Source of the DNA: Fuerstiella sp.
GTDB lineage: Bacteria; Planctomycetota; Planctomycetia; Planctomycetales; Planctomycetaceae
Direction: 5' to 3'
Length of the DNA stretch: 64,000 nt
Assembly (NCBI GenBank): GCA_029247265.1
Contig: JAQWLN010000081.1
Coordinates: 1-64,000, forward strand
Part shown: positions 1 to 64,000 of the stretch, piece after piece
Layout of the letters: every line of letters begins with the position of its first letter
Position numbering within the stretch: the stretch's first letter is position 1
Notes under the pieces: generated by a model
The model's database searches: none
Seen by the model: the letters and a program-made list of their open reading frames with translations, nothing else
What the model was told of the DNA's origin: nothing
Position numbers and translations under genes: made by a program

Positions 1-2
1 GC

Positions 3-833
3 TACATCGTGACCAATTTTCACGTCGTGCGAGACTCTTTGCGGGCGGGAAAAGACGCGACTCTGGAAGTACAGTTTCCTGACGACGTCGTGGTGGAAGC
101 AGAGGTGATTGGTGGTGTTTTCGAACACGATCTTGCTGTGCTGAAGATCCTGCCGGCAGGTCTGGAACTGCACCCAATACTGGTGGGTACGTCACAAGAT
201 CTTGAGGTTGGTCAGAACGCACTGGCTATCGGAAATCCGTTTGGCTTCAGTCAGACACTATCGACCGGTGTGATTGGCGGACTCAATCGAACGGTCAGCA
301 GTGCGGAACCCGGCCAGTATCTGACCGGTCTGATTCAAACAGACGCGGCCATCAATCCGGGGAATTCGGGGGGACCGCTGCTGGACAGTTCCGGCCGCCT
401 GATCGGCGTCAATACGGCCATTATCAGCCCGACTGGAAGTTACGCGGGTCTTGGGTTTGCCGTTCCCGTGGACACCGTCGTCGCTTCTGTGAATCGAGTG
501 CTGGATGAGGCCAGCGGAAAACAGACTGCAGACAGTTTTGGTGCCTCTGTGTTCAGTCGCGAAGCGTTGCTCCAGGCAGGTTATCGGGCAGAGTGGGTGA
601 ACAGAGGTCTTGTCGTCAGCACTGTGAATCCGAATTCTGCAGCCGCGGACGCAGGGCTGCGGAGCGGTGACCAGATCACGAGTATCGACGGAGTCCGTCT
701 TGGGGATGTCAGTGAACTTCGTAAGGCGATTCAGTCGCGTGAACCGGGTGATGTCGTGGAACTCACGATCCTGCGTGGCAACCGAGAGGGCACGATATCC
801 GTTACTCTGCGAGCACGAAAACTGTTTTTCTGA
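3..833 (+). CDS. HtrA/DegP-type serine protease with PDZ domain (5' truncated)
   Basis: Extracytoplasmic S1C protease that would degrade or refold misfolded envelope proteins. The gene is cut by the window edge: codons are already open at base 3, giving at least 276 aa. All three catalytic residues are visible: His in TNFHVV, Asp in EHDLAVLKI and Ser in NPGNSGGPL. A PDZ domain follows, with motifs NSAAADAGLRSGDQI and SIDGVRL. Any signal peptide or membrane anchor lies outside the window. This protein appears active, unlike the triad-less homologue at 22.1-24.1 kb. Family assignment is firm; the exact DegP/DegQ/DegS type cannot be told from this part. Confidence 0.93.
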   Translation, partial: YIVTNFHVVRDSLRAGKDATLEVQFPDDVVVEAEVIGGVFEHDLAVLKILPAGLELHPILVGTSQDLEVGQNALAIGNPFGFSQTLSTGVIGGLNRTVSSAEPGQYLTGLIQTDAAINPGNSGGPLLDSSGRLIGVNTAIISPTGSYAGLGFAVPVDTVVASVNRVLDEASGKQTADSFGASVFSREALLQAGYRAEWVNRGLVVSTVNPNSAAADAGLRSGDQITSIDGVRLGDVSELRKAIQSREPGDVVELTILRGNREGTISVTLRARKLFF

Positions 834-1028
834 GCTTGGCGGACAGCTGATCCACGCTTGATCCGTAACGAACGCACCTGTTGTCGGGGTAATACCAGTT
901 GAATTGGTCAGAGCGACCGGGTTGAGAGGGAATTCCAGGCAACTTTGCCGCAAGAGCAGCGATTGAAAGAGCAGCTCTTGCTATTTTTGCTGAATCCCAG
1001 CCCTATCTGTCTGCTGAAGGCCCATGCC

Positions 1029-2567
1029 ATGTCCGCTTCATCGACGTCATCACTGGAGAAGCTACTGGCCTCCGACCAGGTTCCCAGTTTGCCGGAAGTC
1101 GCAGTTCGCATCATAGAAATCGCTCAACAGGAGGATCCTGACACTCTTGAGTTGATCAGGACGGTCCGTACCGACCCGGCGATCGCTGGTCGTGTTCTGA
1201 AGTTTGCCAACTCGGCATTGTTCGGTCTGCGAACACGACCGTCGTCGATTGAAGCGGCGATTCCCATGCTGGGCACAACGCTGGTGCGCACGCTGGTTCT
1301 TGGTTTTTCTCTGGCCGAACAGTCCAGTCCATCTTCATCGTTGAAACCGTGGTTCCGCCAGTTATGGAAGGAAACATTATTCCAGTCGTCGGCGGCGGAG
1401 TATCTCGGTGAACAGATCAGCACAGCGGATGCCCCAACATGGTTTCTGGGCGGATTACTGCAGGACGTTGGCCAGCTGGCCATGTTGAACGTATTTGAAG
1501 ACGAGTATGTCAGCAACGTGCTGGACACAGATTCGTCTGCGTCTCGCGTTGGACGCGAAATGAATCATTTTGGGTTTTCGCACGTTGACGTCAGTGCTGC
1601 TTTGTGTCGTCGCTGGAACCTCGAGGGTTCTCTCGCCGATGCCATTGCCGGACACCACCTGCTGATTCCTGATTCCGAAATGGACAGCTCTGATCTTCGG
1701 ATTGGTCTGGCGGCCGCAGCATGTTGCTCAGAGTACATGGAGGCCGTCACTGATCGGCTTTCCGTTGCGAGAACGGACGTTGAACGTTTTCTGATTGAGG
1801 CGTTCAAGGTTCTTCCGTGCGACATTTATCAGGTGTTGGCCGAAATCGATGTTCGTGCACTGGAACTTGCCGGTTGCTTTTCTCTGGACGTCGGGAAGCT
1901 TCCGTCTCGCGAACGGATTCTGGCCAGAGCCCAGTCAGTACTCTGTCACATTTCCATGAACGGAAATCTGGAGACGGTCGTCGGGCGAACGGCTGCAGCT
2001 GCAACCTCAGCTGCGGAGACTTCTCATGCAGATGAAGACGAGTATCTGGACCGAAACGAATGGCAGGCATGGCTCGACGAGCAGGCGGATGTGTACAACG
2101 CAAAGTACTTTGAAAGCGCGTTGCCGATTGAGCTGAGCAAAGCGCACTCACAGAACCAGTCTGTGGCGCTGTTGATGATCGAATTGCCGGTGGACGCGGA
2201 AGGTGGCCGCCCTGCCCCGGAAAAATCAGCCGAGTTGGTGAAAGCGGCCGTGCGACCCACAGATCATGTTGTGCGATATGACGAATCGTCGTTTCTGGTG
2301 ATTCTGCCCAGTCTGAATGCCGACCTGTTGCACCGCATTGCCGTACGAATTCAGGATGATCTGTCTGAGTACATCGATGTTGCGTCTGACGACGTCGCTG
2401 CGCCCTGTATCGGTGGTGTCGTTGCTGTGCCGGTCGCCCGAAAGGCGTCCACTCCGGATACTGTATTGAATGCGTTAAAGGCAACCACAGTTGAGGCGCA
2501 CACTGCCAGTCAAAGAGTGGCTTTTCAGGCTGTTGTCGGCAGAAAAGTGCGGCCACTGGTCCCGTAA
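1029..2567 (+). CDS. HDOD-domain signalling protein with degenerate GGDEF-like C-terminus
   Basis: 512 aa. The first about 215 residues are an HDOD domain, starting around VPSLPEVAVRIIEIAQ and including DPAIAGRVLKFANSA, SIEAAIPMLG and a late GHH. HDOD proteins are HD-fold proteins without the metal-binding HD pair and act as signalling scaffolds. The last about 160 residues look like a diguanylate-cyclase fold, but the signature loop reads RYDESSF where GGDEF is expected, so no cyclic-di-GMP synthesis is likely. An in-frame start exists 84 bases upstream; ATG 1029 is preferred because AAGG lies 9 bases before it and the upstream 28 residues look unlike a domain. It is probably cytoplasmic. 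The function is inferred only at the level of signalling. Confidence 0.85.
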   Translation: MSASSTSSLEKLLASDQVPSLPEVAVRIIEIAQQEDPDTLELIRTVRTDPAIAGRVLKFANSALFGLRTRPSSIEAAIPMLGTTLVRTLVLGFSLAEQSSPSSSLKPWFRQLWKETLFQSSAAEYLGEQISTADAPTWFLGGLLQDVGQLAMLNVFEDEYVSNVLDTDSSASRVGREMNHFGFSHVDVSAALCRRWNLEGSLADAIAGHHLLIPDSEMDSSDLRIGLAAAACCSEYMEAVTDRLSVARTDVERFLIEAFKVLPCDIYQVLAEIDVRALELAGCFSLDVGKLPSRERILARAQSVLCHISMNGNLETVVGRTAAAATSAAETSHADEDEYLDRNEWQAWLDEQADVYNAKYFESALPIELSKAHSQNQSVALLMIELPVDAEGGRPAPEKSAELVKAAVRPTDHVVRYDESSFLVILPSLNADLLHRIAVRIQDDLSEYIDVASDDVAAPCIGGVVAVPVARKASTPDTVLNALKATTVEAHTASQRVAFQAVVGRKVRPLVP

Positions 2568-2810
2568 CCGGGTACGCAGCTGATCGATCTTTCAGAACTG
2601 CCTGCGGGACATGACCGCAACTAACGAACTGGGTCGGCCGTCAGTGCTTTTGGGCTCGTGTGTGAATTCGGAGCTTTTGTTCTGCCATAATCCTGGCGCA
2701 GTCGATACATTCTTTGAACAGCGGAACTTCAGATTGCCCGGCCGGTCTCAGCAGAAAACGCACATCTGAGACTGGTGTTTCGTCTGCCGATTTCGCGAAG
2801 GACATCTCTG

Positions 2811-4073
2811 ATGTTGTTTCGGCCCCACGGCAGACTTGTTGTCGCACTATGCCTCTGGGCAAATCTACTTGTGACATTGCAGACAGCTGAAGGGCAGGAT
2901 TCCTCAGATCTGTCGCAGCAGCATACAGCGGCCCATCAAGCCCGTGACCCTGTGGAACTTCGTCCGCGCAGCAACGAGGAATACGTTGGTCGGAGCGTGA
3001 GAACTACCGTTGCTCAGCGTTTTGAAATGTACGATCCGCATTCAAAGGAGGCGTTGGCGGATCTGAAGGCGATGGGCTTTACACAGGTGATTCTGGACTG
3101 GCCCAATCTTCACAATGCTGCCAGTGATGTTGGCCTGGATGTGGTTCTGGCCAACTGGTGGACACAGGATACGAAACCGGAAGAGATCAAAGAGGGACTT
3201 GAGCTCGCTCGAAAAGTGTCTCCGCAGTCACTTATCGGATTCAGTATCATGGACGAACCCGGACGCAACGCCCCCGAGACTCCCTTTGGCTATTACATTG
3301 ACCTTTACGAGCAGCTGAAACCGAAGTTCGCAGAAGAGCTGCCCGGAACACGCCTTGAAATCTCGCACTGGGGACCCATGGCGAGTTGGGATTCGCGCTA
3401 CTACGACTACTTTTCATTCCTCTACGAAGCCGATGACGTCATGCGGATTATGCCCTACCCCGATCTGCACGAAGCACCACTCGACGATGTGTTTTTCATG
3501 ATTCAACGCAGCCGTAAACTGATGAAGATCGCTGAACGTGAGCTGCCACTGGTTGTGATTCTGCAGACCTAGCTGCTGCCGCCGGACGGCGAGTTGCCAG
3601 AAATTGCTGAACTGCGCGTGATGGCATGGCAGGCCATGCTGTCCGGCGCCGAAACCGTCTCGTTCTTTGAATACAAACCGGATGTATGGAACAAGACACC
3701 GGGATTCCTCGAGCAGTTTCGGGAACTGATGATAGAGATCACCGCTTTCAGCAGGTGCTATCGCAGCCATTGCGTCCGGACCGAGATGCGTGAAGATGGT
3801 GTACTGAGCTCAATTCTCACATCACCGGCCGGTATGGTCACTCGAGTCGAGGTCAATACGCGAAGATATTCTGTCGGTGAATTGAAGGCTCTCGAAATTC
3901 GAAAAACCGAATTACGTTCTCCACAGAATCGCTTGCACAAACTGGCTTCACGACACGTCGTTCGCTGTCCGGTCGCCGCTGCAAAGAGACATGACCGTTG
4001 CGTCGATCGCAGCTTGCGCCGCCTTTGGCTGCGACGCCGGTCGTCTTCGAGGTACTTCTGCCGCAGCCGCTGA
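2811..4073 (+). pseudogene. Secreted TIM-barrel (glycoside-hydrolase-like) protein, interrupted by in-frame TAG
   Basis: ATG 2811 follows AAGGA and begins a signal peptide (hydrophobic VVALCLWANLLVTLQTAEG). The product has the look of a glycoside-hydrolase-type TIM barrel: MGFTQVILDWPNL, GFSIMDEPG with a possible acid residue, ISHWGPM and FFEYKPD. Reading is stopped by TAG at 3570-3572 but continues in the same frame as sensible protein (MAWQAMLSGAETVSFFEYKPD). The context QT-stop-LLP suggests a Trp codon TGG changed to TAG. After about codon 3900 the reading becomes Arg-rich and unlike a domain, so the true C-terminus may be further damaged. The protein family is not identified. It may be a pseudogene, a sequencing error or, less likely, a readthrough gene. 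Confidence 0.6.
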
Positions 4074-4176
4074 CGAAATACACTAATCCTCGGCGGTACG
4101 AGTACCTCCCGGTGCGAATGAACAGAGATGTGCTCCCCGTCCAGTGGCGGGGGAAAGCAGGTTGCAGCGTCTGGAA

Positions 4177-4410
4177 CTATTTCCTGATTTGTCCAAGCCC
4201 CGTGAGAAACACAATCGCACCCACCGTGGCTGTTACTATTTCGCCGATAAGTCCGGTTGCCTGCAGTCCCAGAAAAGCAAACAGAATCCATCCGACGAAT
4301 GCTCCTACGATGCCCACGAGGACATTTCCGAAGACTCCAAAACCGGAACCTTTAGTAAATTTTTCGGCAAGCCACCCGGCGAAAGCGCCAATGATCAGGA
4401 ACCAAATCAT
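4177..4410 (-). CDS. GlsB/YeaQ/YmgE-family stress membrane protein
   Basis: Small 77-aa protein of the transglycosylase-associated (GlsB/YeaQ/YmgE) family. It is almost wholly hydrophobic, with three predicted membrane spans and the typical glycine-rich pattern: MIWFLIIGAFAGWLAEKF, GNVLVGIVGAFVGW and TVGAIVFL. Length fits the family (about 80 aa). The role is associated with general envelope stress; the biochemical function is unknown in the family. It lies downstream of putA on the same strand, with 144 bases between, so it is probably transcribed separately. Confidence 0.88.
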   Translation of the reverse strand: MIWFLIIGAFAGWLAEKFTKGSGFGVFGNVLVGIVGAFVGWILFAFLGLQATGLIGEIVTATVGAIVFLTGLGQIRK

Positions 4411-4554
4411 CGCATCACTTTCTGTGTTGTGAGAAGCGTTGACTGTTTGAATTGCTCTGAAGTTTTCGCGTCGTGCGCGAAACCGTAGCGAGGCTGAGAA
4501 ACACGGTCGCTACATAACGGCTGCGAGGCTCACAGGGCTTCGGTGAAACTGGTT

Positions 4555-7551
4555 CTATGCATCTTCGTCGGGCGAAGGAGCAAAGCCGCGACGCATTGTA
4601 TTCTCCGTCACGTTAACCGGCACCATAAACTGCAAAAGATAGTCGGGGCCCCCGGCTTTTGTACCAATGCCGCTCATACGGTAACCGCCAAATGGGTGCC
4701 GCTGCACCATCGCTCCCGTGATCTCTCGATTCAGGTACAGGTTGCCCACCTGAAACTCAGAACGAGCTCGTTTCAGAGTCGCCGGGCTGCGACTGTAGAC
4801 GCCACCTGTCAGGGCAAATCGCGTGTTGTTGGCGATATTGAACGCTTCGTCCAGGTTCTTGGCTTTCATGACGGCCAGCAGTGGCCCGAATAATTCTTCC
4901 TGCGCCACTTTTGATTCCGGGTCGACACCTGTGATGATGTGGGGGCCGACGAATGTGCCCTGTTTGGCAAGTTTCTTAACGTCCACCGCTAACGCCAGCT
5001 CTTCTCCGAATTCCGGGTCAACGGCCTTCGCAGCTTTCAGGATTCGTTTCCGAGTGTCATCGTCAATGACCGGGCCGACAGTCGTTGCGGGATCATCGGC
5101 AGCGCCCACATTCAGGCTCTTTGTTGCCTCAATCAGCCGCTTCACAAACGAATCGTACGCTGCCTCCAGAACGATCACCCGGGAACACGCCGAACATTTC
5201 TGTCCGGCGTAGCCAAATGCGCTGTGGATGACTCCAAGGACAGCTTCATCCAGGTCTGCGTCGTCGTCGACGATAATGGCGTTCTTGCCACCCATTTCCG
5301 CGATGACGTGACGAACGCTGGATTGGCGTTGATCGGTGTCGGATGCGACACGATTTATTTCCAGACCGACCTCCTGTGAGCCGGTGAAACACACGAGGTC
5401 AACGTCCGGACTGCCCACCAGTTCCGGGCCAACGTCTTCACCGATACCCGGCAGGAAATTGACAACGCCATCCGGAACACCGGCGTTGCGAACAATCTCC
5501 ATGAACTTGGCACCAACGACAGACGATTGCTCGGCAGGCTTCATCACGACGGTGTTTCCAGCCACGATGGCGGCTGCAGTCATACCCGTGAGAATTGCCA
5601 ATGGGAAATTCCACGGAGAAATGACGGCGGCGACTCCACGCGGCCGGTAGCTGTAACTGTTTTCTTCACCCTTGAAGTCGCACTGTTGAGGGGCATCCAG
5701 CCGCCGCATTTCATGAGCGTAGTACATGCAGAAGTCGATGGCTTCGGCCACGTCGGCGTCCGCTTCGTGCCAGGGCTTGCCGACTTCGAAACAGATCCAC
5801 GCAGACATTTCGAACCGTCGCTCTCGCATTTCTGCGGCAATCAATTCCAGATATTCACACCGGTTACTCGTTTCCATGGCCGCCCACTGCGGAAAGGCTC
5901 GCTGCGCGGCATCAACGGCATCTGCCGCCTGGTCTGCTGTCGCCGATGCCACATGTCCAACAACTTCTGCAGTGTCTGATGGATTCCTCGAGCTCAGCGT
6001 ACTACGGCTTTCACTGGATTTGCCATCGATGACCAGAGGGTAAGTCTGGCCGAATTCGCTGCGTGCATCGTCCAGAGCCTGCTGCATGGCGACTCGGTTG
6101 TCTTCAATGCTGAAGTCGGTGAGCGGCTCATTGGTGAAGCCTTCGACTTCTTCATTTTCAATCGGAGGTTCTGCGACAGCGTGATCGGATGGTTTCATGA
6201 GAAGTTTCTCCACGGCGACGTGTTCTGTGAAGCTCTGTCGAATGAAGGAATCGTTGGACGTGTTTTCCAGCAGGCGGCGAACAAGGTACGCCATTCCGGG
6301 GATCAATTCGCCAAACGGTGTGTAAATGCGAACGCGATGTCCACGTTCAGAAAACAGTTGAGCCTGGTCGTCACCCATGCCATACAGCATTTGAATCTCA
6401 TAGGCTCGATTGGGCACTTTGTATTCTTCAGCCCACGCCAGTCCGTGAGACAGACTTCGCAGATTGTGGCTGGCCAAAGCAGGCCTCAGCCATTCGTGGT
6501 TTTTCATCAGGAACCGGCACTGCAGTTCGAAGCTGTCGTCCGACTGCCACTTGCGGCCGAACACCGGGGACGGCCAGTTGCGGTATTCGGCACGTATGGT
6601 TTCGTAGTCCCAGTACGCTCCCTTGACCAGCCTGACGGTGATCGGAGTACCCCGCTTTTTTGTCCACTTGAGCAGTCGTTTCAGATCGTCTTCTGCGCTG
6701 TGAAGATAAGCCTGTACGACGATGCCGGCGTCGGCATACTCCCGGAACTCTTCTTCCATCAGCACCTGTTCGAAAATGTCGAACGTCAGCTGCCGATAGT
6801 CGTGCTGTTCCATATCGAAGTGAACGTGCGCATGGTGCTCCTGTGCTGTTCTTAGTATCGGCCGCAGCCGCTGCAGTACCCGTTCGCGACTTCCCACCGG
6901 ATCAATCGACGAAAACTGACTGTCCAGTGCGGAAAGCTTGATCGATACGTTCAGCCGAGGAAGTGCTCCGGCGTGGTCATTATCCAACACGTCAACTTCA
7001 GACCAGCTGTCAACCTTTTCCGACATCCCTTCAATCAGGCTGATATACGCCTGCTGGTACTGATCGGCCTCGACGTCACTGATGATGGCTTCGCCCAGTA
7101 AATCCAGCGTAAACGCGAATCCGTTTTGCCGCAACTGCCGCACCGATCTCAGGACTTCCGGGACGTTTTCGCCAGCGATAAATCGCCGAGCCATTCGAGC
7201 GGCATTTGTCCGAGCGTTAAATGCAAGTGCCCGGCTGAGTATGCTGTTGTTGGTGGACAGATCCAGTCCGATTCGAGCGGCCCACGGAAGATGTTGTTTG
7301 ACGTCTTCGAAATACTCTTCCAGGTGTCTGGCAATGGACGTGTGGTCCCGCAGCATGGGCAGCACATCGACAAAGCGAAACATCTGTACTTTGACGGCCT
7401 CGTCTTCCATCGCCCAGTTCATCAGGCGATCTTCCCACCATCGTCCGTTGAAGATGGAAGGTGAGCGATTATCTAACCGCCCAAACAACTCTTCCCCGAT
7501 TTCTCGTGTTCGCTGCTCAACCCGATCTTCAATACGAACACGTTTGGCCAT
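4555..7551 (-). CDS. putA: Bifunctional proline dehydrogenase / glutamate-semialdehyde dehydrogenase (PutA)
   Basis: 998 aa. It oxidises proline to pyrroline-5-carboxylate (FAD, N-terminal half) and then to glutamate (NAD, C-terminal half). The proline dehydrogenase barrel spans roughly residues 130-450, with IKLSALD, RLVKGAYWDYE and YGMGD. The aldehyde dehydrogenase domain spans roughly 510-970, with SPWNFPLAI, the general base Glu in EMGGKNA, the catalytic Cys region GQKCSACSR and EELFGPLLAV. There is no ribbon-helix-helix DNA-binding domain, so this is not the self-repressing enterobacterial type. The frame is open 50 codons further upstream, but ATG 7551 (MAKRVRIEDR) is chosen because the extension is Arg/Pro-rich and not domain-like. 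ProA and GdhA nearby share the same metabolites. Confidence 0.95.
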   Translation of the reverse strand: MAKRVRIEDRVEQRTREIGEELFGRLDNRSPSIFNGRWWEDRLMNWAMEDEAVKVQMFRFVDVLPMLRDHTSIARHLEEYFEDVKQHLPWAARIGLDLSTNNSILSRALAFNARTNAARMARRFIAGENVPEVLRSVRQLRQNGFAFTLDLLGEAIISDVEADQYQQAYISLIEGMSEKVDSWSEVDVLDNDHAGALPRLNVSIKLSALDSQFSSIDPVGSRERVLQRLRPILRTAQEHHAHVHFDMEQHDYRQLTFDIFEQVLMEEEFREYADAGIVVQAYLHSAEDDLKRLLKWTKKRGTPITVRLVKGAYWDYETIRAEYRNWPSPVFGRKWQSDDSFELQCRFLMKNHEWLRPALASHNLRSLSHGLAWAEEYKVPNRAYEIQMLYGMGDDQAQLFSERGHRVRIYTPFGELIPGMAYLVRRLLENTSNDSFIRQSFTEHVAVEKLLMKPSDHAVAEPPIENEEVEGFTNEPLTDFSIEDNRVAMQQALDDARSEFGQTYPLVIDGKSSESRSTLSSRNPSDTAEVVGHVASATADQAADAVDAAQRAFPQWAAMETSNRCEYLELIAAEMRERRFEMSAWICFEVGKPWHEADADVAEAIDFCMYYAHEMRRLDAPQQCDFKGEENSYSYRPRGVAAVISPWNFPLAILTGMTAAAIVAGNTVVMKPAEQSSVVGAKFMEIVRNAGVPDGVVNFLPGIGEDVGPELVGSPDVDLVCFTGSQEVGLEINRVASDTDQRQSSVRHVIAEMGGKNAIIVDDDADLDEAVLGVIHSAFGYAGQKCSACSRVIVLEAAYDSFVKRLIEATKSLNVGAADDPATTVGPVIDDDTRKRILKAAKAVDPEFGEELALAVDVKKLAKQGTFVGPHIITGVDPESKVAQEELFGPLLAVMKAKNLDEAFNIANNTRFALTGGVYSRSPATLKRARSEFQVGNLYLNREITGAMVQRHPFGGYRMSGIGTKAGGPDYLLQFMVPVNVTENTMRRGFAPSPDEDA

Positions 7552-7916
7552 GGAATATATGGGATTCCGCTCTAAGGCGGCTTTTGGATGCTCAGGACGG
7601 ATTGAGAACGCGGACGGGATTATCGGTGGCAGATGGCACCGGATCAGACGTGAACGGCGGATTCTAGGAAGAATCGAGCATACGTGAAGTGGAGTGGCCA
7701 CGGATTGTCATCGAATAGATTCAAATGCAGCGTGGAGCCAACGATTTTCGAGCTGCGACTTCAAATCGTGTGGCCCTCCTCCGTCGCTTACCCGTAAGAT
7801 GTGGGGCCAAATGGGTGTCGTTCTTTAGCATGGTGACTGGAAAAAGAAGGAACAGCTGCCGGGCGTACGGTTAGAGCATGATCGCTGACCCGCGCCGTCA
7901 CCACACACCACCATAA
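7552..7916. other. Intergenic region between divergent putA and DUF2585 genes
   Basis: This 365-base gap must hold the promoters of two divergent genes. I see no convincing gene, no strong hairpin and no clear -35/-10 pair. The distal part near 7551-7701 is open in the putA frame but looks non-coding. Confidence 0.5.
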
Positions 7917-8519
7917 ATGGAATTCCCTATGGACGACGATTCCAGTGATTCGCCTCAGGATCCGGCAGTGGTGCAGACGATCGCCCTGACCGCAGGCGTT
8001 TTACTGGTCACAGCAGCGACACTGCATCTTCTTGGGCGAGTCTTCTGGTGTCAGTGTGGCAGTTGGGTGCCCTGGTCGTGGGATGTCTGGAGCCAGCACA
8101 GCTGCCAACACCTGATCGATTCCTACTTTTTCACTCACGTTCTGCATGGGGTGGTCCTTTATGGACTGCTGCATTGTATATGGAAGTCAGCGCCTCGGTC
8201 GAAGAGGTTTATGGTGGCCGTCCTGCTGGAGGCCGGATGGGAGCTTCTGGAGAACTGCTCCTTCATTATCGACCGCTATCGCGAGGCCACTATTTCTCTG
8301 GGTTACTATGGCGATTCAATATCGAATTCACTGTTCGACATCGGGGCCTGCGCACTGGGATTCATTCTGGTTGCCCACCTGAAGCTGTGGCAGTCCGTCA
8401 CGTTCTTTGTGGCTACGGAAGTGCTGCTGCTGTTGACCATTCGCGACTGCCTGACCCTGAATATCGTCATGATTGTATACCCTTTTGACGCGGTCAGGCA
8501 GTGGCAGGCGGCGTTTTGA
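7917..8519 (+). CDS. DUF2585 (UPF0314-like) membrane protein
   Basis: 200 aa membrane protein with about four hydrophobic segments. It matches the DUF2585 pattern: LLGRVFWCQCGSW near the first span, a SQHxxDSYxxTHVLHG motif rich in polar residues, WELLENCSFIIDRYR, and GYYGDSISNSLFDIGAC. The conserved His, Asp and Glu residues next to membrane spans suggest an enzyme or metal site, but the family has no known function. A second ATG lies four codons downstream (7929) and could be the real start, as neither has a strong ribosome-binding site. It converges with the DUF1552 gene. Confidence 0.8.
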   Translation: MEFPMDDDSSDSPQDPAVVQTIALTAGVLLVTAATLHLLGRVFWCQCGSWVPWSWDVWSQHSCQHLIDSYFFTHVLHGVVLYGLLHCIWKSAPRSKRFMVAVLLEAGWELLENCSFIIDRYREATISLGYYGDSISNSLFDIGACALGFILVAHLKLWQSVTFFVATEVLLLLTIRDCLTLNIVMIVYPFDAVRQWQAAF

Positions 8520-8591
8520 AACGCACCAGAAACACAACACCAGCCATGATTCCATAGTGTGACACGGAACTACGCTGTTTTGCGGTGTCGA

Positions 8592-8603
8592 GCAGACGTC
8601 TGC
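8592..8603. repeat. 12-bp perfect palindrome between convergent genes
   Basis: GCAGACGTCTGC is self-complementary and lies in the 149-base space between the convergent DUF2585 and DUF1552 genes. It has no loop and no T-run, so it is a weak candidate for a terminator or a protein-binding site. Confidence 0.3.
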
Positions 8604-8668
8604 ATTCAATACCGTCTGCCATTGCTGAAACCGGGATGTCGTGCGGGCCATTATTGACAGAGTGCTGA

Positions 8669-10012
8669 TCACCCCTGGGGCTTGACGATCTCGGTAAGTT
8701 CACCGGTGCTGTCGACGAACTGGTCGACCGGTGTGTCGAGTCGGTTCAGCATTGTGACAAACAGGTTGGACAGTGGCACATTTTCGGTCATCGGCAGATA
8801 CTGACCATGCTTTAGTCCGAGTTTGTCGCCACCCGCCACGAGCAAAGGGTAGTTTTCGTTCACGTGTGTGTGACTGTTGCTGCTGCCGTAGAAGATCATT
8901 GTGTGATCGAGCAGATTGCCATCGCCCTCCTGAGTCTCTTTCAGACGCTGCATGAAATACGCCAGTTGCTCAGTCAGAAAACGGTCCCATTGACCCAGGT
9001 TCTCTGCGCCGGCGTCGCCCTTGCGGGCTCCATGTGCCAGAGCATGCATCTTGTTGGCAAATCCCAGCAATTGAGGAAACTTGCCGGCAATCGAAGTGGC
9101 TCCGTTCATGTTGCCGAGCTGGTACGTCGCAACTCGAGTGGAATCCGTCTGAAATGCCAGAAAGATCAGGTCGTACATGGTCCTGATCAGTTCCCCAGGT
9201 GTTGTGTCGTCGGCATCCAGATGCAGGTCACTGGCGGCGACCTGTGGTTTGGGAACGTGCAACCAGCGTTCTGACTGTTCCACTCTCTTTTCAATTTGCC
9301 GCACCGACTCCAGATATTCGCTAAGCTTTTGCTGATCCAGTTTGCCGAGACGTCGATGAAGTGACCTGGAATGTTCAAGGATCAGGTCCAGCATGCTGGC
9401 AGAATTTTTCAGTTGTTGGGTTTTCCTGTTGAGGGATTCGGTGTCCGTGCCGAAAAAACGGTCAAAGATCATTCGTGGCTTGTTTGTGGCCGGAATCGGC
9501 TGTCCCGTACGGCTGAACGACAGCGTACTCGAACGCGTTGGTTCGCCGACCCCACCGTCTGTGGACATGACCAGTGACGCAAATCGAGTCGCGTCGTTCT
9601 GCTGCATCGCAATCAATTGATCGATCGACACCGAATTCTTCAGCTGGCCGCCTTTCAGCTCGGCAGCTGTCAGCCAGACGTCCGATGTGTCGTGCCCATT
9701 CATTTTCCGGCCGTTGGGATGCGACAGTCCACTGAAAACTGTAATTTCGTTCCGCAGCGGCTCCAGGGCGCGGTGACCTTCTCCGAACTGAAAGTCTGTT
9801 CCGCTGCCTTTTGGAAACCAATTCCATCTGGCGGCATCGGAATCTTCGTCTCGCAGCACAATGCCGTACGGGAAGTACACGGCACAGAATCTTTTCGGGC
9901 GGGACGTACCGGAAACGCTACCTGCCATGCACTCGAAGAACGGAAGCCCGATGGCTACGCCGCAGCCCTTCAGCATCGTTCGGCGCTGCATGTGCCATGA
10001 TCTTTCAGACAC
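8669..10012 (-). CDS. DUF1552 domain protein with Tat-like signal
   Basis: 447 aa. The N-terminus has a twin-arginine signal (MQRRTMLKGCGVAIGLPFFE). The remainder fits DUF1552, a planctomycete family related to sulfatase/DUF1501 proteins: KRFCAVYFPYGI, NEITVFSGLSHPNG, HDTSDVWLTA and IFYGSSNSHTHVNENYPLLVAGG. Start GTG 10012 has AAGGA six bases upstream. It follows the DUF1592 gene by 71 bases on the same strand, the usual partner order in planctomycetes, so both are probably co-transcribed and their products may act together outside the cytoplasm. The substrate is unknown. Confidence 0.92.
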   Translation of the reverse strand: MSERSWHMQRRTMLKGCGVAIGLPFFECMAGSVSGTSRPKRFCAVYFPYGIVLRDEDSDAARWNWFPKGSGTDFQFGEGHRALEPLRNEITVFSGLSHPNGRKMNGHDTSDVWLTAAELKGGQLKNSVSIDQLIAMQQNDATRFASLVMSTDGGVGEPTRSSTLSFSRTGQPIPATNKPRMIFDRFFGTDTESLNRKTQQLKNSASMLDLILEHSRSLHRRLGKLDQQKLSEYLESVRQIEKRVEQSERWLHVPKPQVAASDLHLDADDTTPGELIRTMYDLIFLAFQTDSTRVATYQLGNMNGATSIAGKFPQLLGFANKMHALAHGARKGDAGAENLGQWDRFLTEQLAYFMQRLKETQEGDGNLLDHTMIFYGSSNSHTHVNENYPLLVAGGDKLGLKHGQYLPMTENVPLSNLFVTMLNRLDTPVDQFVDSTGELTEIVKPQG

Positions 10013-10083
10013 GGGTTATCCTTTTCGAGTGGCTCTTGATTTCCGGTGCCAGATTTCGGGACGGCTCCGCACCGTGCATCAGG

Positions 10084-12519
10084 TTAATGATTCCTGATTC
10101 TCACACCACGAAACAGTTCGCTGCATGCGATGTCGCGAATCAGCGTCCTGAGCTTGTATCCTGATGTCACAAATCGGAGCGTTAGATTATCAACTACGTT
10201 GTCGTCACTGAATTCCAGCGTGCGGCCGAGGGCATAGGTTAACAGCTTGACGACCAGGGTTCTCGCAAATTCCTGACTCTTGTAGGTAACCAGATAAGCT
10301 TTCAGGTCGGTCAGTCCGTTGATTTGATGGCCATCCGGCAACTGAGTGGTGGCGTCGACAGGATGTTCGACAAACGCTTTGTTCCTGTCAGAGCTTCGGC
10401 GGCGGATATGATCCCGCTTCAGACCAATCGCATTGAATCGTTCCAGAGCCACTCCCCACGGATCAATGCCGCGGTGGCAAGCTGCGCATGCCTCATTTTC
10501 CCGATGAAGTTCCAGTTGTTTTTTTAGCGGTAACGCTGTCAGTTCGGGTAGGTCCTGGTTCAGGTCGGGCACATCCGGTGGAGGTGGAGCCGGTGGGTCA
10601 TCCAGCAAACGCTCGCGAATCCAGACGGCTCGCTTAATCGGGTGTGAGTCCTCACCGGTGGAGTTAGCCAGCAGGACGGACCCGTGCGCCAGCAGGCCGC
10701 CGCGATCGTGTCTTGCTGGCAACATCACGCGTTCAAAGGTGGAGCCGTTTGGTCCGATAATGCCATAGTGGCGAGCCAGAGGCTCGTTGAGCATCATGAA
10801 GTCCGAGTCCAGGAACGCCAGGGCGCTTTCGTTGCTGCGCAGGATTTCACCAAAGAATGCATGCGTCTCCTGCCGAAACTGCGGCTTCAGAGCGTTGTCG
10901 AAGTCCGGGTAGAATTGGGGATTGACGGCTACTCGATCAATGCCCATCAGGTCCAGCCACTGATCGGCAAACTGTTCCACGAACGCACTCGAACGACGAT
11001 CGCCAAGCATCCGCCGGACTTCTCTGCTGAGTTGCTTTCTCTGGTTCAATTTACCGGACCTTGCCAGTTGAAAGAGTCGCTGGTCAGGCATCGTGCTCCA
11101 AAGAAAGTATGACAGTCGGTTTGCCAGTTCGAACTCGTTGAGGTGTTGTTCGCCATTGTTCGGTTCCGGGATGTAGAGGAAATCCGGAGAGACGAGAGCC
11201 ATCGCCATCACTTCCCGCATAGCCGCTTCGAAACTGTTCGCTGTCGGACGGACCACATCGAAGAAGTCAAGAAACTTCTGTACATCTCCATCATCAACGG
11301 ATCGACGAAACGCTCGCGGCAGAAATATTCGCAACGACTGCTCCGCCGCTGGACGCTCATCCTCTACCAAATCCGGCTGACGTGGAACGATATTTGTGTG
11401 ATGCAGCGGCGGCCACGTCGCAAAGACAGGGGCTTTGAAACTAATGGACTCAACGATGATTTTCGGGAAGCTCGGGTCTTCTTTCCAGACCGTCGTTTTC
11501 CGCTTTTTGCCGTTGGGAAGTTCTTCGATCACCTGTTCCGGCTGCGGAGCGGACTTCCCGTCAGAATAAACGTTTTCGATCCAGACCAGCATGCCGGGAT
11601 ATTTGCTCTGAGTTCGACTTTGGATCGGAAAGTTCTCAAACCTGCCACGAAACACAAATTCCTTTGCCGTAGCGTTAGAGACGTCAACCGTTCCAACGAC
11701 ACGAGCCGGACTGCTGACGTCAGCTCGAAAGCCCAGCTTGATCTGCATGACAGGCCAGGCAGCGGCGTCAGGGATCTCTGCTCGTGCGTTCACCTGCAGA
11801 ACAAAATCGCCTTCGTCAGGAAACTCGGGGATTCGAGCTACGAACTGCCCGGAGCGTCCGAGACGATTGGTCCAGTTGCCCTTTCCTTTGTCCGCCGCAG
11901 ATTCGTCCGCAGCGTGTTCAAACACGGGCGGGGCCTGCCCTTCGACAATGGCGCGCTGCAGACCATCGCGTGCTGCCTTCAGATAGTACTCCAGTTGTAA
12001 CGCCGACATTCGCAGTGTGGCGCCGTTATTCTGAAACCCGTCCTCACTGAGCGAATCAGGCGGCAGGTTTTTCGCGTAGTCGAGTTCCAGGCCCAGCAGA
12101 TCACTCATCGTGTTCTGATACTCGAAGCGGTTCAGCCGCCGCATGACGACATGGCCGTTCGTCGATCTGCGGGATTCTGAGAGTCGATGGAGTTCTCCCG
12201 AAATCCATCCGGTGAGGGCTTCGCGTTCCGCAGAAGTCAGCCGTACTGCATCATCCGGTGGCATTTCCCCCTTGTTGATGGCGTTTAACGCATCGTGCCA
12301 GGTGTCGGTGCCCAGAGAGTTCTCGACCAGATTCGTCGAGATGTTGTCCAGACGCACTTCAGCATTCTGTTTGTTTGGTCCGTGGCAACGAAAACACTTC
12401 GCCTGCAGAATCGGGCGTATCTGAGTGTTGAATGTGTCGCCAGCGTGACCAGTCGGTACTAGCGACAGTACAACAATGGGGAACAGAACAAGACGGCACG
12501 AATGTGTCATTTCCGGCAT
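10084..12519 (-). CDS. DUF1592/PSCyt planctomycete c-type haem protein
   Basis: 811 aa exported protein. After a signal peptide (LVLFPIVVLSLVPTGHAG) comes a cytochrome-c-like PSCyt1 motif, CFRCHG, with its haem-binding CXXCH. Then follow DUF1587 (RRLNRFEYQNTMSDLLGL), DUF1592 (ELANRLSYFLWSTMPDQ), DUF1588 (RGGLLAHGSVLL) and DUF1585 (PDGHQINGLTDLK). A second CXXCH (CAACHRG) lies near the C-terminus. This domain order is characteristic of Planctomycetota and Verrucomicrobiota. It is probably the upstream gene of an operon with DUF1552. Electron-transfer or polymer-degrading roles have been suggested for the family but are not shown here. Confidence 0.93.
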   Translation of the reverse strand: MPEMTHSCRLVLFPIVVLSLVPTGHAGDTFNTQIRPILQAKCFRCHGPNKQNAEVRLDNISTNLVENSLGTDTWHDALNAINKGEMPPDDAVRLTSAEREALTGWISGELHRLSESRRSTNGHVVMRRLNRFEYQNTMSDLLGLELDYAKNLPPDSLSEDGFQNNGATLRMSALQLEYYLKAARDGLQRAIVEGQAPPVFEHAADESAADKGKGNWTNRLGRSGQFVARIPEFPDEGDFVLQVNARAEIPDAAAWPVMQIKLGFRADVSSPARVVGTVDVSNATAKEFVFRGRFENFPIQSRTQSKYPGMLVWIENVYSDGKSAPQPEQVIEELPNGKKRKTTVWKEDPSFPKIIVESISFKAPVFATWPPLHHTNIVPRQPDLVEDERPAAEQSLRIFLPRAFRRSVDDGDVQKFLDFFDVVRPTANSFEAAMREVMAMALVSPDFLYIPEPNNGEQHLNEFELANRLSYFLWSTMPDQRLFQLARSGKLNQRKQLSREVRRMLGDRRSSAFVEQFADQWLDLMGIDRVAVNPQFYPDFDNALKPQFRQETHAFFGEILRSNESALAFLDSDFMMLNEPLARHYGIIGPNGSTFERVMLPARHDRGGLLAHGSVLLANSTGEDSHPIKRAVWIRERLLDDPPAPPPPDVPDLNQDLPELTALPLKKQLELHRENEACAACHRGIDPWGVALERFNAIGLKRDHIRRRSSDRNKAFVEHPVDATTQLPDGHQINGLTDLKAYLVTYKSQEFARTLVVKLLTYALGRTLEFSDDNVVDNLTLRFVTSGYKLRTLIRDIACSELFRGVRIRNH

Positions 12520-12555
12520 CTCTGGGACGCATGCATAAGAACCGTCCTTGCCTGG

Positions 12556-13812
12556 TCAGCGAATCTGTCCGGAACCGTGGACAACGTACTTGTAGCTCAT
12601 GATTTCGCGAAGTCCGCAGGGGCCGCGAGCATGGAAGCGGTCCGTGCTGATGCCGATTTCTGCCCCCAGCCCGAACACTCCCCCGTCGTTAAAACGCGTG
12701 CTGGCGTTGATCATCACCGCAGCCGAATCGACGTGGTTCTGAAAATATTCGGCGGCCACAAGACTTTCAGTGACAATCGATTCCGTATGAGCTGAACCAA
12801 ACTTCCAAATATGAGTTGCAGCCTCTTCGACAGAATCAACGATGCGCACAGAGAGAATCAGGTCCAGATATTCCGTCGCGTAATCCTCGTCTGTTGCGGC
12901 AGCTGCGCCTGCGATCCGGCCCGCACTTGTTGCACAGCATCGCAGTGCGACCCCGTGAGCCTGCAACTCGGCCGCCAGCGCTGGCCAGAACCGTTCCGCG
13001 GCATCCCTGTGAATCAGTAGAGTTTCAGCTGCATTGCAGACCCCCGGTCGGTGGCATTTGCTGTTGATGACGATATCGGTCGCCATTTGTTGATCGGCGG
13101 AGCCGTCAATATAGACGTGACAGATGCCGTCGAAGTGTTTGATGACAGGCATCGTCGCTTCTCTGGCGACGCGTTCAATCAGTGATCGGCCCCCTCGCGG
13201 AATCGTCACGTCGATCAGGTCCCCCTTGCTCAGAAATTCACCGACGGCCGCACGATCGGTTGTTTCAACCAGTTGTACAGCGTTCGGCGGTAGTCCTTCA
13301 GCTGCCAGAGTTTCTCGTAGAATCGCGTACAACGCAGTATTGCTGTGAAACGCTTCACTGCCGCCTCGCAGAATTACGGAGTTGCCGCTCTTTACACACA
13401 ACGCTGCAGCATCGACGGTTACGTTTGGACGGGATTCGTATATGAAGAAGACCACGCCGAGCGGCACTCGCACTTTTGTTACCAACAGGCCGTTCGGGCG
13501 TTTGCTGCTGTCCATGATTTCACCGACCGGATCAGGCAGCTGACCGATCTCAGTGACCGCGTCAGCGACTCCCTGCAGGCGTTCAGGCGAAAGTCGCAGG
13601 CGATCGAGCATGGCACTGCTCAGCCCCTTTTCTTCCCCAGCTGCCAGGTCTCTGGCATTCGCAGCAATGATTTCGTCAGCGCGAGCAACAAGGCTGTCTG
13701 CGCAGCGGTTCAGCCAGCGGAGTTTTTGTTCTCCGTTGACAGTGGTTAGATCCGCCGACGCCTGGCGGGCGTTCCGGGCGATGGTATCAACGTAGGAAGT
13801 CAGGTCGTTCAT
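12556..13812 (-). CDS. proA: Gamma-glutamyl phosphate reductase (ProA)
   Basis: 418 aa. It reduces gamma-glutamyl phosphate to glutamate semialdehyde with NADPH, the second step of proline synthesis. It is a full-length aldehyde-dehydrogenase-superfamily protein with the ProA signatures [41 protein letters not shown] and the catalytic Cys region [19 protein letters not shown] 13812 (MNDLTSYV) is chosen over the 17-codon extension. The proB kinase gene is not in the window. The DUF1592 gene starts 36 bases downstream on the same strand. Confidence 0.95.
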
Positions 13813-14022
13813 GGTCGGTCGGGCAAATGATGGCGTGGAATTACAGGCGACATCATACCACACGAAATCGAGTGGGTCTCACTCGACCGCTATACTCTGA
13901 CACAATCGCGGCAAACAGAACTGTTTCTTTCTGTCGACTTTGGCGTATGACGCGTCATCTTTGCAGCGACCAGTGGCCGCAAGTCGGGCGGTTTCTCCAG
14001 GCGTGCCACGCTCCGTCTGGTG

Positions 14023-14547
14023 TCAGAAATTCCAGTTGGTGTAAACGGCCGACCGAAAACTCTCCCATTCGCTGCGGTGTTTGCGGCCGTCCGGGCGCGC
14101 CATGATTTCGCAGACCCAGGTGTCCATGCGGCGAAGTCGTTCTGCCAGGACGTCTGCGATATTTGACGTGATTTGCAGTGCGATATCGGGGTGCTGCTGA
14201 GAAAGCCCCAGAAAATCATCACGGCAGTAACAGCACGCTGTTACATCAGTGAGCGCTCGAATTGACGCGGAATGAGGAGCCGTTCGTACGAATGACATTT
14301 CGCCAAAGACATCTCCTTCCTTCAGAATCGCCAACGGATGTTCCGGACCGGATTCTGCGGACCGGCTCACGATACATTCTCCGGAAAGAATGATCCACAG
14401 AGCCTGAATGGACTCTCCCTCTTTGAGGATTGCCTGATTCGCTGCGAATTCAGAAATTTGCAGAGCACCACAGATATGAGAAGCGTCTTCGTCAGTCAAC
14501 CCGTGGAAGAGCTGCAGGGATCGAAGTTCCCGGTCGAGCATGTTCAT
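14023..14547 (-). CDS. Cyclic-nucleotide-binding (Crp-type) domain protein
   Basis: 174 aa, essentially a single cNMP-binding beta-barrel domain (residues about 10-125): LQLFHGLTDEDA, ILKEGESIQALWIILSGE, PLAILKEGDVFGEMSFV and HSASIRALTD. The phosphate-binding cassette is represented by GEMSFVRTAPHSA. The C-terminal 50 residues show no helix-turn-helix, so it is a ligand-sensing protein rather than a classical Crp transcription factor. The reading frame is open upstream across the end of gdhA, but ATG 14547 lies 14 bases after the gdhA stop, which argues for translation from there and for co-transcription with gdhA. Confidence 0.85.
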   Translation of the reverse strand: MNMLDRELRSLQLFHGLTDEDASHICGALQISEFAANQAILKEGESIQALWIILSGECIVSRSAESGPEHPLAILKEGDVFGEMSFVRTAPHSASIRALTDVTACCYCRDDFLGLSQQHPDIALQITSNIADVLAERLRRMDTWVCEIMARPDGRKHRSEWESFRSAVYTNWNF

Positions 14548-14561
14548 GTTTTGTCTCAGAT

Positions 14562-15791
14562 TCAGATTCCGGCCAGAACGGTGGCCCGGCCAACTCGACC
14601 GATGCCCATCAGATACCCGGCTGAACGCAGCGGGATGTGTTTCTCCGTGGCAATCGCCCACATTTTTTCGAAACTGACGATTAGTGTTTTCGCCAGCTCT
14701 GCTCGCGTTCGTTCCAGATCCCACCGGAAGTATTGCTGATTCTGTACCCATTCAAAGTAACTGACGGTGACACCACCGGCGTTCGCAAGAATGTCGGGCA
14801 GCACAACAATATCACGTTGGTGCAGAATGGTGTCAGCGTCCGGCAACACCGGTCCGTTTGCCGCTTCAACCACGTAGCGGGCACGGACATCGGCCGCATT
14901 TTCCTTTGTCAGAACTCCGCCGAGGGCTGCAGGAATCAGGACATCGACGTCCAGTGTCAGGAGTTCCTCGTTGGATATCTGCTGTTCCGCATCGAAGCCG
15001 TCGAGAGAGCCGTTCCGGGAAACATGCTGCAGAGCGGCGGGAATATTGATGCCGGCAGAATCGAACCGGGCACCACTGATGTCAGATATCGCGACAACAC
15101 GAGCGCCGTGATCGTGTAGATACGCAGCGGCGAAGGACCCTACGTTACCGAATCCCTGAATCGCGATGGTGGTGTCGGTGAGCGGCCGGTCGAATTTTTG
15201 CAGCATCGCTTCAGTCAACAGGCCGACGCCTCGCCCTGTTGCTTCTTCTCGACCGTCCGCACCGTGCAGTTCCAGTGGCTTGCCGGTGACACACGCCGGG
15301 TTGAACCCGTGGTATTTTTCGTACTGATTAACGATCCACGCCATCACCTGAGCGTTGGTGCCCATATCGGGCGCTGGTATATCCTTGTCAGGGCCGATGA
15401 CATCCTGCAATTCGTCTACGAATTTTCGGGTCATGAGCTCCAGTTCGGCATCACTGAGCGATTTGGGAGAGACAGAAATTCCCCCCTTGGCTCCGCCGTA
15501 TGGAATGTCGACAACGGCTGTCTTCCAGGTCATCAGCGAGGCCAGCGCCAGAACTTCATCTGCATCAACGTCATGGTGAAACCGCAGCCCGCCCTTCATG
15601 GGACCTCGAGCACTGTTGTGTTGAATGCGGTACCCCACGAACGTGGCAATTTCACCATTGTCCATCTTCATCGCGACCTGGACTTTGACTTCGCGTTCCG
15701 GCGTCAGCAACAGCTTCTTCATATTCGGCGACAGGTCCATCACCGACGCTGCATTTGCGAAGTAGTGGCAGGCAGATTCGTATGCGTTCAT
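14562..15791 (-). CDS. gdhA: Glutamate dehydrogenase (Glu/Leu/Phe/Val family)
   Basis: 409 aa. Interconverts glutamate with 2-oxoglutarate and ammonia. Hallmarks: GGLRFH, the catalytic lysine region [23 protein letters not shown], the dinucleotide fold [12 protein letters not shown] and [19 protein letters not shown]. Length is typical of the about 410-aa hexameric class. Its ATG overlaps the stop of the SGNH hydrolase gene by four bases (ATGA), showing translational coupling, and the cyclic-nucleotide-binding gene follows after 14 bases. Cofactor preference cannot be read with confidence. Confidence 0.94.
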
Positions 15792-16981
15792 AATTTATCT
15801 GTTGTTGGTGCCAATGCTGCTGTTGCCTGAAGCATCGTCCGGGCAATATCCGGAGATTTGAACAGGGTGGCAGCGATTTCGCGAGCGTAAAGAGCGGTAC
15901 CGAATTCGGACAGATGCGGCGCATCGGACCGATAGAGCTTTGACGAGGCTTTGACGCTGCGAAACGCCGCGGTCGCATCGCAGAACGAAATGGACAGATT
16001 ACGGCACAACGCGCTGAGCACCAGTTGAGGCACATCCCCGGAAACCGGCCAGCTTTCGCTCAGTCGAATCTGTCGAGACAACTGAGGGAAGTCGTCGGAC
16101 GAAGCGACCTGCCATGGTACCGGAGATGTCGCGATCACAAGCTGTGTGTCATGTTGCCTTGCCAGATCTGCGAGTTGAGTCACTGGCGCCATGGCGTGCT
16201 GCACCTGCAGTCGCAGATCCAGAGCTGATTTCGTGGTCCATTCATATTGCCGGCAGGTGGATGTGTGCGCGCTGCCTTCTGTCTTTCCGGCATTCAGGAT
16301 CTTTGTCCTTAACGCACGCCAGACCGCGGATTTCGTCAGAAGATTCGGGAAAATTGTCTGACTGTTCCGTCGGTCGTGGAGCCACGGATGGACGCAGGTC
16401 AGCCGACCGTCTGTTTCCTTCAGGTGCCTGCGATGGACAACATCGTCTGCGACGTCTGTCATATCGAAGTGCAGGACAATCAAGTCCGGTTCCAGTCTGA
16501 AGAGTTCGTTTCGATACTGAAGCAAGGAAAGCAGCGGGCTGTAGCCTGGCACTCCTGCATTCAATACTTCAGCGTTTCGAACTGTCCTGTCCGTAATAAA
16601 CCCCTGCAGTCTGGAAGCCAGCGTATGTCTTTCCGGCAGTCCCGGGCCCAGGACGGTTTCGTCGCCCAAAATCAGAACTCGATAGAGTCCTGCAGGCTTC
16701 GGCGTCGCCGGTTCCTGTCCGCGCAGGCCGAGACTGTTTGTGGAGAAGTTGGCGGCCCCTGCGGAAAACGCAGAACTGCTCAACCTCAGCAGCTCATGGT
16801 GAACAGTACTGGACCGTACCAAAACAGGTTGCAGTTCAGCTGCCGCCTGCGGAGAGACGGTGCGGGCTGTGGGCACACCAGTGCTGGTCTGCAGCCAGAC
16901 CTCAAGGGCTATAAGCAACAGCGCTAACAGCGCGGCTGCTGTAAACAGTTGCCTGAGGTTGCTGGCGACGACGCGAAACAT
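15788..16981 (-). CDS. Membrane-anchored SGNH/GDSL-like hydrolase
   Basis: 397 aa with an N-terminal membrane span ([19 protein letters not shown]). The SGNH features are partly canonical: [13 protein letters not shown] is in the place of the GDS nucleophile block but has Glu rather than Ser, [10 protein letters not shown] matches block [13 protein letters not shown] is in the place of the GxND block, and DAPHLSEFG carries the DxxH pair. The missing Ser means esterase activity is doubtful. Family members often act in cell-surface polysaccharide acylation. It is the first gene of the gdhA transcription unit by its four-base overlap, although no functional link is evident. Confidence 0.72.
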
Positions 16982-17314
16982 TTTTGGTGCAAACCGAGGT
17001 GTGGTACCCGACTGATATCACCGCCCGTCGCTTCTGGCCGTAGTCGACCAGCGTTGTGAGCAATGAATCAGGCAGTTTACGCCTCGCACAATTCTGCAGC
17101 AAGACGAGCCACTGGATCCGTTCTCGTCGGAATGAACACACGCGAGGAGTGCCCCGCAGCGTACCCACTGGGAATGCGCGTGCACACTGACGCAGGTCTT
17201 CCAAGATCTAGCGTACAACACACTGAGGCGTACGTTCAGAGGACCAAATGCAGGAAGGGCGAGTCTCCATTGGAAGACTCGCCCTTTTTTGTCCTGACGA
17301 CTGCGAAACGATGC
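16982..17314. other. Intergenic region with a strong hairpin
   Basis: This 333-base gap holds the 5' region of the SGNH hydrolase gene and the 3' region of the sigma-54-type regulator gene, both on the minus strand. It contains the hairpin described at 17255-17290. Short ORFs on both strands overlap that hairpin and have no domain or ribosome-binding-site support, so I call no gene. Confidence 0.5.
17255..17290 (+). terminator. Intrinsic-terminator-like hairpin
   Basis: A perfect 12-bp stem (AAGGGCGAGTCT with AGACTCGCCCTT) encloses an 8-base loop and is followed on the plus strand by a run of six T. It lies 25 bases downstream of the stop of the minus-strand regulator gene, where it would also form an RNA hairpin, but in that direction it is followed only by TTCC. 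The T-run orientation favours ending plus-strand transcription, for which no gene is recognised. Confidence 0.75.
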
Positions 17315-18814
17315 CTAAGCGGCCTGTCGCTCCGGCGCGTGAATCTTCAGGTTTGAACCTGGACCACCACGAGGTGGGTAGCCGTATTCTCTGAGTTTTC
17401 CGGACAGCGTTCTGAGTCCGATCTTCAGGATCTGTGCCGTCCGTTCGCGATTTCCGTTACAGCGGGCAAATGTCGATTCAATCAATTTGCGTTCCATTTC
17501 CCGCAGGGTCATCCCCACTCCATCGACGCTGATGTCTTCGACAGCTTCATTCTGCAACCAAGGTCGCAGCGAGTCTGCAGTGATGACACCACCAACATCT
17601 GTTGTGCAGGAACGTTCGACGATGTTCTGCAGTTCGCGAACATTGCCGGGCCACGAATGACCTTCCAGAAGCTGCAGAGCATCCGTACTTATACTTCGAG
17701 GTGGACGGCCTTCTTTGAGAGAAATCTCTCCAATGAAATGCTCCACCAGCAGTGGGATGTCGTTGTGTCGAACCCGCAACGGAGGAGACTGCAGCGTAAT
17801 TCCGCTCAGGTGCTGCAGCAGGTCGTCGCGAAAACGTCCTTCCATGGCCAGACGATTCAAGTCTGAATGCGTGGCAGCAATGAAGCGGATGTTCGGAGAA
17901 TCCACCGTCCCGTTCAGAATCGACGTGGCCCGCTGTTCCAGCAGTTGAGCGAGTCTTTTCTGAAATGGCAAAGCGACCGTTTCCACGTTATCCAGCAAGA
18001 CGGATCCTCCGTCCGCCATATTCAGATAGCCGGGGAAACCGCCTTCTGATCCGTCGCCAAACAGTTGATGTTCCAGTGTTTCAACTGAGTGCAGACTGCA
18101 GTCGATGCGAAGGAACGGCTTTTCAGCGCGGCGGCTGCAGCGGTGAAGTCCTTCCGCAATCAGCGTTGTTCCGCTGCCCGATTCGCCGCGAACAAGAACC
18201 GTGCGGTCATCGTCTGCGGCGATGCGGATACTTTCCCGCAGGGCCTGCATGGCGGCGGTACTGCCGACCAGATCCATCAGGTTGCGATTCAGCAGCTGGC
18301 GTTTCAGGTTTTCGTTTTCTCGGATGAGCTCGCATTTTTGTATGGCTGTCAGCAGTGACGCACCAAATCGAGTCGCCGAAAACGGCCGTTCGATGATCTC
18401 GCATTCGAACGTGGGGACGGTTTCGCGACCCCATCGGGAATCTTCAGAAACGATACACAGGATCTGTGCAGATCGTGAATGATTGCGAATGGCCGCGTTG
18501 ACTTCCTGCAGTCGGGAAACATTATCGGCATCGTCGATGATGCAGATTTGAAACTCCTGACGGCTGAGATGAAACAACATCGCGTCCGGACTGTCTGTTT
18601 CGCAGACAGACATGCCTCGTTTCCGCACGTCGTCAGCGAGCAGCTGACGAGCCCCCGGACGCGGTGAGAACACCAACACCGATTGTGGAGCCGGAGCGGA
18701 ATCCGTTGGAGTTTCTGGAGTGCTATCAGCCGAACCTTGCACGGTAGGCGGTGAGCTACCGGGGAACTGAAGGATTTGCGGCTCATGATGAGCGCCGGAT
18801 GCGTACTCGTTCAT
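17315..18814 (-). CDS. Degenerate sigma-54-type response regulator (AAA+ and Fis HTH)
   Basis: 499 aa with the NtrC domain order. The receiver-like domain (about 45-155) begins VLVFSPRPG, without the usual acidic pair. The AAA+ domain (about 175-405) has Walker A GESGSGTTL instead of GESGTGKE, so the ATP-binding Lys is gone. Walker B is LLDNVE instead of LDEI, and the sigma-54-contact loop GAFTGA is replaced by GGFPGY. The C-terminal Fis-type helix-turn-helix looks intact (NRERTAQILKIGLRTLSGKLREYGY), and GHSWPGNVRELQN is conserved. The protein should still bind DNA but is unlikely to hydrolyse ATP or open sigma-54 promoters. It could act as a repressor or heteromer partner; that is inference. 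Confidence 0.88.
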   Translation of the reverse strand: MNEYASGAHHEPQILQFPGSSPPTVQGSADSTPETPTDSAPAPQSVLVFSPRPGARQLLADDVRKRGMSVCETDSPDAMLFHLSRQEFQICIIDDADNVSRLQEVNAAIRNHSRSAQILCIVSEDSRWGRETVPTFECEIIERPFSATRFGASLLTAIQKCELIRENENLKRQLLNRNLMDLVGSTAAMQALRESIRIAADDDRTVLVRGESGSGTTLIAEGLHRCSRRAEKPFLRIDCSLHSVETLEHQLFGDGSEGGFPGYLNMADGGSVLLDNVETVALPFQKRLAQLLEQRATSILNGTVDSPNIRFIAATHSDLNRLAMEGRFRDDLLQHLSGITLQSPPLRVRHNDIPLLVEHFIGEISLKEGRPPRSISTDALQLLEGHSWPGNVRELQNIVERSCTTDVGGVITADSLRPWLQNEAVEDISVDGVGMTLREMERKLIESTFARCNGNRERTAQILKIGLRTLSGKLREYGYPPRGGPGSNLKIHAPERQAA

Positions 18815-19184
18815 GATTTCCTCAACTATTGACCAAGTCGAAAGGGTGAGAGAGAGAGGGAGGATCGATCGAAGTGCGAACGCGACTCCATATTCCCGTT
18901 CAAAGTATGAACAGAAAAATTATGGTGACCCTTGAGCAGGTCTTCGTGTTCTCAGGTTTCCCGGACGGGAAGAAGAGATGAGAGAGAAGGGATTTGTGAA
19001 CTCAGGAGTGAGTTCGGTTTGAGAGGCCGAGTGATAGCCCTAATCGACTTTTTATGTCAACACGGTATTCTCACAAAAAAACATAATCTGAAGCTCAATT
19101 GGAGACAAAGACGGAAAAGTGGAGGGCAAACCTCTGATTTGCCCTGAATCAGCACCCTGCACCGGCACATTCTGCAGCAGGACA
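18815..19184. other. Intergenic region with purine-rich tracts
   Basis: This 370-base gap lies upstream of the degenerate regulator gene. It holds two purine-rich tracts on the plus strand (18848-18863 and 18967-18991), which would be CU-rich in the regulator's leader RNA. It also holds an AT-rich patch near 19045-19090 and the hairpin at 19123-19145. No gene is supported. Confidence 0.5.
19123..19145 (-). terminator. Probable terminator of the KAS III gene
   Basis: The 8-bp stem AGGGCAAA/TTTGCCCT with a 7-base loop is 39 bases beyond the stop of the minus-strand KAS III-like gene. On the minus strand it is followed by TCCACTTTT, a poor T-run, so termination efficiency is uncertain. Confidence 0.5.
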
Positions 19185-20243
19185 TCACCGACCGGTGCCG
19201 CATTCGATACCCAGCATGACTGAGTTCAGTCCACTTCCGATCCCCAGCAGCGCCAGCTTCGCGCCGGCAGGTGGCGGATTCTGCTCCAGTCCCATGGCCA
19301 GCGCCATCGGCAGCGCGGCAGCCCCCGTGTTTCCGAACCGTTCAACGGTTGGAAAGTCCAGATTCGGGTCCAGTTTCAGCTTCTCCAGCAGCGTAGCGCG
19401 ATGCTGTTTGCCGACCTGGTGAGTAAAAACACAGTTGACATCCGCATTGCTCCATCCCACTTCGCTCTTCATTTTCTGCCACGTCCGCTCTGCCAGAGCG
19501 ATTCCGGCTCGCAGCAAGCCCTCTGAGTCCGTCTCCATTCGCGGCCGACTGTCTCCGTGAACTTCGGCTTCGACGCCCCCTGCGCACAGATCGTGCTGCG
19601 ACGTGTCCGACAGAAACGCTCCTCCAACCAGTTGGTGCCCAATCCGGCTCAGACTCCTGTGGCAGAGCACGATTGCTGCACTGCCGGAGCCGATGGTGAG
19701 CGACGCAAATGCTGATTTAATGGACTTTCGGGTGAGCGATTCGTCCTTCAGAAGGCTGTCGATCGTGCCCTCGACCAGTCCTCGCCCGGTTTCGGTACCT
19801 ACGATGACTCCGGCCCTGATTCGTCCCAGCTCGATCAGATCCGCGACCACCAGCATCCCGTTTAGCAGGCCAAGACAGGCGTTACTGACGTCCATGACCA
19901 GCGAATCATCGGGCAGCCCGACTCCTGCGTGTACGCCGGCTGCCGTGGCTGGTTCCATCTGATCTCGGCAAACCGAACCATGGATCAACGCACCAAATGC
20001 TTCCCGAGGCACTCCAGATGCCTCCACGGCCGCGTTTGCGGTCCGGACACTGATTTGTCCAGGTAGTGTGCCACGATCAAAGAAACGCCGCTCATGAATT
20101 CCCGTCATCAGTTCCAGACGGCCAAACGGCAGATTAAGGCGATTGTATACCGGCTCCAGTTGACGTTCGATGTCATCAGATGTGACAACGTTCGGCGGTT
20201 GACGATGCACTACCGCCTCGACACAGACATTCTTGTAACGCAT
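19185..20243 (-). CDS. KAS III / OleA-like thiolase-fold condensing enzyme
   Basis: 352 aa thiolase-superfamily enzyme of the FabH/OleA type, which joins acyl thioesters by Claisen condensation. The catalytic triad is visible: Cys in [13 protein letters not shown], His in [12 protein letters not shown] and Asn in [12 protein letters not shown]. Further matches are [13 protein letters not shown] and the C-terminal glycine-rich GIGSGLN. The SNACLG setting of the cysteine resembles OleA and related non-FabH enzymes, so head-to-head condensation or another special acyl product is possible. No acyl carrier protein, reductase or oleBCD gene is adjacent. It lies 29 bases downstream of a 68-aa gene and probably shares its transcript. 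Confidence 0.82.
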
Positions 20244-20272
20244 GGATCAACACTCTGCGCTGGGTCCAGGGG

Positions 20273-20479
20273 CTACACGCCGGTAGCGGACACGGGATCG
20301 GTGACTTCCAGTCTTTGGGACAGCATCTGGATTTCATCCAGAAGGCCTCCGCGACGAAGGTCGTCCTGTTTCGTCGGATCTCGTGTTTCCAGCATGATCG
20401 AACTGCGTACGTAGCGCAGTCCCCGCAACAGCACATCGCGTTCGTAGCTGGTCAATTCAATCTGAAGGACTTCATCCAT
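20273..20479 (-). CDS. Small hypothetical protein (68 aa)
   Basis: Predicted from ATG 20479 (MDEVLQIELTSYERDVLLRG); the frame is open further upstream but the extension is Cys/Arg-rich and unlikely. The product is charged, helix-prone and soluble, with heptad-like Leu spacing (YERDVLLRGLRYVRSS, GLLDEIQMLSQRL), suggesting a small helical-bundle or coiled-coil protein. It precedes the KAS III-like gene by 29 bases on the same strand. I recognise no family. The protein-like composition and operon position are the reasons for calling it. Confidence 0.6.
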   Translation of the reverse strand: MDEVLQIELTSYERDVLLRGLRYVRSSIMLETRDPTKQDDLRRGGLLDEIQMLSQRLEVTDPVSATGV

Positions 20480-20839
20480 TGCGTTTCGATCCCTGCAAGT
20501 GGGTCTGGGAAACGCACAAATGCGGTCACATCCTGATTCCGAATTCATGCGCAGTTTTTGTTTCGGCAAGTCTACGCTGCCGCCTGTGTCGCCTCAAGCA
20601 CTTCGCTCAGAAAGAATCCTGTCTGCTCGATTTGGATGTCAGTGGCAGTGGCTTCGCCAAAGGTAATGGCCAGTTGTGTTTGACTAAAGCCTCTGTCAAT
20701 CGGAAAAGACAACCTAATCATCAACCTTGTGCGAGCGCCCGTGGGGAACGTACCTGTTGCCGTTTACCGCTCTGGGGTGACGTCCCGCATGGCCGCACAC
20801 GCCCCCATAGATGTGAAGCGGGCCTGAGATACGATGATG
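20480..20839. other. Intergenic region downstream of floA
   Basis: This 360-base gap separates the end of floA from the 68-aa gene on the minus strand. I see no gene with domain support and no clear terminator. A long plus-strand reading frame crosses it into floA but is Arg/Pro/Cys-rich and looks like a shadow of floA. Confidence 0.45.
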
Positions 20840-21844
20840 TTATGTTCCGCTGGCGCGAAGACCGCCGTTGCGGTATGCTGCTGCCATTGACATGGGGATT
20901 TCTGCTTCAGCCAGCACGACCTCTGCCTGGTTTTCCTGCGTCCGGGCTTTCATTTCCTGCTCGCTGGCCACCGCCTGAGCCCGACGCTCTTCAGCTTTCG
21001 CTCGAGCGATGCGGACGTCCGCTTCGGCCTGATCGGCCTGTAGCCGGGCGCCCACGTTGTCTCCGACGTCAATGTCGGCGATGTCGATGGAAACGATCTC
21101 GTAGGCCGTGTGCGAATCCAATCCTTTTTCCAGTACCGTCTTTGCGATCAGCATTGGATTGGCCAAAACTTCCTTATGCGTCATGCACGAGCCGATGGCG
21201 GAAACGATGCCTTCGCCGACTCGGGCGATGATCGTCTCTTCCGTTGCTCCACCAACCAATTGTTGCAGGTTTGTGCGGACTGTTACACGAGCACGAGATT
21301 TCAGCTGAATACCGTCACGTGCGACTCCGTCCAGCGTTGAACGTCCGTGGCGAGATGGATCCGGACAATCAATGACCTTCGTTTTTACACTCGTTTGAAC
21401 AGCTTCCAGCACGTTTCGGCCAGCGAGGTCGATGGCTGCGGCAGTGTTCCACTGCAGATCGATCTTGGCTCGATTGGCCGCGATCAGAGAACGAATAATG
21501 ATCGGTACATTACCGCCGGCCAGATAGTGCGACTCCATCCGATTCGTCGTGATGTTTTCCAGTCCCGCCTGCCGAGCCATAATGCGTGATTCCACGATCA
21601 CGTTGGGATTCACTTTTTTCAGCTTCATGACCACCATTTGCAGAGGCCCTACATTGGCTCCGGACATGAATCCCCGAAACCACAATGCCGCGACGGAGGC
21701 AAACATGCCAACTAAGATGAGCAGGATGAATCCGACGATCAGCAGGAACCCGCCCAGGAGAATCGTGACAAAATCGCCACCACCCTCATTGCCCTGCGCA
21801 AACTGAGTGAGCCGGGGTATCAATTCAACAACAGTCATTGCCAA
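20840..21844 (-). CDS. floA: Flotillin-like protein FloA
   Basis: 334 aa flotillin-like membrane-scaffold protein (UPF0365/FloA family) that organises functional membrane microdomains. An N-terminal hydrophobic hairpin ([18 protein letters not shown]) is followed by the SPFH-type domain ([59 protein letters not shown]) and an Ala/Glu-rich coiled coil ([19 protein letters not shown]). The C-terminus ends soon after [17 protein letters not shown]; the usual continuation (a DYYR-type tail in many FloA proteins) is missing, so the end may be shortened by about 15 residues. The coding region stands alone, without the common nfeD partner. Confidence 0.93.
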
Positions 21845-22067
21845 TTCCTCGATATGCAGGACAGATCCTTAGTTGACCAATTGTACGGTGGGGCCATTCG
21901 ACTTCGCAACTGACCGGCACAGGAATCAAGTTCTCGGTGGGGTACCTGGTTTTACGCTCCGGGGGATACAAATATGGCTTCCCGCCCAGAACCACCCTGC
22001 CGGACTCAGCGCTTGTTCGCTGGTCTGTCGATAATCAAGTGCTCTATAGACGCTTGAAGCGTGATGT

Positions 22068-24071
22068 TTATTCAGCCTTCAGCACAAGTGCCCATGCGGC
22101 AATCTGTTGTGCAACCGACGGTTCTGACTCCGCTGGAAACGGTGGATTCAGCGTCCACACACCTGCGTCTCTAAGATCCAATGTGGCCTGCTCGGCCAGT
22201 GCCTGTGACTGAGGTGACTGGACGGCATCGCGAAATATCAAAAAAGACGGCGATTTGCGGGCGAGTTGTTCTGACGGTAGTCCCGAAACCTGCGGCCACG
22301 ACCTGACGTAAACGGCTGCACGGAGTAGCGGGAGTCTTTGATGAAGAAGTAATTGTGTACACAACTGAGACTGTTCCGCCTTTGCCACCAGGAGAATGCG
22401 GCGAGTATCGAGCTTTCTGCCTTTCGCTACTGTGGCCACCGCATCGGTGACGACAATTCGATCTTCTCGTCCTAGGTCTGTTTTTTCAGAATTTATCGGT
22501 ACCACCAGCAGCAGTCGGTGCTGCTCAGCAACGTCAGCCCATTGGCGGAGCACAGCTTCTGGCGGCGTAGTACTTTCAGAAAGCAGGACGACGACGCCGG
22601 TCGTCATGGCGACTTCGTCGTTCGGAACGTACGACCAAACACTGTTGCCGCTCTGTTCAGGTTTGTCTTCCTGACGATGCCACTCCACATCCAAAGGATC
22701 ACCATAGATTCGCGGCAGAAATTCCAGGGGCAGCGATGGCACTGTTCCGGGGCGGGTTTTCGCGGTGATGGTGATTGAGCTCATTGCGTCGCCCTGGGAC
22801 GACGCAATTGACAACTCCACCTGTTGATCCTGCTTGACTGCAATCAGGTTCTTCCGCAATTCGGCCGTTGATGTAATCTTTTCCCCGTCGACCGCTGTGA
22901 TGATCGCGCCGTCGTTCAGCCCGGCTCGGGCGGCAGGTGAATCCGGAAGTGCGTGGACCGGTACACCCTGGTCGTCCTCGCCGTTCGCATTACTTTCCGC
23001 CCCGTCGGCAATGATGCCCAGAAAACCCCGGGGCAATCGTTTCAGTTTGCTGGCCAGAACTACGTTTTTTTCCAGCAACTCGTCCCCGCGTTTTAACGTC
23101 AGACTGAGTGTTGAGCCGGCATACGACTTCTTGACGACGGATTCAAAGAGCCCGAAGCGAGTCGTTTGCAGGCCGTTCGCCCTTACGACCTGGTCGCCTT
23201 TATTCAGACCGGCGACGTCTGCTGGTGAGCCTGGATGAACAGCGCGAATCACAAAATCTGTGGCGAGTGGATTGCGCGTCGAAAAGCCGACTCCCATGAC
23301 TCCGTGAACAAGATCGCTGCCGGTACGCAGTCGTTCTGCGATATTCAGCGCGTCGACCGCCGGAATCGCGAATCCAATTCCGGAGTCATACCATTCCACC
23401 CCCGCACTGATTTCAGTCCCTGAATCGCCAGGGGACAATGGAACCAGAATTCCAAGTACCTCACCACTGAGTGAAATCAAAGGCCCGCCATAGTTAACCG
23501 GAGAGATTTTTGCATCGGTCTGAATGGCGATTCCGTGAACTCGATGCGTCGCACTGACAATACCCAGCGACGATGACGGTTGAGGGCCGGGGTACAGTTT
23601 TCCGACAGCGACCGACCACGCCCCCACTGCCGGCCAGCGTTCCGCAGCAAACCGTGGTGGAGCGACACCTTCTGACTCACATTTCAGCAGCACCAGCTTG
23701 TGGATATGATCCGTGGCGATGACCTTTGCGGCACTGCGATTTCCTGTGGAATCTTGCACAAGAATGCCGGCAGGACTGCCGTTGAACCCCAGTACACTCG
23801 TCAGCACCTCCCCATGTTCGCTGATGACGACTCCGGTTGTGACCTGTGAATTAACCGTCAGGTCGCCGCCGTTTGCTGTACCGATGATTCGAATACGAAC
23901 CACTCCGGGAGCTACCGTAGAAACGGCTTTTCGCACAGCGTTGCCTACTTTGTCCTCTGCACTCACGGTCGCAGACAGCAGTGACAGGAATACCAGGAAA
24001 ATTCGCAATCGTCGGCCGCATAGAAAGAATTTGCCACAGTGCGGCGGAATGATGTGCATGAAAATCCCCAT
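22068..24071 (-). CDS. Catalytically dead HtrA-like protease with two PDZ domains
   Basis: 667 aa exported protein; signal peptide near RIFLVFLSLLSATVSAED. Start ATG 24071 or 24059 (MHIIPPHC) is more plausible than the long upstream extension. The trypsin-like fold is recognisable, but the whole triad is lost: LTSVLGFNG replaces TNxHV, DHIHKLVLLK replaces the Asp motif, and SPVNYGGPL replaces GNSGGPL. Two PDZ domains follow (PGSPADVAGLNKGDQVV, and PDSPAARAGLNDGAII with ITAVDGEKI). A final region of about 200 residues resembles an alpha/beta domain (VVVLLSESTTPPE, LLVVPINSEKT, RRILLVAKAEQ). It probably acts as a peptide-binding scaffold or chaperone rather than a protease. The gene stands 175 bases after the methyltransferase fusion. 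Confidence 0.85.
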   Translation of the reverse strand: MGIFMHIIPPHCGKFFLCGRRLRIFLVFLSLLSATVSAEDKVGNAVRKAVSTVAPGVVRIRIIGTANGGDLTVNSQVTTGVVISEHGEVLTSVLGFNGSPAGILVQDSTGNRSAAKVIATDHIHKLVLLKCESEGVAPPRFAAERWPAVGAWSVAVGKLYPGPQPSSSLGIVSATHRVHGIAIQTDAKISPVNYGGPLISLSGEVLGILVPLSPGDSGTEISAGVEWYDSGIGFAIPAVDALNIAERLRTGSDLVHGVMGVGFSTRNPLATDFVIRAVHPGSPADVAGLNKGDQVVRANGLQTTRFGLFESVVKKSYAGSTLSLTLKRGDELLEKNVVLASKLKRLPRGFLGIIADGAESNANGEDDQGVPVHALPDSPAARAGLNDGAIITAVDGEKITSTAELRKNLIAVKQDQQVELSIASSQGDAMSSITITAKTRPGTVPSLPLEFLPRIYGDPLDVEWHRQEDKPEQSGNSVWSYVPNDEVAMTTGVVVLLSESTTPPEAVLRQWADVAEQHRLLLVVPINSEKTDLGREDRIVVTDAVATVAKGRKLDTRRILLVAKAEQSQLCTQLLLHQRLPLLRAAVYVRSWPQVSGLPSEQLARKSPSFLIFRDAVQSPQSQALAEQATLDLRDAGVWTLNPPFPAESEPSVAQQIAAWALVLKAE

Positions 24072-24246
24072 CGTTTTCTTGTCGGCCCGCGCAAAAGCAC
24101 CAGTTGGCAAAGGGTGTGTCGACAGGATAACAGGCTGATGTTGTCCGCCGCACCGATGCATTTCCATTCAGCCTGGTAAGCTGTCACTGTCCCGCTACCG
24201 AGTTCACAGTCACCATACCATGTGGCTGCGTGATGCTGAAGCGGTG

Positions 24247-25629
24247 TCAGCGACGAGGGACGTGATCCATCTGGAAATCGTCCAGATCCAGCGTTCCCGT
24301 TGCGCCATTCAGCCCGATCCTGATCACAATTTCTCGGGCGTTGGGAGGCACGGGTATGCGGCGCCGTGACTGCTGCCAGTTTGCGGTTCCTCGCCACTTG
24401 CCCACAATCTGAACGCCCAGTTCGCGACGAACGGAATCGTAGAAGTGAATGACGACAGCGGCGACGTCTGTCGCTGCCGGACCGGGAACCACCGAATCGA
24501 CTCGCGCCCACACAGCGAAGTCAAGTGCCGCGACATTGCGGCCGCTCACGGCACAGCCCTGCAGTGCCTGCGACAACTGACCGGGATCCTGATTGGAAAA
24601 CCGCAGGCAGACAGGGCCTCTCATCGGTTTCTCCGAACACATTTCCGCCTGTCGTTGATAATGCCAGCCGTCCACCCGGCCATCCTCGTTGCCGTCGATT
24701 TCGAAGTTGCCATTCACCAGACGTGGGCGTCTGGGATCGGGCTGTACCCGTCGCTGTTGTTCTGATTCACCCGTCATCGGCACAAACAGCGTCGGCACCA
24801 GTTTCTCTTCCTTCAACTCACCGCCCTCCTTGCGCAGCAGATAGAATGACTGTTGATATCGCTGTCCCTTCGGAATGATCATCATGCCGCCATCGCGAAG
24901 CTGATCGATGAGCGGCTGTGGAACATTCTCCGGCGAGCACGTCACAATCACCTTGTCGAATGGGGCGTGTTCTGCCCAGCCTTCGTAGCCGTCACCGTCA
25001 CGAACCTTGATATTGTCATAACCAAGTTTTGTCAGCCGCCGGGACGCGGACTTTGCCAGAGTGGAGACAATTTCCACGGAGTACACCTCCTTGACGATTT
25101 CGGCAAGTACCGCAGCCTGGTAGCCACTGCCTGTTCCCACTTCCAGAACGCGATCATCCGGTTGCGGGTCAATGGTGTCGGTCATGTACGCCACGATGTA
25201 GGGTGGAGAAATCGTTTGCTGCGAACCAATCGGTAACGCCGTGTCCTGATAGGCACGAGCTCGAAGCGTACCGCTGACGAACTCGTGACGCGGCACGTTT
25301 CGAACGGCTTCAAGCACATGAGGATTCGTAATTCCTTCGGCCTCTATAACTTCGGCAACCATTCGCCGTCGAATTTCCGAAAACCGGTCGCGAGACTGCG
25401 CCCAGCAATGCGACACCTGTGTCAGAATCATCAGGGCTATGAGGGTGGCTTGCACGACCGTGCTCCGCAGAGCCGACGTCGCCGGACGAACGCCCTGCAG
25501 CCTGTCCACCGTGGTCCGGCAGTCTGCCGCAACTGTATTAGCTGACGATGGCTCGGCACTCACGGGGTGACCTGAATCCGTGATCTGGAGAGAGCTATTA
25601 CGTGAGATGGATTGGATAGTCAGCATCAT
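24247..25629 (-). CDS. Exported isoaspartyl O-methyltransferase fused to a C-terminal beta-sandwich-like domain
   Basis: 460 aa. The central 215 residues are a protein-L-isoaspartate O-methyltransferase: PRHEFV, AYQDTALPIGSQQTIS, the SAM-binding motif VLEVGTGSGYQAAVL, IVKEVYSVEI and DQLRDGGMMIIP. Such enzymes repair age-damaged Asp/Asn residues. A hydrophobic stretch (TLIALMILTQVSHCWAQ) before the domain looks like an export signal or anchor, preceded by about 60 polar residues. The last about 170 residues (LVNGNFEIDGNEDGRVDGW, GTLDLDDFQMDH) resemble a carbohydrate-binding beta-sandwich. ATG 25629 is preferred since the longer frame overlaps the glycosyltransferase gene. Export of a SAM-dependent enzyme would be odd, because SAM is cytosolic. 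Confidence 0.85.
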   Translation of the reverse strand: MMLTIQSISRNSSLQITDSGHPVSAEPSSANTVAADCRTTVDRLQGVRPATSALRSTVVQATLIALMILTQVSHCWAQSRDRFSEIRRRMVAEVIEAEGITNPHVLEAVRNVPRHEFVSGTLRARAYQDTALPIGSQQTISPPYIVAYMTDTIDPQPDDRVLEVGTGSGYQAAVLAEIVKEVYSVEIVSTLAKSASRRLTKLGYDNIKVRDGDGYEGWAEHAPFDKVIVTCSPENVPQPLIDQLRDGGMMIIPKGQRYQQSFYLLRKEGGELKEEKLVPTLFVPMTGESEQQRRVQPDPRRPRLVNGNFEIDGNEDGRVDGWHYQRQAEMCSEKPMRGPVCLRFSNQDPGQLSQALQGCAVSGRNVAALDFAVWARVDSVVPGPAATDVAAVVIHFYDSVRRELGVQIVGKWRGTANWQQSRRRIPVPPNAREIVIRIGLNGATGTLDLDDFQMDHVPRR

Positions 25630-25726
25630 AGAATTACTTTGTTTTTTGTTGCCGAAGCTCTCTCGGTGCCTGGCCGGACAGCGCCGTCGGACGGATTGGT
25701 CGCGGGCTGGATTGTCTTCGTCATGT

Positions 25727-26914
25727 TTAATCAGACCTGCCTGTCGCCGCTGCCGTTTCGAGCAGGTTTCCCAGACGTTCAGCGGATGCTGAAATTGAAA
25801 AATTGCGGCGGACGTGGTCGGTCGCTGCAGAAGTATAACGTTTCGCAAGGCTACCATCTGCCACGAATTTTCCAATCTCTGCTGTCAGAGCGTTTACGTT
25901 TCCGGTTGGGCACAGCGCTCCAAACCGACCGTTTTCCAAAATCTCTGCAGGTCCGGACGGGCAGTCGGTGGAAAGCACGGCCGTTTCACAGGCCATTGAT
26001 TCGAGCAGCACATTGGGCATCCCTTCAAAAAAAGAAGGGAGCACGAACAGGTCCGCGGACTTGTACCAGGCAGGCGCCTCGCTGCGGAATCCCGGCAGTC
26101 GCACGGTGTCCTGCAAACGAAGTTCGGCGATCTGCGTTTCGAGAGCCTGTCTTCCATCACCTTCTCCCATGATCACCAATCGAAAATCCACGTCGGGCTG
26201 CTGATTCTGCAGACGAGCGACCGCGTCCACCAGCAGATGGAACCCCTTCTCTCGGTTCAGTCGGCCAGCCGTTACGATTCGAAATGTCTGCCTGCCCGCC
26301 GCCGTTGTGTTCCACCAGGCGTCGTTGATCTGTACCTCGGCCTGTCGTGTCACACGGTCGATGTCGACGCCGTTGTGCAGCGTTGTGACTGAACGCGGTA
26401 CCAGCCCGTAAAACGTTTCCGCTGATCGGGCAGCGCCGCTGGAATTGGCAACAACGCAGGCGGACCGGGCATAGAGTCGTCGCAACCGTCGTCGCTTGAC
26501 TGACTGGAACCGTCCAGCGACGGAGCGGAACCCATACTTCGGGTCCGTCACAATTGTCGAAACGTTTGGAACATCGACTCGCTGTGCTGCGTCGGCGGCA
26601 ATCAGTGTCATCAGGAAGGTGCGATCGTAGCTGACGTCGGCCTGAACTTCGCGCAGAAATCGGCTCATGTCATGGACTCGCCTGCGGTGCATTGCTCCTG
26701 GAAAGACAGTTGAGCGATTGGTGTTGCGTGATTCAAATGTGGTTATTGGAACGTCTTCGGGAACCTCAGTCAGAAGAGGTCCGGAGCCATAGACCAGGTA
26801 AAGGAATGGTTCAAAGCGGGTCCGGTCAATGTGTCTTAACAGTGAGACCAACTGCCGCTCTGCCCCTCCGCCATGCATCGAGCCGATGGAAAAGACAACT
26901 TTGATTCGTGACAT
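25727..26914 (-). CDS. Family 4 glycosyltransferase (GT-B fold)
   Basis: 395 aa. It transfers a sugar from a nucleotide-sugar donor to a cell-surface glycan or lipid; acceptor unknown. The N-terminal GT-B domain has SIGSMHGGGAERQLVSLL. The C-terminal Rossmann domain has VTAGRLNREKGFHLLVDAV, MGEGDGRQALE, LPGFRSEAPAWYKSADLFVLPS and the donor-binding EX7E motif in EGMPNVLLESMA. Start ATG 26914 opens MSRIKVVFSIGS. It is divergent from dnaA across 341 bases and is followed after 97 bases by the methyltransferase fusion on the same strand. Confidence 0.93.
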   Translation of the reverse strand: MSRIKVVFSIGSMHGGGAERQLVSLLRHIDRTRFEPFLYLVYGSGPLLTEVPEDVPITTFESRNTNRSTVFPGAMHRRRVHDMSRFLREVQADVSYDRTFLMTLIAADAAQRVDVPNVSTIVTDPKYGFRSVAGRFQSVKRRRLRRLYARSACVVANSSGAARSAETFYGLVPRSVTTLHNGVDIDRVTRQAEVQINDAWWNTTAAGRQTFRIVTAGRLNREKGFHLLVDAVARLQNQQPDVDFRLVIMGEGDGRQALETQIAELRLQDTVRLPGFRSEAPAWYKSADLFVLPSFFEGMPNVLLESMACETAVLSTDCPSGPAEILENGRFGALCPTGNVNALTAEIGKFVADGSLAKRYTSAATDHVRRNFSISASAERLGNLLETAAATGRSD

Positions 26915-27255
26915 AAATCAGGAGTTTCAGTGAGAGCATGTTTTTCTGATTCGGCAATCAGAAATGTCGGTTTCTTCGCACCAATTTTAGAAGTGGTGTT
27001 CTAAAACGGACTTACGTTCCGCGTCTGTTTTTGCGCATGATAAATGACGCTGCGTCATTTGACAGTTGGTTATTGCGAGTTAAGATCGTCGCCGTTGAGT
27101 TGAGTAAGACATGCGACGGAATTCTGCACCTCTGTCGCACGTATCCACACATGAGTTATCTCCCGACGTGTCTGCCGTAGGCGACGGAGTGCCGGTCTTC
27201 TGCACTTTTCCTCTCCTTGGTCAGCTGCTGCGCGGAGTTTCGATGGAGGGGTCGC
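26915..27255. other. Divergent control region upstream of dnaA
   Basis: This 341-base gap between the divergent glycosyltransferase and dnaA genes holds a 19-bp perfect palindrome (27042-27060), one DnaA-box-like 9-mer (GTATCCACA, 27141-27149; 8 of 9 match to TTATCCACA) and AT-rich patches near 26940-27010. One box is too few to call an origin. Confidence 0.5.
27042..27060. promoter_or_regulatory. Perfect palindrome upstream of dnaA (candidate operator)
   Basis: AAATGACGC-T-GCGTCATTT is an exact inverted repeat with a one-base centre, the geometry of a dimeric-regulator site. It lies about 195 bases upstream of the dnaA start and about 130 bases upstream of the divergent glycosyltransferase. 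No regulator can be assigned. Confidence 0.5.
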
Positions 27256-28761
27256 ATGACGCAGCCCGCTGATCAGGGAAAGACGACGGGACCGTACCAT
27301 GCCGCTGAGTCTGAGCCTATCGTTGCGGCCATTCGTGAGGCCGTTGGTGATCAACATTTCCTACACTGGTTTCGTGACCGCAGCAGGTTTTCCGTTGCCG
27401 GCGAAACGCTGCACATTTACGTGCCCAACCCGTTTATTTCAAACTGGCTGTTGAAACGATTTCGGTCACAGTTCAACAAGGCTGCAGCAAATCTGCTGGG
27501 CCCCGCCGGAAGATTTGAACTGTCAGTGGATGAGTCGCTGCAAACGCCGGTTTCTTCGCCAAAGAAGGCGTCGACCGTGGCGAAACGGCCAGTTGCTCCG
27601 CTCGCTCCGATAGACGGTTCTGCAGATGCCGCAGCGGTGCGCGTGACGCCTTCCCAGGTGGCTGCATCGGTAAACGGTGTTCAGTCCCTAGCGGTGCGAC
27701 CTGCGAATCGCCGGCGATTTCGACGTTTCGCCGGTATGATGTCCGGCGCGTGCAACGACCTGGCATTGATGGCCGCACGGCAGGTCGCGGAATTTCCCGG
27801 TGAACGCTTCAATCCGTTGTATGTTCACGGTCCAACAGGCATTGGCAAAACTCATTTGCTGGAAGCTATTTACAGTGAGGTCAAGGCAACGCATTCCAAC
27901 CTGAATGTGATGTATCTGACCAGTGAGTCGTTTACGAACTACTTCACGCAGGCACTGGCTTCCAAAACTGTTCCGTCGTTTCGGCAGCGGTTTCGCAACG
28001 TGGACGTTTTGCTGGTGGACAACATTGAGTTCCTTGATAACAAACGAGCCACTCAGGAGGAATTCCTGCACACGGTGGTACAGGTGCTGGAGCACGGCGG
28101 GCAACTTGTGATTACCGGGGACCGTCATCCTCGACTGCTCAGCAAGCATCGCGAAGAATTGACGACGCGTTTCATGAGCGGACTCGTATGTCGGATCGAA
28201 ATCCCGTCCGAAGAGACCCGACGTCGCATCGCGGTATCGCTGGCATTACCGATTCGAGACAGCTTTACCCAGGAAGCTTTGGATTACGTAGCCATAAAGT
28301 GTCGTAAGAATGTCAGAGAAATTCAGGGAGCTCTGAACTGCCTGCACGCCCACTTCAAGCTTGGTGGAAAACGCATCACCGTTTCACGTGCTCGTGAGAT
28401 TCTCGGAGATATGGAACGCGAGTGCCGCCGACTGGTGCGGATCAGCGACGTCGAGAAAGTTATCTGCGATGCGTTTGGTGTGAATACCAATGATTTGCGT
28501 TCAAAATCACGCCGCAAGGCGGTGAGTTGTCCACGCGCCCTGGCTATGTACATAGCTCGGAAACTGACCAAGTCGGCCTACCGGGAAATCGGCATGTACT
28601 TCGGTGGACGCGACCACAGTACTGTGGTCGCTGCTGAAAAACGCGTGCAGTTATGGATCGACAGCGACTCACCGATCAGCCTGCCAACATCGTGTCGCGG
28701 TCGCACAGTCGCCGATGTGATCCACGAAATTGAAGAACGCCTGCTTAGTCTGGCGATGTAA
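27256..28761 (+). CDS. dnaA: Chromosomal replication initiator protein DnaA
   Basis: 501 aa. DnaA binds DnaA boxes and opens the origin as an ATP-bound filament. Domain I (REAVGDQHFLHWF, IYVPNPFISNWL) is followed by a linker and the AAA+ domain with Walker A HGPTGIGKTHL and Walker B LLVDNIEFL (usually DDIQF, so the second acidic residue is Asn). Then come arginine-finger region residues TTRFMSGLV and the DNA-binding domain IV with YFGGRDHSTVVAAEKRV. ATG 27256 has a strong GGAGGGG site five bases upstream and is preferred over the start 39 bases earlier. dnaN is not adjacent, unlike many bacteria. Confidence 0.96.
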   Translation: MTQPADQGKTTGPYHAAESEPIVAAIREAVGDQHFLHWFRDRSRFSVAGETLHIYVPNPFISNWLLKRFRSQFNKAAANLLGPAGRFELSVDESLQTPVSSPKKASTVAKRPVAPLAPIDGSADAAAVRVTPSQVAASVNGVQSLAVRPANRRRFRRFAGMMSGACNDLALMAARQVAEFPGERFNPLYVHGPTGIGKTHLLEAIYSEVKATHSNLNVMYLTSESFTNYFTQALASKTVPSFRQRFRNVDVLLVDNIEFLDNKRATQEEFLHTVVQVLEHGGQLVITGDRHPRLLSKHREELTTRFMSGLVCRIEIPSEETRRRIAVSLALPIRDSFTQEALDYVAIKCRKNVREIQGALNCLHAHFKLGGKRITVSRAREILGDMERECRRLVRISDVEKVICDAFGVNTNDLRSKSRRKAVSCPRALAMYIARKLTKSAYREIGMYFGGRDHSTVVAAEKRVQLWIDSDSPISLPTSCRGRTVADVIHEIEERLLSLAM

Positions 28762-28803
28762 GGGCAAACTTAAATTCCGCCAGCTCACTGATGTTGGATC
28801 GTG

Positions 28804-30789
28804 TCAATAACGAGCTGGCACGGGATTCACACTGGTGCGGGTATCATGAACCTGCTGTATCGCCTGGTTGTACTGGCTGTTGAGGCCACGGAGCTGCTGC
28901 TCATACGCCGCCAGCGGACCTGGCGCGGCGACCGAGCCGAGTTGAACCGACGGAATCCGGCCCGTGCTGCTTTGATTGAGCCCGGACTGCACTCCCTGTG
29001 ACGTGGTTTGCATAACGGAAGGGGTACCTGAACTGTTCTGGATCACTTGTTGTGCCCGGTTGTCTTGTGTTGACGGTGGCAAGCCTGTCGGTGACAGCAC
29101 ACCTCCCGCAGCAAAGACCGGGCGTCCCACTGCAGGAGCTGCGGAGGTTGGCGGCGCTGTATTGTCTGGTGTGTATCGCATCTGCTGCATGTGCTGTTCG
29201 GCCGGAAGAACCCTCGGCGGCTGTTGATACATCCCACCGTTGATCATGGTGTTTGTTCCTGGCATCATTGTTGGCAGACTTCCAGCGTGTTGTCCCGAAA
29301 ACTGGGGCTGACCTGACACTTGCGAAACCGGTAACTGGATCTGGTTCATTCCTCTCGTACCTGGTGATACATTTCCTGCGCTGATTGGGAATAATGCTCC
29401 CGGGCCGGCATTAAGTCCGGCGACTGGCGCCCGGTAATTCTGAGGTGCAGGGTTTTGAAACTGCTGCACTGGTACCGCAGGCTGTGGAGCACCATAACGA
29501 TTGGAAGTCATTGGCTGTGTGACCTGCTGAATCAGCCCTCGTGCCGGCATCAGCTCGGTGCCGTGTGGCGTCTGAGTTCCGTATCTTGGTAACTGAGTGT
29601 GCTGCGTCTGCTGTGGTTGCACGGTCTGCTGTGGGAACTGTGCTGATCGGTCGGCGGAGAATTGCGGCAGCGCGTTGTGCAAAGGAACATCGCCCCGCTG
29701 GTTTGGCGGGTGACCCGTCAGGTAGCCGTCCTGCGGAACATTCTCGAACGCCCCTTCGGACGCACCACCAAAGCCGGGATGCTGAGAGTTTGAGGGCGGA
29801 TACGATTGGTAGCCGGACGGAGAAACCATGTTTTCAGTCAGCATTCTTCCCGCGTCTGAGGTTGCCGGGGGCGGCGCAATGTTCGCTTGAGGTATGCTGG
29901 ATTGCGGCCGGGGCACAGTCAATTGGCCAGTCGGCGTTTGAACCCTCTCAGCTGTCAGCCTTTGCTGTTCGCGGAAGCTTTTTTCCTGGCGAGCCTTCTG
30001 GGCGCGTGCGCGCTCTTCGGCCATCAGCCGTTTTGTTTCCTCAAATGACGCGTTCAGTGGCTGCGATACGTCAACCTGGGGAGTACCCCCATCAGTTGCG
30101 TGAAGTTCATTTTCCAGGCGAGCAAGTGTTGTACTCACGTCGTCTGACGAGTAGATCGCAGACAGCTGGGATGCGGCAGCAGGGCGGTCACCGCGTTTTA
30201 ATGCCAGCAGTGCAAGGTTAATGTGCGCATGTTCGTGTTGCGGAGAAACGTGAAGAGCCTGCTTGAGATACTGGGAAGATTCATGATAGCGATTCTGCAA
30301 CAGATAACTGTAGCCCAGGTCATTCAGAATACCTGGGTCCTGCGGACGCTGTTGCAACGCCTGTTTGTAGTGGAATTCGGCTGCCGACCAGCTTTCTTCC
30401 AGGTCGGCTACGATGGCGATGCCATGGTGGGCGTCGGCGTTGCCAGTATCCAGTTTAAGTGCCTCCTGGAATGCCTGCCGAGCTCTTCCAAGCTGTGTCG
30501 GTGTTTGATCTTCGCGAAGGGATGCCTGTCCCGATTGAATCAGCTGTTGAACTCGTCCTGTCGACACAGGTTGTGAACTGCCCGTCGAAGTGACCATCTG
30601 TTGAGCTTCAGGATCACTTTCGACGCGCGCAGCCACGGGCTGGGGATTGTTCAGGGCCGCAATTTCCTCGGCGGATTTGTACTTTGTTTGTTTCGCCGTG
30701 TACCAGGGAAACACCGATGAGTCGATCGACTGACATCCTGAAAATACAGCAAGGCAAATCAGCCCTATACAATGGGCGCTTCGTGTCAT
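28804..30789 (-). CDS. TPR lipoprotein with long Gln/Pro-rich tail
   Basis: 661 aa. The N-terminus has a lipobox (CLAVFSGCQS), so the mature protein should be lipid-anchored. Residues about 75-220 contain tetratricopeptide repeats (RARQAFQEALKLDTGNADAH, AEFHYKQALQQRPQDPGILNDLGY, SSQYLKQALHVSPQHEHAHINLALL), used for protein contacts. A charged helix (MAEERARAQKARQEKSFREQQ) leads into about 400 residues rich in Gln, Pro, Ser and Gly with no fold evident. Similar lipoproteins with TPR and disordered tails are frequent in planctomycetes. It is divergent from a secreted protein across 360 bases, and the genes may share a control region. Confidence 0.85.
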   Translation of the reverse strand: MTRSAHCIGLICLAVFSGCQSIDSSVFPWYTAKQTKYKSAEEIAALNNPQPVAARVESDPEAQQMVTSTGSSQPVSTGRVQQLIQSGQASLREDQTPTQLGRARQAFQEALKLDTGNADAHHGIAIVADLEESWSAAEFHYKQALQQRPQDPGILNDLGYSYLLQNRYHESSQYLKQALHVSPQHEHAHINLALLALKRGDRPAAASQLSAIYSSDDVSTTLARLENELHATDGGTPQVDVSQPLNASFEETKRLMAEERARAQKARQEKSFREQQRLTAERVQTPTGQLTVPRPQSSIPQANIAPPPATSDAGRMLTENMVSPSGYQSYPPSNSQHPGFGGASEGAFENVPQDGYLTGHPPNQRGDVPLHNALPQFSADRSAQFPQQTVQPQQTQHTQLPRYGTQTPHGTELMPARGLIQQVTQPMTSNRYGAPQPAVPVQQFQNPAPQNYRAPVAGLNAGPGALFPISAGNVSPGTRGMNQIQLPVSQVSGQPQFSGQHAGSLPTMMPGTNTMINGGMYQQPPRVLPAEQHMQQMRYTPDNTAPPTSAAPAVGRPVFAAGGVLSPTGLPPSTQDNRAQQVIQNSSGTPSVMQTTSQGVQSGLNQSSTGRIPSVQLGSVAAPGPLAAYEQQLRGLNSQYNQAIQQVHDTRTSVNPVPARY

Positions 30790-31149
30790 GGTAAGCCATC
30801 CGTCTTCAAAAGATGGGAACGGTCAGACGTGAGGGTAAAGAGAGCTGACCACAGGAGCCCGTCGTTATACGACTGGTATGTAACCGTGTCGAGATCGTCA
30901 GGCGCGGCCAAATCCTGAATCGCTGGCTCATTGGGGATTAGCGGCAGATGTTGCCGATTAAATGACAACTTCTGCGTGTGCCACGTCCTAAAAGCGCAAA
31001 AAACGCGGCAGGATAACCTGCCGCGTCGATATCTTCTGAGTTGCCGAAGTCCTGGGTGTCAAAAACCACCGCCACCATTTCCTCTGGCCGCGATAGATTG
31101 CTGCAGCGAATGGAATTGGCTGCGCAGATTTCGACCTGGAGGGATTCAA
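30790..31149. other. Divergent intergenic region with a terminator-like hairpin
   Basis: This 360-base gap lies between the TPR lipoprotein (minus) and the secreted protein (plus). It contains the hairpin at 31003-31026 whose T-run faces the lipoprotein gene. No protein gene is supported: a long plus-strand frame running through it from 30931 is Cys/Arg-rich and precedes the real start at 31150. Confidence 0.5.
30997..31026 (-). terminator. Terminator or attenuator in the leader of the lipoprotein gene
   Basis: A 10-bp GC-rich stem (ACGCGGCAGG/CCTGCCGCGT) with an ATAA/TTAT tetraloop is followed on the minus strand by a run of six T. No minus-strand gene ends upstream of it, and it is about 215 bases before the minus-strand lipoprotein start, so it may sit in that leader. 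Alternatively it ends transcripts antisense to the secreted-protein gene. Confidence 0.65.
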
Positions 31150-31743
31150 ATGCGTCGGATTCAGCTTCCCGTTACCATGCTATGTGTCCTCACTGCGGTG
31201 CACAGTCCCGGTCAGGACGATGTGGGCTATAACGCCACGAGTGTTGGTTTTACGAGTGCCTGCAATACCGGCGGTTGCAACTACGGCAGATTGGGTTTTA
31301 ACGGCGCACAGCTATACCCGTTCGACCAGCAGGATCCGTGGCTTCACGGTCAGCACCAACGTGTGCCATCGTATGGCGGCTACAGCAGTTTTCGTCCCTA
31401 CAATTATCGACACATTGCGCCGCAGTCACAGATTGCTGCGAACTTTGGCGGGGCAGGCGGAATGGCATATTCGCAGCAATTCTGGAATCGATATCGAGAA
31501 GCGTATCTGAATCAGAATCTCCATTATCGATCTGACGAAGCCGGAATGGTCTCTCCACCGGACAACATTCCGTCCCGGCAAAAACCAATCGTGTATTCTA
31601 CCGAAGGCGTGCCGCAGGCACAGCAACTGATTCGTCTGCCGCCCGTGATGAGACAGAAGAGCCTGCCATTCTCGGGGCCGTCCGTCTCAAGCAACTCGGC
31701 GGCTGCCGCCAGTATCTACCCGGCCGGCGTTGTCGGGCGATAG
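31150..31743 (+). CDS. Secreted hypothetical protein
   Basis: 197 aa. ATG 31150 has GGAGG eight bases upstream and starts a short signal peptide (MRRIQLPVTMLCVLTAVHSPGQ). The mature protein is rich in Gly, Tyr, Gln, Ser and Asn (GYNATSVGFTSACNTGGCNYG, QFWNRYREAYLNQNL) with two cysteines near its N-terminus. I recognise no domain. Small Gly/Tyr/Gln-rich exported proteins are common in planctomycetes, often of unknown function. It is divergent from the TPR lipoprotein and may be functionally linked by that arrangement only. Confidence 0.75.
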   Translation: MRRIQLPVTMLCVLTAVHSPGQDDVGYNATSVGFTSACNTGGCNYGRLGFNGAQLYPFDQQDPWLHGQHQRVPSYGGYSSFRPYNYRHIAPQSQIAANFGGAGGMAYSQQFWNRYREAYLNQNLHYRSDEAGMVSPPDNIPSRQKPIVYSTEGVPQAQQLIRLPPVMRQKSLPFSGPSVSSNSAAAASIYPAGVVGR

Positions 31744-31987
31744 CGAACTGAGGCAGAAACACCAGACGTGAAACAAACACCTTGTCTCCGAACCCTGGAA
31801 GATCGGGTGTTTTCGTTTATCATGTCGTCGTGCAGATTCGACCCTGTGTGCCTGTACCAACGCCATGACGGTTTGTTGCCGGGCTGCCGCTCATCCCACA
31901 GCATGGATAATGGCTGATCGCCTGCTCCAGAGAGCGGGGACGGGTTCTGAGTTTCCGATTTCTTGTGTAGTAAAGAACATTGCCGGA

Positions 31988-32791
31988 ATGAAAATCGCTC
32001 GCCTGAAACTTGCCGATGAATCAATTTGTTTTGCTGCACCGAACAGCGATGGCTCGTTTACTCGATTGGCAGGTGATCTGTACTCGGGATTAACCCCCAC
32101 CGGCCAGCAGGTGTCCGGGAAGCTGCTGGCTCCTGTGCACCCTGTCGACATTCTTTGCATTGGGTTGAACTACCGAAAGCATGCTGAAGAAGGCAATTCG
32201 GCGATTCCTCAACACCCCGTTCTGTTTATGAAGACCAGCACGGCCGTTCAGAACCCCGCTGATCCGATCGTCCTGCCTGGAAATCTTAAGAGTCACAAGG
32301 TCGATTACGAATGCGAGTTGGCGGTGGTCATCGGCCGAACCTGTCACAATGTGTCACAGGCGGATGCTCTGGACTATGTGTTGGGATACACATGCGCCAA
32401 CGATGTCAGTGCTCGAGACTGGCAGAAAGAACTGGGAGGCAGTCAGTGGTGTCGAGGCAAAACGTTCGCGACGTTTTGTCCGCTGGGGCCGTACCTGGTC
32501 ACTGCCGACGAGATTCCGGATCCGAACACGCTGCCCATTCGCACTTTGCTGAACGGGAACGTCATGCAGGACTGGAACACGGACGACATGATTTTCAATG
32601 TGCCTGCGCTGATCGAATTTCTGAGTGGCAGCACGATACTGGCGCCGGGCACCGTCATCTTGACGGGCACTCCGCACGGAGTTGGCGCGGCTCGCACGCC
32701 CCCCGTATTTCTGAAGGACGGTGACACGGTCAGTATTGAAATTGACAGGATTGGTACTCTGACAAATCCCGTCGTGGACGAAACCATATGA
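31988..32791 (+). CDS. Fumarylacetoacetate hydrolase family protein
   Basis: 267 aa. The FAH family includes ring-cleavage-product hydrolases, decarboxylases and isomerases acting on 2-oxo acids. The metal-binding acidic residues are present in YECELAVVIG and ANDVSARDWQ, with further signatures ILCIGLNYRKHAEE, GSQWCRGKTFATFCPLGP and GTVILTGTPHGVG. ATG 31988 (MKIARLKL) is preferred over the 41-codon upstream extension. It stands alone, so the substrate (for example 2-hydroxyhepta-dienoate or acylpyruvate) cannot be told. A bidirectional terminator follows. Confidence 0.92.
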   Translation: MKIARLKLADESICFAAPNSDGSFTRLAGDLYSGLTPTGQQVSGKLLAPVHPVDILCIGLNYRKHAEEGNSAIPQHPVLFMKTSTAVQNPADPIVLPGNLKSHKVDYECELAVVIGRTCHNVSQADALDYVLGYTCANDVSARDWQKELGGSQWCRGKTFATFCPLGPYLVTADEIPDPNTLPIRTLLNGNVMQDWNTDDMIFNVPALIEFLSGSTILAPGTVILTGTPHGVGAARTPPVFLKDGDTVSIEIDRIGTLTNPVVDETI

Positions 32792-32850
32792 TGCGTCCAG
32801 CGTCCTGATTCTCTGCCAGCATGGAGATCTCCCAATCTTCGGCGCATGAA

Positions 32851-32887
32851 AAAACGGCCGGTTGTCCCCAGGACATCCGGCCGTTTT
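32851..32887. terminator. Bidirectional intrinsic terminator
   Basis: An 11-bp stem (AAAACGGCCGG/CCGGCCGTTTT) encloses a 15-base loop that can extend the stem through GTCC/GGAC. It carries A and T runs at its feet on both strands. It lies between the convergent FAH-family gene and rplU and can end both transcripts. Confidence 0.85.
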
Positions 32888-32913
32888 CTGTTCACTTTGC
32901 TGTCGCCAACTGA

Positions 32914-33288
32914 CTATTCAGCAGCCTTGTCGTCTTTAGGCGCTACGGATTTTTCCACAATCTCAAGATTTGGCACCGTAATGGAGGTGATTTTGACTCG
33001 CGTGTATTTTTGACGGTGTCCCGTGTGTCGACGGCTGTTCTTGCGACGACGAATTTTCTGCACTTCCAGTTTTGGTCCCTTGTCTTCTTCAATGATCACT
33101 TCAGCTTCGACCGAGGCTCCTTCAATCATCGGCGCGCCGATGATACTGGGGCCGCCCCCATTCGCGATCAGAATTCGTTCGAATGTCAGACTGGATCCGA
33201 CTTCCGCACCGTTGCGGTAGTCCACAGACAGCACATCACCTTCCTGAATACGGTGCTGGCGATTTCCATCTTCGATAACGGCAAACAT
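32914..33288 (-). CDS. rplU: Ribosomal protein L21
   Basis: 124 aa large-subunit protein. It starts at ATG 33288 (MFAVIEDGNRQHRIQEGD), which matches the usual L21 start, and shows the KIRRRKNSRRHTGHRQKYT block that contacts 23S rRNA. The last about 20 residues are acidic and family-variable. It lies 211 bases downstream of the RNase E/G gene on the same strand, while L27 (rpmA), its usual partner, does not follow; a terminator follows instead. Confidence 0.93.
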   Translation of the reverse strand: MFAVIEDGNRQHRIQEGDVLSVDYRNGAEVGSSLTFERILIANGGGPSIIGAPMIEGASVEAEVIIEEDKGPKLEVQKIRRRKNSRRHTGHRQKYTRVKITSITVPNLEIVEKSVAPKDDKAAE

Positions 33289-33499
33289 TGGGAACTTACC
33301 TCGGTGAGACACTAACTTGGCAAAAGATCGGGCCATCACGGCCGACAGGAACAAATACTCAGGTTTTTCCGGCCGAAAACCGCCGAATCACGGAGTATAG
33401 CGTGACTTTCGGATACTTCGAGTGGGAAATCCGAACCTCAGTGAAGTTCTCAGGCAGATTTTCCGGGGACGGGAATTCGGGAACGAAAAAGCCCCCCAG

Positions 33500-35083
33500 T
33501 CAGCTTCCCATGGATACTGCTCGGCCATCATCATCCTGACAGCTGACTTTCAGGTGTTCGGGAGCGACGTCTGACCGCGAAACAATGCTGACGACCACAT
33601 CGCGTTCATCTTCCAGATTGATGATTTCTTTGCGTTTGCGGTTGTTCAACTCATTGGCGACACGGTCATGCGTCTCGATGACGATTTTGGCCACGTCCTC
33701 ATTGCTGGCTGCTGACATGACCAGTCGCATGACTTCAATTGTCAGACTTTCAGACGTCTTGACCTGCCCGACTCCGTTACAGCACGGACAGTCCTGATAA
33801 ATACTGCGTCGTAGTGACGGACGTATCCGCTGCCTCGTCATCTCGATCAAGCCAAACGGGCTGATTCTCATGACGCGAGTGCGGGCCCGGTCCCGACGCA
33901 CTGCTTTTCCCAGGGTGCGTTCGACGGCCCGACGGTGTTTTTCGTCGCGCATGTCAATGAAGTCGTTGACGATCACTCCACCTAGATCCCGCAGTCGAAT
34001 CTGTCGAGCGATCGCTTCAGCCGCTCGAAGGTTCATGCGATACGCTGTTTCTTCCGGGTCGTTAGCGACTCGGAAGTTACCGCTGTTCACATCAATAGCT
34101 ACCAGGGCCTCAGTCTGATCGATAACCAGCGATCCACCGCCATCGAGTGGCACGTTTCGGTCCTGAATCTGAGCAATTTCGTCTTCGATCCCATAATAAG
34201 CGAACAGCGGTTCAGGCTTGTTGAATCGTCTGACCCGATCGACGTGGGCGGGCATCACAATTTTCATGAACTCACGCGCTCGTTCATACGCCGCGTCTTC
34301 GTCAATCCAAACCGCGTCGATCTCGCCTGTGTAGATGTCCCGCATTGTGCGGATCATCATGTCGCTCTCTTCATAAATATCAACGGGACCGGTCTTTTCC
34401 TTGATCTTACCCACGATGGTCTCCCAGAGACGCAACAGGTAATTAAGATCGCGTTTTAGGTCGACTTCGTCGCGGTCAATTCCGGCGGTGCGAACAATAA
34501 AGCCCAGCCCTTCCGGCGGACGAATATTCCGCATCGCCTGCCGCAGTTGCCGACGTGCCCGCTCGTCATTGATCTTCCGACTGATGCCGACCCGTGCCAG
34601 TCCCGGCATCAGGACGATGTAACGACCAGGGATTGAAATATAGGTGGAAAGCGTCGGGCCTTTATTGCCGATGCCTTCTTTGATCACCTGCACAAGGACT
34701 TCGCTGCCCCGCTGGAAGATCTCCTGAATCGGAGGTTTGTTACGGGCATTACGCTCATTCAGACGCTTTGGAGGTCCGCCGCCCCGTTGCGGGCGGTCAT
34801 CATCGTCGTCATCGCTGTCATTCCGGCCGTCCTTCATTAAGTGCTTGAAGTACTGGAATTCGACATCACTGACGTGCAGGAAACCATTCCGGCCAACGCC
34901 GAAATCAATGAACGCAGCCTGGATGCTGGGCTCAATGTTGACCACTTTGCCTTTGTAGATATTTCCAACGTAGTTCTCAGCGCTGCTGCGTTCCACGTAC
35001 AATTCTTCAAGGCTGCCATCTTCAACGATTGCAATCCGACTTTCTTCCGGCTGCAGCACATTGATTAACATTTCTTTTTTCAT
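33500..35083 (-). CDS. rng: Rne/Rng-family ribonuclease (RNase E/G)
   Basis: 527 aa endoribonuclease that cuts single-stranded RNA in mRNA decay and rRNA/tRNA maturation. Start ATG 35083 (MKKEMLINVLQPEE). The S1 domain has VGNIYKGKVVNIEPSIQAAFIDFG and RNGFLHVSD but contains an acidic, Arg/Gly/Pro-rich insert (residues about 85-118, with six consecutive Asp). The catalytic metal ligands are visible in LVAIDVNSGNF and GVIVNDFIDM, and the zinc link in CPCCNG. No long C-terminal degradosome scaffold is present, so it is RNase G-like in size. Confidence 0.95.
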   Translation of the reverse strand: MKKEMLINVLQPEESRIAIVEDGSLEELYVERSSAENYVGNIYKGKVVNIEPSIQAAFIDFGVGRNGFLHVSDVEFQYFKHLMKDGRNDSDDDDDDRPQRGGGPPKRLNERNARNKPPIQEIFQRGSEVLVQVIKEGIGNKGPTLSTYISIPGRYIVLMPGLARVGISRKINDERARRQLRQAMRNIRPPEGLGFIVRTAGIDRDEVDLKRDLNYLLRLWETIVGKIKEKTGPVDIYEESDMMIRTMRDIYTGEIDAVWIDEDAAYERAREFMKIVMPAHVDRVRRFNKPEPLFAYYGIEDEIAQIQDRNVPLDGGGSLVIDQTEALVAIDVNSGNFRVANDPEETAYRMNLRAAEAIARQIRLRDLGGVIVNDFIDMRDEKHRRAVERTLGKAVRRDRARTRVMRISPFGLIEMTRQRIRPSLRRSIYQDCPCCNGVGQVKTSESLTIEVMRLVMSAASNEDVAKIVIETHDRVANELNNRKRKEIINLEDERDVVVSIVSRSDVAPEHLKVSCQDDDGRAVSMGS

Positions 35084-35460
35084 GACTCTGCTTTCGTTCC
35101 TGAGAACGAACAGCATCGTCGAACCCAAACCATCACGTGAAACAACTTCGGTCAACCGACATTTTCTGTCTGACACAATCCCGTGAGACAAGCGTGTTCG
35201 TGCTGCGAATCGGCAACGAGCTGAATATGCTCGCCGTTGAAGGGCGCGGCTGCAGACCAGGTTGAGTCAGTGTTCTGTGATTGAATAGAGATTCCTTGCG
35301 GGGGTTCGACGTAACACCGGTTGCGGTGTCTTCATCCGTATCACAGTCGATGTCAGATACTCTTTCAACGAGCATGCTGACAGGAGCGGCCGCAATTCGG
35401 GTGGCGCTTGTTCGTTCGTGTCTTAATTCGGGCCGCAGACAAATGCGGCCCCTAAGTATT
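35084..35460. other. Intergenic region between ptsI and RNase E/G gene
   Basis: This 377-base gap follows ptsI on the minus strand and precedes the ribonuclease gene. It begins with the hairpin described at 35430-35451. A 111-codon minus-strand frame (35133-35468) overlaps the ptsI stop and looks non-coding. No gene is called. Confidence 0.5.
35430..35451 (-). terminator. Stem-loop after ptsI
   Basis: The 8-bp GC-rich stem GGGCCGCA/TGCGGCCC with a 6-base loop begins about 10 bases beyond the ptsI stop on the minus strand. There is no T-run after it (GAATTAAG), so it may protect the mRNA end or cause only partial termination. Confidence 0.5.
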
Positions 35461-37209
35461 TTAAACAACGAGATCAGGACAAATGCGTCCCAACTCTCCT
35501 AACAGATAATGTTCCACATCCCGAGCAAGGTCGAGGGTGCAGGCATGGGCTGCAATTCGTTTTGCCTCGGGAATCGAAATGTTTCGCACAACTTCCTTCA
35601 GTCGCGGAATTGAGTGCGGAGTTGCACTCAGGTTCCGCAGACCCAGCCCCAGCAGCAGCGGAATAAACCTGGGATCTGAACTCATTTGGCCACAAACGGT
35701 GACCGGTTTTCCGTGCTTGTCCGCAGCCTTCAGGACCATCTGAATCATCCTGAGAATTGATGGATCTCCTGATCGATACAGATGTGCGACCGACGGGTCG
35801 GACCGGTCACAGGCGAGAGTGTATTGGATCAGGTCGTTCGTACCAATCGAGAAGAAGTCGACTTCCCGAGCAAATTCCTCAGCCAGCATGACCGCGGAAG
35901 GCACTTCCATCATCATTCCAATGGGCAGATCTCTTTGGAATTCGATGCCTTCGTCCTCCAGATCCTCCATTACGTCCATCAGAATCATTCTTGCCTGGCG
36001 AAATTCCAGCAACGAGGACACCAATGGAAACATGACTCTGACGTTGCCATGAACTGCAGCTCTCAGCACGGCCCGCAGCTGAACTTTGAACAGCGGTGTG
36101 CTTTGCAGGCTCAGCCGAATACTGCGAAGTCCCAGCATCGGGTTCTGGCTGTCGGCAAATCGGTCCCGAATTCTTGCCGGAACTTTATCGGCACCAATGT
36201 CCAGCGTACGGATCACCACTGGCAGATCGCCGCAGGCTTTCAGGACCTTACAGTAGGCTTCAAAGTGATCTTCTTCAGATGGCTCCCGATTTCCTCCAAG
36301 ATACAGAAACTCTGTTCGATACAGTCCGACGCCATCCGCACCGCGTTTGCTGCAATGTTCAACTTCTTCCGGAAATTCAATGTTGCCGTAGATATGTACG
36401 CGTTGACCGTCCTGGGTGGCAGATACGACGTTGTCCAGAGACTCGAGACGCTCACTGACACGCAGGTTTCGAGCCTGTGAATCCTTTACTCGCTGGAACG
36501 TTGGTGCGTCCGGGTCAATCACGACCTGGCCATGGTCGCCGTCGAGAATGACTGTCTCGCCTCCGGAGACTCCCGCTAGGCATCGCCCGAGTCCCACAAC
36601 GGCTGGAATCTCCAACGCCCCTGCCAGGATAGCCGTATGGCTAGTGTGTCCCCCAACTTCCGTTGCAAAACCCAACACGTACTTCGGATCCAGTGTTGCA
36701 GTTTCTCCGGGCGTCAGATCGTGAGCCAGTATGATGACCGGCTGTGTAAGATTCGTCAGTTCTTCCCGGCTTTCTCCCAGCAGCTCGCGCAGCAATCGTT
36801 TTTCGAGATCAAAAATATCCAAAGCGCGTTCCGCAAGATACTGGTCGCCCAGATTCTGCATCTGCTCTGCAAATCCACGCAGTGTACGGCTGACGGCATA
36901 TTCCGGTGAATACTTACTCTCTTTGATCAGCGATTCAACTTCACCAACAATCTTCGGGTCCCGAGCCATCTGCAGGTGAGCAGAAAAGATGGCCGCATAT
37001 CGCTCACCCATTTTGTCTGCAACCAGAACCTCGTTCTCTTCAATGTCAGTGCACACGTGATCGAGTGCCGTCCGAAACCGAATAATCTCGGCTTCGACAG
37101 CGTCGCGAACTACAAATTTCTTGGGAATACGGAAGTTTTCAGACCCCAGCACGAGCGCCTGGCCGACGACGACTCCTGGAGAAACTGCGATGCCACTTCG
37201 AACTTGCAT
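35461..37209 (-). CDS. ptsI: Phosphoenolpyruvate-protein phosphotransferase (enzyme I of the PTS)
   Basis: 582 aa. It transfers phosphate from PEP to its own active-site His and then to HPr. Seen: the phosphohistidine region GGHTSHTAILA, PEP-binding motifs LYRTEFLYLGG, IRTLDIGADK and SIGTNDLIQYTLACDR, and the late Cys region VCGQMSSDP. In the last, Gln stands where Glu usually follows the Gly. Start ATG 37209 (MQVRSGIAVSPG) matches the usual EI start. It is the last of the EIIA-HPr-EI series on the minus strand. No sugar permease (EIIC) gene is in the window, consistent with a regulatory rather than transport PTS. Confidence 0.95.
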   Translation of the reverse strand: MQVRSGIAVSPGVVVGQALVLGSENFRIPKKFVVRDAVEAEIIRFRTALDHVCTDIEENEVLVADKMGERYAAIFSAHLQMARDPKIVGEVESLIKESKYSPEYAVSRTLRGFAEQMQNLGDQYLAERALDIFDLEKRLLRELLGESREELTNLTQPVIILAHDLTPGETATLDPKYVLGFATEVGGHTSHTAILAGALEIPAVVGLGRCLAGVSGGETVILDGDHGQVVIDPDAPTFQRVKDSQARNLRVSERLESLDNVVSATQDGQRVHIYGNIEFPEEVEHCSKRGADGVGLYRTEFLYLGGNREPSEEDHFEAYCKVLKACGDLPVVIRTLDIGADKVPARIRDRFADSQNPMLGLRSIRLSLQSTPLFKVQLRAVLRAAVHGNVRVMFPLVSSLLEFRQARMILMDVMEDLEDEGIEFQRDLPIGMMMEVPSAVMLAEEFAREVDFFSIGTNDLIQYTLACDRSDPSVAHLYRSGDPSILRMIQMVLKAADKHGKPVTVCGQMSSDPRFIPLLLGLGLRNLSATPHSIPRLKEVVRNISIPEAKRIAAHACTLDLARDVEHYLLGELGRICPDLVV

Positions 37210-37644
37210 TAAACCCGTCTGCGAAAAGATGAATTTTTGACGTCTCGAACACGCGAATATATGCCACCACCGAGGTTCTCGGTGTTTGTCCCGCAGCAGT
37301 CTACTGACAACCGGACGTAAATGTCGAACATCCGTCGGAACAGGCACGAATTGTCCCGATTACGACAGAAAGACCGTCCTATCCCCTGATTTTTTCATGA
37401 CTTACGCGGAAATAGACAAGATGGCGAAGGTCATTTTTGGGGCCCAGGCATTCGTCGACGAGTGCGGTGTCTGTCCCGCATGAACAAGCTGCTGACACGC
37501 CAACTGTCCGATTTCCCGAGTTGCTAGGAGCTTTCAATTCTGCTGGTCGTTCGAGATCGCGGTCACGGATGACGAACGATGAGAGAATGATGGCAGCCCC
37601 TGTTGACTTTGACTGCAGTCGAGCAGTCCTGGGGGGCGCGCATG
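37210..37644. other. Intergenic region between HPr and ptsI
   Basis: This 435-base gap separates the HPr gene from ptsI, both on the minus strand, and is long for an operon. I found no gene, strong hairpin or riboswitch-like element; ptsI may have its own promoter here. Confidence 0.45.
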
Positions 37645-37920
37645 TCAGTCGCTGATCGTTGCCAGAATCCCGGTGACCGCATCCAGCGCCGCAACGGCGT
37701 CGCCACCGGTCGCTTCCAGTGTCAGTTTTGCTCCGTGGGGAGCACCTAGGAGCATTAGTTCGAGCGCTGATTCGGCGCTGGCCGATTTGCCGTCAAAGCT
37801 GATCTTCACATTCGCATTAAGCGGCGAAACTTCCTTCACCAGCGTCGTGATCGGAGACAGATGGAGACCATTCGGACGAGCCAGCGTGATTTGCCGCCTG
37901 ATTGGCTCATCCGTACTCAT
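37645..37920 (-). CDS. HPr-family phosphocarrier protein
   Basis: 91 aa phosphocarrier between EI and EIIA. The active-site histidine is in NGLHLSPI, equivalent to NGLHTRP in E. coli HPr; the conserved Arg two residues after the His is Ser here. The regulatory-serine region aligns well (GKSASAESALELMLLGAPHGAKL), with a Ser at the position of Ser46. ATG 37920 (MSTDEPIRRQ) gives the normal size; longer frames overlap the EIIA gene. It sits between the EIIA and EI genes. Confidence 0.9.
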   Translation of the reverse strand: MSTDEPIRRQITLARPNGLHLSPITTLVKEVSPLNANVKISFDGKSASAESALELMLLGAPHGAKLTLEATGGDAVAALDAVTGILATISD

Positions 37921-38116
37921 CCTGGATTCTCCCGTTGAAAAAACGAGGCTTTTCTGGTCTGTAACACCGGCCCCATGCTGAAGTGTTCGAAACGTCCCCG
38001 TCCACTTCCGGCCGAAGCAGGAGCAGGATTGACCGCACAGTCGAGCAACAGAGCGGACCGGTACAATCGCCATTCTCTTGAATGTCAAGCTGGCGATCCC
38101 GGCGAGCGAATTTCGC

Positions 38117-38596
38117 TCAGGCCTCTTCCTCATCGCTACTATCAGCTTCGGACAACAGATCCCAGATATCCTTTTCAGTCGTCGACTGTTTCACGAAGTT
38201 GCAGAAATCTTGGCTGCGCAGGTGGCGTGAAATGTTTTCAAGGCCACGAAGATGATCGCCTGGTCGGTCCGGCGGAGAGACCAGCAGGAACAGGATAAAG
38301 ACATCTTCGCCGTCGAGGCTGGAAAAGTCGACTCCGTCGCGTGAGATCGCCACTGTCGCGACCAATTCTTCCGCGGCAGGATGCTTTGTGTGAGGAACGG
38401 CAACTCCATTGCCGATGCCCGTCGACCCCAGTTCTTCTCGTTTCAGAATGGCCGCAACTACTGCTTCTTCGTCTTCGGCCTTGATCGTGCCTGTGTTCTT
38501 CAGGCCAGCCACCATCTCTCGAATGACGTCTTCCTTAGAGCTGGCTTTGAGGTTCGGTATGATGGCCTTCCTCACAACAAAATCGGTCAGCTTCAT
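38117..38596 (-). CDS. ptsN: PTS EIIA (PtsN/nitrogen-type) protein
   Basis: 159 aa EIIA of the fructose/nitrogen (mannitol-Ntr) family, phosphorylated by HPr on a His seen in [11 protein letters not shown]. Also seen: [27 protein letters not shown] and [22 protein letters not shown]. The C-terminus is an acidic tail (SSDEEEA). Start ATG 38596. It lies 99 bases downstream of the HPF gene, matching the hpf-ptsN order common in proteobacterial rpoN clusters. It probably has a regulatory role (potassium, nitrogen or stress) rather than sugar import; that is inference. Confidence 0.9.
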
Positions 38597-38695
38597 TTTA
38601 TTGATATCCTGAGTGTTCGAACTTGCGCCGATCAAAACGGCAACGTGCGGTGATTAAATGAGGGCGCAGGTTACGACCGAAACCTGTGCCGGTGG

Positions 38696-39058
38696 CTATG
38701 ATTCAGGGTCGTCTTGTGATGAATCTTCTTCAGCAATTCGGGCGACTTCTCCGACGGGTTTTTCGCGGCGGTGGTCTCGAGACTTTTCCTTGTATCGGTG
38801 TACCTGCTGCTCCATTTTTGAGAGCGTCCTGTCGAACGTCGTCTTGGCGTCATCGCCTTCGACGTGAGCGACTATGGTATGGTATCCCTCTATCTCGACC
38901 AGCATTTCGACGTTTGATCGACCACCTTCAAAGTCGATGGTGACATTGATTTCACTGACTTCGCCCAGATATCGAACGACTTTCTCAGATTTCCGAGTGA
39001 TGTATTCATGAAGTTCCGGACTGATGCTGCCGTGTCGACAGGTGATGGCAACCTGCAT
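38696..39058 (-). CDS. hpf: Ribosome hibernation promoting factor (HPF/RaiA family, short form)
   Basis: 120 aa. HPF binds the 30S subunit and stabilises inactive ribosomes in stationary phase. The single domain is clear: MQVAITCRHGSISPELHEYI, SEKVVRYLGEVSEINVTID, IEGYHTIVAHVEGDDAKTTFD and DRTLSKMEQQVHRYK. It lacks the C-terminal dimerisation domain of long HPF and ends in an acidic tail. Start ATG 39058 is preferred over a 15-codon extension. It heads the minus-strand series hpf, ptsN, HPr, ptsI. Confidence 0.92.
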   Translation of the reverse strand: MQVAITCRHGSISPELHEYITRKSEKVVRYLGEVSEINVTIDFEGGRSNVEMLVEIEGYHTIVAHVEGDDAKTTFDRTLSKMEQQVHRYKEKSRDHRREKPVGEVARIAEEDSSQDDPES

Positions 39059-39498
39059 ACTTTTGGACCCCCCAGAGGATGTTCGGGCGACGATGCCTGG
39101 CAAATAAAGAAAATTCTGACCGTTTCGTAGTTACGGCCATTCCGCGATAAGACCGTCGATCGAGAGTTACCAAGCGGGAAACAAGCTGATCATCGGACAC
39201 AGAACCCGATTCTAGTTCGCTGAATCCCGGAAAGAAAGACCCCAAACCCGGTTCCCGTTCGAAAGAAGCTTATCCGGACGGGCCGTCACCTCAGAAAGAA
39301 CTGGTTGCCGAGTCCACATCCGCCGTGTAGCCTGCGAGTGTCAATCCGTTCAATTGTTCCAGCAATCTGACGGGGCCGGGCAAAGTTTGTGATGCTGTGA
39401 CCAGTATCTCAGTACGTCGCCGGACCCGTACGGGACGGAGCCGATCGCTGAATAATATACGGCGCACAGGTATTTCCACTGCCCCTTCGATTGATCCG
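39059..39498. other. Divergent intergenic region between hpf and the rRNA methylase
   Basis: This 440-base gap must carry promoters for both divergent genes. I see no gene, no strong hairpin and no clear promoter motif. The RlmL frame is open for 34 codons upstream of its ATG but without domain content. Confidence 0.45.
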
Positions 39499-40824
39499 AT
39501 GCCCCGCTTCGATCTCATCGCCACGTCTACCTTCGGCCTCGAAAACGTCGTTGCCCGCGAACTTCAGCAACTCGGTTACACCGATTGCAGCGTTTCGGAC
39601 GGCCGTGTCTGTTTTAAGGGCGACGAAGCGGACATCGCACGATGCAATCTCTGGCTTCGGTCCGCCGATCGAGTGTTGATCCGCGTGGGGGAGTTTCACG
39701 CCCCTGATTTCGGTGCCCTGTTTGATCAGACCACTGCCCTGCCCTGGTCGGATTTGCTGCCTGTTGACGCGAAGTTTCCTGTCAAGGGGCGGAGCATTCG
39801 ATCAACCCTGCATGCCGTACCTAAGGTTCAGGGGGTCGCCAAGAAGGCCATCGTCGAGAACCTTAAGAAAAAGCACAATCGATTTCGATTCGATGAGTCT
39901 GGAGCAGAGTACGTCATTGAGGTGTCACTGCTGAAGGATGTGGCGACGCTGACACTCGATACGACAGGTGACGGATTACACAAACGCGGTTATCGACAGG
40001 TTGTTGGCACAGCTCCGTTACGTGAAACCATGGCGGCGGGGCTGATTCAGTTGAGCTATTGGAATTCCGACCGACCACTTATCGATCCGTTTTGCGGCAG
40101 TGGTACCATTCCCATCGAAGCCGCGCTAATCGGACAGAATATCGCGCCTGGCCTGCAGCGATCATTTGCAGCCGAGGACTGGCAGTGGTTCGATCGAGCC
40201 ATCTGGAAAAATGTTCGTGTCGAGGCCCGCGACGTACGCAAACGTGATCTGGCAGCTCCGATTATGGCGTACGATCACGACCCCGCCGCCATTCGGCGCT
40301 CGCTTCGATGCGCCACGGACGCCGGAGTTGGCGGCAGTATTCGCTTTAACTGCGAGGAAGTCAGCGAACTTAAGACACCACTTGAGTATGGATGCATTGT
40401 CACAAATCCGCCGTACGGTGAACGGCTCGGGGACAATGAAGAGGTCGAAGCAGTTTATCGTGTGATGGGTCACAGCTTCGCATCGATGGCAACGTGGGGC
40501 ATCTATGTTCTGACTTCCTATCGCGGCTTTGAAAACCACTTTGGTCGCAGAGCGTCTCGTCGTCGCAAACTTTACGCCGGTCGGCTGGAATGTCAGTACT
40601 ATCAATATCCCGGGCCACGTCCGCCTTTTGCGGAAGCCGGTGCCGAACGCCGCGATGCTGCCGATCAGCCACTTGCCCCAGTCCCCGCAGTCGCGGCGAC
40701 GCCGGAACGACCGCCCAGCCCGTTTGGAACGTTCGTGGCAGACTGCTCGACAGCGGCGGATGCAATTACAGTCGATCTCAACCGATTTGACGGACTCACC
40801 GAACGCCGCGGCAACGGTGAATAA
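39499..40824 (+). CDS. RlmL-like 23S rRNA guanine-N2 methyltransferase
   Basis: 441 aa. THUMP-containing class of SAM-dependent rRNA m2G methyltransferases (RlmL/RlmK or RlmG-like relatives), acting on 23S rRNA. The N-terminal ferredoxin-like/THUMP region covers DLIATSTFGLENVVARELQQLG and AVPKVQGVAKKAIVENL. The catalytic domain has DPFCGSGTIPIEAALIGQNIAPG and the N6/N2-methylase motif NPPYGERLG. The C-terminal about 60 residues are Pro/Ala-rich and variable. Start ATG 39499 (MPRFDLIATS). The product stops at 40824 and overlaps or nearly touches the next gene. Confidence 0.9.
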   Translation: MPRFDLIATSTFGLENVVARELQQLGYTDCSVSDGRVCFKGDEADIARCNLWLRSADRVLIRVGEFHAPDFGALFDQTTALPWSDLLPVDAKFPVKGRSIRSTLHAVPKVQGVAKKAIVENLKKKHNRFRFDESGAEYVIEVSLLKDVATLTLDTTGDGLHKRGYRQVVGTAPLRETMAAGLIQLSYWNSDRPLIDPFCGSGTIPIEAALIGQNIAPGLQRSFAAEDWQWFDRAIWKNVRVEARDVRKRDLAAPIMAYDHDPAAIRRSLRCATDAGVGGSIRFNCEEVSELKTPLEYGCIVTNPPYGERLGDNEEVEAVYRVMGHSFASMATWGIYVLTSYRGFENHFGRRASRRRKLYAGRLECQYYQYPGPRPPFAEAGAERRDAADQPLAPVPAVAATPERPPSPFGTFVADCSTAADAITVDLNRFDGLTERRGNGE

Positions 40825-40852
40825 CACTCGAGCACGACACAGGACCAGCTTC

Positions 40853-41284
40853 GTGGAAGACAGCGAACGCAGCCTTTTTATTGTTCTGTGTCTGGGAATC
40901 GGACTTTCCGGCAACGAAACGGACGACGAAATCGGGAAGGTGATTGAAGAAACTTCCGAAACGGCCGAAAGCGAAAAGATCAATGGGCTTCAAAAAGAGC
41001 TGGGCCGCTGGCTGAAGATTTCTTTTGCGGCCAGTGAAACTCGTCAGGATGCGTCGCTTGAAATGTGGGAGAAAATCGACGGCCAGCGCTACTCGCTGGC
41101 TGACGTCCCGGCGCGGCTCCGTCGCAAAGTGTTCGGCGGCTCCTTGAATCTGCAGAAGCGTGCGATGCGCGGCAGTCCGTTTTCCCGTCTGGCCGGAAAC
41201 GTCATGGCGTTTGTTCGGCAGATGCTCATTGTTGCCGTCCTCGCCGCCATCGCGTGGTTTCTGTTCACAAAGCTGAAGCCATAA
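40853..41284 (+). CDS. Hypothetical protein with C-terminal membrane anchor
   Basis: About 143 aa from GTG 40853, which has CAGGA eight bases upstream; GTG 40817 overlapping the rRNA methylase stop is an alternative. The N-terminal part is charged (NETDDEIGKVIEETSETAESEKI), followed by GLQKELGRWLKI, a region rich in Arg/Lys (RLRRKVFGG), and a single C-terminal hydrophobic segment (MLIVAVLAAIAWFLFTKLKP). This looks like a tail-anchored or single-pass inner-membrane protein. No family is recognised. It is probably translated with the rRNA methylase. Confidence 0.6.
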   Translation: MEDSERSLFIVLCLGIGLSGNETDDEIGKVIEETSETAESEKINGLQKELGRWLKISFAASETRQDASLEMWEKIDGQRYSLADVPARLRRKVFGGSLNLQKRAMRGSPFSRLAGNVMAFVRQMLIVAVLAAIAWFLFTKLKP

Positions 41285-41426
41285 TAATATGCAGCCACTG
41301 TGTGGGCCCCGCCAGACCTTTGCGGACTCTCAGCGACCACTGTGACTGTTGACTACAACATACGACGATCGCTGCTAAAGTGGCACCTGTTTGTCCTCAG
41401 CACATCGGACTGCCAGGAGCCCCGTG

Positions 41427-42752
41427 ATGAAGTCACTATTACCATTCCTTGTTTACCCAGGCTTGGTGTCTGCCGCGCTATCCGCCTGCATCGGCGATTC
41501 GGTGTGTCGTGCTGACGACGGCTTCCAATCACTTTTTAACGGTCAGGATCTGGCTGGATGGGAGGGCCCGGATGGCGCCTGGACCGTCGCGGATGGATCG
41601 ATCAGGTGTACGGGCCGAAAGGACGGAGGACGCAATTGGCTGATCTGGCGTGGGGGCGAGGTCGCAGACTTTGAGCTGCGTCTGAAAGTACGCTTCACCA
41701 GTGGAAACTCCGGTGTTCAGGTGCGCAGCGAAGAACGCGATGATTTTCAGGTCTGTGGGTACCAGGTTGAAGTCGCATCGTCGGACAAGATGGGACTGTG
41801 GCATCATTCGCTGAGCCCCGAAAAATACCGCAGCCATCTTGCGACAGCCGGACAGAAGGGGGCGATCAGCGAGAGTGGTGTAAAGACGGCGAAAGAATTC
41901 AAGGATCCCGCCAGCGTTCAGGCGGCATTCAAAGACGGCGAATGGAACGACATGGTGATCATCGCCAGAGGGGCGAAGCTGGTGCAGTTGGTGAACGGTG
42001 TTGTGTTGGCCGAGTTAATTGACCTGGACGCGAAGTACGCCCGTTCCGCCGGCGTGCTGGCTTTTCAGGACCATGGCAAAGGAACAGTCGCCGAATTTAA
42101 AGACATCTACCTGAAGCGTCTGAACTCGAACGCCGGGACTCCTGTCTTTGAAGATTCGTTTGAACGTGAATCTCTCGGCGATCGGTGGCAGGTGCCCATC
42201 AATTCCTTTTCCATTCGAAACGGCCATTTGCTGGGACAGGAAGATCCTCAGCGCGGTCATGGTGCTGTCGTACGGGCCGCAGTTCCGTTCCGCAACGCTG
42301 TCATCAGGTTCGCGTTCCGGTTCACGGATGGAAAGAATTTCAATCTAGTCATCAACGACAGGTCCTGCAAAAGTGTCCATGCCGGACATATCTGCCGTGT
42401 CTCATTTTCCCCGGCCCGAGTGCGCATCGCGGACGACAAGGATGGATTCATGAAGAATGAAATTTTCGACATCCGACAGGACGAAACCCGCCGCGCCGAA
42501 GTACAGAAACTTCTCAAAGGTCGTGATGTGGTCATCCCGAACCTACTGACAGCGGGGACGTGGCACGAAGCTGAAGTCACGATCGACGGCGACAGAATAT
42601 CCGTGCTCATCAATGGTGAAACGATCGGTGCGTTGACATCATCCGGCATCGCTCATCCGACAAAGACCGATTTTGGTTTTACTGTGACTGGCCGTGAAAT
42701 CGAATTTGATGATGTTCGTCTTTCGGCGGTGGACTCTACGGCTGTCGAATGA
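41427..42752 (+). CDS. DUF1080 (3-keto-disaccharide hydrolase-like) secreted protein
   Basis: 441 aa. ATG 41427 has AGGAG eight bases upstream and a signal peptide (MKSLLPFLVYPGLVSAALSACIGDSVCRAD). Residues about 30-220 are a DUF1080 domain (FQSLFNGQDLAGWEGPDGAWTVADG, DFELRLKVRFTSGNSGVQVR, AGVLAFQDHGKGTVAEFKDIYLKRL). Residues about 225-440 form a second lectin-like beta-sandwich (FEDSFERESLGDRW, FGFTVTGREIEFDDVRL). DUF1080 proteins are abundant in planctomycetes and are linked to polysaccharide or keto-sugar hydrolysis; this one is inferred only by family. Confidence 0.88.
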   Translation: MKSLLPFLVYPGLVSAALSACIGDSVCRADDGFQSLFNGQDLAGWEGPDGAWTVADGSIRCTGRKDGGRNWLIWRGGEVADFELRLKVRFTSGNSGVQVRSEERDDFQVCGYQVEVASSDKMGLWHHSLSPEKYRSHLATAGQKGAISESGVKTAKEFKDPASVQAAFKDGEWNDMVIIARGAKLVQLVNGVVLAELIDLDAKYARSAGVLAFQDHGKGTVAEFKDIYLKRLNSNAGTPVFEDSFERESLGDRWQVPINSFSIRNGHLLGQEDPQRGHGAVVRAAVPFRNAVIRFAFRFTDGKNFNLVINDRSCKSVHAGHICRVSFSPARVRIADDKDGFMKNEIFDIRQDETRRAEVQKLLKGRDVVIPNLLTAGTWHEAEVTIDGDRISVLINGETIGALTSSGIAHPTKTDFGFTVTGREIEFDDVRLSAVDSTAVE

Positions 42753-42839
42753 ACGTCCTGTGTTTGAGGGGTTCCGGTCCTCCATGATGGCCGGGATCTC
42801 GTTGTCTTACTCGCTTATTCCAATCAGATGATCTCCTAA

Positions 42840-45743
42840 ATGGCTGCCGAACCGAACCTTTTTCCCGATCAAAAAAAACTAGTGCTGCTGGACGGTATGG
42901 CTCTCGTCTATCGAGCTCACTTCGCATTGATCCGCAGTCCTCGCTACACCTCGGGTGGGCTGTGTACCTCTGGTGTATTCGGTATGGCCAACACGGTGCT
43001 GGACATCATCAAGAAGGAAAAGCCGACTCACATCGCTGCCGCATTCGACACTTCCGAACCGACCGAACGCCACAAGGTATTTCCGGAGTATAAAGCTCAG
43101 CGAGACGCTCTACCGGAAGACATAGGATTGCAGTTGCCGTATATCGACCGGTTGCTGGAAGCGCTTAATATCACGGTTATCCGCATGCCGGGCTACGAAG
43201 CCGACGACATCATCGGCACGATGGCTCATCAGGCGACGGATCAGGGCTTCCGCACGTTGATGGTGACGCCGGATAAGGACTATCACCAGCTGGTCAGCGA
43301 TGATGCGGTCATTTTTCGCCCCGGCCGCAAAGGTGCCGCGTACGAAACGCTCGGCGTGCCGGAAGTGCTGGAGCACTGGAACATCGAGCGAGTCGATCAG
43401 GTGATCGACATCCTCGGCCTGATGGGCGATGCCAGCGACAATATTCCCGGAGTGCCCGGAGTTGGGCCGAAGACGGCTCAAAAACTGATTGCGACGTACG
43501 GCACTATTGAAAACCTGCTGGATAATACCCGGCAGCTGAAAGGCAAGCAGAAGGAACGCGTTGAAGAGAACGCTGAGTTGGCGCTACTGTCGAAGAAACT
43601 GGTCACCATTCAATTGGATGTGCCACACGATGTCGTTCTTGATTCACTGAAGCTGGAAGCACAAAACGACGTAGCACTGCAGGCGTTGCTGGAAGAGCTC
43701 GAATTCGACGGTCTGGGAAAGAAGATGTTCGGCAACAGGTTTTCGTCGTCAGCCAGTCGGGCGGCGAAGATTCGTGAAAAGCGAGAAGTGCAGATTCAAA
43801 CAACATTGTTTGATGACGCGGACGAGACTGAAGTCAGGACGATTAAGGACGTCCAGCACACGTATCACATCGTGCGCACGTCGGAAGAGCGGGCCGAACT
43901 TGTCACAAAACTGCTGGCTCAGAAAACGATCTGCTTCGACACAGAAACCACAGGACTGGACCCTCGCACTGCCCTGCCCCTGGGCATCGCCTTCAGCTTT
44001 GAGCCGCACACCGGCTACTACGTCGTCTGCGCAGACCACGAAGTGGCGGATTCTGTGGCAGCAGATTCAGGAACGTCTGAAGACAACCAGAACGCACAAA
44101 CGATCGTCCCACCCCACCAGGAAGACTCCACCGCGCGTCACGCCCCGAACGGGGCATTGGAGGAGTTTCGGGGCGTGCTTGAGAATGCGGCGATTCGCAA
44201 GGTTGGGCACAATCTCAAGTACGACGTTTCCTTGCTGAAGTGGAATGGAATTGACGTTCGTGGCGAACTGATGGACACCATGCTGGCGCATTCCATGAAG
44301 GAACCGGAAATGCGACACGGACTGGATTACCTGTCCGAGTTGTATCTGGCTTACAAGCCCATCCCCACCAGCGATTTGATTGGTAAACGTGGCAAAGAGC
44401 AGAAAAATATGCGCGACGTGCCCGTTGAAGTTGTGGCCGAATACGCAGCCGAGGACGCTGATGTGACGCTGCAGGTGGCTGCAGCGATCGAACCGGACAT
44501 CGCCGAACGTGGATTCAGTCAGGTGTGTTACGAAGTGGAGTGCCCGCTGATTCCCGTGCTGGTGGATATGGAGTACGAAGGCATTCGCCTGGATACTGAC
44601 GCATTGGCGGCGTATTCCGTGCAGTTGGCGACTGACATCGATCAGCTGCGAGACGTGATTTACCAGGCCGCCGGTCACGAATTCAACATCGATTCACCCA
44701 AGCAGCTGGGCATCGTGTTGTACGAGGAATTAGAGCTGGAGAAGAATCCGAAGAAGACGGCCACCGGCCAGTGGTCCACCCGAGAGTCCGAATTGCAGCG
44801 TCTGTCCGGAAAACATCAGATTGTGGCTGACGTGCTGGATTACCGAAGCGCGGCAAAGCTGAAGTCTGTCTACGTGGATCAGTTGCCGTCTCACGTGAAT
44901 CCCGAGACCGGTCGCCTGCACACTCATTACAGTCAGACATGGACGGCCACCGGTCGTATGCAGAGCAACGATCCGAATTTGCAGACAATTCCTGTCCGCA
45001 AACAGCGAGGTCGGGAAATTCGAGCGGCCTTCGTGCCCCGCGACGACGATCATTTGCTGCTGTCGGCCGACTATTCACAGATCGAACTGCGCATCATGGC
45101 AGAACTCAGTGGTGACGAGGGGATGCTGGAAGCATTCGCCCAGGGAACGGATATTCATTCCGTCACTGCTTCAAAAGTCTATGGTGTTGACATCGATGAT
45201 GTGACTCGCGAGATGCGAGACAAAGCCAAGATGGTCAACTTCGGCATTATCTACGGCATCTCGGGTTTCGGTCTGCAGCAGCGATTGAACATTCCCCGCG
45301 ACGAAGCCAATGACCTGATCAATAACTACAAAAGAGAATACTCCGGCGTGCAGCGGTGGATTGACGAGACGATCGAGTTCGCCCGGGAGTACGGTTATGT
45401 CAGGACGCAAACCGGCCGCCGCCGTTATCTGCGAGACATCACTTCCCGCAATAAATCACTGGCCAATGCCGCGGAGCGTCTGGCGATGAACAGTCCTGTC
45501 CAGGGAACAGCGGCAGACATGCTGAAACTGGCAATGATCAAAGTTTATACGGCCCTGAAGGCAGGTGAATTCCAGACGAAAATGCTTTTGACCGTGCACG
45601 ACGAAATCGTCTTTGACATGCTGAAGTCGGAAGAAAGCACCGTCCTGCCTGTCATCGAAAACGCCATGAAAACGGCTCTGCCGATGAAGGTGCCTATTGT
45701 TGTTGAGCTGGGAACAGGTGCAAACTGGTTAGAGGCTCATTGA
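42840..45743 (+). CDS. polA: DNA polymerase I
   Basis: 967 aa. DNA polymerase with three domains in order. The 5'-3' exonuclease (about 15-300) has VYRAHFAL, GYEADDIIGT and ILGLMGDASDNIPGVPG. The 3'-5' exonuclease (about 340-560) has the intact DTE in ICFDTETTGL and a Tyr/Asp motif near YAAEDADVTL, so proofreading looks active. The polymerase domain has LLLSADYSQIELRI, KAKMVNFGIIYGIS and LLTVHDEIVFD. It is 87 bases downstream of the DUF1080 gene, with start ATG 42840. It fills gaps in repair and lagging-strand synthesis. It converges with the Tim44-like gene after 15 bases. Confidence 0.97.
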   Translation: MAAEPNLFPDQKKLVLLDGMALVYRAHFALIRSPRYTSGGLCTSGVFGMANTVLDIIKKEKPTHIAAAFDTSEPTERHKVFPEYKAQRDALPEDIGLQLPYIDRLLEALNITVIRMPGYEADDIIGTMAHQATDQGFRTLMVTPDKDYHQLVSDDAVIFRPGRKGAAYETLGVPEVLEHWNIERVDQVIDILGLMGDASDNIPGVPGVGPKTAQKLIATYGTIENLLDNTRQLKGKQKERVEENAELALLSKKLVTIQLDVPHDVVLDSLKLEAQNDVALQALLEELEFDGLGKKMFGNRFSSSASRAAKIREKREVQIQTTLFDDADETEVRTIKDVQHTYHIVRTSEERAELVTKLLAQKTICFDTETTGLDPRTALPLGIAFSFEPHTGYYVVCADHEVADSVAADSGTSEDNQNAQTIVPPHQEDSTARHAPNGALEEFRGVLENAAIRKVGHNLKYDVSLLKWNGIDVRGELMDTMLAHSMKEPEMRHGLDYLSELYLAYKPIPTSDLIGKRGKEQKNMRDVPVEVVAEYAAEDADVTLQVAAAIEPDIAERGFSQVCYEVECPLIPVLVDMEYEGIRLDTDALAAYSVQLATDIDQLRDVIYQAAGHEFNIDSPKQLGIVLYEELELEKNPKKTATGQWSTRESELQRLSGKHQIVADVLDYRSAAKLKSVYVDQLPSHVNPETGRLHTHYSQTWTATGRMQSNDPNLQTIPVRKQRGREIRAAFVPRDDDHLLLSADYSQIELRIMAELSGDEGMLEAFAQGTDIHSVTASKVYGVDIDDVTREMRDKAKMVNFGIIYGISGFGLQQRLNIPRDEANDLINNYKREYSGVQRWIDETIEFAREYGYVRTQTGRRRYLRDITSRNKSLANAAERLAMNSPVQGTAADMLKLAMIKVYTALKAGEFQTKMLLTVHDEIVFDMLKSEESTVLPVIENAMKTALPMKVPIVVELGTGANWLEAH

Positions 45744-45758
45744 CGGACCTGCCGCATC

Positions 45759-47660
45759 TCAGGACGAACGTTTTCGCTGGTCACGGATGATCCTTTTTGC
45801 GTTTTGATACAGTTCTTTTCGAATCCGTGCCAGGGCGATTTTCAGATCTGCAGCTGACCAGCCAATTTGCTGGCCAGCCTGTATCAGCAACTTATGTTCT
45901 GACCGCGTGATTTTTCCGTCCACCAGGGCGGCCCGAAGAAGGTGGTCCATGAAGTCGTTCGCTTGCTTCAGATTCTGCGGGATGTTGATTGGGTTGTCCT
46001 TTGAAGTCGCGGTGGCGAAAATTGTTTTTAGTCGGCTGTTTGAGACGCCTCGACCTTGAGCCAGGTCGACGATGTGCTTGCGTTCCTTGTCGTGCAGTTC
46101 GCCGTCAATGGTCAGAATGCGTGCAAGAGCGGTCAGCAGTTCCGGATTGTTCAGAGAACGGTCGCCGTCCAGGCGTTCGGCACTTTCCGTCAGTTGTTCT
46201 CGCTGATTTTCAGTGGGGAATGCATCCACGATATTTCGCGGGCCGACGTCTTCCAGGACCCAGTCCCCGGAACCATCGTTAAGCGATGAACCACAAAAGC
46301 CACAGGCCTGAGCCCCACCCACGTCAATCGGTGCACCGCAGCCACTGCAGCTGAATGAAGCAAATGCGTTGTCGATGCTGCTGGTCGTTCCCTTTCGACG
46401 CTTCAGGATCATGACGTGCGAACGAATTCGTTGATGGCCCATTAACAGCGGTTTCCTGTGGTTACCTTTGGCCTTTGTGGCGGACCAGCGTACCATCACC
46501 AGAATTCTGTCGAATTCGTCGTCTCGTGCCGGCACGCACTGTACGATTTCAACAGCTCCCACGGCGGGCGTTTTCCAGAAACTGCCTGACTCATACGCCC
46601 AGAGTTTCGGGAACTCCGATATCTCTGAATCCAGAACGGGGGCCGCATAGCTGACATCATCGAAGTACACAGCCATCAGTGATCGCCAGAAAATTACTGA
46701 CGTTCGGTCTTCAATGTGCTGAAAGTTCAGGCCCGGATCACTCTTCTGCAGTTTGTCCCAGCCGCGGACGGAATGTTGTGCCGGCGGCACAACCCACTCT
46801 TCATCCTGGGTGATCTCGGCCAGCACCCAGTCGTATTCACCCGAATTAACAATTGACTGGCACTGTGTGCACTCGGCCTTGTCGACGATCTTCACCGGAC
46901 CACCACAATTCGGACAACATCCCTGGAGAACAGATGCGTCAACGTTGGTGATTGCACCCGGTCTGCGTGAGAACGACCAGATTTCCGTGAACCTGATGGC
47001 CGTCCGATCACTATTCCCGGAAACCCGTTTACCGCTTGTTAGATCTTCGTTGTAGCTGATGGCAGATGCAGCTATTCGGACGTGGATTGTGTCGAAATGG
47101 TGGTCGGATGTGACCGAAACGATTTCACAATCAACGATGTCAACATTCTTCATTCGATTGCGAATGTTCTCCGCTTTCTGCATGGCAATGTACAGTTCAA
47201 AACGCTCTCGGACACCGTCGGACACAAAGGCTCGACAGTGCCGCAGGTCCTGCTCGCTCCACGCGAATTGAGTTGTCGCAAAACCATTGCCCACTCGTTG
47301 CAGAAATGTTGCCTGGTCGAAGTTCGGGTCACGTTGTTGAATCCTGCCGATGGCTTCTTCACGCAAAGCGGTTTCCTGAAACTTTCGACCCCGACGAATC
47401 GTGCGAGAGACCCGGGAGTTGTTCTCTGCTTTTTTTCCGAAGAAGACCGCAAATCCAACCACAATCCATACCGGTATAGCGAACTGCGGGTAACGAATGG
47501 TCAGGTGGATCAGCAGAATTATCGCTTCTCCGCCATCCCCGCCTCCTCCACCGCTGCCTCCGCCTCCGCCCCCACCTCCACCATAATTGCCACCCCCACC
47601 GGCCTGAGCAATCAACTCAAGCGGTAACAGGAGAACGCCAGGTAACGTCGGATCCAACAT
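45759..47660 (-). CDS. Membrane protein with Gly-rich spacer, two Tim44-like domains, zinc ribbons and TerB-like domain
   Basis: 633 aa from ATG 47660 (a longer TTG start exists). Order: signal segment (GVLLLPLELIAQAG); Gly-rich spacer with two poly-Gly runs; transmembrane segment (YPQFAIPVWIVVGFAVFFG); Tim44-like domain (ATFLQRVGNGFATTQFAWSE) with a zinc ribbon CCPNCGG...CTQCQ; a second Tim44-like stretch with ribbon CSGCGAP...CGFCGSS; and a C-terminal TerB/DjlA-like helical domain (ILTIDGELHDKERKHIVDLA, ALVDGKITRSEHKLLIQAG). TerB-type domains are linked to tellurite and stress response. The full combination is unfamiliar to me. It follows the membrane-anchored gene at 47736 by 75 bases. Confidence 0.78.
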   Translation of the reverse strand: MLDPTLPGVLLLPLELIAQAGGGGNYGGGGGGGGGSGGGGGDGGEAIILLIHLTIRYPQFAIPVWIVVGFAVFFGKKAENNSRVSRTIRRGRKFQETALREEAIGRIQQRDPNFDQATFLQRVGNGFATTQFAWSEQDLRHCRAFVSDGVRERFELYIAMQKAENIRNRMKNVDIVDCEIVSVTSDHHFDTIHVRIAASAISYNEDLTSGKRVSGNSDRTAIRFTEIWSFSRRPGAITNVDASVLQGCCPNCGGPVKIVDKAECTQCQSIVNSGEYDWVLAEITQDEEWVVPPAQHSVRGWDKLQKSDPGLNFQHIEDRTSVIFWRSLMAVYFDDVSYAAPVLDSEISEFPKLWAYESGSFWKTPAVGAVEIVQCVPARDDEFDRILVMVRWSATKAKGNHRKPLLMGHQRIRSHVMILKRRKGTTSSIDNAFASFSCSGCGAPIDVGGAQACGFCGSSLNDGSGDWVLEDVGPRNIVDAFPTENQREQLTESAERLDGDRSLNNPELLTALARILTIDGELHDKERKHIVDLAQGRGVSNSRLKTIFATATSKDNPINIPQNLKQANDFMDHLLRAALVDGKITRSEHKLLIQAGQQIGWSAADLKIALARIRKELYQNAKRIIRDQRKRSS

Positions 47661-47735
47661 GGCAATGATCAATATAGTCAACGGAAGGTGGCTGATAGCA
47701 GGCGTGGATTATGGTTGCCCGAACATGCAGTACTA

Positions 47736-49550
47736 TTAATTCGTCGTCATTTCCACCCGCACATGCAGAGCGTCGATGCTCCGGCGCTTGATGAGCAGAC
47801 TTGCTCGCGACTGTTTCAGGTCGATGCTTTGATTCATCGGGTGGCTGAAACTCTGACTACTCTGGCTGGTACTGCTGGACGATGGATTGCCCTGAACAAT
47901 GGTTGTGTCGAATAGAGTGTCATCTTCCGAGTGCTGCTGTGTCTTGTGCAAAGCAACTGAGAGCACTTGCCAATCGTTGCCGTCAATCAGGAAGGTCATC
48001 GCTGACTCACCCTCACGCACAACCTGTTCCCCAATTGGCGATTCCGCAGTGACAAGTGGAAGGCCCAGTTTCTGTAGCTGCTCAGGACCAACGTCGCGGA
48101 CGGACTTTTCTTCCAGCTTGTGTTTCTTACATAGCCGGCGAATTTGACTGTCGAATCCGGAGTTGTTTTTTTTGCACCAACCCCAAACGTAAACACCTTT
48201 CAGAGCCTTTCGCAGTTCGACGATCTGTTGCTCGGCGGAATAGTGTTCGGCCAGCATCATCCAGGCTTCGGTCGATTGAGGCGGTGCGTTCTGAATCATA
48301 CTGATAAACTGCCGCCGCTGCTTCTGGCTGCCCATACGACGCAGTGAGGCGAGTTGCTCGACATTCGGAGTGGCGGCGGCCAGCATCTGACCGTAAGCAT
48401 CCTGTTGCTCATGCTGACTCATCGAGTATCGAAAACGAATGTATACCGAAATGCCGGAGCTGCCTGAGTCGTTCACGTCGGTCAGTCCGATTCGTCCGTG
48501 TCGCCGCGGCACGTGAAATACTTCCAGAACCTTTGCACCGCTGCTCATTCGCATGTTGAGAGTACCGTTTTCGAATTTTCCCGGACCGCCCTTCCAGTCC
48601 AGTGATGTGAGCTCCGAGTGAATCTGATCCAAAAGGGCAACAGCGTCGCTGACGTTTTGGATTACCCACAGCGTTTCGTTGTGATAGCAGAGTCCGCGCA
48701 GCGATGTCAGCAGAGTTGCGTCGTGAACAGCAAGGAACGCAAATTCTGGAGTTGATACCCACTCTGGGTAAAACGACTCGGGCAATAATGGTAAAGCTTT
48801 GTGCTGTGTGCGAAGCGATTTCAGCTTTTCAACAATCACCTTGCCGACTTCTTGAGCGATGTCGTTGCCCTGCAGGCGATACCGTGCTGACGATGATTCG
48901 ATTCCGGTCAGCGAGGACGCGTGTTCGATCGCGGAGTGAGCGAACAGTTCCAGCGTTGGTGGTGAATATGAATCTGAGACGGAGTGGTTTGATGTTGTCA
49001 GGGTGGACCCCAGTGTGAGCGTCACAGTGGCATCAAGGTCGCGGTCGACAATTCCGGTTTCTTCCAGAGCCGTCAGGTCGAGCGTGACGAACAGGTCCGG
49101 AGCCCGGTCTCCTGTGGGCGGGGAATGTCCCGTGGGAAAGTAGTCAATTCGATCGAGTGGATTCTCTTCCTGCAGATACTGAAGCAGTCCGTCACCGCCC
49201 CGCTGCATCAGTAGATGGTTCGAACGATTCAGAATCATCATTGATCGTTCTGCAAAGAAACCCGGCGAAGAGTGTATCGTTGAACCAATCGAGGAGACGT
49301 TGTTTGTGGACTGCAGGCTGCTGGCGTGAGCTTCAAAGTTCAAACCGCCTTGATCGCTGGAACCAACCCACTGCAACTCGCCACTGTTGTTCTTTTGCAG
49401 CGACACCCGTTGAGTGTCGGTGACAGGAGGAAAGAAAAACCATGCGAAAACGGTCACCGTTAGAGTCGTCAGGGCAATGAACTTTGCCACAGTGAACCAT
49501 CGGAAACTTGTTCGTCTGGTTTGGTCGGATTCCGATTGCATGTAAACCAT
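47736..49550 (-). CDS. Membrane-anchored hypothetical protein
   Basis: 604 aa. Start ATG 49550 (or 49541) because a single membrane segment follows (KFIALTTLTVTVFAWFFFPPV) after a short cytoplasmic tail; upstream frames look non-coding. The extracytoplasmic part is large, with little recognised fold. Notable segments are PDLFVTLDLTALEETG, an Asn/Ser-rich part, EVGKVIVEKLKSLRTQHKAL and a helical region (EQQIVELRKALKGVYVWGW). I recognise no family. It may form an operon with the Tim44/TerB gene downstream (75 bases apart). Confidence 0.65.
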   Translation of the reverse strand: MVYMQSESDQTRRTSFRWFTVAKFIALTTLTVTVFAWFFFPPVTDTQRVSLQKNNSGELQWVGSSDQGGLNFEAHASSLQSTNNVSSIGSTIHSSPGFFAERSMMILNRSNHLLMQRGGDGLLQYLQEENPLDRIDYFPTGHSPPTGDRAPDLFVTLDLTALEETGIVDRDLDATVTLTLGSTLTTSNHSVSDSYSPPTLELFAHSAIEHASSLTGIESSSARYRLQGNDIAQEVGKVIVEKLKSLRTQHKALPLLPESFYPEWVSTPEFAFLAVHDATLLTSLRGLCYHNETLWVIQNVSDAVALLDQIHSELTSLDWKGGPGKFENGTLNMRMSSGAKVLEVFHVPRRHGRIGLTDVNDSGSSGISVYIRFRYSMSQHEQQDAYGQMLAAATPNVEQLASLRRMGSQKQRRQFISMIQNAPPQSTEAWMMLAEHYSAEQQIVELRKALKGVYVWGWCKKNNSGFDSQIRRLCKKHKLEEKSVRDVGPEQLQKLGLPLVTAESPIGEQVVREGESAMTFLIDGNDWQVLSVALHKTQQHSEDDTLFDTTIVQGNPSSSSTSQSSQSFSHPMNQSIDLKQSRASLLIKRRSIDALHVRVEMTTN

Positions 49551-49780
49551 GATACTACTGGCGCAATGAAGTGGCATGCCGCGAAACGGCGAGCTGATGA
49601 CGGGACTGAACGAATATCTGTGTAGCGTGGATGACACTAATTGGGTGTAGTTGCGGACTTTCGCAGAATTCGTCGCTGTGTGGATTGTGGCCACAATCTG
49701 AGTCACGTTGCCGGATTCCAGCTGGTTTCGTTCCGCCGAACGCGTCAGATGAGTATCCAATGGTTGAGTCTGTTATCCAT

Positions 49781-51499
49781 TCAATCCCGCGCCCGTCTTG
49801 TTACCGTCCGCCGCGCCAGCCCCGACTTCAGCACGCTGATGAGCACGGCCGTGGCAAAGCTGATAACCGCCAGAATGACGGGCTTCGTGCCGGAAGGCAG
49901 GTGAACTCGAGCGAATACGAACAGCCCGCCACCGATGCTCGCAATGCCACCGAGTCCACAGTGAATGAGTGCGATTGTCAGATAACCAGTATTCTGCAGC
50001 AGTCGCCCCAACGCGAATGCGAGAGTCGTGAAGCACGTGCCATAGACGAGGGCCAGCCAGCCAAGGTCTCTGCCGATCAGTGAAACAATTCCGGAGAACA
50101 TTGTGATCGAAAGAAATGGTGGGCTTATGTCGCTGAGCAGGCCAGCGAAGTCGTCGCGGAAGCTGAGTCCGATGATCAGTGTTGTCGCGAATGCCAGGTG
50201 CAGCGTAATCATTGTTCGCCACGCGTTGAGATCAGGGAAATCTCGTACCGAAAAATTTACTGCACACACCAACAAAATCATGGCGATGAACGCAGACGTC
50301 GACTGCCGTCGACGAAAAGTGATGATCAGCTGCACGACTCCAAGAACAAGCAGCGGCCAATACGACAGGTTTGTCTGCAGGTCCCAGATTCGGTTGCCGA
50401 AGGCTCGAGGGCCGATCGAACCTGCCAGGAATACTGTCGCATAGAAGCCAGCCTGGCCGAACTGCACACCCTTCCGCCATGCTCGCGCATACAACAGCGC
50501 CAAGCCAACGATTGTGAGAAACACGGGCGAGGCGAAATCCCTGACGACGGAATCAGCAAAAGAGGTGTATGCCGGAAGTTGACACCATGGGACCAGCCAG
50601 GGGTATGCCGGTACGATCAGGAACGGAGCCGTCAGGATCACTCCCCGTTGCAGGTTCGGAAGTTTTTCAACGAGCCCGATTTCGAGCAGAACTCCGAATA
50701 TCGTCAGTAGAAACGGTACCAGTTCCGAATGTGGTGTCCCAAAAGTGTCGTGACCCAAGTGGGGCGTCAAAGGACATCGTCAGTGAATACGATCGGAAGC
50801 ACACCGCCAGAGCGATAAACACAAACGGCGTCCACGGAAAAGAGGCCAGCTCCACGGCGTGCCATTGTCAGTAACGGTGGTTGCTCCCATTCGTACTGCT
50901 GGAATCAGTATCAGGGTTAAGACGCCCGCCATCACCGGAAACGCAGCAATCAGCCATCGGGTTGTCTGGACGTCGAAGTGTGTCATTTCCCGCAACAACA
51001 ATGCTGGCCATAAGAAGAACAACGCCAGGAATCCGTACAGTGGAAGTCGGTAACCTGTGGTCAGGCGAATGGGCAGCCCGCCGATCAGAAATTCGCCCAA
51101 CCCGATTGCGAATAAGACGCCTGCAGTGAACATCTGGATAAGATGTCCGCGAGCATTGTCACGATCTGACAATAATGTGATGAGTTCGTCGAAGCTGACG
51201 GAAATGGCCAGGAGCATCAGCAGTACGATTAATAGCAGCGATCGAGCGTCTTCCCAGACTTTGCCGAACCGCACAATCAGAATGGCGGTGACAGCCATCA
51301 GCACGGTGATTCCCGCAAGCGACGTCATCAGGCCCCACGGTTCCATGTACGCGACGGAACCCGGTGCGAACAGGACAGACGTGTCGCCGGATCGAAACAG
51401 CAGCTTCAACCCATAGACGAACAGGCACGTGCTGATCAGATAGAAGGGATTGTGAACATAGATCAGAGACAACAGCTTCGGCACTTTAGGACGCGACAT
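49781..51499 (-). pseudogene. Multi-span membrane protein gene, split by a stop/frameshift near 50780
   Basis: Two minus-strand frames lie end to end: 51499-50780 (start ATG after AGGAGG, spacing six) and 50770-49781. The first gives about seven hydrophobic spans, the second about ten. Between them the natural hydrophobic reading (SFPWTPFVFIALAVCFRSYSL) sits in another frame, while the first frame ends in a charged tail and TGA. Two compensating indels would restore a single membrane protein of about 570 aa. Alternatively these are two adjacent genes, the second starting with TTG 50770. No family is recognised; the many spans recall a polytopic integral protein of unknown role. Confidence 0.5.
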
Positions 51500-51968
51500 G
51501 GCATGCCTCCTCGCAAATGAAAGGAAGAACAATACGCGGCCGGCCATCCGGCAGCGAAGGACGGATGAATGATCAGAATGAGTTGAATCAGAAAACAGCC
51601 CGTTGACGCGATTTGCGACCCGGACCGCGGATGGACAGTTGAGGCCGTGCGCAGCGAAACACTGTAGCACGACTGACGGGATTCTCGGACGGGAAGAAAC
51701 CGCGTTGACGATGGGGCAAACGTCGGCTTCTGATTGTGCGATGCCCGCAGCACGTGAATTTGTCTCACTAATCAGAAAAACGCTTTGAACATGCGGGATA
51801 ATTCGCCGTCTCAGCAGCCCGTGTCGGGCGCGAGTTGCCAGGGGCGTCGGACAGGCGGCTTTGATCTGAAGTTCTGCGGCATGCGAGACTCAGGTGACAC
51901 ACCCGAGCATTGTCGTCACACTTCACAGATTACCAGGGAACCAGTGACTGTTGAGAAAGGCGATACAT
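51500..51968. other. Divergent intergenic region upstream of the alpha/beta hydrolase
   Basis: This 469-base gap separates the disrupted membrane gene (minus) from the hydrolase (plus). Small frames on both strands (for example 51785-52039 plus) lack domains or good ribosome-binding sites. I see no gene, hairpin or other clear signal. Confidence 0.45.
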
Positions 51969-54080
51969 ATGCTTCGGTATCTTACGGTGGGCCTGCTGCT
52001 GACGTCTTCCGGATTACCTGCGGCGGATTGGTCACTTGATGAGAATCCGGAGCTTGCGAAATACTTTGCAGCGCAGGTGGCGAAGATTGAGTCGCAGGAT
52101 TCACTGCTGCAGTACAAGTCACTGGATGCATGGCAGGCCGCGAAACCAGAGTTACGAGAACAGCTCTTCGACATGCTGGGTCTTCACCCGCTGCCGCCGC
52201 GGACGCCGCTGAAACCTGAGCAGACGGGCGTTGTCGAAGAACAGGAGTTTCGGGTTGAAAACCTGCACTTTCAATCCATGCCGGGGCTATACGTGACTGC
52301 GAATCTCTATCTGCCGAAGGAAATCGACGGGCCGCTGCCGACCGTTCTTTATGTCTGCGGACATGCGCGTGTCACAGAAGGTGATGTCAGCTTCGGCAAT
52401 AAGACCGGCTATCAGCATCACGGAGCATGGTTCGCCCGCAACGGCTATGCATGCCTGACAATCGATACGGTGCAACTCGGCGAAATCGAAGGCATACATC
52501 ACGGCACGTATAAGTACGATCGCTGGTGGTGGAATGCAAGAGGTTATACCCCCGCCGGCGTCGAAGCGTGGAATTGTATTCGCGCTCTGGATTATCTGAA
52601 AACGCGTCCGGAAGTTGATGCCGATCGAATTGGCGTCACGGGCCGATCCGGCGGTGGCGCCTACAGCTGGTGGATCGCAGCCCTCGATGAAAGAATCAAA
52701 TGCGCCATTCCCGTTGCCGGCATCGCCACGCTTAGAAATCACGTCGTCGACGGCTGCGTGGAAGGCCACTGCGACTGCATGTATATGCTCAATACCCATC
52801 GCTGGGACTATGCCACAGTCGCAGCGCTGGTGGCTCCTCGTCCTCTGCTGATCAGCAATTCCGACAAGGACCTGATCTTTCCGCTGAATGGTGTCGTCGA
52901 AGTTCATCGACAGGTGCGGCACATCTATGAATTATACGAACAGCCGCTGAAGCTGGGACTGCAGATTACTGAGGGGCCACACAAGGATACTCAGGAATTA
53001 CGAGTCCACGCTTTCCGCTGGTTTAATCGGTGGCTCAGGGACGCCGACAGTTTAATCGAGAAGACTGCCACTAAGTTTTTCGAGCCAGCGCAGTTGCGGG
53101 TCTTTGCTGATCTTCCGGCCGACGAACGTAACACTTCGATCGACGAGGACTTTGTTCCGACGGTCAAACCGCTCGCCGAAAGGGCGGACAGCATCCTCCA
53201 GAATCAGCAGGTCTGGCTTGCGAAATCGCTTTATGTTTTGCGACAGAGGTGTTTCGCCGGCTGGCCTGAAGAACAGACGCCTCCGCGGTCGCCCACAGTT
53301 CGAGTCGAATCGCTCGACCAAACCAGCAGGGCACCCCGACTGACTGTGCGCCGGCTGCATTTTGACAGTCAGCAGCACGTGCCCGTCTCAGTCGACCTCG
53401 TTGTCAATACTGATGCTCCCGGCAATGGGAAGTCTGCAAGCGTCGATCTGAGTTCGCTGAACCTGCTCGTCGCAGACAGTGAGCTCTGGGCAGAATATGA
53501 ATCAGTAGTGCTGGGACGAACAGCTTCCCCTGACGCCGCACGCGACAATTCCGATACTGGCGTGTCAGCTGGCATGCTGCAGGAACAAATCAAACGCCTG
53601 AAGAACAAGGGGACCGCTCTGGCCGTGTTTGCCCCTCGCGGAATGGGACTGCATTCATGGAACGGTGACAGTAAGAAACAGACGCAGATTCGCCGTCGGT
53701 TTCAGTTGATCGGGACTACCGCAGACGCAATGCGTGTGTGGGATATTCGTCGTGCTGTTCAGGTTCTCCGTCAGCAGGTCGGTGACAAGGTTCGGTTGCA
53801 CTTGGTCGGCAGTGGAACGAATGCATGGCTGGCCGCGGCAGCTGCCGTTGTTCTCGACTCCGACATCGAGTCTGCTCGTCTGACAAATATTTCAGATGAC
53901 CGTGATCAACGTCCCGTGTTTCTGAACGCTGATCGCAGCTTCACACCCTCGGAACTGTTGGCACTTGCGGTGCATCGAACGGATGTTGTGACATTCGGGG
54001 CCGCGGACGGCCTGATTAAGTCTGTGGCCAGGCTGGCCCAGGATGCACAATGGGGCGGCGGGGATTTCACTGTCAAATAG
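51969..54080 (+). CDS. Secreted alpha/beta hydrolase (acetylxylan-esterase-like)
   Basis: 703 aa with a signal peptide (MLRYLTVGLLLTSSGLPAAD). ATG 51969 has AAAGG eight bases upstream. The alpha/beta hydrolase domain spans about 100-370: PTVLYVCGHARV, nucleophile elbow GVTGRSGGGAYSWW (Ser in GRSGG), CAIPVAGIATLRNH, an acidic residue in ISNSDKDLIFPL and a His in ITEGPHKDTQE. It resembles the acetyl-xylan esterase/cephalosporin deacetylase type found in planctomycete polysaccharide use. The last about 300 residues include a repeated-looking, partly hydrolase-like region (VRLHLVGSGTNAWLAAAAAV). Substrate unknown. It converges with the halogenase-like gene. Confidence 0.87.
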   Translation: MLRYLTVGLLLTSSGLPAADWSLDENPELAKYFAAQVAKIESQDSLLQYKSLDAWQAAKPELREQLFDMLGLHPLPPRTPLKPEQTGVVEEQEFRVENLHFQSMPGLYVTANLYLPKEIDGPLPTVLYVCGHARVTEGDVSFGNKTGYQHHGAWFARNGYACLTIDTVQLGEIEGIHHGTYKYDRWWWNARGYTPAGVEAWNCIRALDYLKTRPEVDADRIGVTGRSGGGAYSWWIAALDERIKCAIPVAGIATLRNHVVDGCVEGHCDCMYMLNTHRWDYATVAALVAPRPLLISNSDKDLIFPLNGVVEVHRQVRHIYELYEQPLKLGLQITEGPHKDTQELRVHAFRWFNRWLRDADSLIEKTATKFFEPAQLRVFADLPADERNTSIDEDFVPTVKPLAERADSILQNQQVWLAKSLYVLRQRCFAGWPEEQTPPRSPTVRVESLDQTSRAPRLTVRRLHFDSQQHVPVSVDLVVNTDAPGNGKSASVDLSSLNLLVADSELWAEYESVVLGRTASPDAARDNSDTGVSAGMLQEQIKRLKNKGTALAVFAPRGMGLHSWNGDSKKQTQIRRRFQLIGTTADAMRVWDIRRAVQVLRQQVGDKVRLHLVGSGTNAWLAAAAAVVLDSDIESARLTNISDDRDQRPVFLNADRSFTPSELLALAVHRTDVVTFGAADGLIKSVARLAQDAQWGGGDFTVK

Positions 54081-54099
54081 AAGCCGACAGGCACGGCAG

Positions 54100-55587
54100 T
54101 CAGACCGGGGCGGCCGTGCGTGAGTACATGCCGCCACAATCGTCGTCCAGCAGGCCTGCGTGATTCCACGGCTGCAGCAATTTGCGGAGCTTGCCTTCGA
54201 ACTCGTTGCAAGCCTCGGACGTGCTGCCGGCATCGACGACTTTCTGTAAGTGGCTTCGTGCTGTGCGAACGGTATTGCGAAACTCGTGGTCGTTGGCGCG
54301 CAGGAATGACACATCGTTGTCGGCGGCCGTCTGTTCCATTGACGTGACGGCAGCGAAGTACAGCATGCACCAGTCACACCACAGTCTGAAACTGGGCAGT
54401 GCGGCATAGCATCCTTCGACCAGTTCATCAACGTTGCGCAATTCATTGATAAGCTGGTCTGAATAATGTCGATGATTCTCTTCTTTCTGACGGTCCGAGG
54501 AGCTCAGCAAAATTGCGGCCAGGCGTCTGATGCCGAACAGCGTGTGAGCGATGCCCGTGCTGTGCAGCGGGTCAATGAAACCAGCTGTGTTCGGCAGTGC
54601 TGCCCAGCTCTTTCCGGCGGCCTCAGTGGTCAGTCGCTGAAGACGCTGAGTTCGCTGAATTCCGGTATCCGGACGGACGACAGCGGCAGAGCTGAACTGT
54701 CGCTGCAGAAACGCGAAGGACTGGATCTGTCGGTCCCATTCTTCCGTTGTGTTCAGCTCCGGGGAACGCTGCGTGTCAGGAATGCGGTCGTCGAACACAA
54801 AGCCAGCGCTGACGGAATCGTCGTCGAACCTGAGTTGCCACATCCAACCATTTTTCAGCACGTGGTGTACGGCGGCGGCATCGCACGGGAACGGGTGGCG
54901 GCTGCAATCCACGCCGCCCTCTCGGAACATACTTTCCACAGTTGGTACGTTGGTGAAATGTCCGAAGATCGCTCGCGAGTTTGTCTTCAATGTGGCGGTC
55001 TGCGACGCAATATTCAAATGGTCGAGCAGTGCGGAAGTGGAGCCCGTTGCATCCACGATGAACGGAGCTGAGATCTGGAAGCTCGATTCGTTGGCGACTC
55101 CTGTTACGCGCCAGTGGCCGTCGTCCCTGGCCAATGAATAACCTGCGCCTTCAAATTGAATGACACCGGACCGGCCGGCCTGCTCGAACATATATGCGTC
55201 GACATCGCTTCGTAACCAGTGAGTGTCAGAAGATTCGTTGCTGCTGCTGGCTGTGACCAGCATCTGGGCCGCTTCGTCGAAGTCGCGTTCTGTGCTGTGT
55301 CCAAAGTAACTAAAGCCGCGTTTCAGGCCGCAGGTGATGTCCGGACAGCATTGCTTCCACGTGCCATACTGAGTCAGTGGTAGCAGTTCGGGAAGATCGT
55401 ATTGCTCTGCCAGGGTGGCCAACGTTGTGTCGGCCAGTGGAGTTGACGATTCTCCAATGGCGAATCGGGGATGTCGGGCTCGATCGACGACGGCGACGCT
55501 TCGCCCTGCTCTGGCAAGAATCATGCTCAACAGACTGCCGCCGAAACCGGAACCCAGGATCAGAATATCAACATTGCGAACGCTCAT
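54100..55587 (-). CDS. FAD-dependent halogenase-like oxidoreductase
   Basis: 495 aa of the flavin-dependent halogenase/monooxygenase superfamily. The FAD Rossmann motif is GSGFGG near residues 12-17; IGESSTP near 44-50 matches the GE.T.P site; Lys 89 in CGLKRGFSYF could correspond to the catalytic Lys; WMWQLRF stands in the place of WxWxIP, and FIDPLHSTGIAHTL is the usual late flavin motif. A strict tryptophan-halogenase call is not justified because WxWxIP is altered. It may halogenate, hydroxylate or desaturate a small molecule or carrier-bound substrate. It is the third gene of the minus-strand cassette with the radical SAM and AsnB-like genes (128 bases after the former). Confidence 0.82.
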   Translation of the reverse strand: MSVRNVDILILGSGFGGSLLSMILARAGRSVAVVDRARHPRFAIGESSTPLADTTLATLAEQYDLPELLPLTQYGTWKQCCPDITCGLKRGFSYFGHSTERDFDEAAQMLVTASSSNESSDTHWLRSDVDAYMFEQAGRSGVIQFEGAGYSLARDDGHWRVTGVANESSFQISAPFIVDATGSTSALLDHLNIASQTATLKTNSRAIFGHFTNVPTVESMFREGGVDCSRHPFPCDAAAVHHVLKNGWMWQLRFDDDSVSAGFVFDDRIPDTQRSPELNTTEEWDRQIQSFAFLQRQFSSAAVVRPDTGIQRTQRLQRLTTEAAGKSWAALPNTAGFIDPLHSTGIAHTLFGIRRLAAILLSSSDRQKEENHRHYSDQLINELRNVDELVEGCYAALPSFRLWCDWCMLYFAAVTSMEQTAADNDVSFLRANDHEFRNTVRTARSHLQKVVDAGSTSEACNEFEGKLRKLLQPWNHAGLLDDDCGGMYSRTAAPV

Positions 55588-55715
55588 AACGCCGCCTGAT
55601 GAAACGTTTGGTCACGATGGACGTACTGGAAGAGAGTCATGGTTTCTTCAAAAGACCGATTCTCTCGAGTCCTTACGTGTCGCCGCATGTTGAATGGTTC
55701 GTTTTTCATGGATCG

Positions 55716-56669
55716 TCAGCCGCAATGGCCGCAAACGACGGGCGACGTTGCACGTTGAGAGAGATTGATCGTGTTTAGGCGTTCGATCCTTGCAGTCGCA
55801 CACGGGGGACATTCAGAAAACTGTTCGGCTTCCCACAGATCCGCGAAGACACGTCCGCGTTTCCACCCGAGCGTTTCGTTGATGACACTCTCCAGTGACC
55901 GCAACTCTGGAGGTTGAAACCGTCCGGAGTGCTGCAGCCTGTCCATGATTCCGTTTCCAGCGCGAGTCGGAATTACGGAGCAGCAATTGACACCGTGGTC
56001 GAATGCGAATCGCACCGACTCAATGGCCCGTTCAATGCCCTGCTCTTCTGACGTGTCCGGTGGTTTCAGCAGAATGAAAGCGCGTATTCGAATGCCGTGC
56101 CCCCGCAGGAATTCGCAGGCGCGGGCAAAATTCTCGGTCGTCATTTGTTTGTTCAGTTGCTGCAGAGTCGGCTGGTGTGACGTCTCCAGTCCGATCGCAA
56201 CTTCCAGTTGAGTGCCGCACAGGTTCTGGAAATCGACGCAGAGGTCGTTGCACAGACGTGGATGGTTCTCGACGATCACTGTCCTGAAGCCGGCGACGAG
56301 CGACGCGATTTCTGAAAAATCGCTTTGAGGGATGGCTTGTGCGTCAAAAAAATTGCCGCTGTTGTACAGCTTGATGTGTCGTGCCGGCGGCAGATGTTCG
56401 ACAGCATGTCTGATCTGCTCAGGAATGGCACCAACAGGAACTCGGTCGTCCGTGGTGTTCTTCCACAGGTCGCACATCAGACAGCGAAACGGGCACTCGC
56501 GATTTGACAGAAAGACCGTGGCCACGTCTTCCACCTTGCCATCGGCACAGTGTTCCTGTTCCACCAACATGTGATACGGTCGAAACGGGTCTACGGAATT
56601 CTTTGGGCCGCGTGCCTGCAGAATCTCGGTATCCGTGTGGTTTACAGCGCCTGGGCGATTGGAAGTCAT
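55716..56669 (-). CDS. Radical SAM enzyme (TIGR01210/RaSEA-like)
   Basis: 317 aa. The [4Fe-4S]-binding CX3CX2C motif is at Cys59, Cys63 and Cys66 (ECPFRCLMCDLW), and the sequence HIKLYNSGNFFD with VENHPRL matches the archaeosine-type RaSEA/TIGR01210 group. VAIGLETSHQPTLQQLNK and IRAFILLKPPDTSEEQG continue the barrel. The C-terminus has further Cys pairs (CPPCATA, CGHCG) that could bind a second cluster or zinc. Start ATG 56669. It lies 108 bases downstream of the AsnB-like gene. The reaction is not predictable; the group includes tRNA-modifying enzymes, so a natural-product role would be inference. Confidence 0.85.
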   Translation of the reverse strand: MTSNRPGAVNHTDTEILQARGPKNSVDPFRPYHMLVEQEHCADGKVEDVATVFLSNRECPFRCLMCDLWKNTTDDRVPVGAIPEQIRHAVEHLPPARHIKLYNSGNFFDAQAIPQSDFSEIASLVAGFRTVIVENHPRLCNDLCVDFQNLCGTQLEVAIGLETSHQPTLQQLNKQMTTENFARACEFLRGHGIRIRAFILLKPPDTSEEQGIERAIESVRFAFDHGVNCCSVIPTRAGNGIMDRLQHSGRFQPPELRSLESVINETLGWKRGRVFADLWEAEQFSECPPCATARIERLNTINLSQRATSPVVCGHCG

Positions 56670-56777
56670 GTGCCTGACCGTTCTGACCGGCACCACGCCG
56701 CTTCAACTTCCGTACATGTGTCGGCCGGACTATGTTGCCGTAGCAGTTTCATCAACGAGACGTTTCTAGCAGTGTCG

Positions 56778-58118
56778 CTACACAAACGTTTTGCGGAACG
56801 CGTCGCGGTAGCTTTCTTCGTCCGCCGGAAACAGTGATGCGAACGTTTCATCGACTGTGGCACCGTGCTGGAAACGGCGTTTTTCGAAGATTGGCATAGT
56901 GAGACCGGTGATCTGCTCGACACCACGGCGAACAATTTCGCCCTTCAATTCATACAGCTTTTCGTTCTGCCAGTCGGTGAGCTCAATAAAAGGGATCCCT
57001 TCAGAGACCTCAATGACGTTTGGCAGAGCGAACGGGCTGAGCCCCTTGAAACCGAATCGCCGCACAGGTGCTGATGATCGCACATGGCCTCGGCTTTGTC
57101 CGCCACTGTAGGTCAGTGAATGTTTGACCGCGTCAATGCCCCAGCCTTCGTGGTACAGCATTAGATTGTTCAGCACGCTGCGAATGGTCAGTTCGCTGTT
57201 TTCTTCAATGGGATAGTCTTTCAGATTTTCATCGCCGCCGTCCCCGTCAAGCAGGTACTTCCAGTCCGGGTAGCGGTTGCGAATTTCGCGACACAGAGCC
57301 AGCGCCATGGTTGCCGACTGAACATCAAGCGGTTTGTAGTCTTCGATCAGCTGCACGGCGTCTTTGTAATCGATGGACGCGGCCGGCACATCAATCACTT
57401 CCAGAAACATACTCAGATCCAGATCGCTCATGAATTGATGCGCCTGTTCCGCGTCGCGACCATTCTCATCGACAGACAGAGTGAAGGCCTTCAGTCGTCC
57501 GGGCGATTCACCTCGCTTCAGCATGCAGTCATATGTGGCGCAGAACACGGCGCCGCTGTCGATGCCGCCACTGAACAGAACGCCGATGGGTTCAGAAGTC
57601 GGGATCTGATCCAGCCAGTAGGCGATTTCGGTCTGCAACGCCGAAATGTAGGCGTACCCGATTTCGTCCAGGTCAGTGGACAGACGATTACGTTCCGGCG
57701 TGAAGAAACGAGTATACGTCGGGCTGGGATCCGGACAGCCGACCAGCGCAAGCTCGACGATATGATGAGCAGGCACCATTCGGGTGTACGACGGATGAAA
57801 CTGGTCGTCCAGACCCTCAGCTTTCAGCCATTCCAGAATCTCATCCATCCGCTCCGCGACAATCAGGCAGGGACCATCAATTTGCTTGGCCAGAAAATAC
57901 CTCAGCGGACGCCCGATGGACCGAGCCATGCGAATGATGTGACCGTTGCGATGGACCAGCGCAAACTGGCCATCGATTTCACGGAGTTTCTGCGCGTCTC
58001 CGGCCCCCAGGATTTCAATGGCGTCTTCGACGGTGGAGTTGAACAGTGTGTTAGCTTCGGGATCGAGCAGATTGACGAAGCGTTCGATGTATTTGTGATC
58101 CGACACGGGTAGTCCCAT
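56778..58118 (-). CDS. Asparagine-synthase-like protein without glutaminase cysteine
   Basis: 446 aa. The C-terminal half is an ATP-pyrophosphatase domain: LFSGGIDSGAVFCAT (PP-loop SGGIDS near residues 183-188) and YLLDGDGGDENLKDY. The N-terminal half resembles the amidotransferase fold (EIDGQFALVHRNGHIIRMARS) but does not start with the Cys needed to release ammonia from glutamine. This is the pattern of beta-lactam and related synthetases, which adenylate a carboxylate and join it to an amine. Start ATG 58118 is preferred; an upstream TTG (58169) has poor context. A hairpin separates it from the lipoprotein gene. It is the first gene of the three-gene cassette. Confidence 0.85.
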   Translation of the reverse strand: MGLPVSDHKYIERFVNLLDPEANTLFNSTVEDAIEILGAGDAQKLREIDGQFALVHRNGHIIRMARSIGRPLRYFLAKQIDGPCLIVAERMDEILEWLKAEGLDDQFHPSYTRMVPAHHIVELALVGCPDPSPTYTRFFTPERNRLSTDLDEIGYAYISALQTEIAYWLDQIPTSEPIGVLFSGGIDSGAVFCATYDCMLKRGESPGRLKAFTLSVDENGRDAEQAHQFMSDLDLSMFLEVIDVPAASIDYKDAVQLIEDYKPLDVQSATMALALCREIRNRYPDWKYLLDGDGGDENLKDYPIEENSELTIRSVLNNLMLYHEGWGIDAVKHSLTYSGGQSRGHVRSSAPVRRFGFKGLSPFALPNVIEVSEGIPFIELTDWQNEKLYELKGEIVRRGVEQITGLTMPIFEKRRFQHGATVDETFASLFPADEESYRDAFRKTFV

Positions 58119-58176
58119 TTCATGGCTGTTGGTGAACCTTTCAATGTTAGTCGGATTGTCGGCGGGCAACCAGCAA

Positions 58177-58209
58177 AGAGCCGCCGTCTTTCGAAAAGAC
58201 GGCGGCTCT
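58177..58209 (-). terminator. Hairpin upstream of the AsnB-like gene
   Basis: A perfect 14-bp stem (AGAGCCGCCGTCTT/AAGACGGCGGCTCT) with a TCGAA loop is followed by TTTGC on the minus strand. It lies about 90 bases after the lipoprotein stop and 59 bases before the AsnB-like start. It probably ends the glmM-lipoprotein transcript, making the cassette a separate unit. Confidence 0.75.
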
Positions 58210-58299
58210 GAGTGACAACTGGGGGCACGTCAAAGTAACACGGCCTTGAGCAGTGCCCCAAAGTTAAAGTTCGGGCACGAGTTGCGTCTTCCGCTCTCG

Positions 58300-58731
58300 C
58301 TACTTTGTCTGCGCGGAGGCCGGGCCAGGCGTCACTGCCTGAAGCAGTTTGGCGACATCCGGCTGCGTCAGTTTCCAGGGGCCTTTCCGTTCCAGTACCT
58401 GGTTGCCGAAGCCACTGTGTTGCTGCAGCCATGCAATCTGTGAGGTCTGGTTCACAACCAATGAGTAACGAATTGCGCTGACAGAGTTGCCCTGCGCCGT
58501 TGGGATGGGCAGAACAACGGGAGGCAGCGAAGTGGTGGCAACCTGAGTGACGCCCTCATCCGGTGGCGTGGCCAACAATCGCTTGACCCATTCCGAATTG
58601 TCGGCGGCGGGACTCAGCGATGTCGCCGTTTGCTGCATCGAGGCTTGTTTAATTGTTTCCGGGCCGGAACAACCCAGGATCATGACTGATGTCAGCAGTA
58701 TGCTGACGATTGGTGAGATGTTGTGTGTCAT
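58300..58731 (-). CDS. Small hypothetical lipoprotein
   Basis: 143 aa with a lipoprotein signal (SILLTSVMILGCSG). The mature part is short, polar and shows no recognised fold; segments include EWVKRLLATPPDEG and NQTSQIAWLQQHSGFG. Its ATG 58731 overlaps the stop of glmM by four bases (ATGA), showing translational coupling, so it is the second gene of that operon. Function unknown. Confidence 0.7.
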   Translation of the reverse strand: MTHNISPIVSILLTSVMILGCSGPETIKQASMQQTATSLSPAADNSEWVKRLLATPPDEGVTQVATTSLPPVVLPIPTAQGNSVSAIRYSLVVNQTSQIAWLQQHSGFGNQVLERKGPWKLTQPDVAKLLQAVTPGPASAQTK

Positions 58732-60095
58732 GATTGACCTCCCGCAACGCCGACAGCCTGCTTCACGACATTCATTGCCAGCCGACATAGTGCTTTTGCG
58801 TCTTCCGTTGCCGGTGCTTCTGCGATGACTCGAAGAATCGGTTCCGTATTGCTGGCTCGAACCTGAACCCAGCGATCCGGCCAGTCGAGCCGCAGGCCGT
58901 CGCCTTCTGATACCGTGGCGTCCTTGAATTGTTTCCGCAGGGCTTTACATGCATCGGTGACTGATTCCTTTGGGCACACAAACTTGTCTTTCACGATTGT
59001 GTAAAACGGAAGTTCGTCCGCCCATGTGTCCAGCGTGGTCCCTCGTTTGGCAAGGCCGTCAAGAACATAAGCCATCGACACCAGACTGTCACGGACGTAT
59101 CCGATGCTCGGTTCGATAACTCCGCCGTTGCCTTCACCTCCGAGCACCGCCTGGACCGCTCGCATTTTGGCACAGACGTGAGCTTCTCCGACAAAGGATC
59201 GGTGAAACTGACAGCCATGTTTTTCGGCGATGTCGGCTGTGATTCGACTTGTTGAACCGTTGACCACGAATGGCCCCTTACGCGTTTCCAGAACATGATC
59301 GGCTGCCAGGGCCAGCGTCAGTTCTTCGCCAATGTAATGGCCGGTGTTGTCGACGATTGCCAGGCGGTCAGCATCCGGGTCCTGGGCGAACCCGGCGTCG
59401 GCCTTGTGGCTTACAACGGCCGCACAAAGATCGGACAGGTTCTGTTCGACCGGTTCGGGAATGTGCTCGAACTTTCCATCCGGCGTACCGCCCAGCACAA
59501 CAACGTCGCACCCGAGCTCTTTAAGCAGTCGAGGTCCGCAGGTGGCACCACTGCCGTGGTTGCAGTCGATGACCACCTTGAAGCGGCGTTTCCGGATCTC
59601 TTCGACGTCCACCAGATCCAGAACATTTTTGATGTGAGGCCCGGCCGGATCGTCGACGGTCGTGACCGAACCGATTTCTGTCCAGTCTTTCCAGATGATG
59701 CCATCTTCTTCCAGGATTCGGAGCAACTGCTGGCCCAGTTCGCGATTGAATACGGATCCATCCGGTGCGAATGGTTTCAGTCCATTCCATTCGATGGGAT
59801 TGTGACTGGCGGTGATCATCAGGCCTCCCGCCGCGCCGTGGTGCTTAATGAGCACTCCGCAGGTCGGTGTTGTGGAGATGCCGGCATCCAGGACTTCACA
59901 GCCTGTTGCCAGCAATCCAGATACAACAGCATGATAGATCACCGAACCAGTGCTGCGACCATCTCGGGAAACGACCACTTTGCCACCGCTGAACATCGTG
60001 CCCAGAGCCGCCGCAAATTCCGTCACGTACAACGGGTCCAGACCATCTCCGACAATGCCGCGGAGTCCGGAGATGCTTAGAATTCGAGTACTCAC
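58728..60095 (-). CDS. glmM: Phosphohexomutase, phosphoglucosamine mutase-like
   Basis: 455 aa alpha-D-phosphohexomutase, probably phosphoglucosamine mutase converting glucosamine-6-phosphate to the 1-phosphate for peptidoglycan and surface glycans. The phosphoserine loop is GLMITASHNPIEWNG; metal-binding DPDADRLAIVD, substrate-binding GEGNGGVI and phosphate-binding RASNTEPILRV are all seen. GTG 60095 is chosen because AGGGAGG stands about six bases upstream; a GTG 21 bases earlier is a weaker option. Phosphomannomutase or phosphoglucomutase activity cannot be excluded from sequence alone. Confidence 0.88.
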   Translation of the reverse strand: MSTRILSISGLRGIVGDGLDPLYVTEFAAALGTMFSGGKVVVSRDGRSTGSVIYHAVVSGLLATGCEVLDAGISTTPTCGVLIKHHGAAGGLMITASHNPIEWNGLKPFAPDGSVFNRELGQQLLRILEEDGIIWKDWTEIGSVTTVDDPAGPHIKNVLDLVDVEEIRKRRFKVVIDCNHGSGATCGPRLLKELGCDVVVLGGTPDGKFEHIPEPVEQNLSDLCAAVVSHKADAGFAQDPDADRLAIVDNTGHYIGEELTLALAADHVLETRKGPFVVNGSTSRITADIAEKHGCQFHRSFVGEAHVCAKMRAVQAVLGGEGNGGVIEPSIGYVRDSLVSMAYVLDGLAKRGTTLDTWADELPFYTIVKDKFVCPKESVTDACKALRKQFKDATVSEGDGLRLDWPDRWVQVRASNTEPILRVIAEAPATEDAKALCRLAMNVVKQAVGVAGGQS

Positions 60096-60243
60096 AGTGT
60101 CCTCCCTGTGATCCACCTACAATTAACGCCGTAAACGACGCCAGTCTCAAGAGAATGGCGAAGTGTAGCTACTTGCGGCCGAGTGTGAATAGCTGATGTT
60201 TCTGCGGCCGTTTGGGTACCTGTCGACGGTCGGTCCCCTCGGG

Positions 60244-60264
60244 GCAGGCGTTCCGAACGCCTGC
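60244..60264. repeat. Palindromic inverted repeat (REP-like)
   Basis: GCAGGCGTTCCGAACGCCTGC is a perfect inverted repeat with a one-base centre, set among GC-rich sequence between the ABC permease stop and glmM. It may act as a terminator for the permease transcript or be a short repeated intergenic element. One copy is seen in this window. Confidence 0.45.
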
Positions 60265-60367
60265 TTACAGTTCTAGTCCATGCCGGAGTTTCGGGCCGGA
60301 CCTTCGGTGTCCATATATTCACGCCGTGGTCAAAGCCAGACCCGCGGCTCAGCCCTTCCTTTTCGTC

Positions 60368-62184
60368 TTACGATTCTCGGCGATTCAGCAAACCCGACAG
60401 ATTGCGGCGGACCAGTATTCGCAGGACCAGCGTCAGACCACCGTAGATGAGAAAGTTAGTGAGTACGACCACGCCGTCCGACTTCGGGAACCACGATCTT
60501 CGGTAGACCGTATGCATTTCGTGAACTTCGTTGAACGCCAGAACAATCGCAGGACTCACGAAACAGAACAACGGAATGTCGTCTGGGCTGTTGTCAGTGG
60601 CAACCATGGCCAGCACCATGATCAGCATGGGAATAATGCAAAGTCCTAGGACGACCAGGATACTTGTGAGCATCGCCTTCATTTGAGTGTTCAATTTTAT
60701 TCCAAAGTAGACGGCGATCCATTTCACCAGGTGAAGGTAGATGAATGCGTTGCCGACGGCGCAGGCCAGAAAGCGAAGAGCCAGGTATGGAAAGAAAGGA
60801 TCAGATGGATTGAATGGGGCCACTCGTACGCGGTCGCTGTACGATATGTAGTTTCCCGCGGGAAAGACCCGAATGTTTGTTTCCAGTAGATTGAGCACAC
60901 CAAACAGGGCGACCGGGATCAGCAGCGTCAGGATTATTCGGTTAATTCCCGCAAGTTTTTGGTTAAGCAGTTCGCGGTTTATCAGCGGAGTTGTCAGCAG
61001 CGAATCCAGCGTTTGACATTCTCGTTCGGTGGCGAACAATCGACAGCTGAGCCCCATTACGATAAGCACTGCGATGATCAGACCACCCAGTGACATGCAT
61101 GCGGAAATCTCTTCTTCATCGTGCCCGTAAACCAGCATCATTGACAGTTCGAACAGAAACAACCCGACAATGGCGGCGATCTGAAGTTTGCGGCTGTCCA
61201 GTATCGTGCCCCGCATTTCACGCCATGCAATGGGCTGTGATGTGGACAACAGGTGCGACCCGATGGTTTGCCGCCGCGGTCTTTCTTTACGCTGAGCCGC
61301 AGCAGCGACAATCGCTTCGTCTGAGAATCCCATCTGCTTTTGTGCAAGATGAACAGCAGCGGCTTTTGTTTTTCTTATCCGACCGATAAAGGAAAACGCG
61401 GCACCGTAACTGAATCGCACGACGGCAAAACGCGCCGCCACAATAATACCCAGCGTGATGCCGACTGTCGGGACCATGAGTGTCAGGACGCCTTCGCTGC
61501 CGCGACGAAAGTCGAGCAGCATCGCCATCTGGTAGATGGGGAACAACAGGAATTCCTCATCAGGAAGTCCAGCGATGTCCAGCCTGAATAAACCCATTTC
61601 GTGAAGGATCGGCAGCGTGAAGTAGATGACGGCCAAGGCGATGTACGTACACCAGAATGCGGCGATTCCGGATTCCAGAAGAGCAGAAAAAAAGACGGCG
61701 ACAGCTGTCACCTGCAGCATTGTGAGGAAGACGATCAACAGTCCTGTCATCGAACCGCCGAGGCTTACTCCGCCGAACAGATAGGCCATGGGAAACAGCG
61801 GCGTCGAGACCAGCAGCAGTGTGAACAGCGGCACCATGCGAGAGGCCAGCTTTTCCAGCACGATACCACCGGGCGACAGTTTTGAGATGATGAGCAGGCC
61901 GAGTGTCTGTTTCTCCTTTTCAGCTGTGATCGCTGTGCAGGCCAATGCCGGGTTCAGTGCATAGATCACCAGCATCAGAGTCACAAATAGAAATGCCGTG
62001 ATTTCGTTGCCCTGTCCCAGAATCTGCATCAGATTGGCGGCATTATGCGTCATTTCGACGTAGCACAGCAGAAAGACCAATGCAAAGACGAACAGTACCC
62101 CAGGCATCGCAGCGCATACGTTTGTCGGCGTTGAGCAAGCTCCAGCAGTTCACGTTTCAGCAACGGCAGCTCAAATAAACACAT
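60368..62184 (-). pseudogene. ABC-2-type permease with apparent one-base frameshift near 62100
   Basis: The body (579 aa from 62107) has about twelve hydrophobic spans, ITAEKEKQTLGLLIISKL, and a second half with ATERECQTLDSLLTTPLI, typical of planctomycete ABC-2 permeases. The first about 27 residues are in another frame starting ATG 62184: MCLFELPLLKRELLELAQRR, a typical permease start. Adding one G in the GGGG run (plus strand CCCC, 62098-62101) joins the two. This is either a true frameshift or a base-call error in a homopolymer. The ATPase partner is not adjacent. Transported substrate unknown. Confidence 0.7.
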
Positions 62185-62360
62185 GGGGAGAGAATGTCCT
62201 GCAAAACGTTTTATTCAGAATACTGAACCCGGATAGCTTTCTCATGGCCCGAATCTGTCCACTGGACGACTAAATTCCGTGAGTTCTTTGACGCGACGTA
62301 TACGTGGAAAATACACTGTAGTGTCTCGCTCGCCCACCTCCCCGACAGAGTCCCCGCCCA

Positions 62361-64000
62361 ATGTTGTCGTATACCGCCCGCGTTTTATGTTCTGCAATTC
62401 GTCAGTCCTCGCCGGTTCTTGTGAGGTTTTCGATCGGAATCGTTTTCGTGACGAACGCGATTGCCCAAGATCCAACGATTGATCGCACGGAAACGACCGG
62501 TCTCAAACCAGGTGAAACGGCCGAAGTTCGAGTTCATGGGGCGAACCTGAAGAGTCTACAGACTCTGTGGACAACTTTTGGTGAACTAAAACCCGCGCCT
62601 CCGGGAGAAAAGCCGAACGACAAGCTGGGCGTCTTTACAGGGCTCGTCCCGCCGGAAACAGTTCCAGGGATGTATCCCTATCGTGTCGTGGCAGCGAACG
62701 GCTGCTCGCTCACTCATTTTTTCGTTGTTGATGATTTACCAAATGCGGCGCTGGCGTCGTCGTCCGAAATACTATCACCGCTGACTGAGGTTCCGGCGGC
62801 GTGCAGCATTCAGGGGTACGTCAATGCCATCAAGCCTCGTTACTTTGGCGTGAAGCTTGAGGCCGGTCAAAAGCTGTCGGTTGAGTTTTATGCCAGGCGT
62901 CTGAATTCAGCGATGGATCCTGTTTTGAAAATCATGGCACCCGACGGAAGCGAGATTGCTTTTAGCGATGATCAGCCCGGGCTCAGTGGAGACACTCAGC
63001 TTCAGGTGATTGCCGACACGGCGGGGGTGTACAGAATTGAGCTGCACGATGTTCAGTACTCCGGCAGCGGCAAACACTATTTCTATATGCGGGTCGGGAA
63101 CTTTCCTCTGCTGTCCGGCACCTATCCTCGGATGACTCAGGCGGGGGCAAATCTGAATCTTATTGGCCAGGCGAATTCAACAACGGTAGGCGGTGTGCCG
63201 CCCGATCAGCTGTTTTCAATCGCCGCAAAACTCGATGACAGCCAGAGCAGCGGTTTTGCGCTGGCATGGTCGTCGACTGTGGCACCCTTGACGGAAGTGG
63301 AGCCGAATGACGATCAGAAATCAGCCACTGTCGTGCCAGCCGATGCCAAAGCAATCGCCGGGCGGTTCGATGCCGTCAACGATGCTGACTGGTTCAGGAT
63401 TACAGTGGATGTCAAACAACATATTTGTCTGACGACACACACACGGGATTTGGGGTCACCTGCCGATGTCGTCCTGCAACTTTGGAAGGCGGATGGAAGT
63501 AAGATCGCCGAGGTTGACGATACAGGTTCGACCGACGCCCAGCTCGCTGCCACTCTGCCCGAACCGGGCGACTATTATGTTGCCGTTCGGGAATTGTCGG
63601 GTCTGGCGGGGCCGGACTGGACATATGACCTTGAAGTGCAGCGGGCGACTGGTCGAGCGGACGTGACGTTTGCCACTGATCATGCGGTGCTGCCCAAAGA
63701 GGGCACCCTGGCGATTCCCGTGACCGTAAGACGGTCGGGTGTTGCCGGTCCACTCACGATTGGCGCTGAAGGGCTTCCGGCGGGAGTGACTGTGTATCCG
63801 TTGCTGCTGTCTGATAAACAAAAGTCCGGCATTCTGACGTTACATGCCGATGCCTCGTCCGGTGCATGGAGTGAAGCGAGGTTCTTTGCTCATTCCGCTG
63901 ACAATCCGGACGGGCCTGCATTTCCTGTGGTCTATCAGTCGCCTGGGCCAGACGCCAAGAAACCCGGGGCCTTTCGGTTGCCTCGAATCAGTCCGGGAAT
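62361..64000 (+). CDS. Large secreted pre-peptidase C-terminal (PPC) domain protein (3' truncated)
   Basis: At least 546 aa, still open at the window end. Start ATG 62361 with a long signal region (VLVRFSIGIVFVTNAIAQ; cleavage likely after AIA). The exported part has immunoglobulin-like beta-sandwich segments and PPC-type repeats: SGDTQLQVIADTAGVYRIELHDV, EVEPNDDQKSATVV, NDADWFRITVDV, STDAQLAATLPEPGDYYVAVREL. PPC domains often sit in planctomycete cell-surface proteins and bind or orient partner domains. The C-terminal domains are outside the window, so the enzymatic role, if any, is unknown. It is divergent from the ABC permease across 176 bases. Confidence 0.85.
   Translation, partial: MLSYTARVLCSAIRQSSPVLVRFSIGIVFVTNAIAQDPTIDRTETTGLKPGETAEVRVHGANLKSLQTLWTTFGELKPAPPGEKPNDKLGVFTGLVPPETVPGMYPYRVVAANGCSLTHFFVVDDLPNAALASSSEILSPLTEVPAACSIQGYVNAIKPRYFGVKLEAGQKLSVEFYARRLNSAMDPVLKIMAPDGSEIAFSDDQPGLSGDTQLQVIADTAGVYRIELHDVQYSGSGKHYFYMRVGNFPLLSGTYPRMTQAGANLNLIGQANSTTVGGVPPDQLFSIAAKLDDSQSSGFALAWSSTVAPLTEVEPNDDQKSATVVPADAKAIAGRFDAVNDADWFRITVDVKQHICLTTHTRDLGSPADVVLQLWKADGSKIAEVDDTGSTDAQLAATLPEPGDYYVAVRELSGLAGPDWTYDLEVQRATGRADVTFATDHAVLPKEGTLAIPVTVRRSGVAGPLTIGAEGLPAGVTVYPLLLSDKQKSGILTLHADASSGAWSEARFFAHSADNPDGPAFPVVYQSPGPDAKKPGAFRLPRISPG

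Follow-up and report, generated by a model that had tools for sequence, protein, structure and literature searches.

Three consecutive genes of a Fuerstiella genome encode proteins related to asparagine synthase B (AsnB), to radical SAM enzymes and to flavin-dependent halogenases. The question is whether these genes belong to one pathway, and what such a pathway could make. We analysed them in a contiguous stretch of 64,000 nucleotides, called here the window. A preliminary description had placed the three genes on the minus strand at 54100–58118, and the positions and both gaps were confirmed: 108 bases separate the AsnB-like gene from the radical SAM gene, and 128 bases separate the latter from the flavoenzyme gene. 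The features are as follows.

54100–55587, minus strand: phenolic-halogenase-like flavoenzyme, 495 aa (profile against the PDB, motifs)
55716–56669, minus strand: radical SAM enzyme of the RaSEA/QueL/Elp3 group, 317 aa from the ATG (TIGR01210, profile against the PDB, Foldseek, motifs)
56778–58118, minus strand: AsnB-like ligase with a beta-lactam-synthetase fold, 446 aa, without the glutaminase Cys (Pfam PF00733, alignment, AF2/Foldseek)
58177–58209, minus strand: 15-bp hairpin, probable terminator, between the GlmM/lipoprotein genes and the cassette (RNA fold)

The AsnB-like frame runs from an ATG at 58118 to a stop at 56778. The radical SAM frame starts at the ATG at 56669, with an alternative GTG at 56696, and ends at 55716. 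The hairpin at 58209–58177 had been described as setting the cassette apart from the upstream operon. It folds strongly (-35.7 kcal/mol, z = -5.25). Its U tract, however, is weak, and a terminator scan did not include it among its calls. In the genus Fuerstiella, the cassette sits after glmM. A phage or plasmid origin was rejected, as there was no plasmid match and no informative PHROG.

Enzyme families of the cassette

The AsnB-like protein matches Pfam Asn_synthase (PF00733) with an E-value of 1.6e-13. In the alignment of 22 members, the mean column identity is 72%, and the motifs SG(G/A)-I-D-S and DGDGGDEN are kept. The ATP-pyrophosphatase loop SGGxDS, a feature of asparagine synthase B, is present as SGGIDS; S183, G185, D187 and S188 are invariant in all 22 rows, and G184 is found in 19 of them. 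The preliminary claim that the glutaminase Cys is lacking was borne out: the glutaminase half begins past the Cys1 position, and the 22 rows have no conserved Cys near the N-terminus. Against the equivalog model of asparagine synthase B (TIGR01536), the protein scores 43.6 bits with a cutoff of 267. Judging by these features, it is different from an ordinary asparagine synthase, which the preliminary description had named as a possible refutation. The best Foldseek matches of the AF2 model (pLDDT 80.8) are beta-lactam synthetase (1mb9, 2.4e-13, TM 0.58) and asparagine synthetase. The protein thus resembles beta-lactam and carbapenam synthetases in combining an AsnB fold with an inactive glutaminase domain, and like them would use an amine other than glutamine-derived ammonia. 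The catalytic Glu of asparagine synthetase is replaced by a Tyr in beta-lactam synthetase. The cassette protein lacks the Tyr of this Tyr-Glu dyad; profile alignment with human ASNS puts an Asp (D293, invariant in 22 rows) at the AsnB Glu348 position. It also differs from these synthetases in an identity of only about 17% and in the lack of clavam or carbapenem genes near its gene. Between planctomycetes and Bacteroidota the AsnB-like protein is 58–60% identical; therefore, the molecule of the pathway is probably invariant and biologically important.

The second protein had been called a CX3CX2C radical SAM enzyme, and we confirmed this. It matches Pfam Radical_SAM (3.2e-7); the motif reads CPFRCLMC, as expected of the RaSEA cluster motif, and C68, C72 and C75 are invariant in 27 relatives. 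The motifs YNSG-FFD, E-H and GLET are invariant or nearly so. At E ≤ 1e-10, the RaSEA model TIGR01210 matches all 27 relatives and is the only NCBIfam model to match them; the cassette enzyme itself scores 108.6 bits, under the cutoff of 212. Queuine lyase is on top of the profile search against the PDB (4.7e-5), and the top Foldseek match is Elp3. By sequence, the enzyme belongs with the RaSEA/queuine-lyase/Elp3 group. The best-known members of this group work on modified bases, and several of them break C–N bonds. Perhaps the cassette enzyme also catalyses C–N cleavage; because it scores under the RaSEA cutoff, this is an analogy. In archaeosine synthesis, ArcS adds lysine and RaSEA then converts the adduct (PMC11298593). 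RaSEA is the nearest named relative of our enzyme, and the two-step logic, in which a radical SAM partner acts after the addition of an amino donor, is similar. In contrast to that system, the partner here is an AsnB/beta-lactam-synthetase-like ligase instead of ArcS, the proteins are bacterial, the score is under the cutoff, no TGT gene was noticed nearby, and a halogenase-like enzyme as well as a surface protein are tied to the pair.

The flavoenzyme turned out to be halogenase-like, as proposed. It matches Pfam Trp_halogenase (5.9e-18), and its profile finds tetracycline 7-halogenase CtcP (6e-73) and phloroglucinol halogenase PltM (2e-70) in the PDB, both full-length relatives. All tested fingerprints of phenolic halogenases of the CtcP/PltM type are present. 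K89 aligns with the catalytic Lys of PltM, and K89 and GxGxxG are invariant in 24 rows. In the WxW motif, W248 is invariant and W250 is found in 23 of 24 rows. In F-x-D-P-L-x-S-x-G (fingerprint F-x-D-P-x-x-S-x-G), D339, S343 and G345 are found in 24/24, F337 in 22/24 and P340 in 19/24. Unlike CtcP and PltM, this enzyme belongs to a unit that has no PKS or carrier protein and is co-inherited with the AsnB-like, radical SAM and T genes (T is described below).

Co-inheritance and a fourth gene

In a survey of 120 genomes of the planctomycete family, 77 carry at least one gene of the trio, and 64 of these 77 carry all three (Fisher 5e-25, 2e-20 and 5e-24, values that ignore shared ancestry). In the phylum survey, the trio is all-or-none, occurring in the same 10 of 148 genomes. 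The preliminary description held that random scattering in relatives would refute it. In many relatives the genes are indeed scattered, and 18 of the family genomes keep all three with no two adjoining; yet they are inherited together. The AsnB-like gene lies directly 5' of the radical SAM gene in about 48 of 80 loci, and of the 39 loci with a flavoenzyme gene, most have it directly 3' of the radical SAM gene. Adjacency of the AsnB-like and radical SAM genes recurs in Planctomycetota, Bacteroidota, Rhodothermota and in MAGs labelled Calditrichota or Gemmatimonadota. Pairwise distances of the three proteins correlate (r 0.77–0.83 over 21–48 loci). The arrangement of the three genes is not due to chance. 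Their co-function is well supported, and we regard it as highly probable; the view of the trio as one functional unit is upheld by co-inheritance across the family.

The functional unit has a fourth, unlinked member, missed by the preliminary description. This protein, T, is a large TPR/FG-GAP/ASPIC-UnbV protein with a conserved unnamed C-terminal domain, and is probably a surface lipoprotein. Its gene lies outside the window, elsewhere in the Fuerstiella genome (G000:C190). T is present in 62 of the 64 trio genomes (Fisher 1e-17, 2e-14 and 1e-16, again ignoring shared ancestry); two trio genomes lack it, and six genomes have T without the trio. T is adjacent to the AsnB-like gene or in one cluster with trio genes in Bacteroidota, at loci L063 and L049, and in planctomycetes G225 and G277.

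Possible pathway and alternative explanations

On balance, we favour the reading that the three enzymes work in a single undescribed biosynthetic pathway and that T makes use of its product. What the analysis shows directly are the gene families, the motifs, the joint inheritance of the four genes and their recurrent adjacency. We infer the substrates, order of steps, C–N chemistry, halogenation and link to T as follows. The whole pathway would be intracellular. The ligase, modelled on beta-lactam and carbapenam synthetases, would adenylate a carboxylate and join it to an amine that is not glutamine-derived ammonia. The amide would then be the substrate of the radical SAM enzyme, which would most likely carry out a radical C–N cleavage or rearrangement in which the nitrogen is retained, the way RaSEA converts the product of ArcS. 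The flavoenzyme of Planctomycetota and some other groups would chlorinate, brominate or hydroxylate a phenolic part, and the product would be delivered to T. The preliminary scheme of activation, coupling and then oxidation or halogenation stands insofar as the genes form one unit with a ligase that is not an asparagine synthase; its order is plausible but unproven. The preliminary description had seen no precursor peptide, NRPS or carrier protein, and the inspected loci have none that is conserved nearby. In searches of open-licence PMC papers, we found no description of such a cassette under radical SAM and asparagine synthase with CRTAC1, UnbV or planctomycete halogenase, and no such system among reports on hydrazine synthase homologues outside anammox. 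If true, this reading means that environmental bacteria from several phyla share a conserved pathway that standard cluster finders may miss, as its genes are often unlinked and without carrier proteins or precursor peptides. It would also open a concrete way into what large FG-GAP/ASPIC-UnbV surface proteins do, allow a test for RaSEA-like C–N chemistry beyond base modification, and provide a ligase–radical SAM pair for reconstitution.

Several observations weigh against a single pathway: the genomes with T only or the trio only, the missing flavoenzyme in Bacteroidota, the sub-cutoff RaSEA score, and Fisher values that ignore shared ancestry. The main rival is that T, or neighbouring CRTAC1-like proteins, is itself the substrate, and that the three enzymes modify a side chain before the protein is exported, as happens when quinone-cofactor enzymes mature (QhpD/QhpG, LodB, GoxB). 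T is indeed the fourth co-inherited gene, and its C-terminal domain keeps many invariant residues from Planctomycetota to Bacteroidota. The top NCBIfam matches of the flavoenzyme, QhpG, GoxB and LodB, are all protein maturases; its profile also reaches peptidyl tryptophan dihydroxylase, and a MauG-like di-haem protein is encoded in the Bacteroidota operon. However, the flavoenzyme is much closer to small-molecule halogenases (6e-73 versus 3e-7 for the dihydroxylase), the predicted ligase fold is of a small-molecule synthetase type, and six genomes have T without any of the enzymes. We consider modification of T possible but the weaker explanation.

A nucleobase pathway like those of RaSEA, QueL and MnmL, with a tRNA base or a 7-deazaguanine as the substrate of the radical SAM enzyme and the ligase, is quite improbable. 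RaSEA and queuine lyase are the closest named relatives of the enzyme, and its best fold match, Elp3, modifies tRNA; but TGT or queuosine genes were not noticed near the inspected loci, and the flavoenzyme and T would have no role. 7-Deazaguanine was rejected as a substrate: all planctomycetes have QueC, whether or not they carry the trio, and 6 of the 7 tested carriers from Bacteroidota/Calditrichota lack it or give only a weak fragment match. We give very little credence to a RiPP or lasso-type cluster whose short precursor peptide was overlooked. In its favour, the AsnB relatives that lack the Cys include lasso cyclases, and RiPP clusters can contain radical SAM enzymes and halogenases. Against it, the AsnB-like and radical SAM frames of Bacteroidota share a few bases (for example at L062), the trio is dispersed in 18 genomes, no leader-binding or protease gene recurs, and no recurrent short ORF was seen in a comparison that was unsystematic below 90 aa. 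Least credible of all is an asparagine synthase beside unconnected enzymes. These are common gene families and the cassette follows glmM in this genus, but the low TIGR01536 score, the missing Cys1 and above all the all-or-none co-inheritance, which already refutes it, speak otherwise.

The operon in Bacteroidota

Bacteroidota carriers have no flavoenzyme, so its step is not universal. From the gene content, the AsnB-like and radical SAM genes are the core, and the flavoenzyme is dispensable in Bacteroidota and Calditrichota. In Bacteroidota, the two core genes stand last in a long operon that also encodes T and proteins resembling hydrazine synthase; its first genes resemble HZS alpha and beta-gamma. 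Besides the MauG-like protein, this operon encodes a DAHP synthase and a RidA-like protein; these two hint at an aromatic origin, in favour of the proposed pathway. In contrast to the hydrazine synthase of anammox, the hydrazine-synthase-like proteins score far under the curated cutoffs, and in planctomycetes such genes do not track the trio. As a universal partner they were rejected, being patchy, paralogous and untied to the trio in the 120 planctomycete genomes. A more specific version of the pathway is speculative and rather unlikely. A new cofactor or ligand would be made by a relay of ligation and then radical cleavage (AsnB-like plus RaSEA-like) that amidates an aromatic carboxylate, halogenated in planctomycetes; across several phyla it would serve a whole family of TPR/FG-GAP/ASPIC surface proteins, and it would act together with hydrazine-synthase-like haem proteins in Bacteroidota.

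Cassette layout and enzyme families

The preliminary description had placed three minus-strand genes behind a hairpin, with gaps of 108 bases (AsnB-like/radical SAM) and 128 bases (radical SAM/flavoenzyme). We found position, strand, gaps and hairpin as claimed:

51951-54080, large two-part abhydrolase, acetyl-xylan/glucuronyl-esterase-like, tail to tail with the flavoenzyme gene (about 20 bases between)
55587-54100, minus strand, flavoenzyme
56669-55716, minus strand, radical SAM enzyme (rSAM)
58118-56778, minus strand, AsnB-like ligase
58209-58177, 15-bp hairpin (-35.7 kcal/mol, z -5.25) between the cassette and the upstream glmM and small lipoprotein-like gene

The terminator scan did not list this hairpin; it looks terminator-like despite its weak U tract. 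The abhydrolase is 78% identical to the copy in the nearest relative, L001. Synteny of the GlmM-like phosphomutase 5' of the cassette (58300-60116) with the AsnB-like gene is kept in the closest relatives (L001-L004, L007), and the small lipoprotein-like gene lies between the two in four of these five.

The AsnB-like protein retains the PP-loop and the DGDGGDEN motif. The start of its glutaminase half is gone, including the Cys whose absence had been proposed. It scores 43.6 bits against the asparagine synthase model, below the cutoff of 267. The folds nearest to its AF2 model (pLDDT 80.8; residues 295-340 unreliable) are beta-lactam synthetase, carbapenam synthetase and asparagine synthetase. 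The Tyr expected of beta-lactam synthetase is missing. The halogenase-like assignment of the flavoenzyme was borne out: the phenolic halogenases CtcP (tetracycline; 6e-73) and PltM (phloroglucinol; 2e-70) are full-length relatives, K89 occupies the catalytic Lys position, and the other fingerprints, every halogenase motif tested, are present.

The rSAM structure model is of high confidence (92.3), and its fold is closest to Elp3. In a PDB profile search the rSAM profile reaches queuine lyase (4.7e-5), which, like MnmL, breaks a C-N bond. All 27 of 27 rSAM relatives match one NCBIfam model, RaSEA, at E <= 1e-10; the window rSAM reaches 108.6 bits, below the cutoff of 212. RaSEA forms archaeosine from preQ0-lysine, itself the product of ArcS, and ArcS of T. 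kodakarensis is active only when complexed with RaSEA (PMC11298593). The AsnB-like/rSAM pair resembles this relay in working logic, yet is not a member of it. A 7-deazaguanine role is disfavoured, because 6 of 7 Bacteroidota/Calditrichota carriers have no QueC or no more than a weak match to a fragment of it.

Distribution and co-inheritance

Scanning genome contigs for rSAM gave 402 relatives. The best 80 of the 402 were fetched with flanks no longer than 10 kb, a limit that may hide remoter parts of an operon, and ORFs of at least 90 aa were compared. Planctomycetota predominate; the others include Bacteroidota, a complete Rhodothermota genome (Roseithermus) and MAGs assigned by title only to Calditrichota, Gemmatimonadota and Acidobacteria. 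The immediate 5' neighbour of rSAM is AsnB-like in about 48 of the 80 loci, and the flavoenzyme is present in 39, mostly directly 3' of rSAM. Some carriers have been cultured, among them Maribacter luteus, Rhodopirellula sallentina and Aporhodopirellula aestuarii; therefore, the gene set is not a binning artefact. Three MAG contigs titled 'Candidatus Kuenenia stuttgartiensis' (L008, L012, L071) have rSAM-flavoenzyme loci of the kind seen in Planctomycetaceae relatives, and these anammox labels are probably wrong.

Among 148 genomes of the phylum, all three genes occur in exactly the same 10; there the flavoenzyme is distant from the other two in 7, and AsnB and rSAM are on separate contigs in 2. 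Among 120 genomes of the family, the flavoenzyme was found in 72, AsnB in 71 and rSAM in 68 (Fisher test ignoring phylogeny: AsnB-rSAM 5e-25, AsnB-flavoenzyme 2e-20, rSAM-flavoenzyme 5e-24). The co-occurrence search suggested earlier gave all three genes in 64 of the 77 family genomes with any; incomplete MAGs, and flavoenzyme-only genomes whose matches are weaker, account for several exceptions. The trio forms one contiguous block in 18 family genomes. Scattering in relatives, which, if random, the preliminary description held to speak against a pathway, does occur, with full dispersal in another 18, but all three genes are still kept there. This retention despite dispersal is a stronger argument than the phylogeny-blind p-values. 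The three proteins diverge in step with one another (r 0.77-0.83), a pattern that could also arise from linked vertical inheritance by itself.

A fourth member and the proposed system

The AsnB-rSAM pair forms the 3' end of a long Bacteroidota operon: CRTAC1-like, hydrazine synthase (HZS)-alpha-like, HZS-beta-gamma-like fusion, regulator propeller, RidA-like, binding protein, DAHP synthase (missing in Maribacter), second binding protein, a TPR-FG-GAP-ASPIC protein of about 1190 aa (T), second CRTAC1 protein, AsnB-like, rSAM. The flavoenzyme was found in 0 of 15 Bacteroidota genomes with the AsnB-rSAM operon. T proved to be a general partner of the trio. Of the 64 genomes in the planctomycete family that have the trio, 62 have T; it occurs without any trio gene in 6 genomes. 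It directly adjoins AsnB in two planctomycete genomes (G225, G277) and the flavoenzyme at two loci (L063, L049). In this genome it lies at:

G000:C190, L105:7308-11045, minus strand, T

From planctomycetes to Bacteroidota, T shows strong conservation over its last 430 residues, which matched no Pfam family among those listed. By eye, its N-terminus looks like a lipoprotein signal. T adjoins a conserved SMP-30/NHL-like propeller gene in three planctomycete genomes inspected (L105:6374-11045, L107:8529-13156, L108:6951-11578).

What the evidence supports best is that T, the ligase and rSAM constitute one system, which in planctomycetes and some others also includes the flavoenzyme. Our searches of the open-licence PMC literature found no description of this combination. 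The enzyme families and the co-inheritance suggest that the trio makes a molecule which T would bind or use; the chief alternative is a chemical modification of T itself. The ligase would most likely couple a carboxylate with an amine that is not glutamine-derived ammonia, rSAM would most likely target a C-N bond in the resulting compound, and the flavoenzyme would most likely halogenate or hydroxylate a phenol. The presence of DAHP synthase in the Bacteroidota operon hints that the precursor is aromatic.

Hydrazine synthase-like genes

The distribution of HZS-like genes in planctomycetes does not follow the trio. Non-anammox Bacteroidota encode two kinds of HZS-like protein with c-haem motifs, one resembling HZS-alpha (Pfam HZS_alpha 7e-17) and the other the beta-gamma fusion. 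Their loci share one operon with AsnB-rSAM, RidA and, mostly, DAHP synthase:

L102:12031-15495, HZS-like genes
L103:5700-9178, HZS-like genes
L104:10808-14252, HZS-like genes
L036:13726-17114, HZS-like genes
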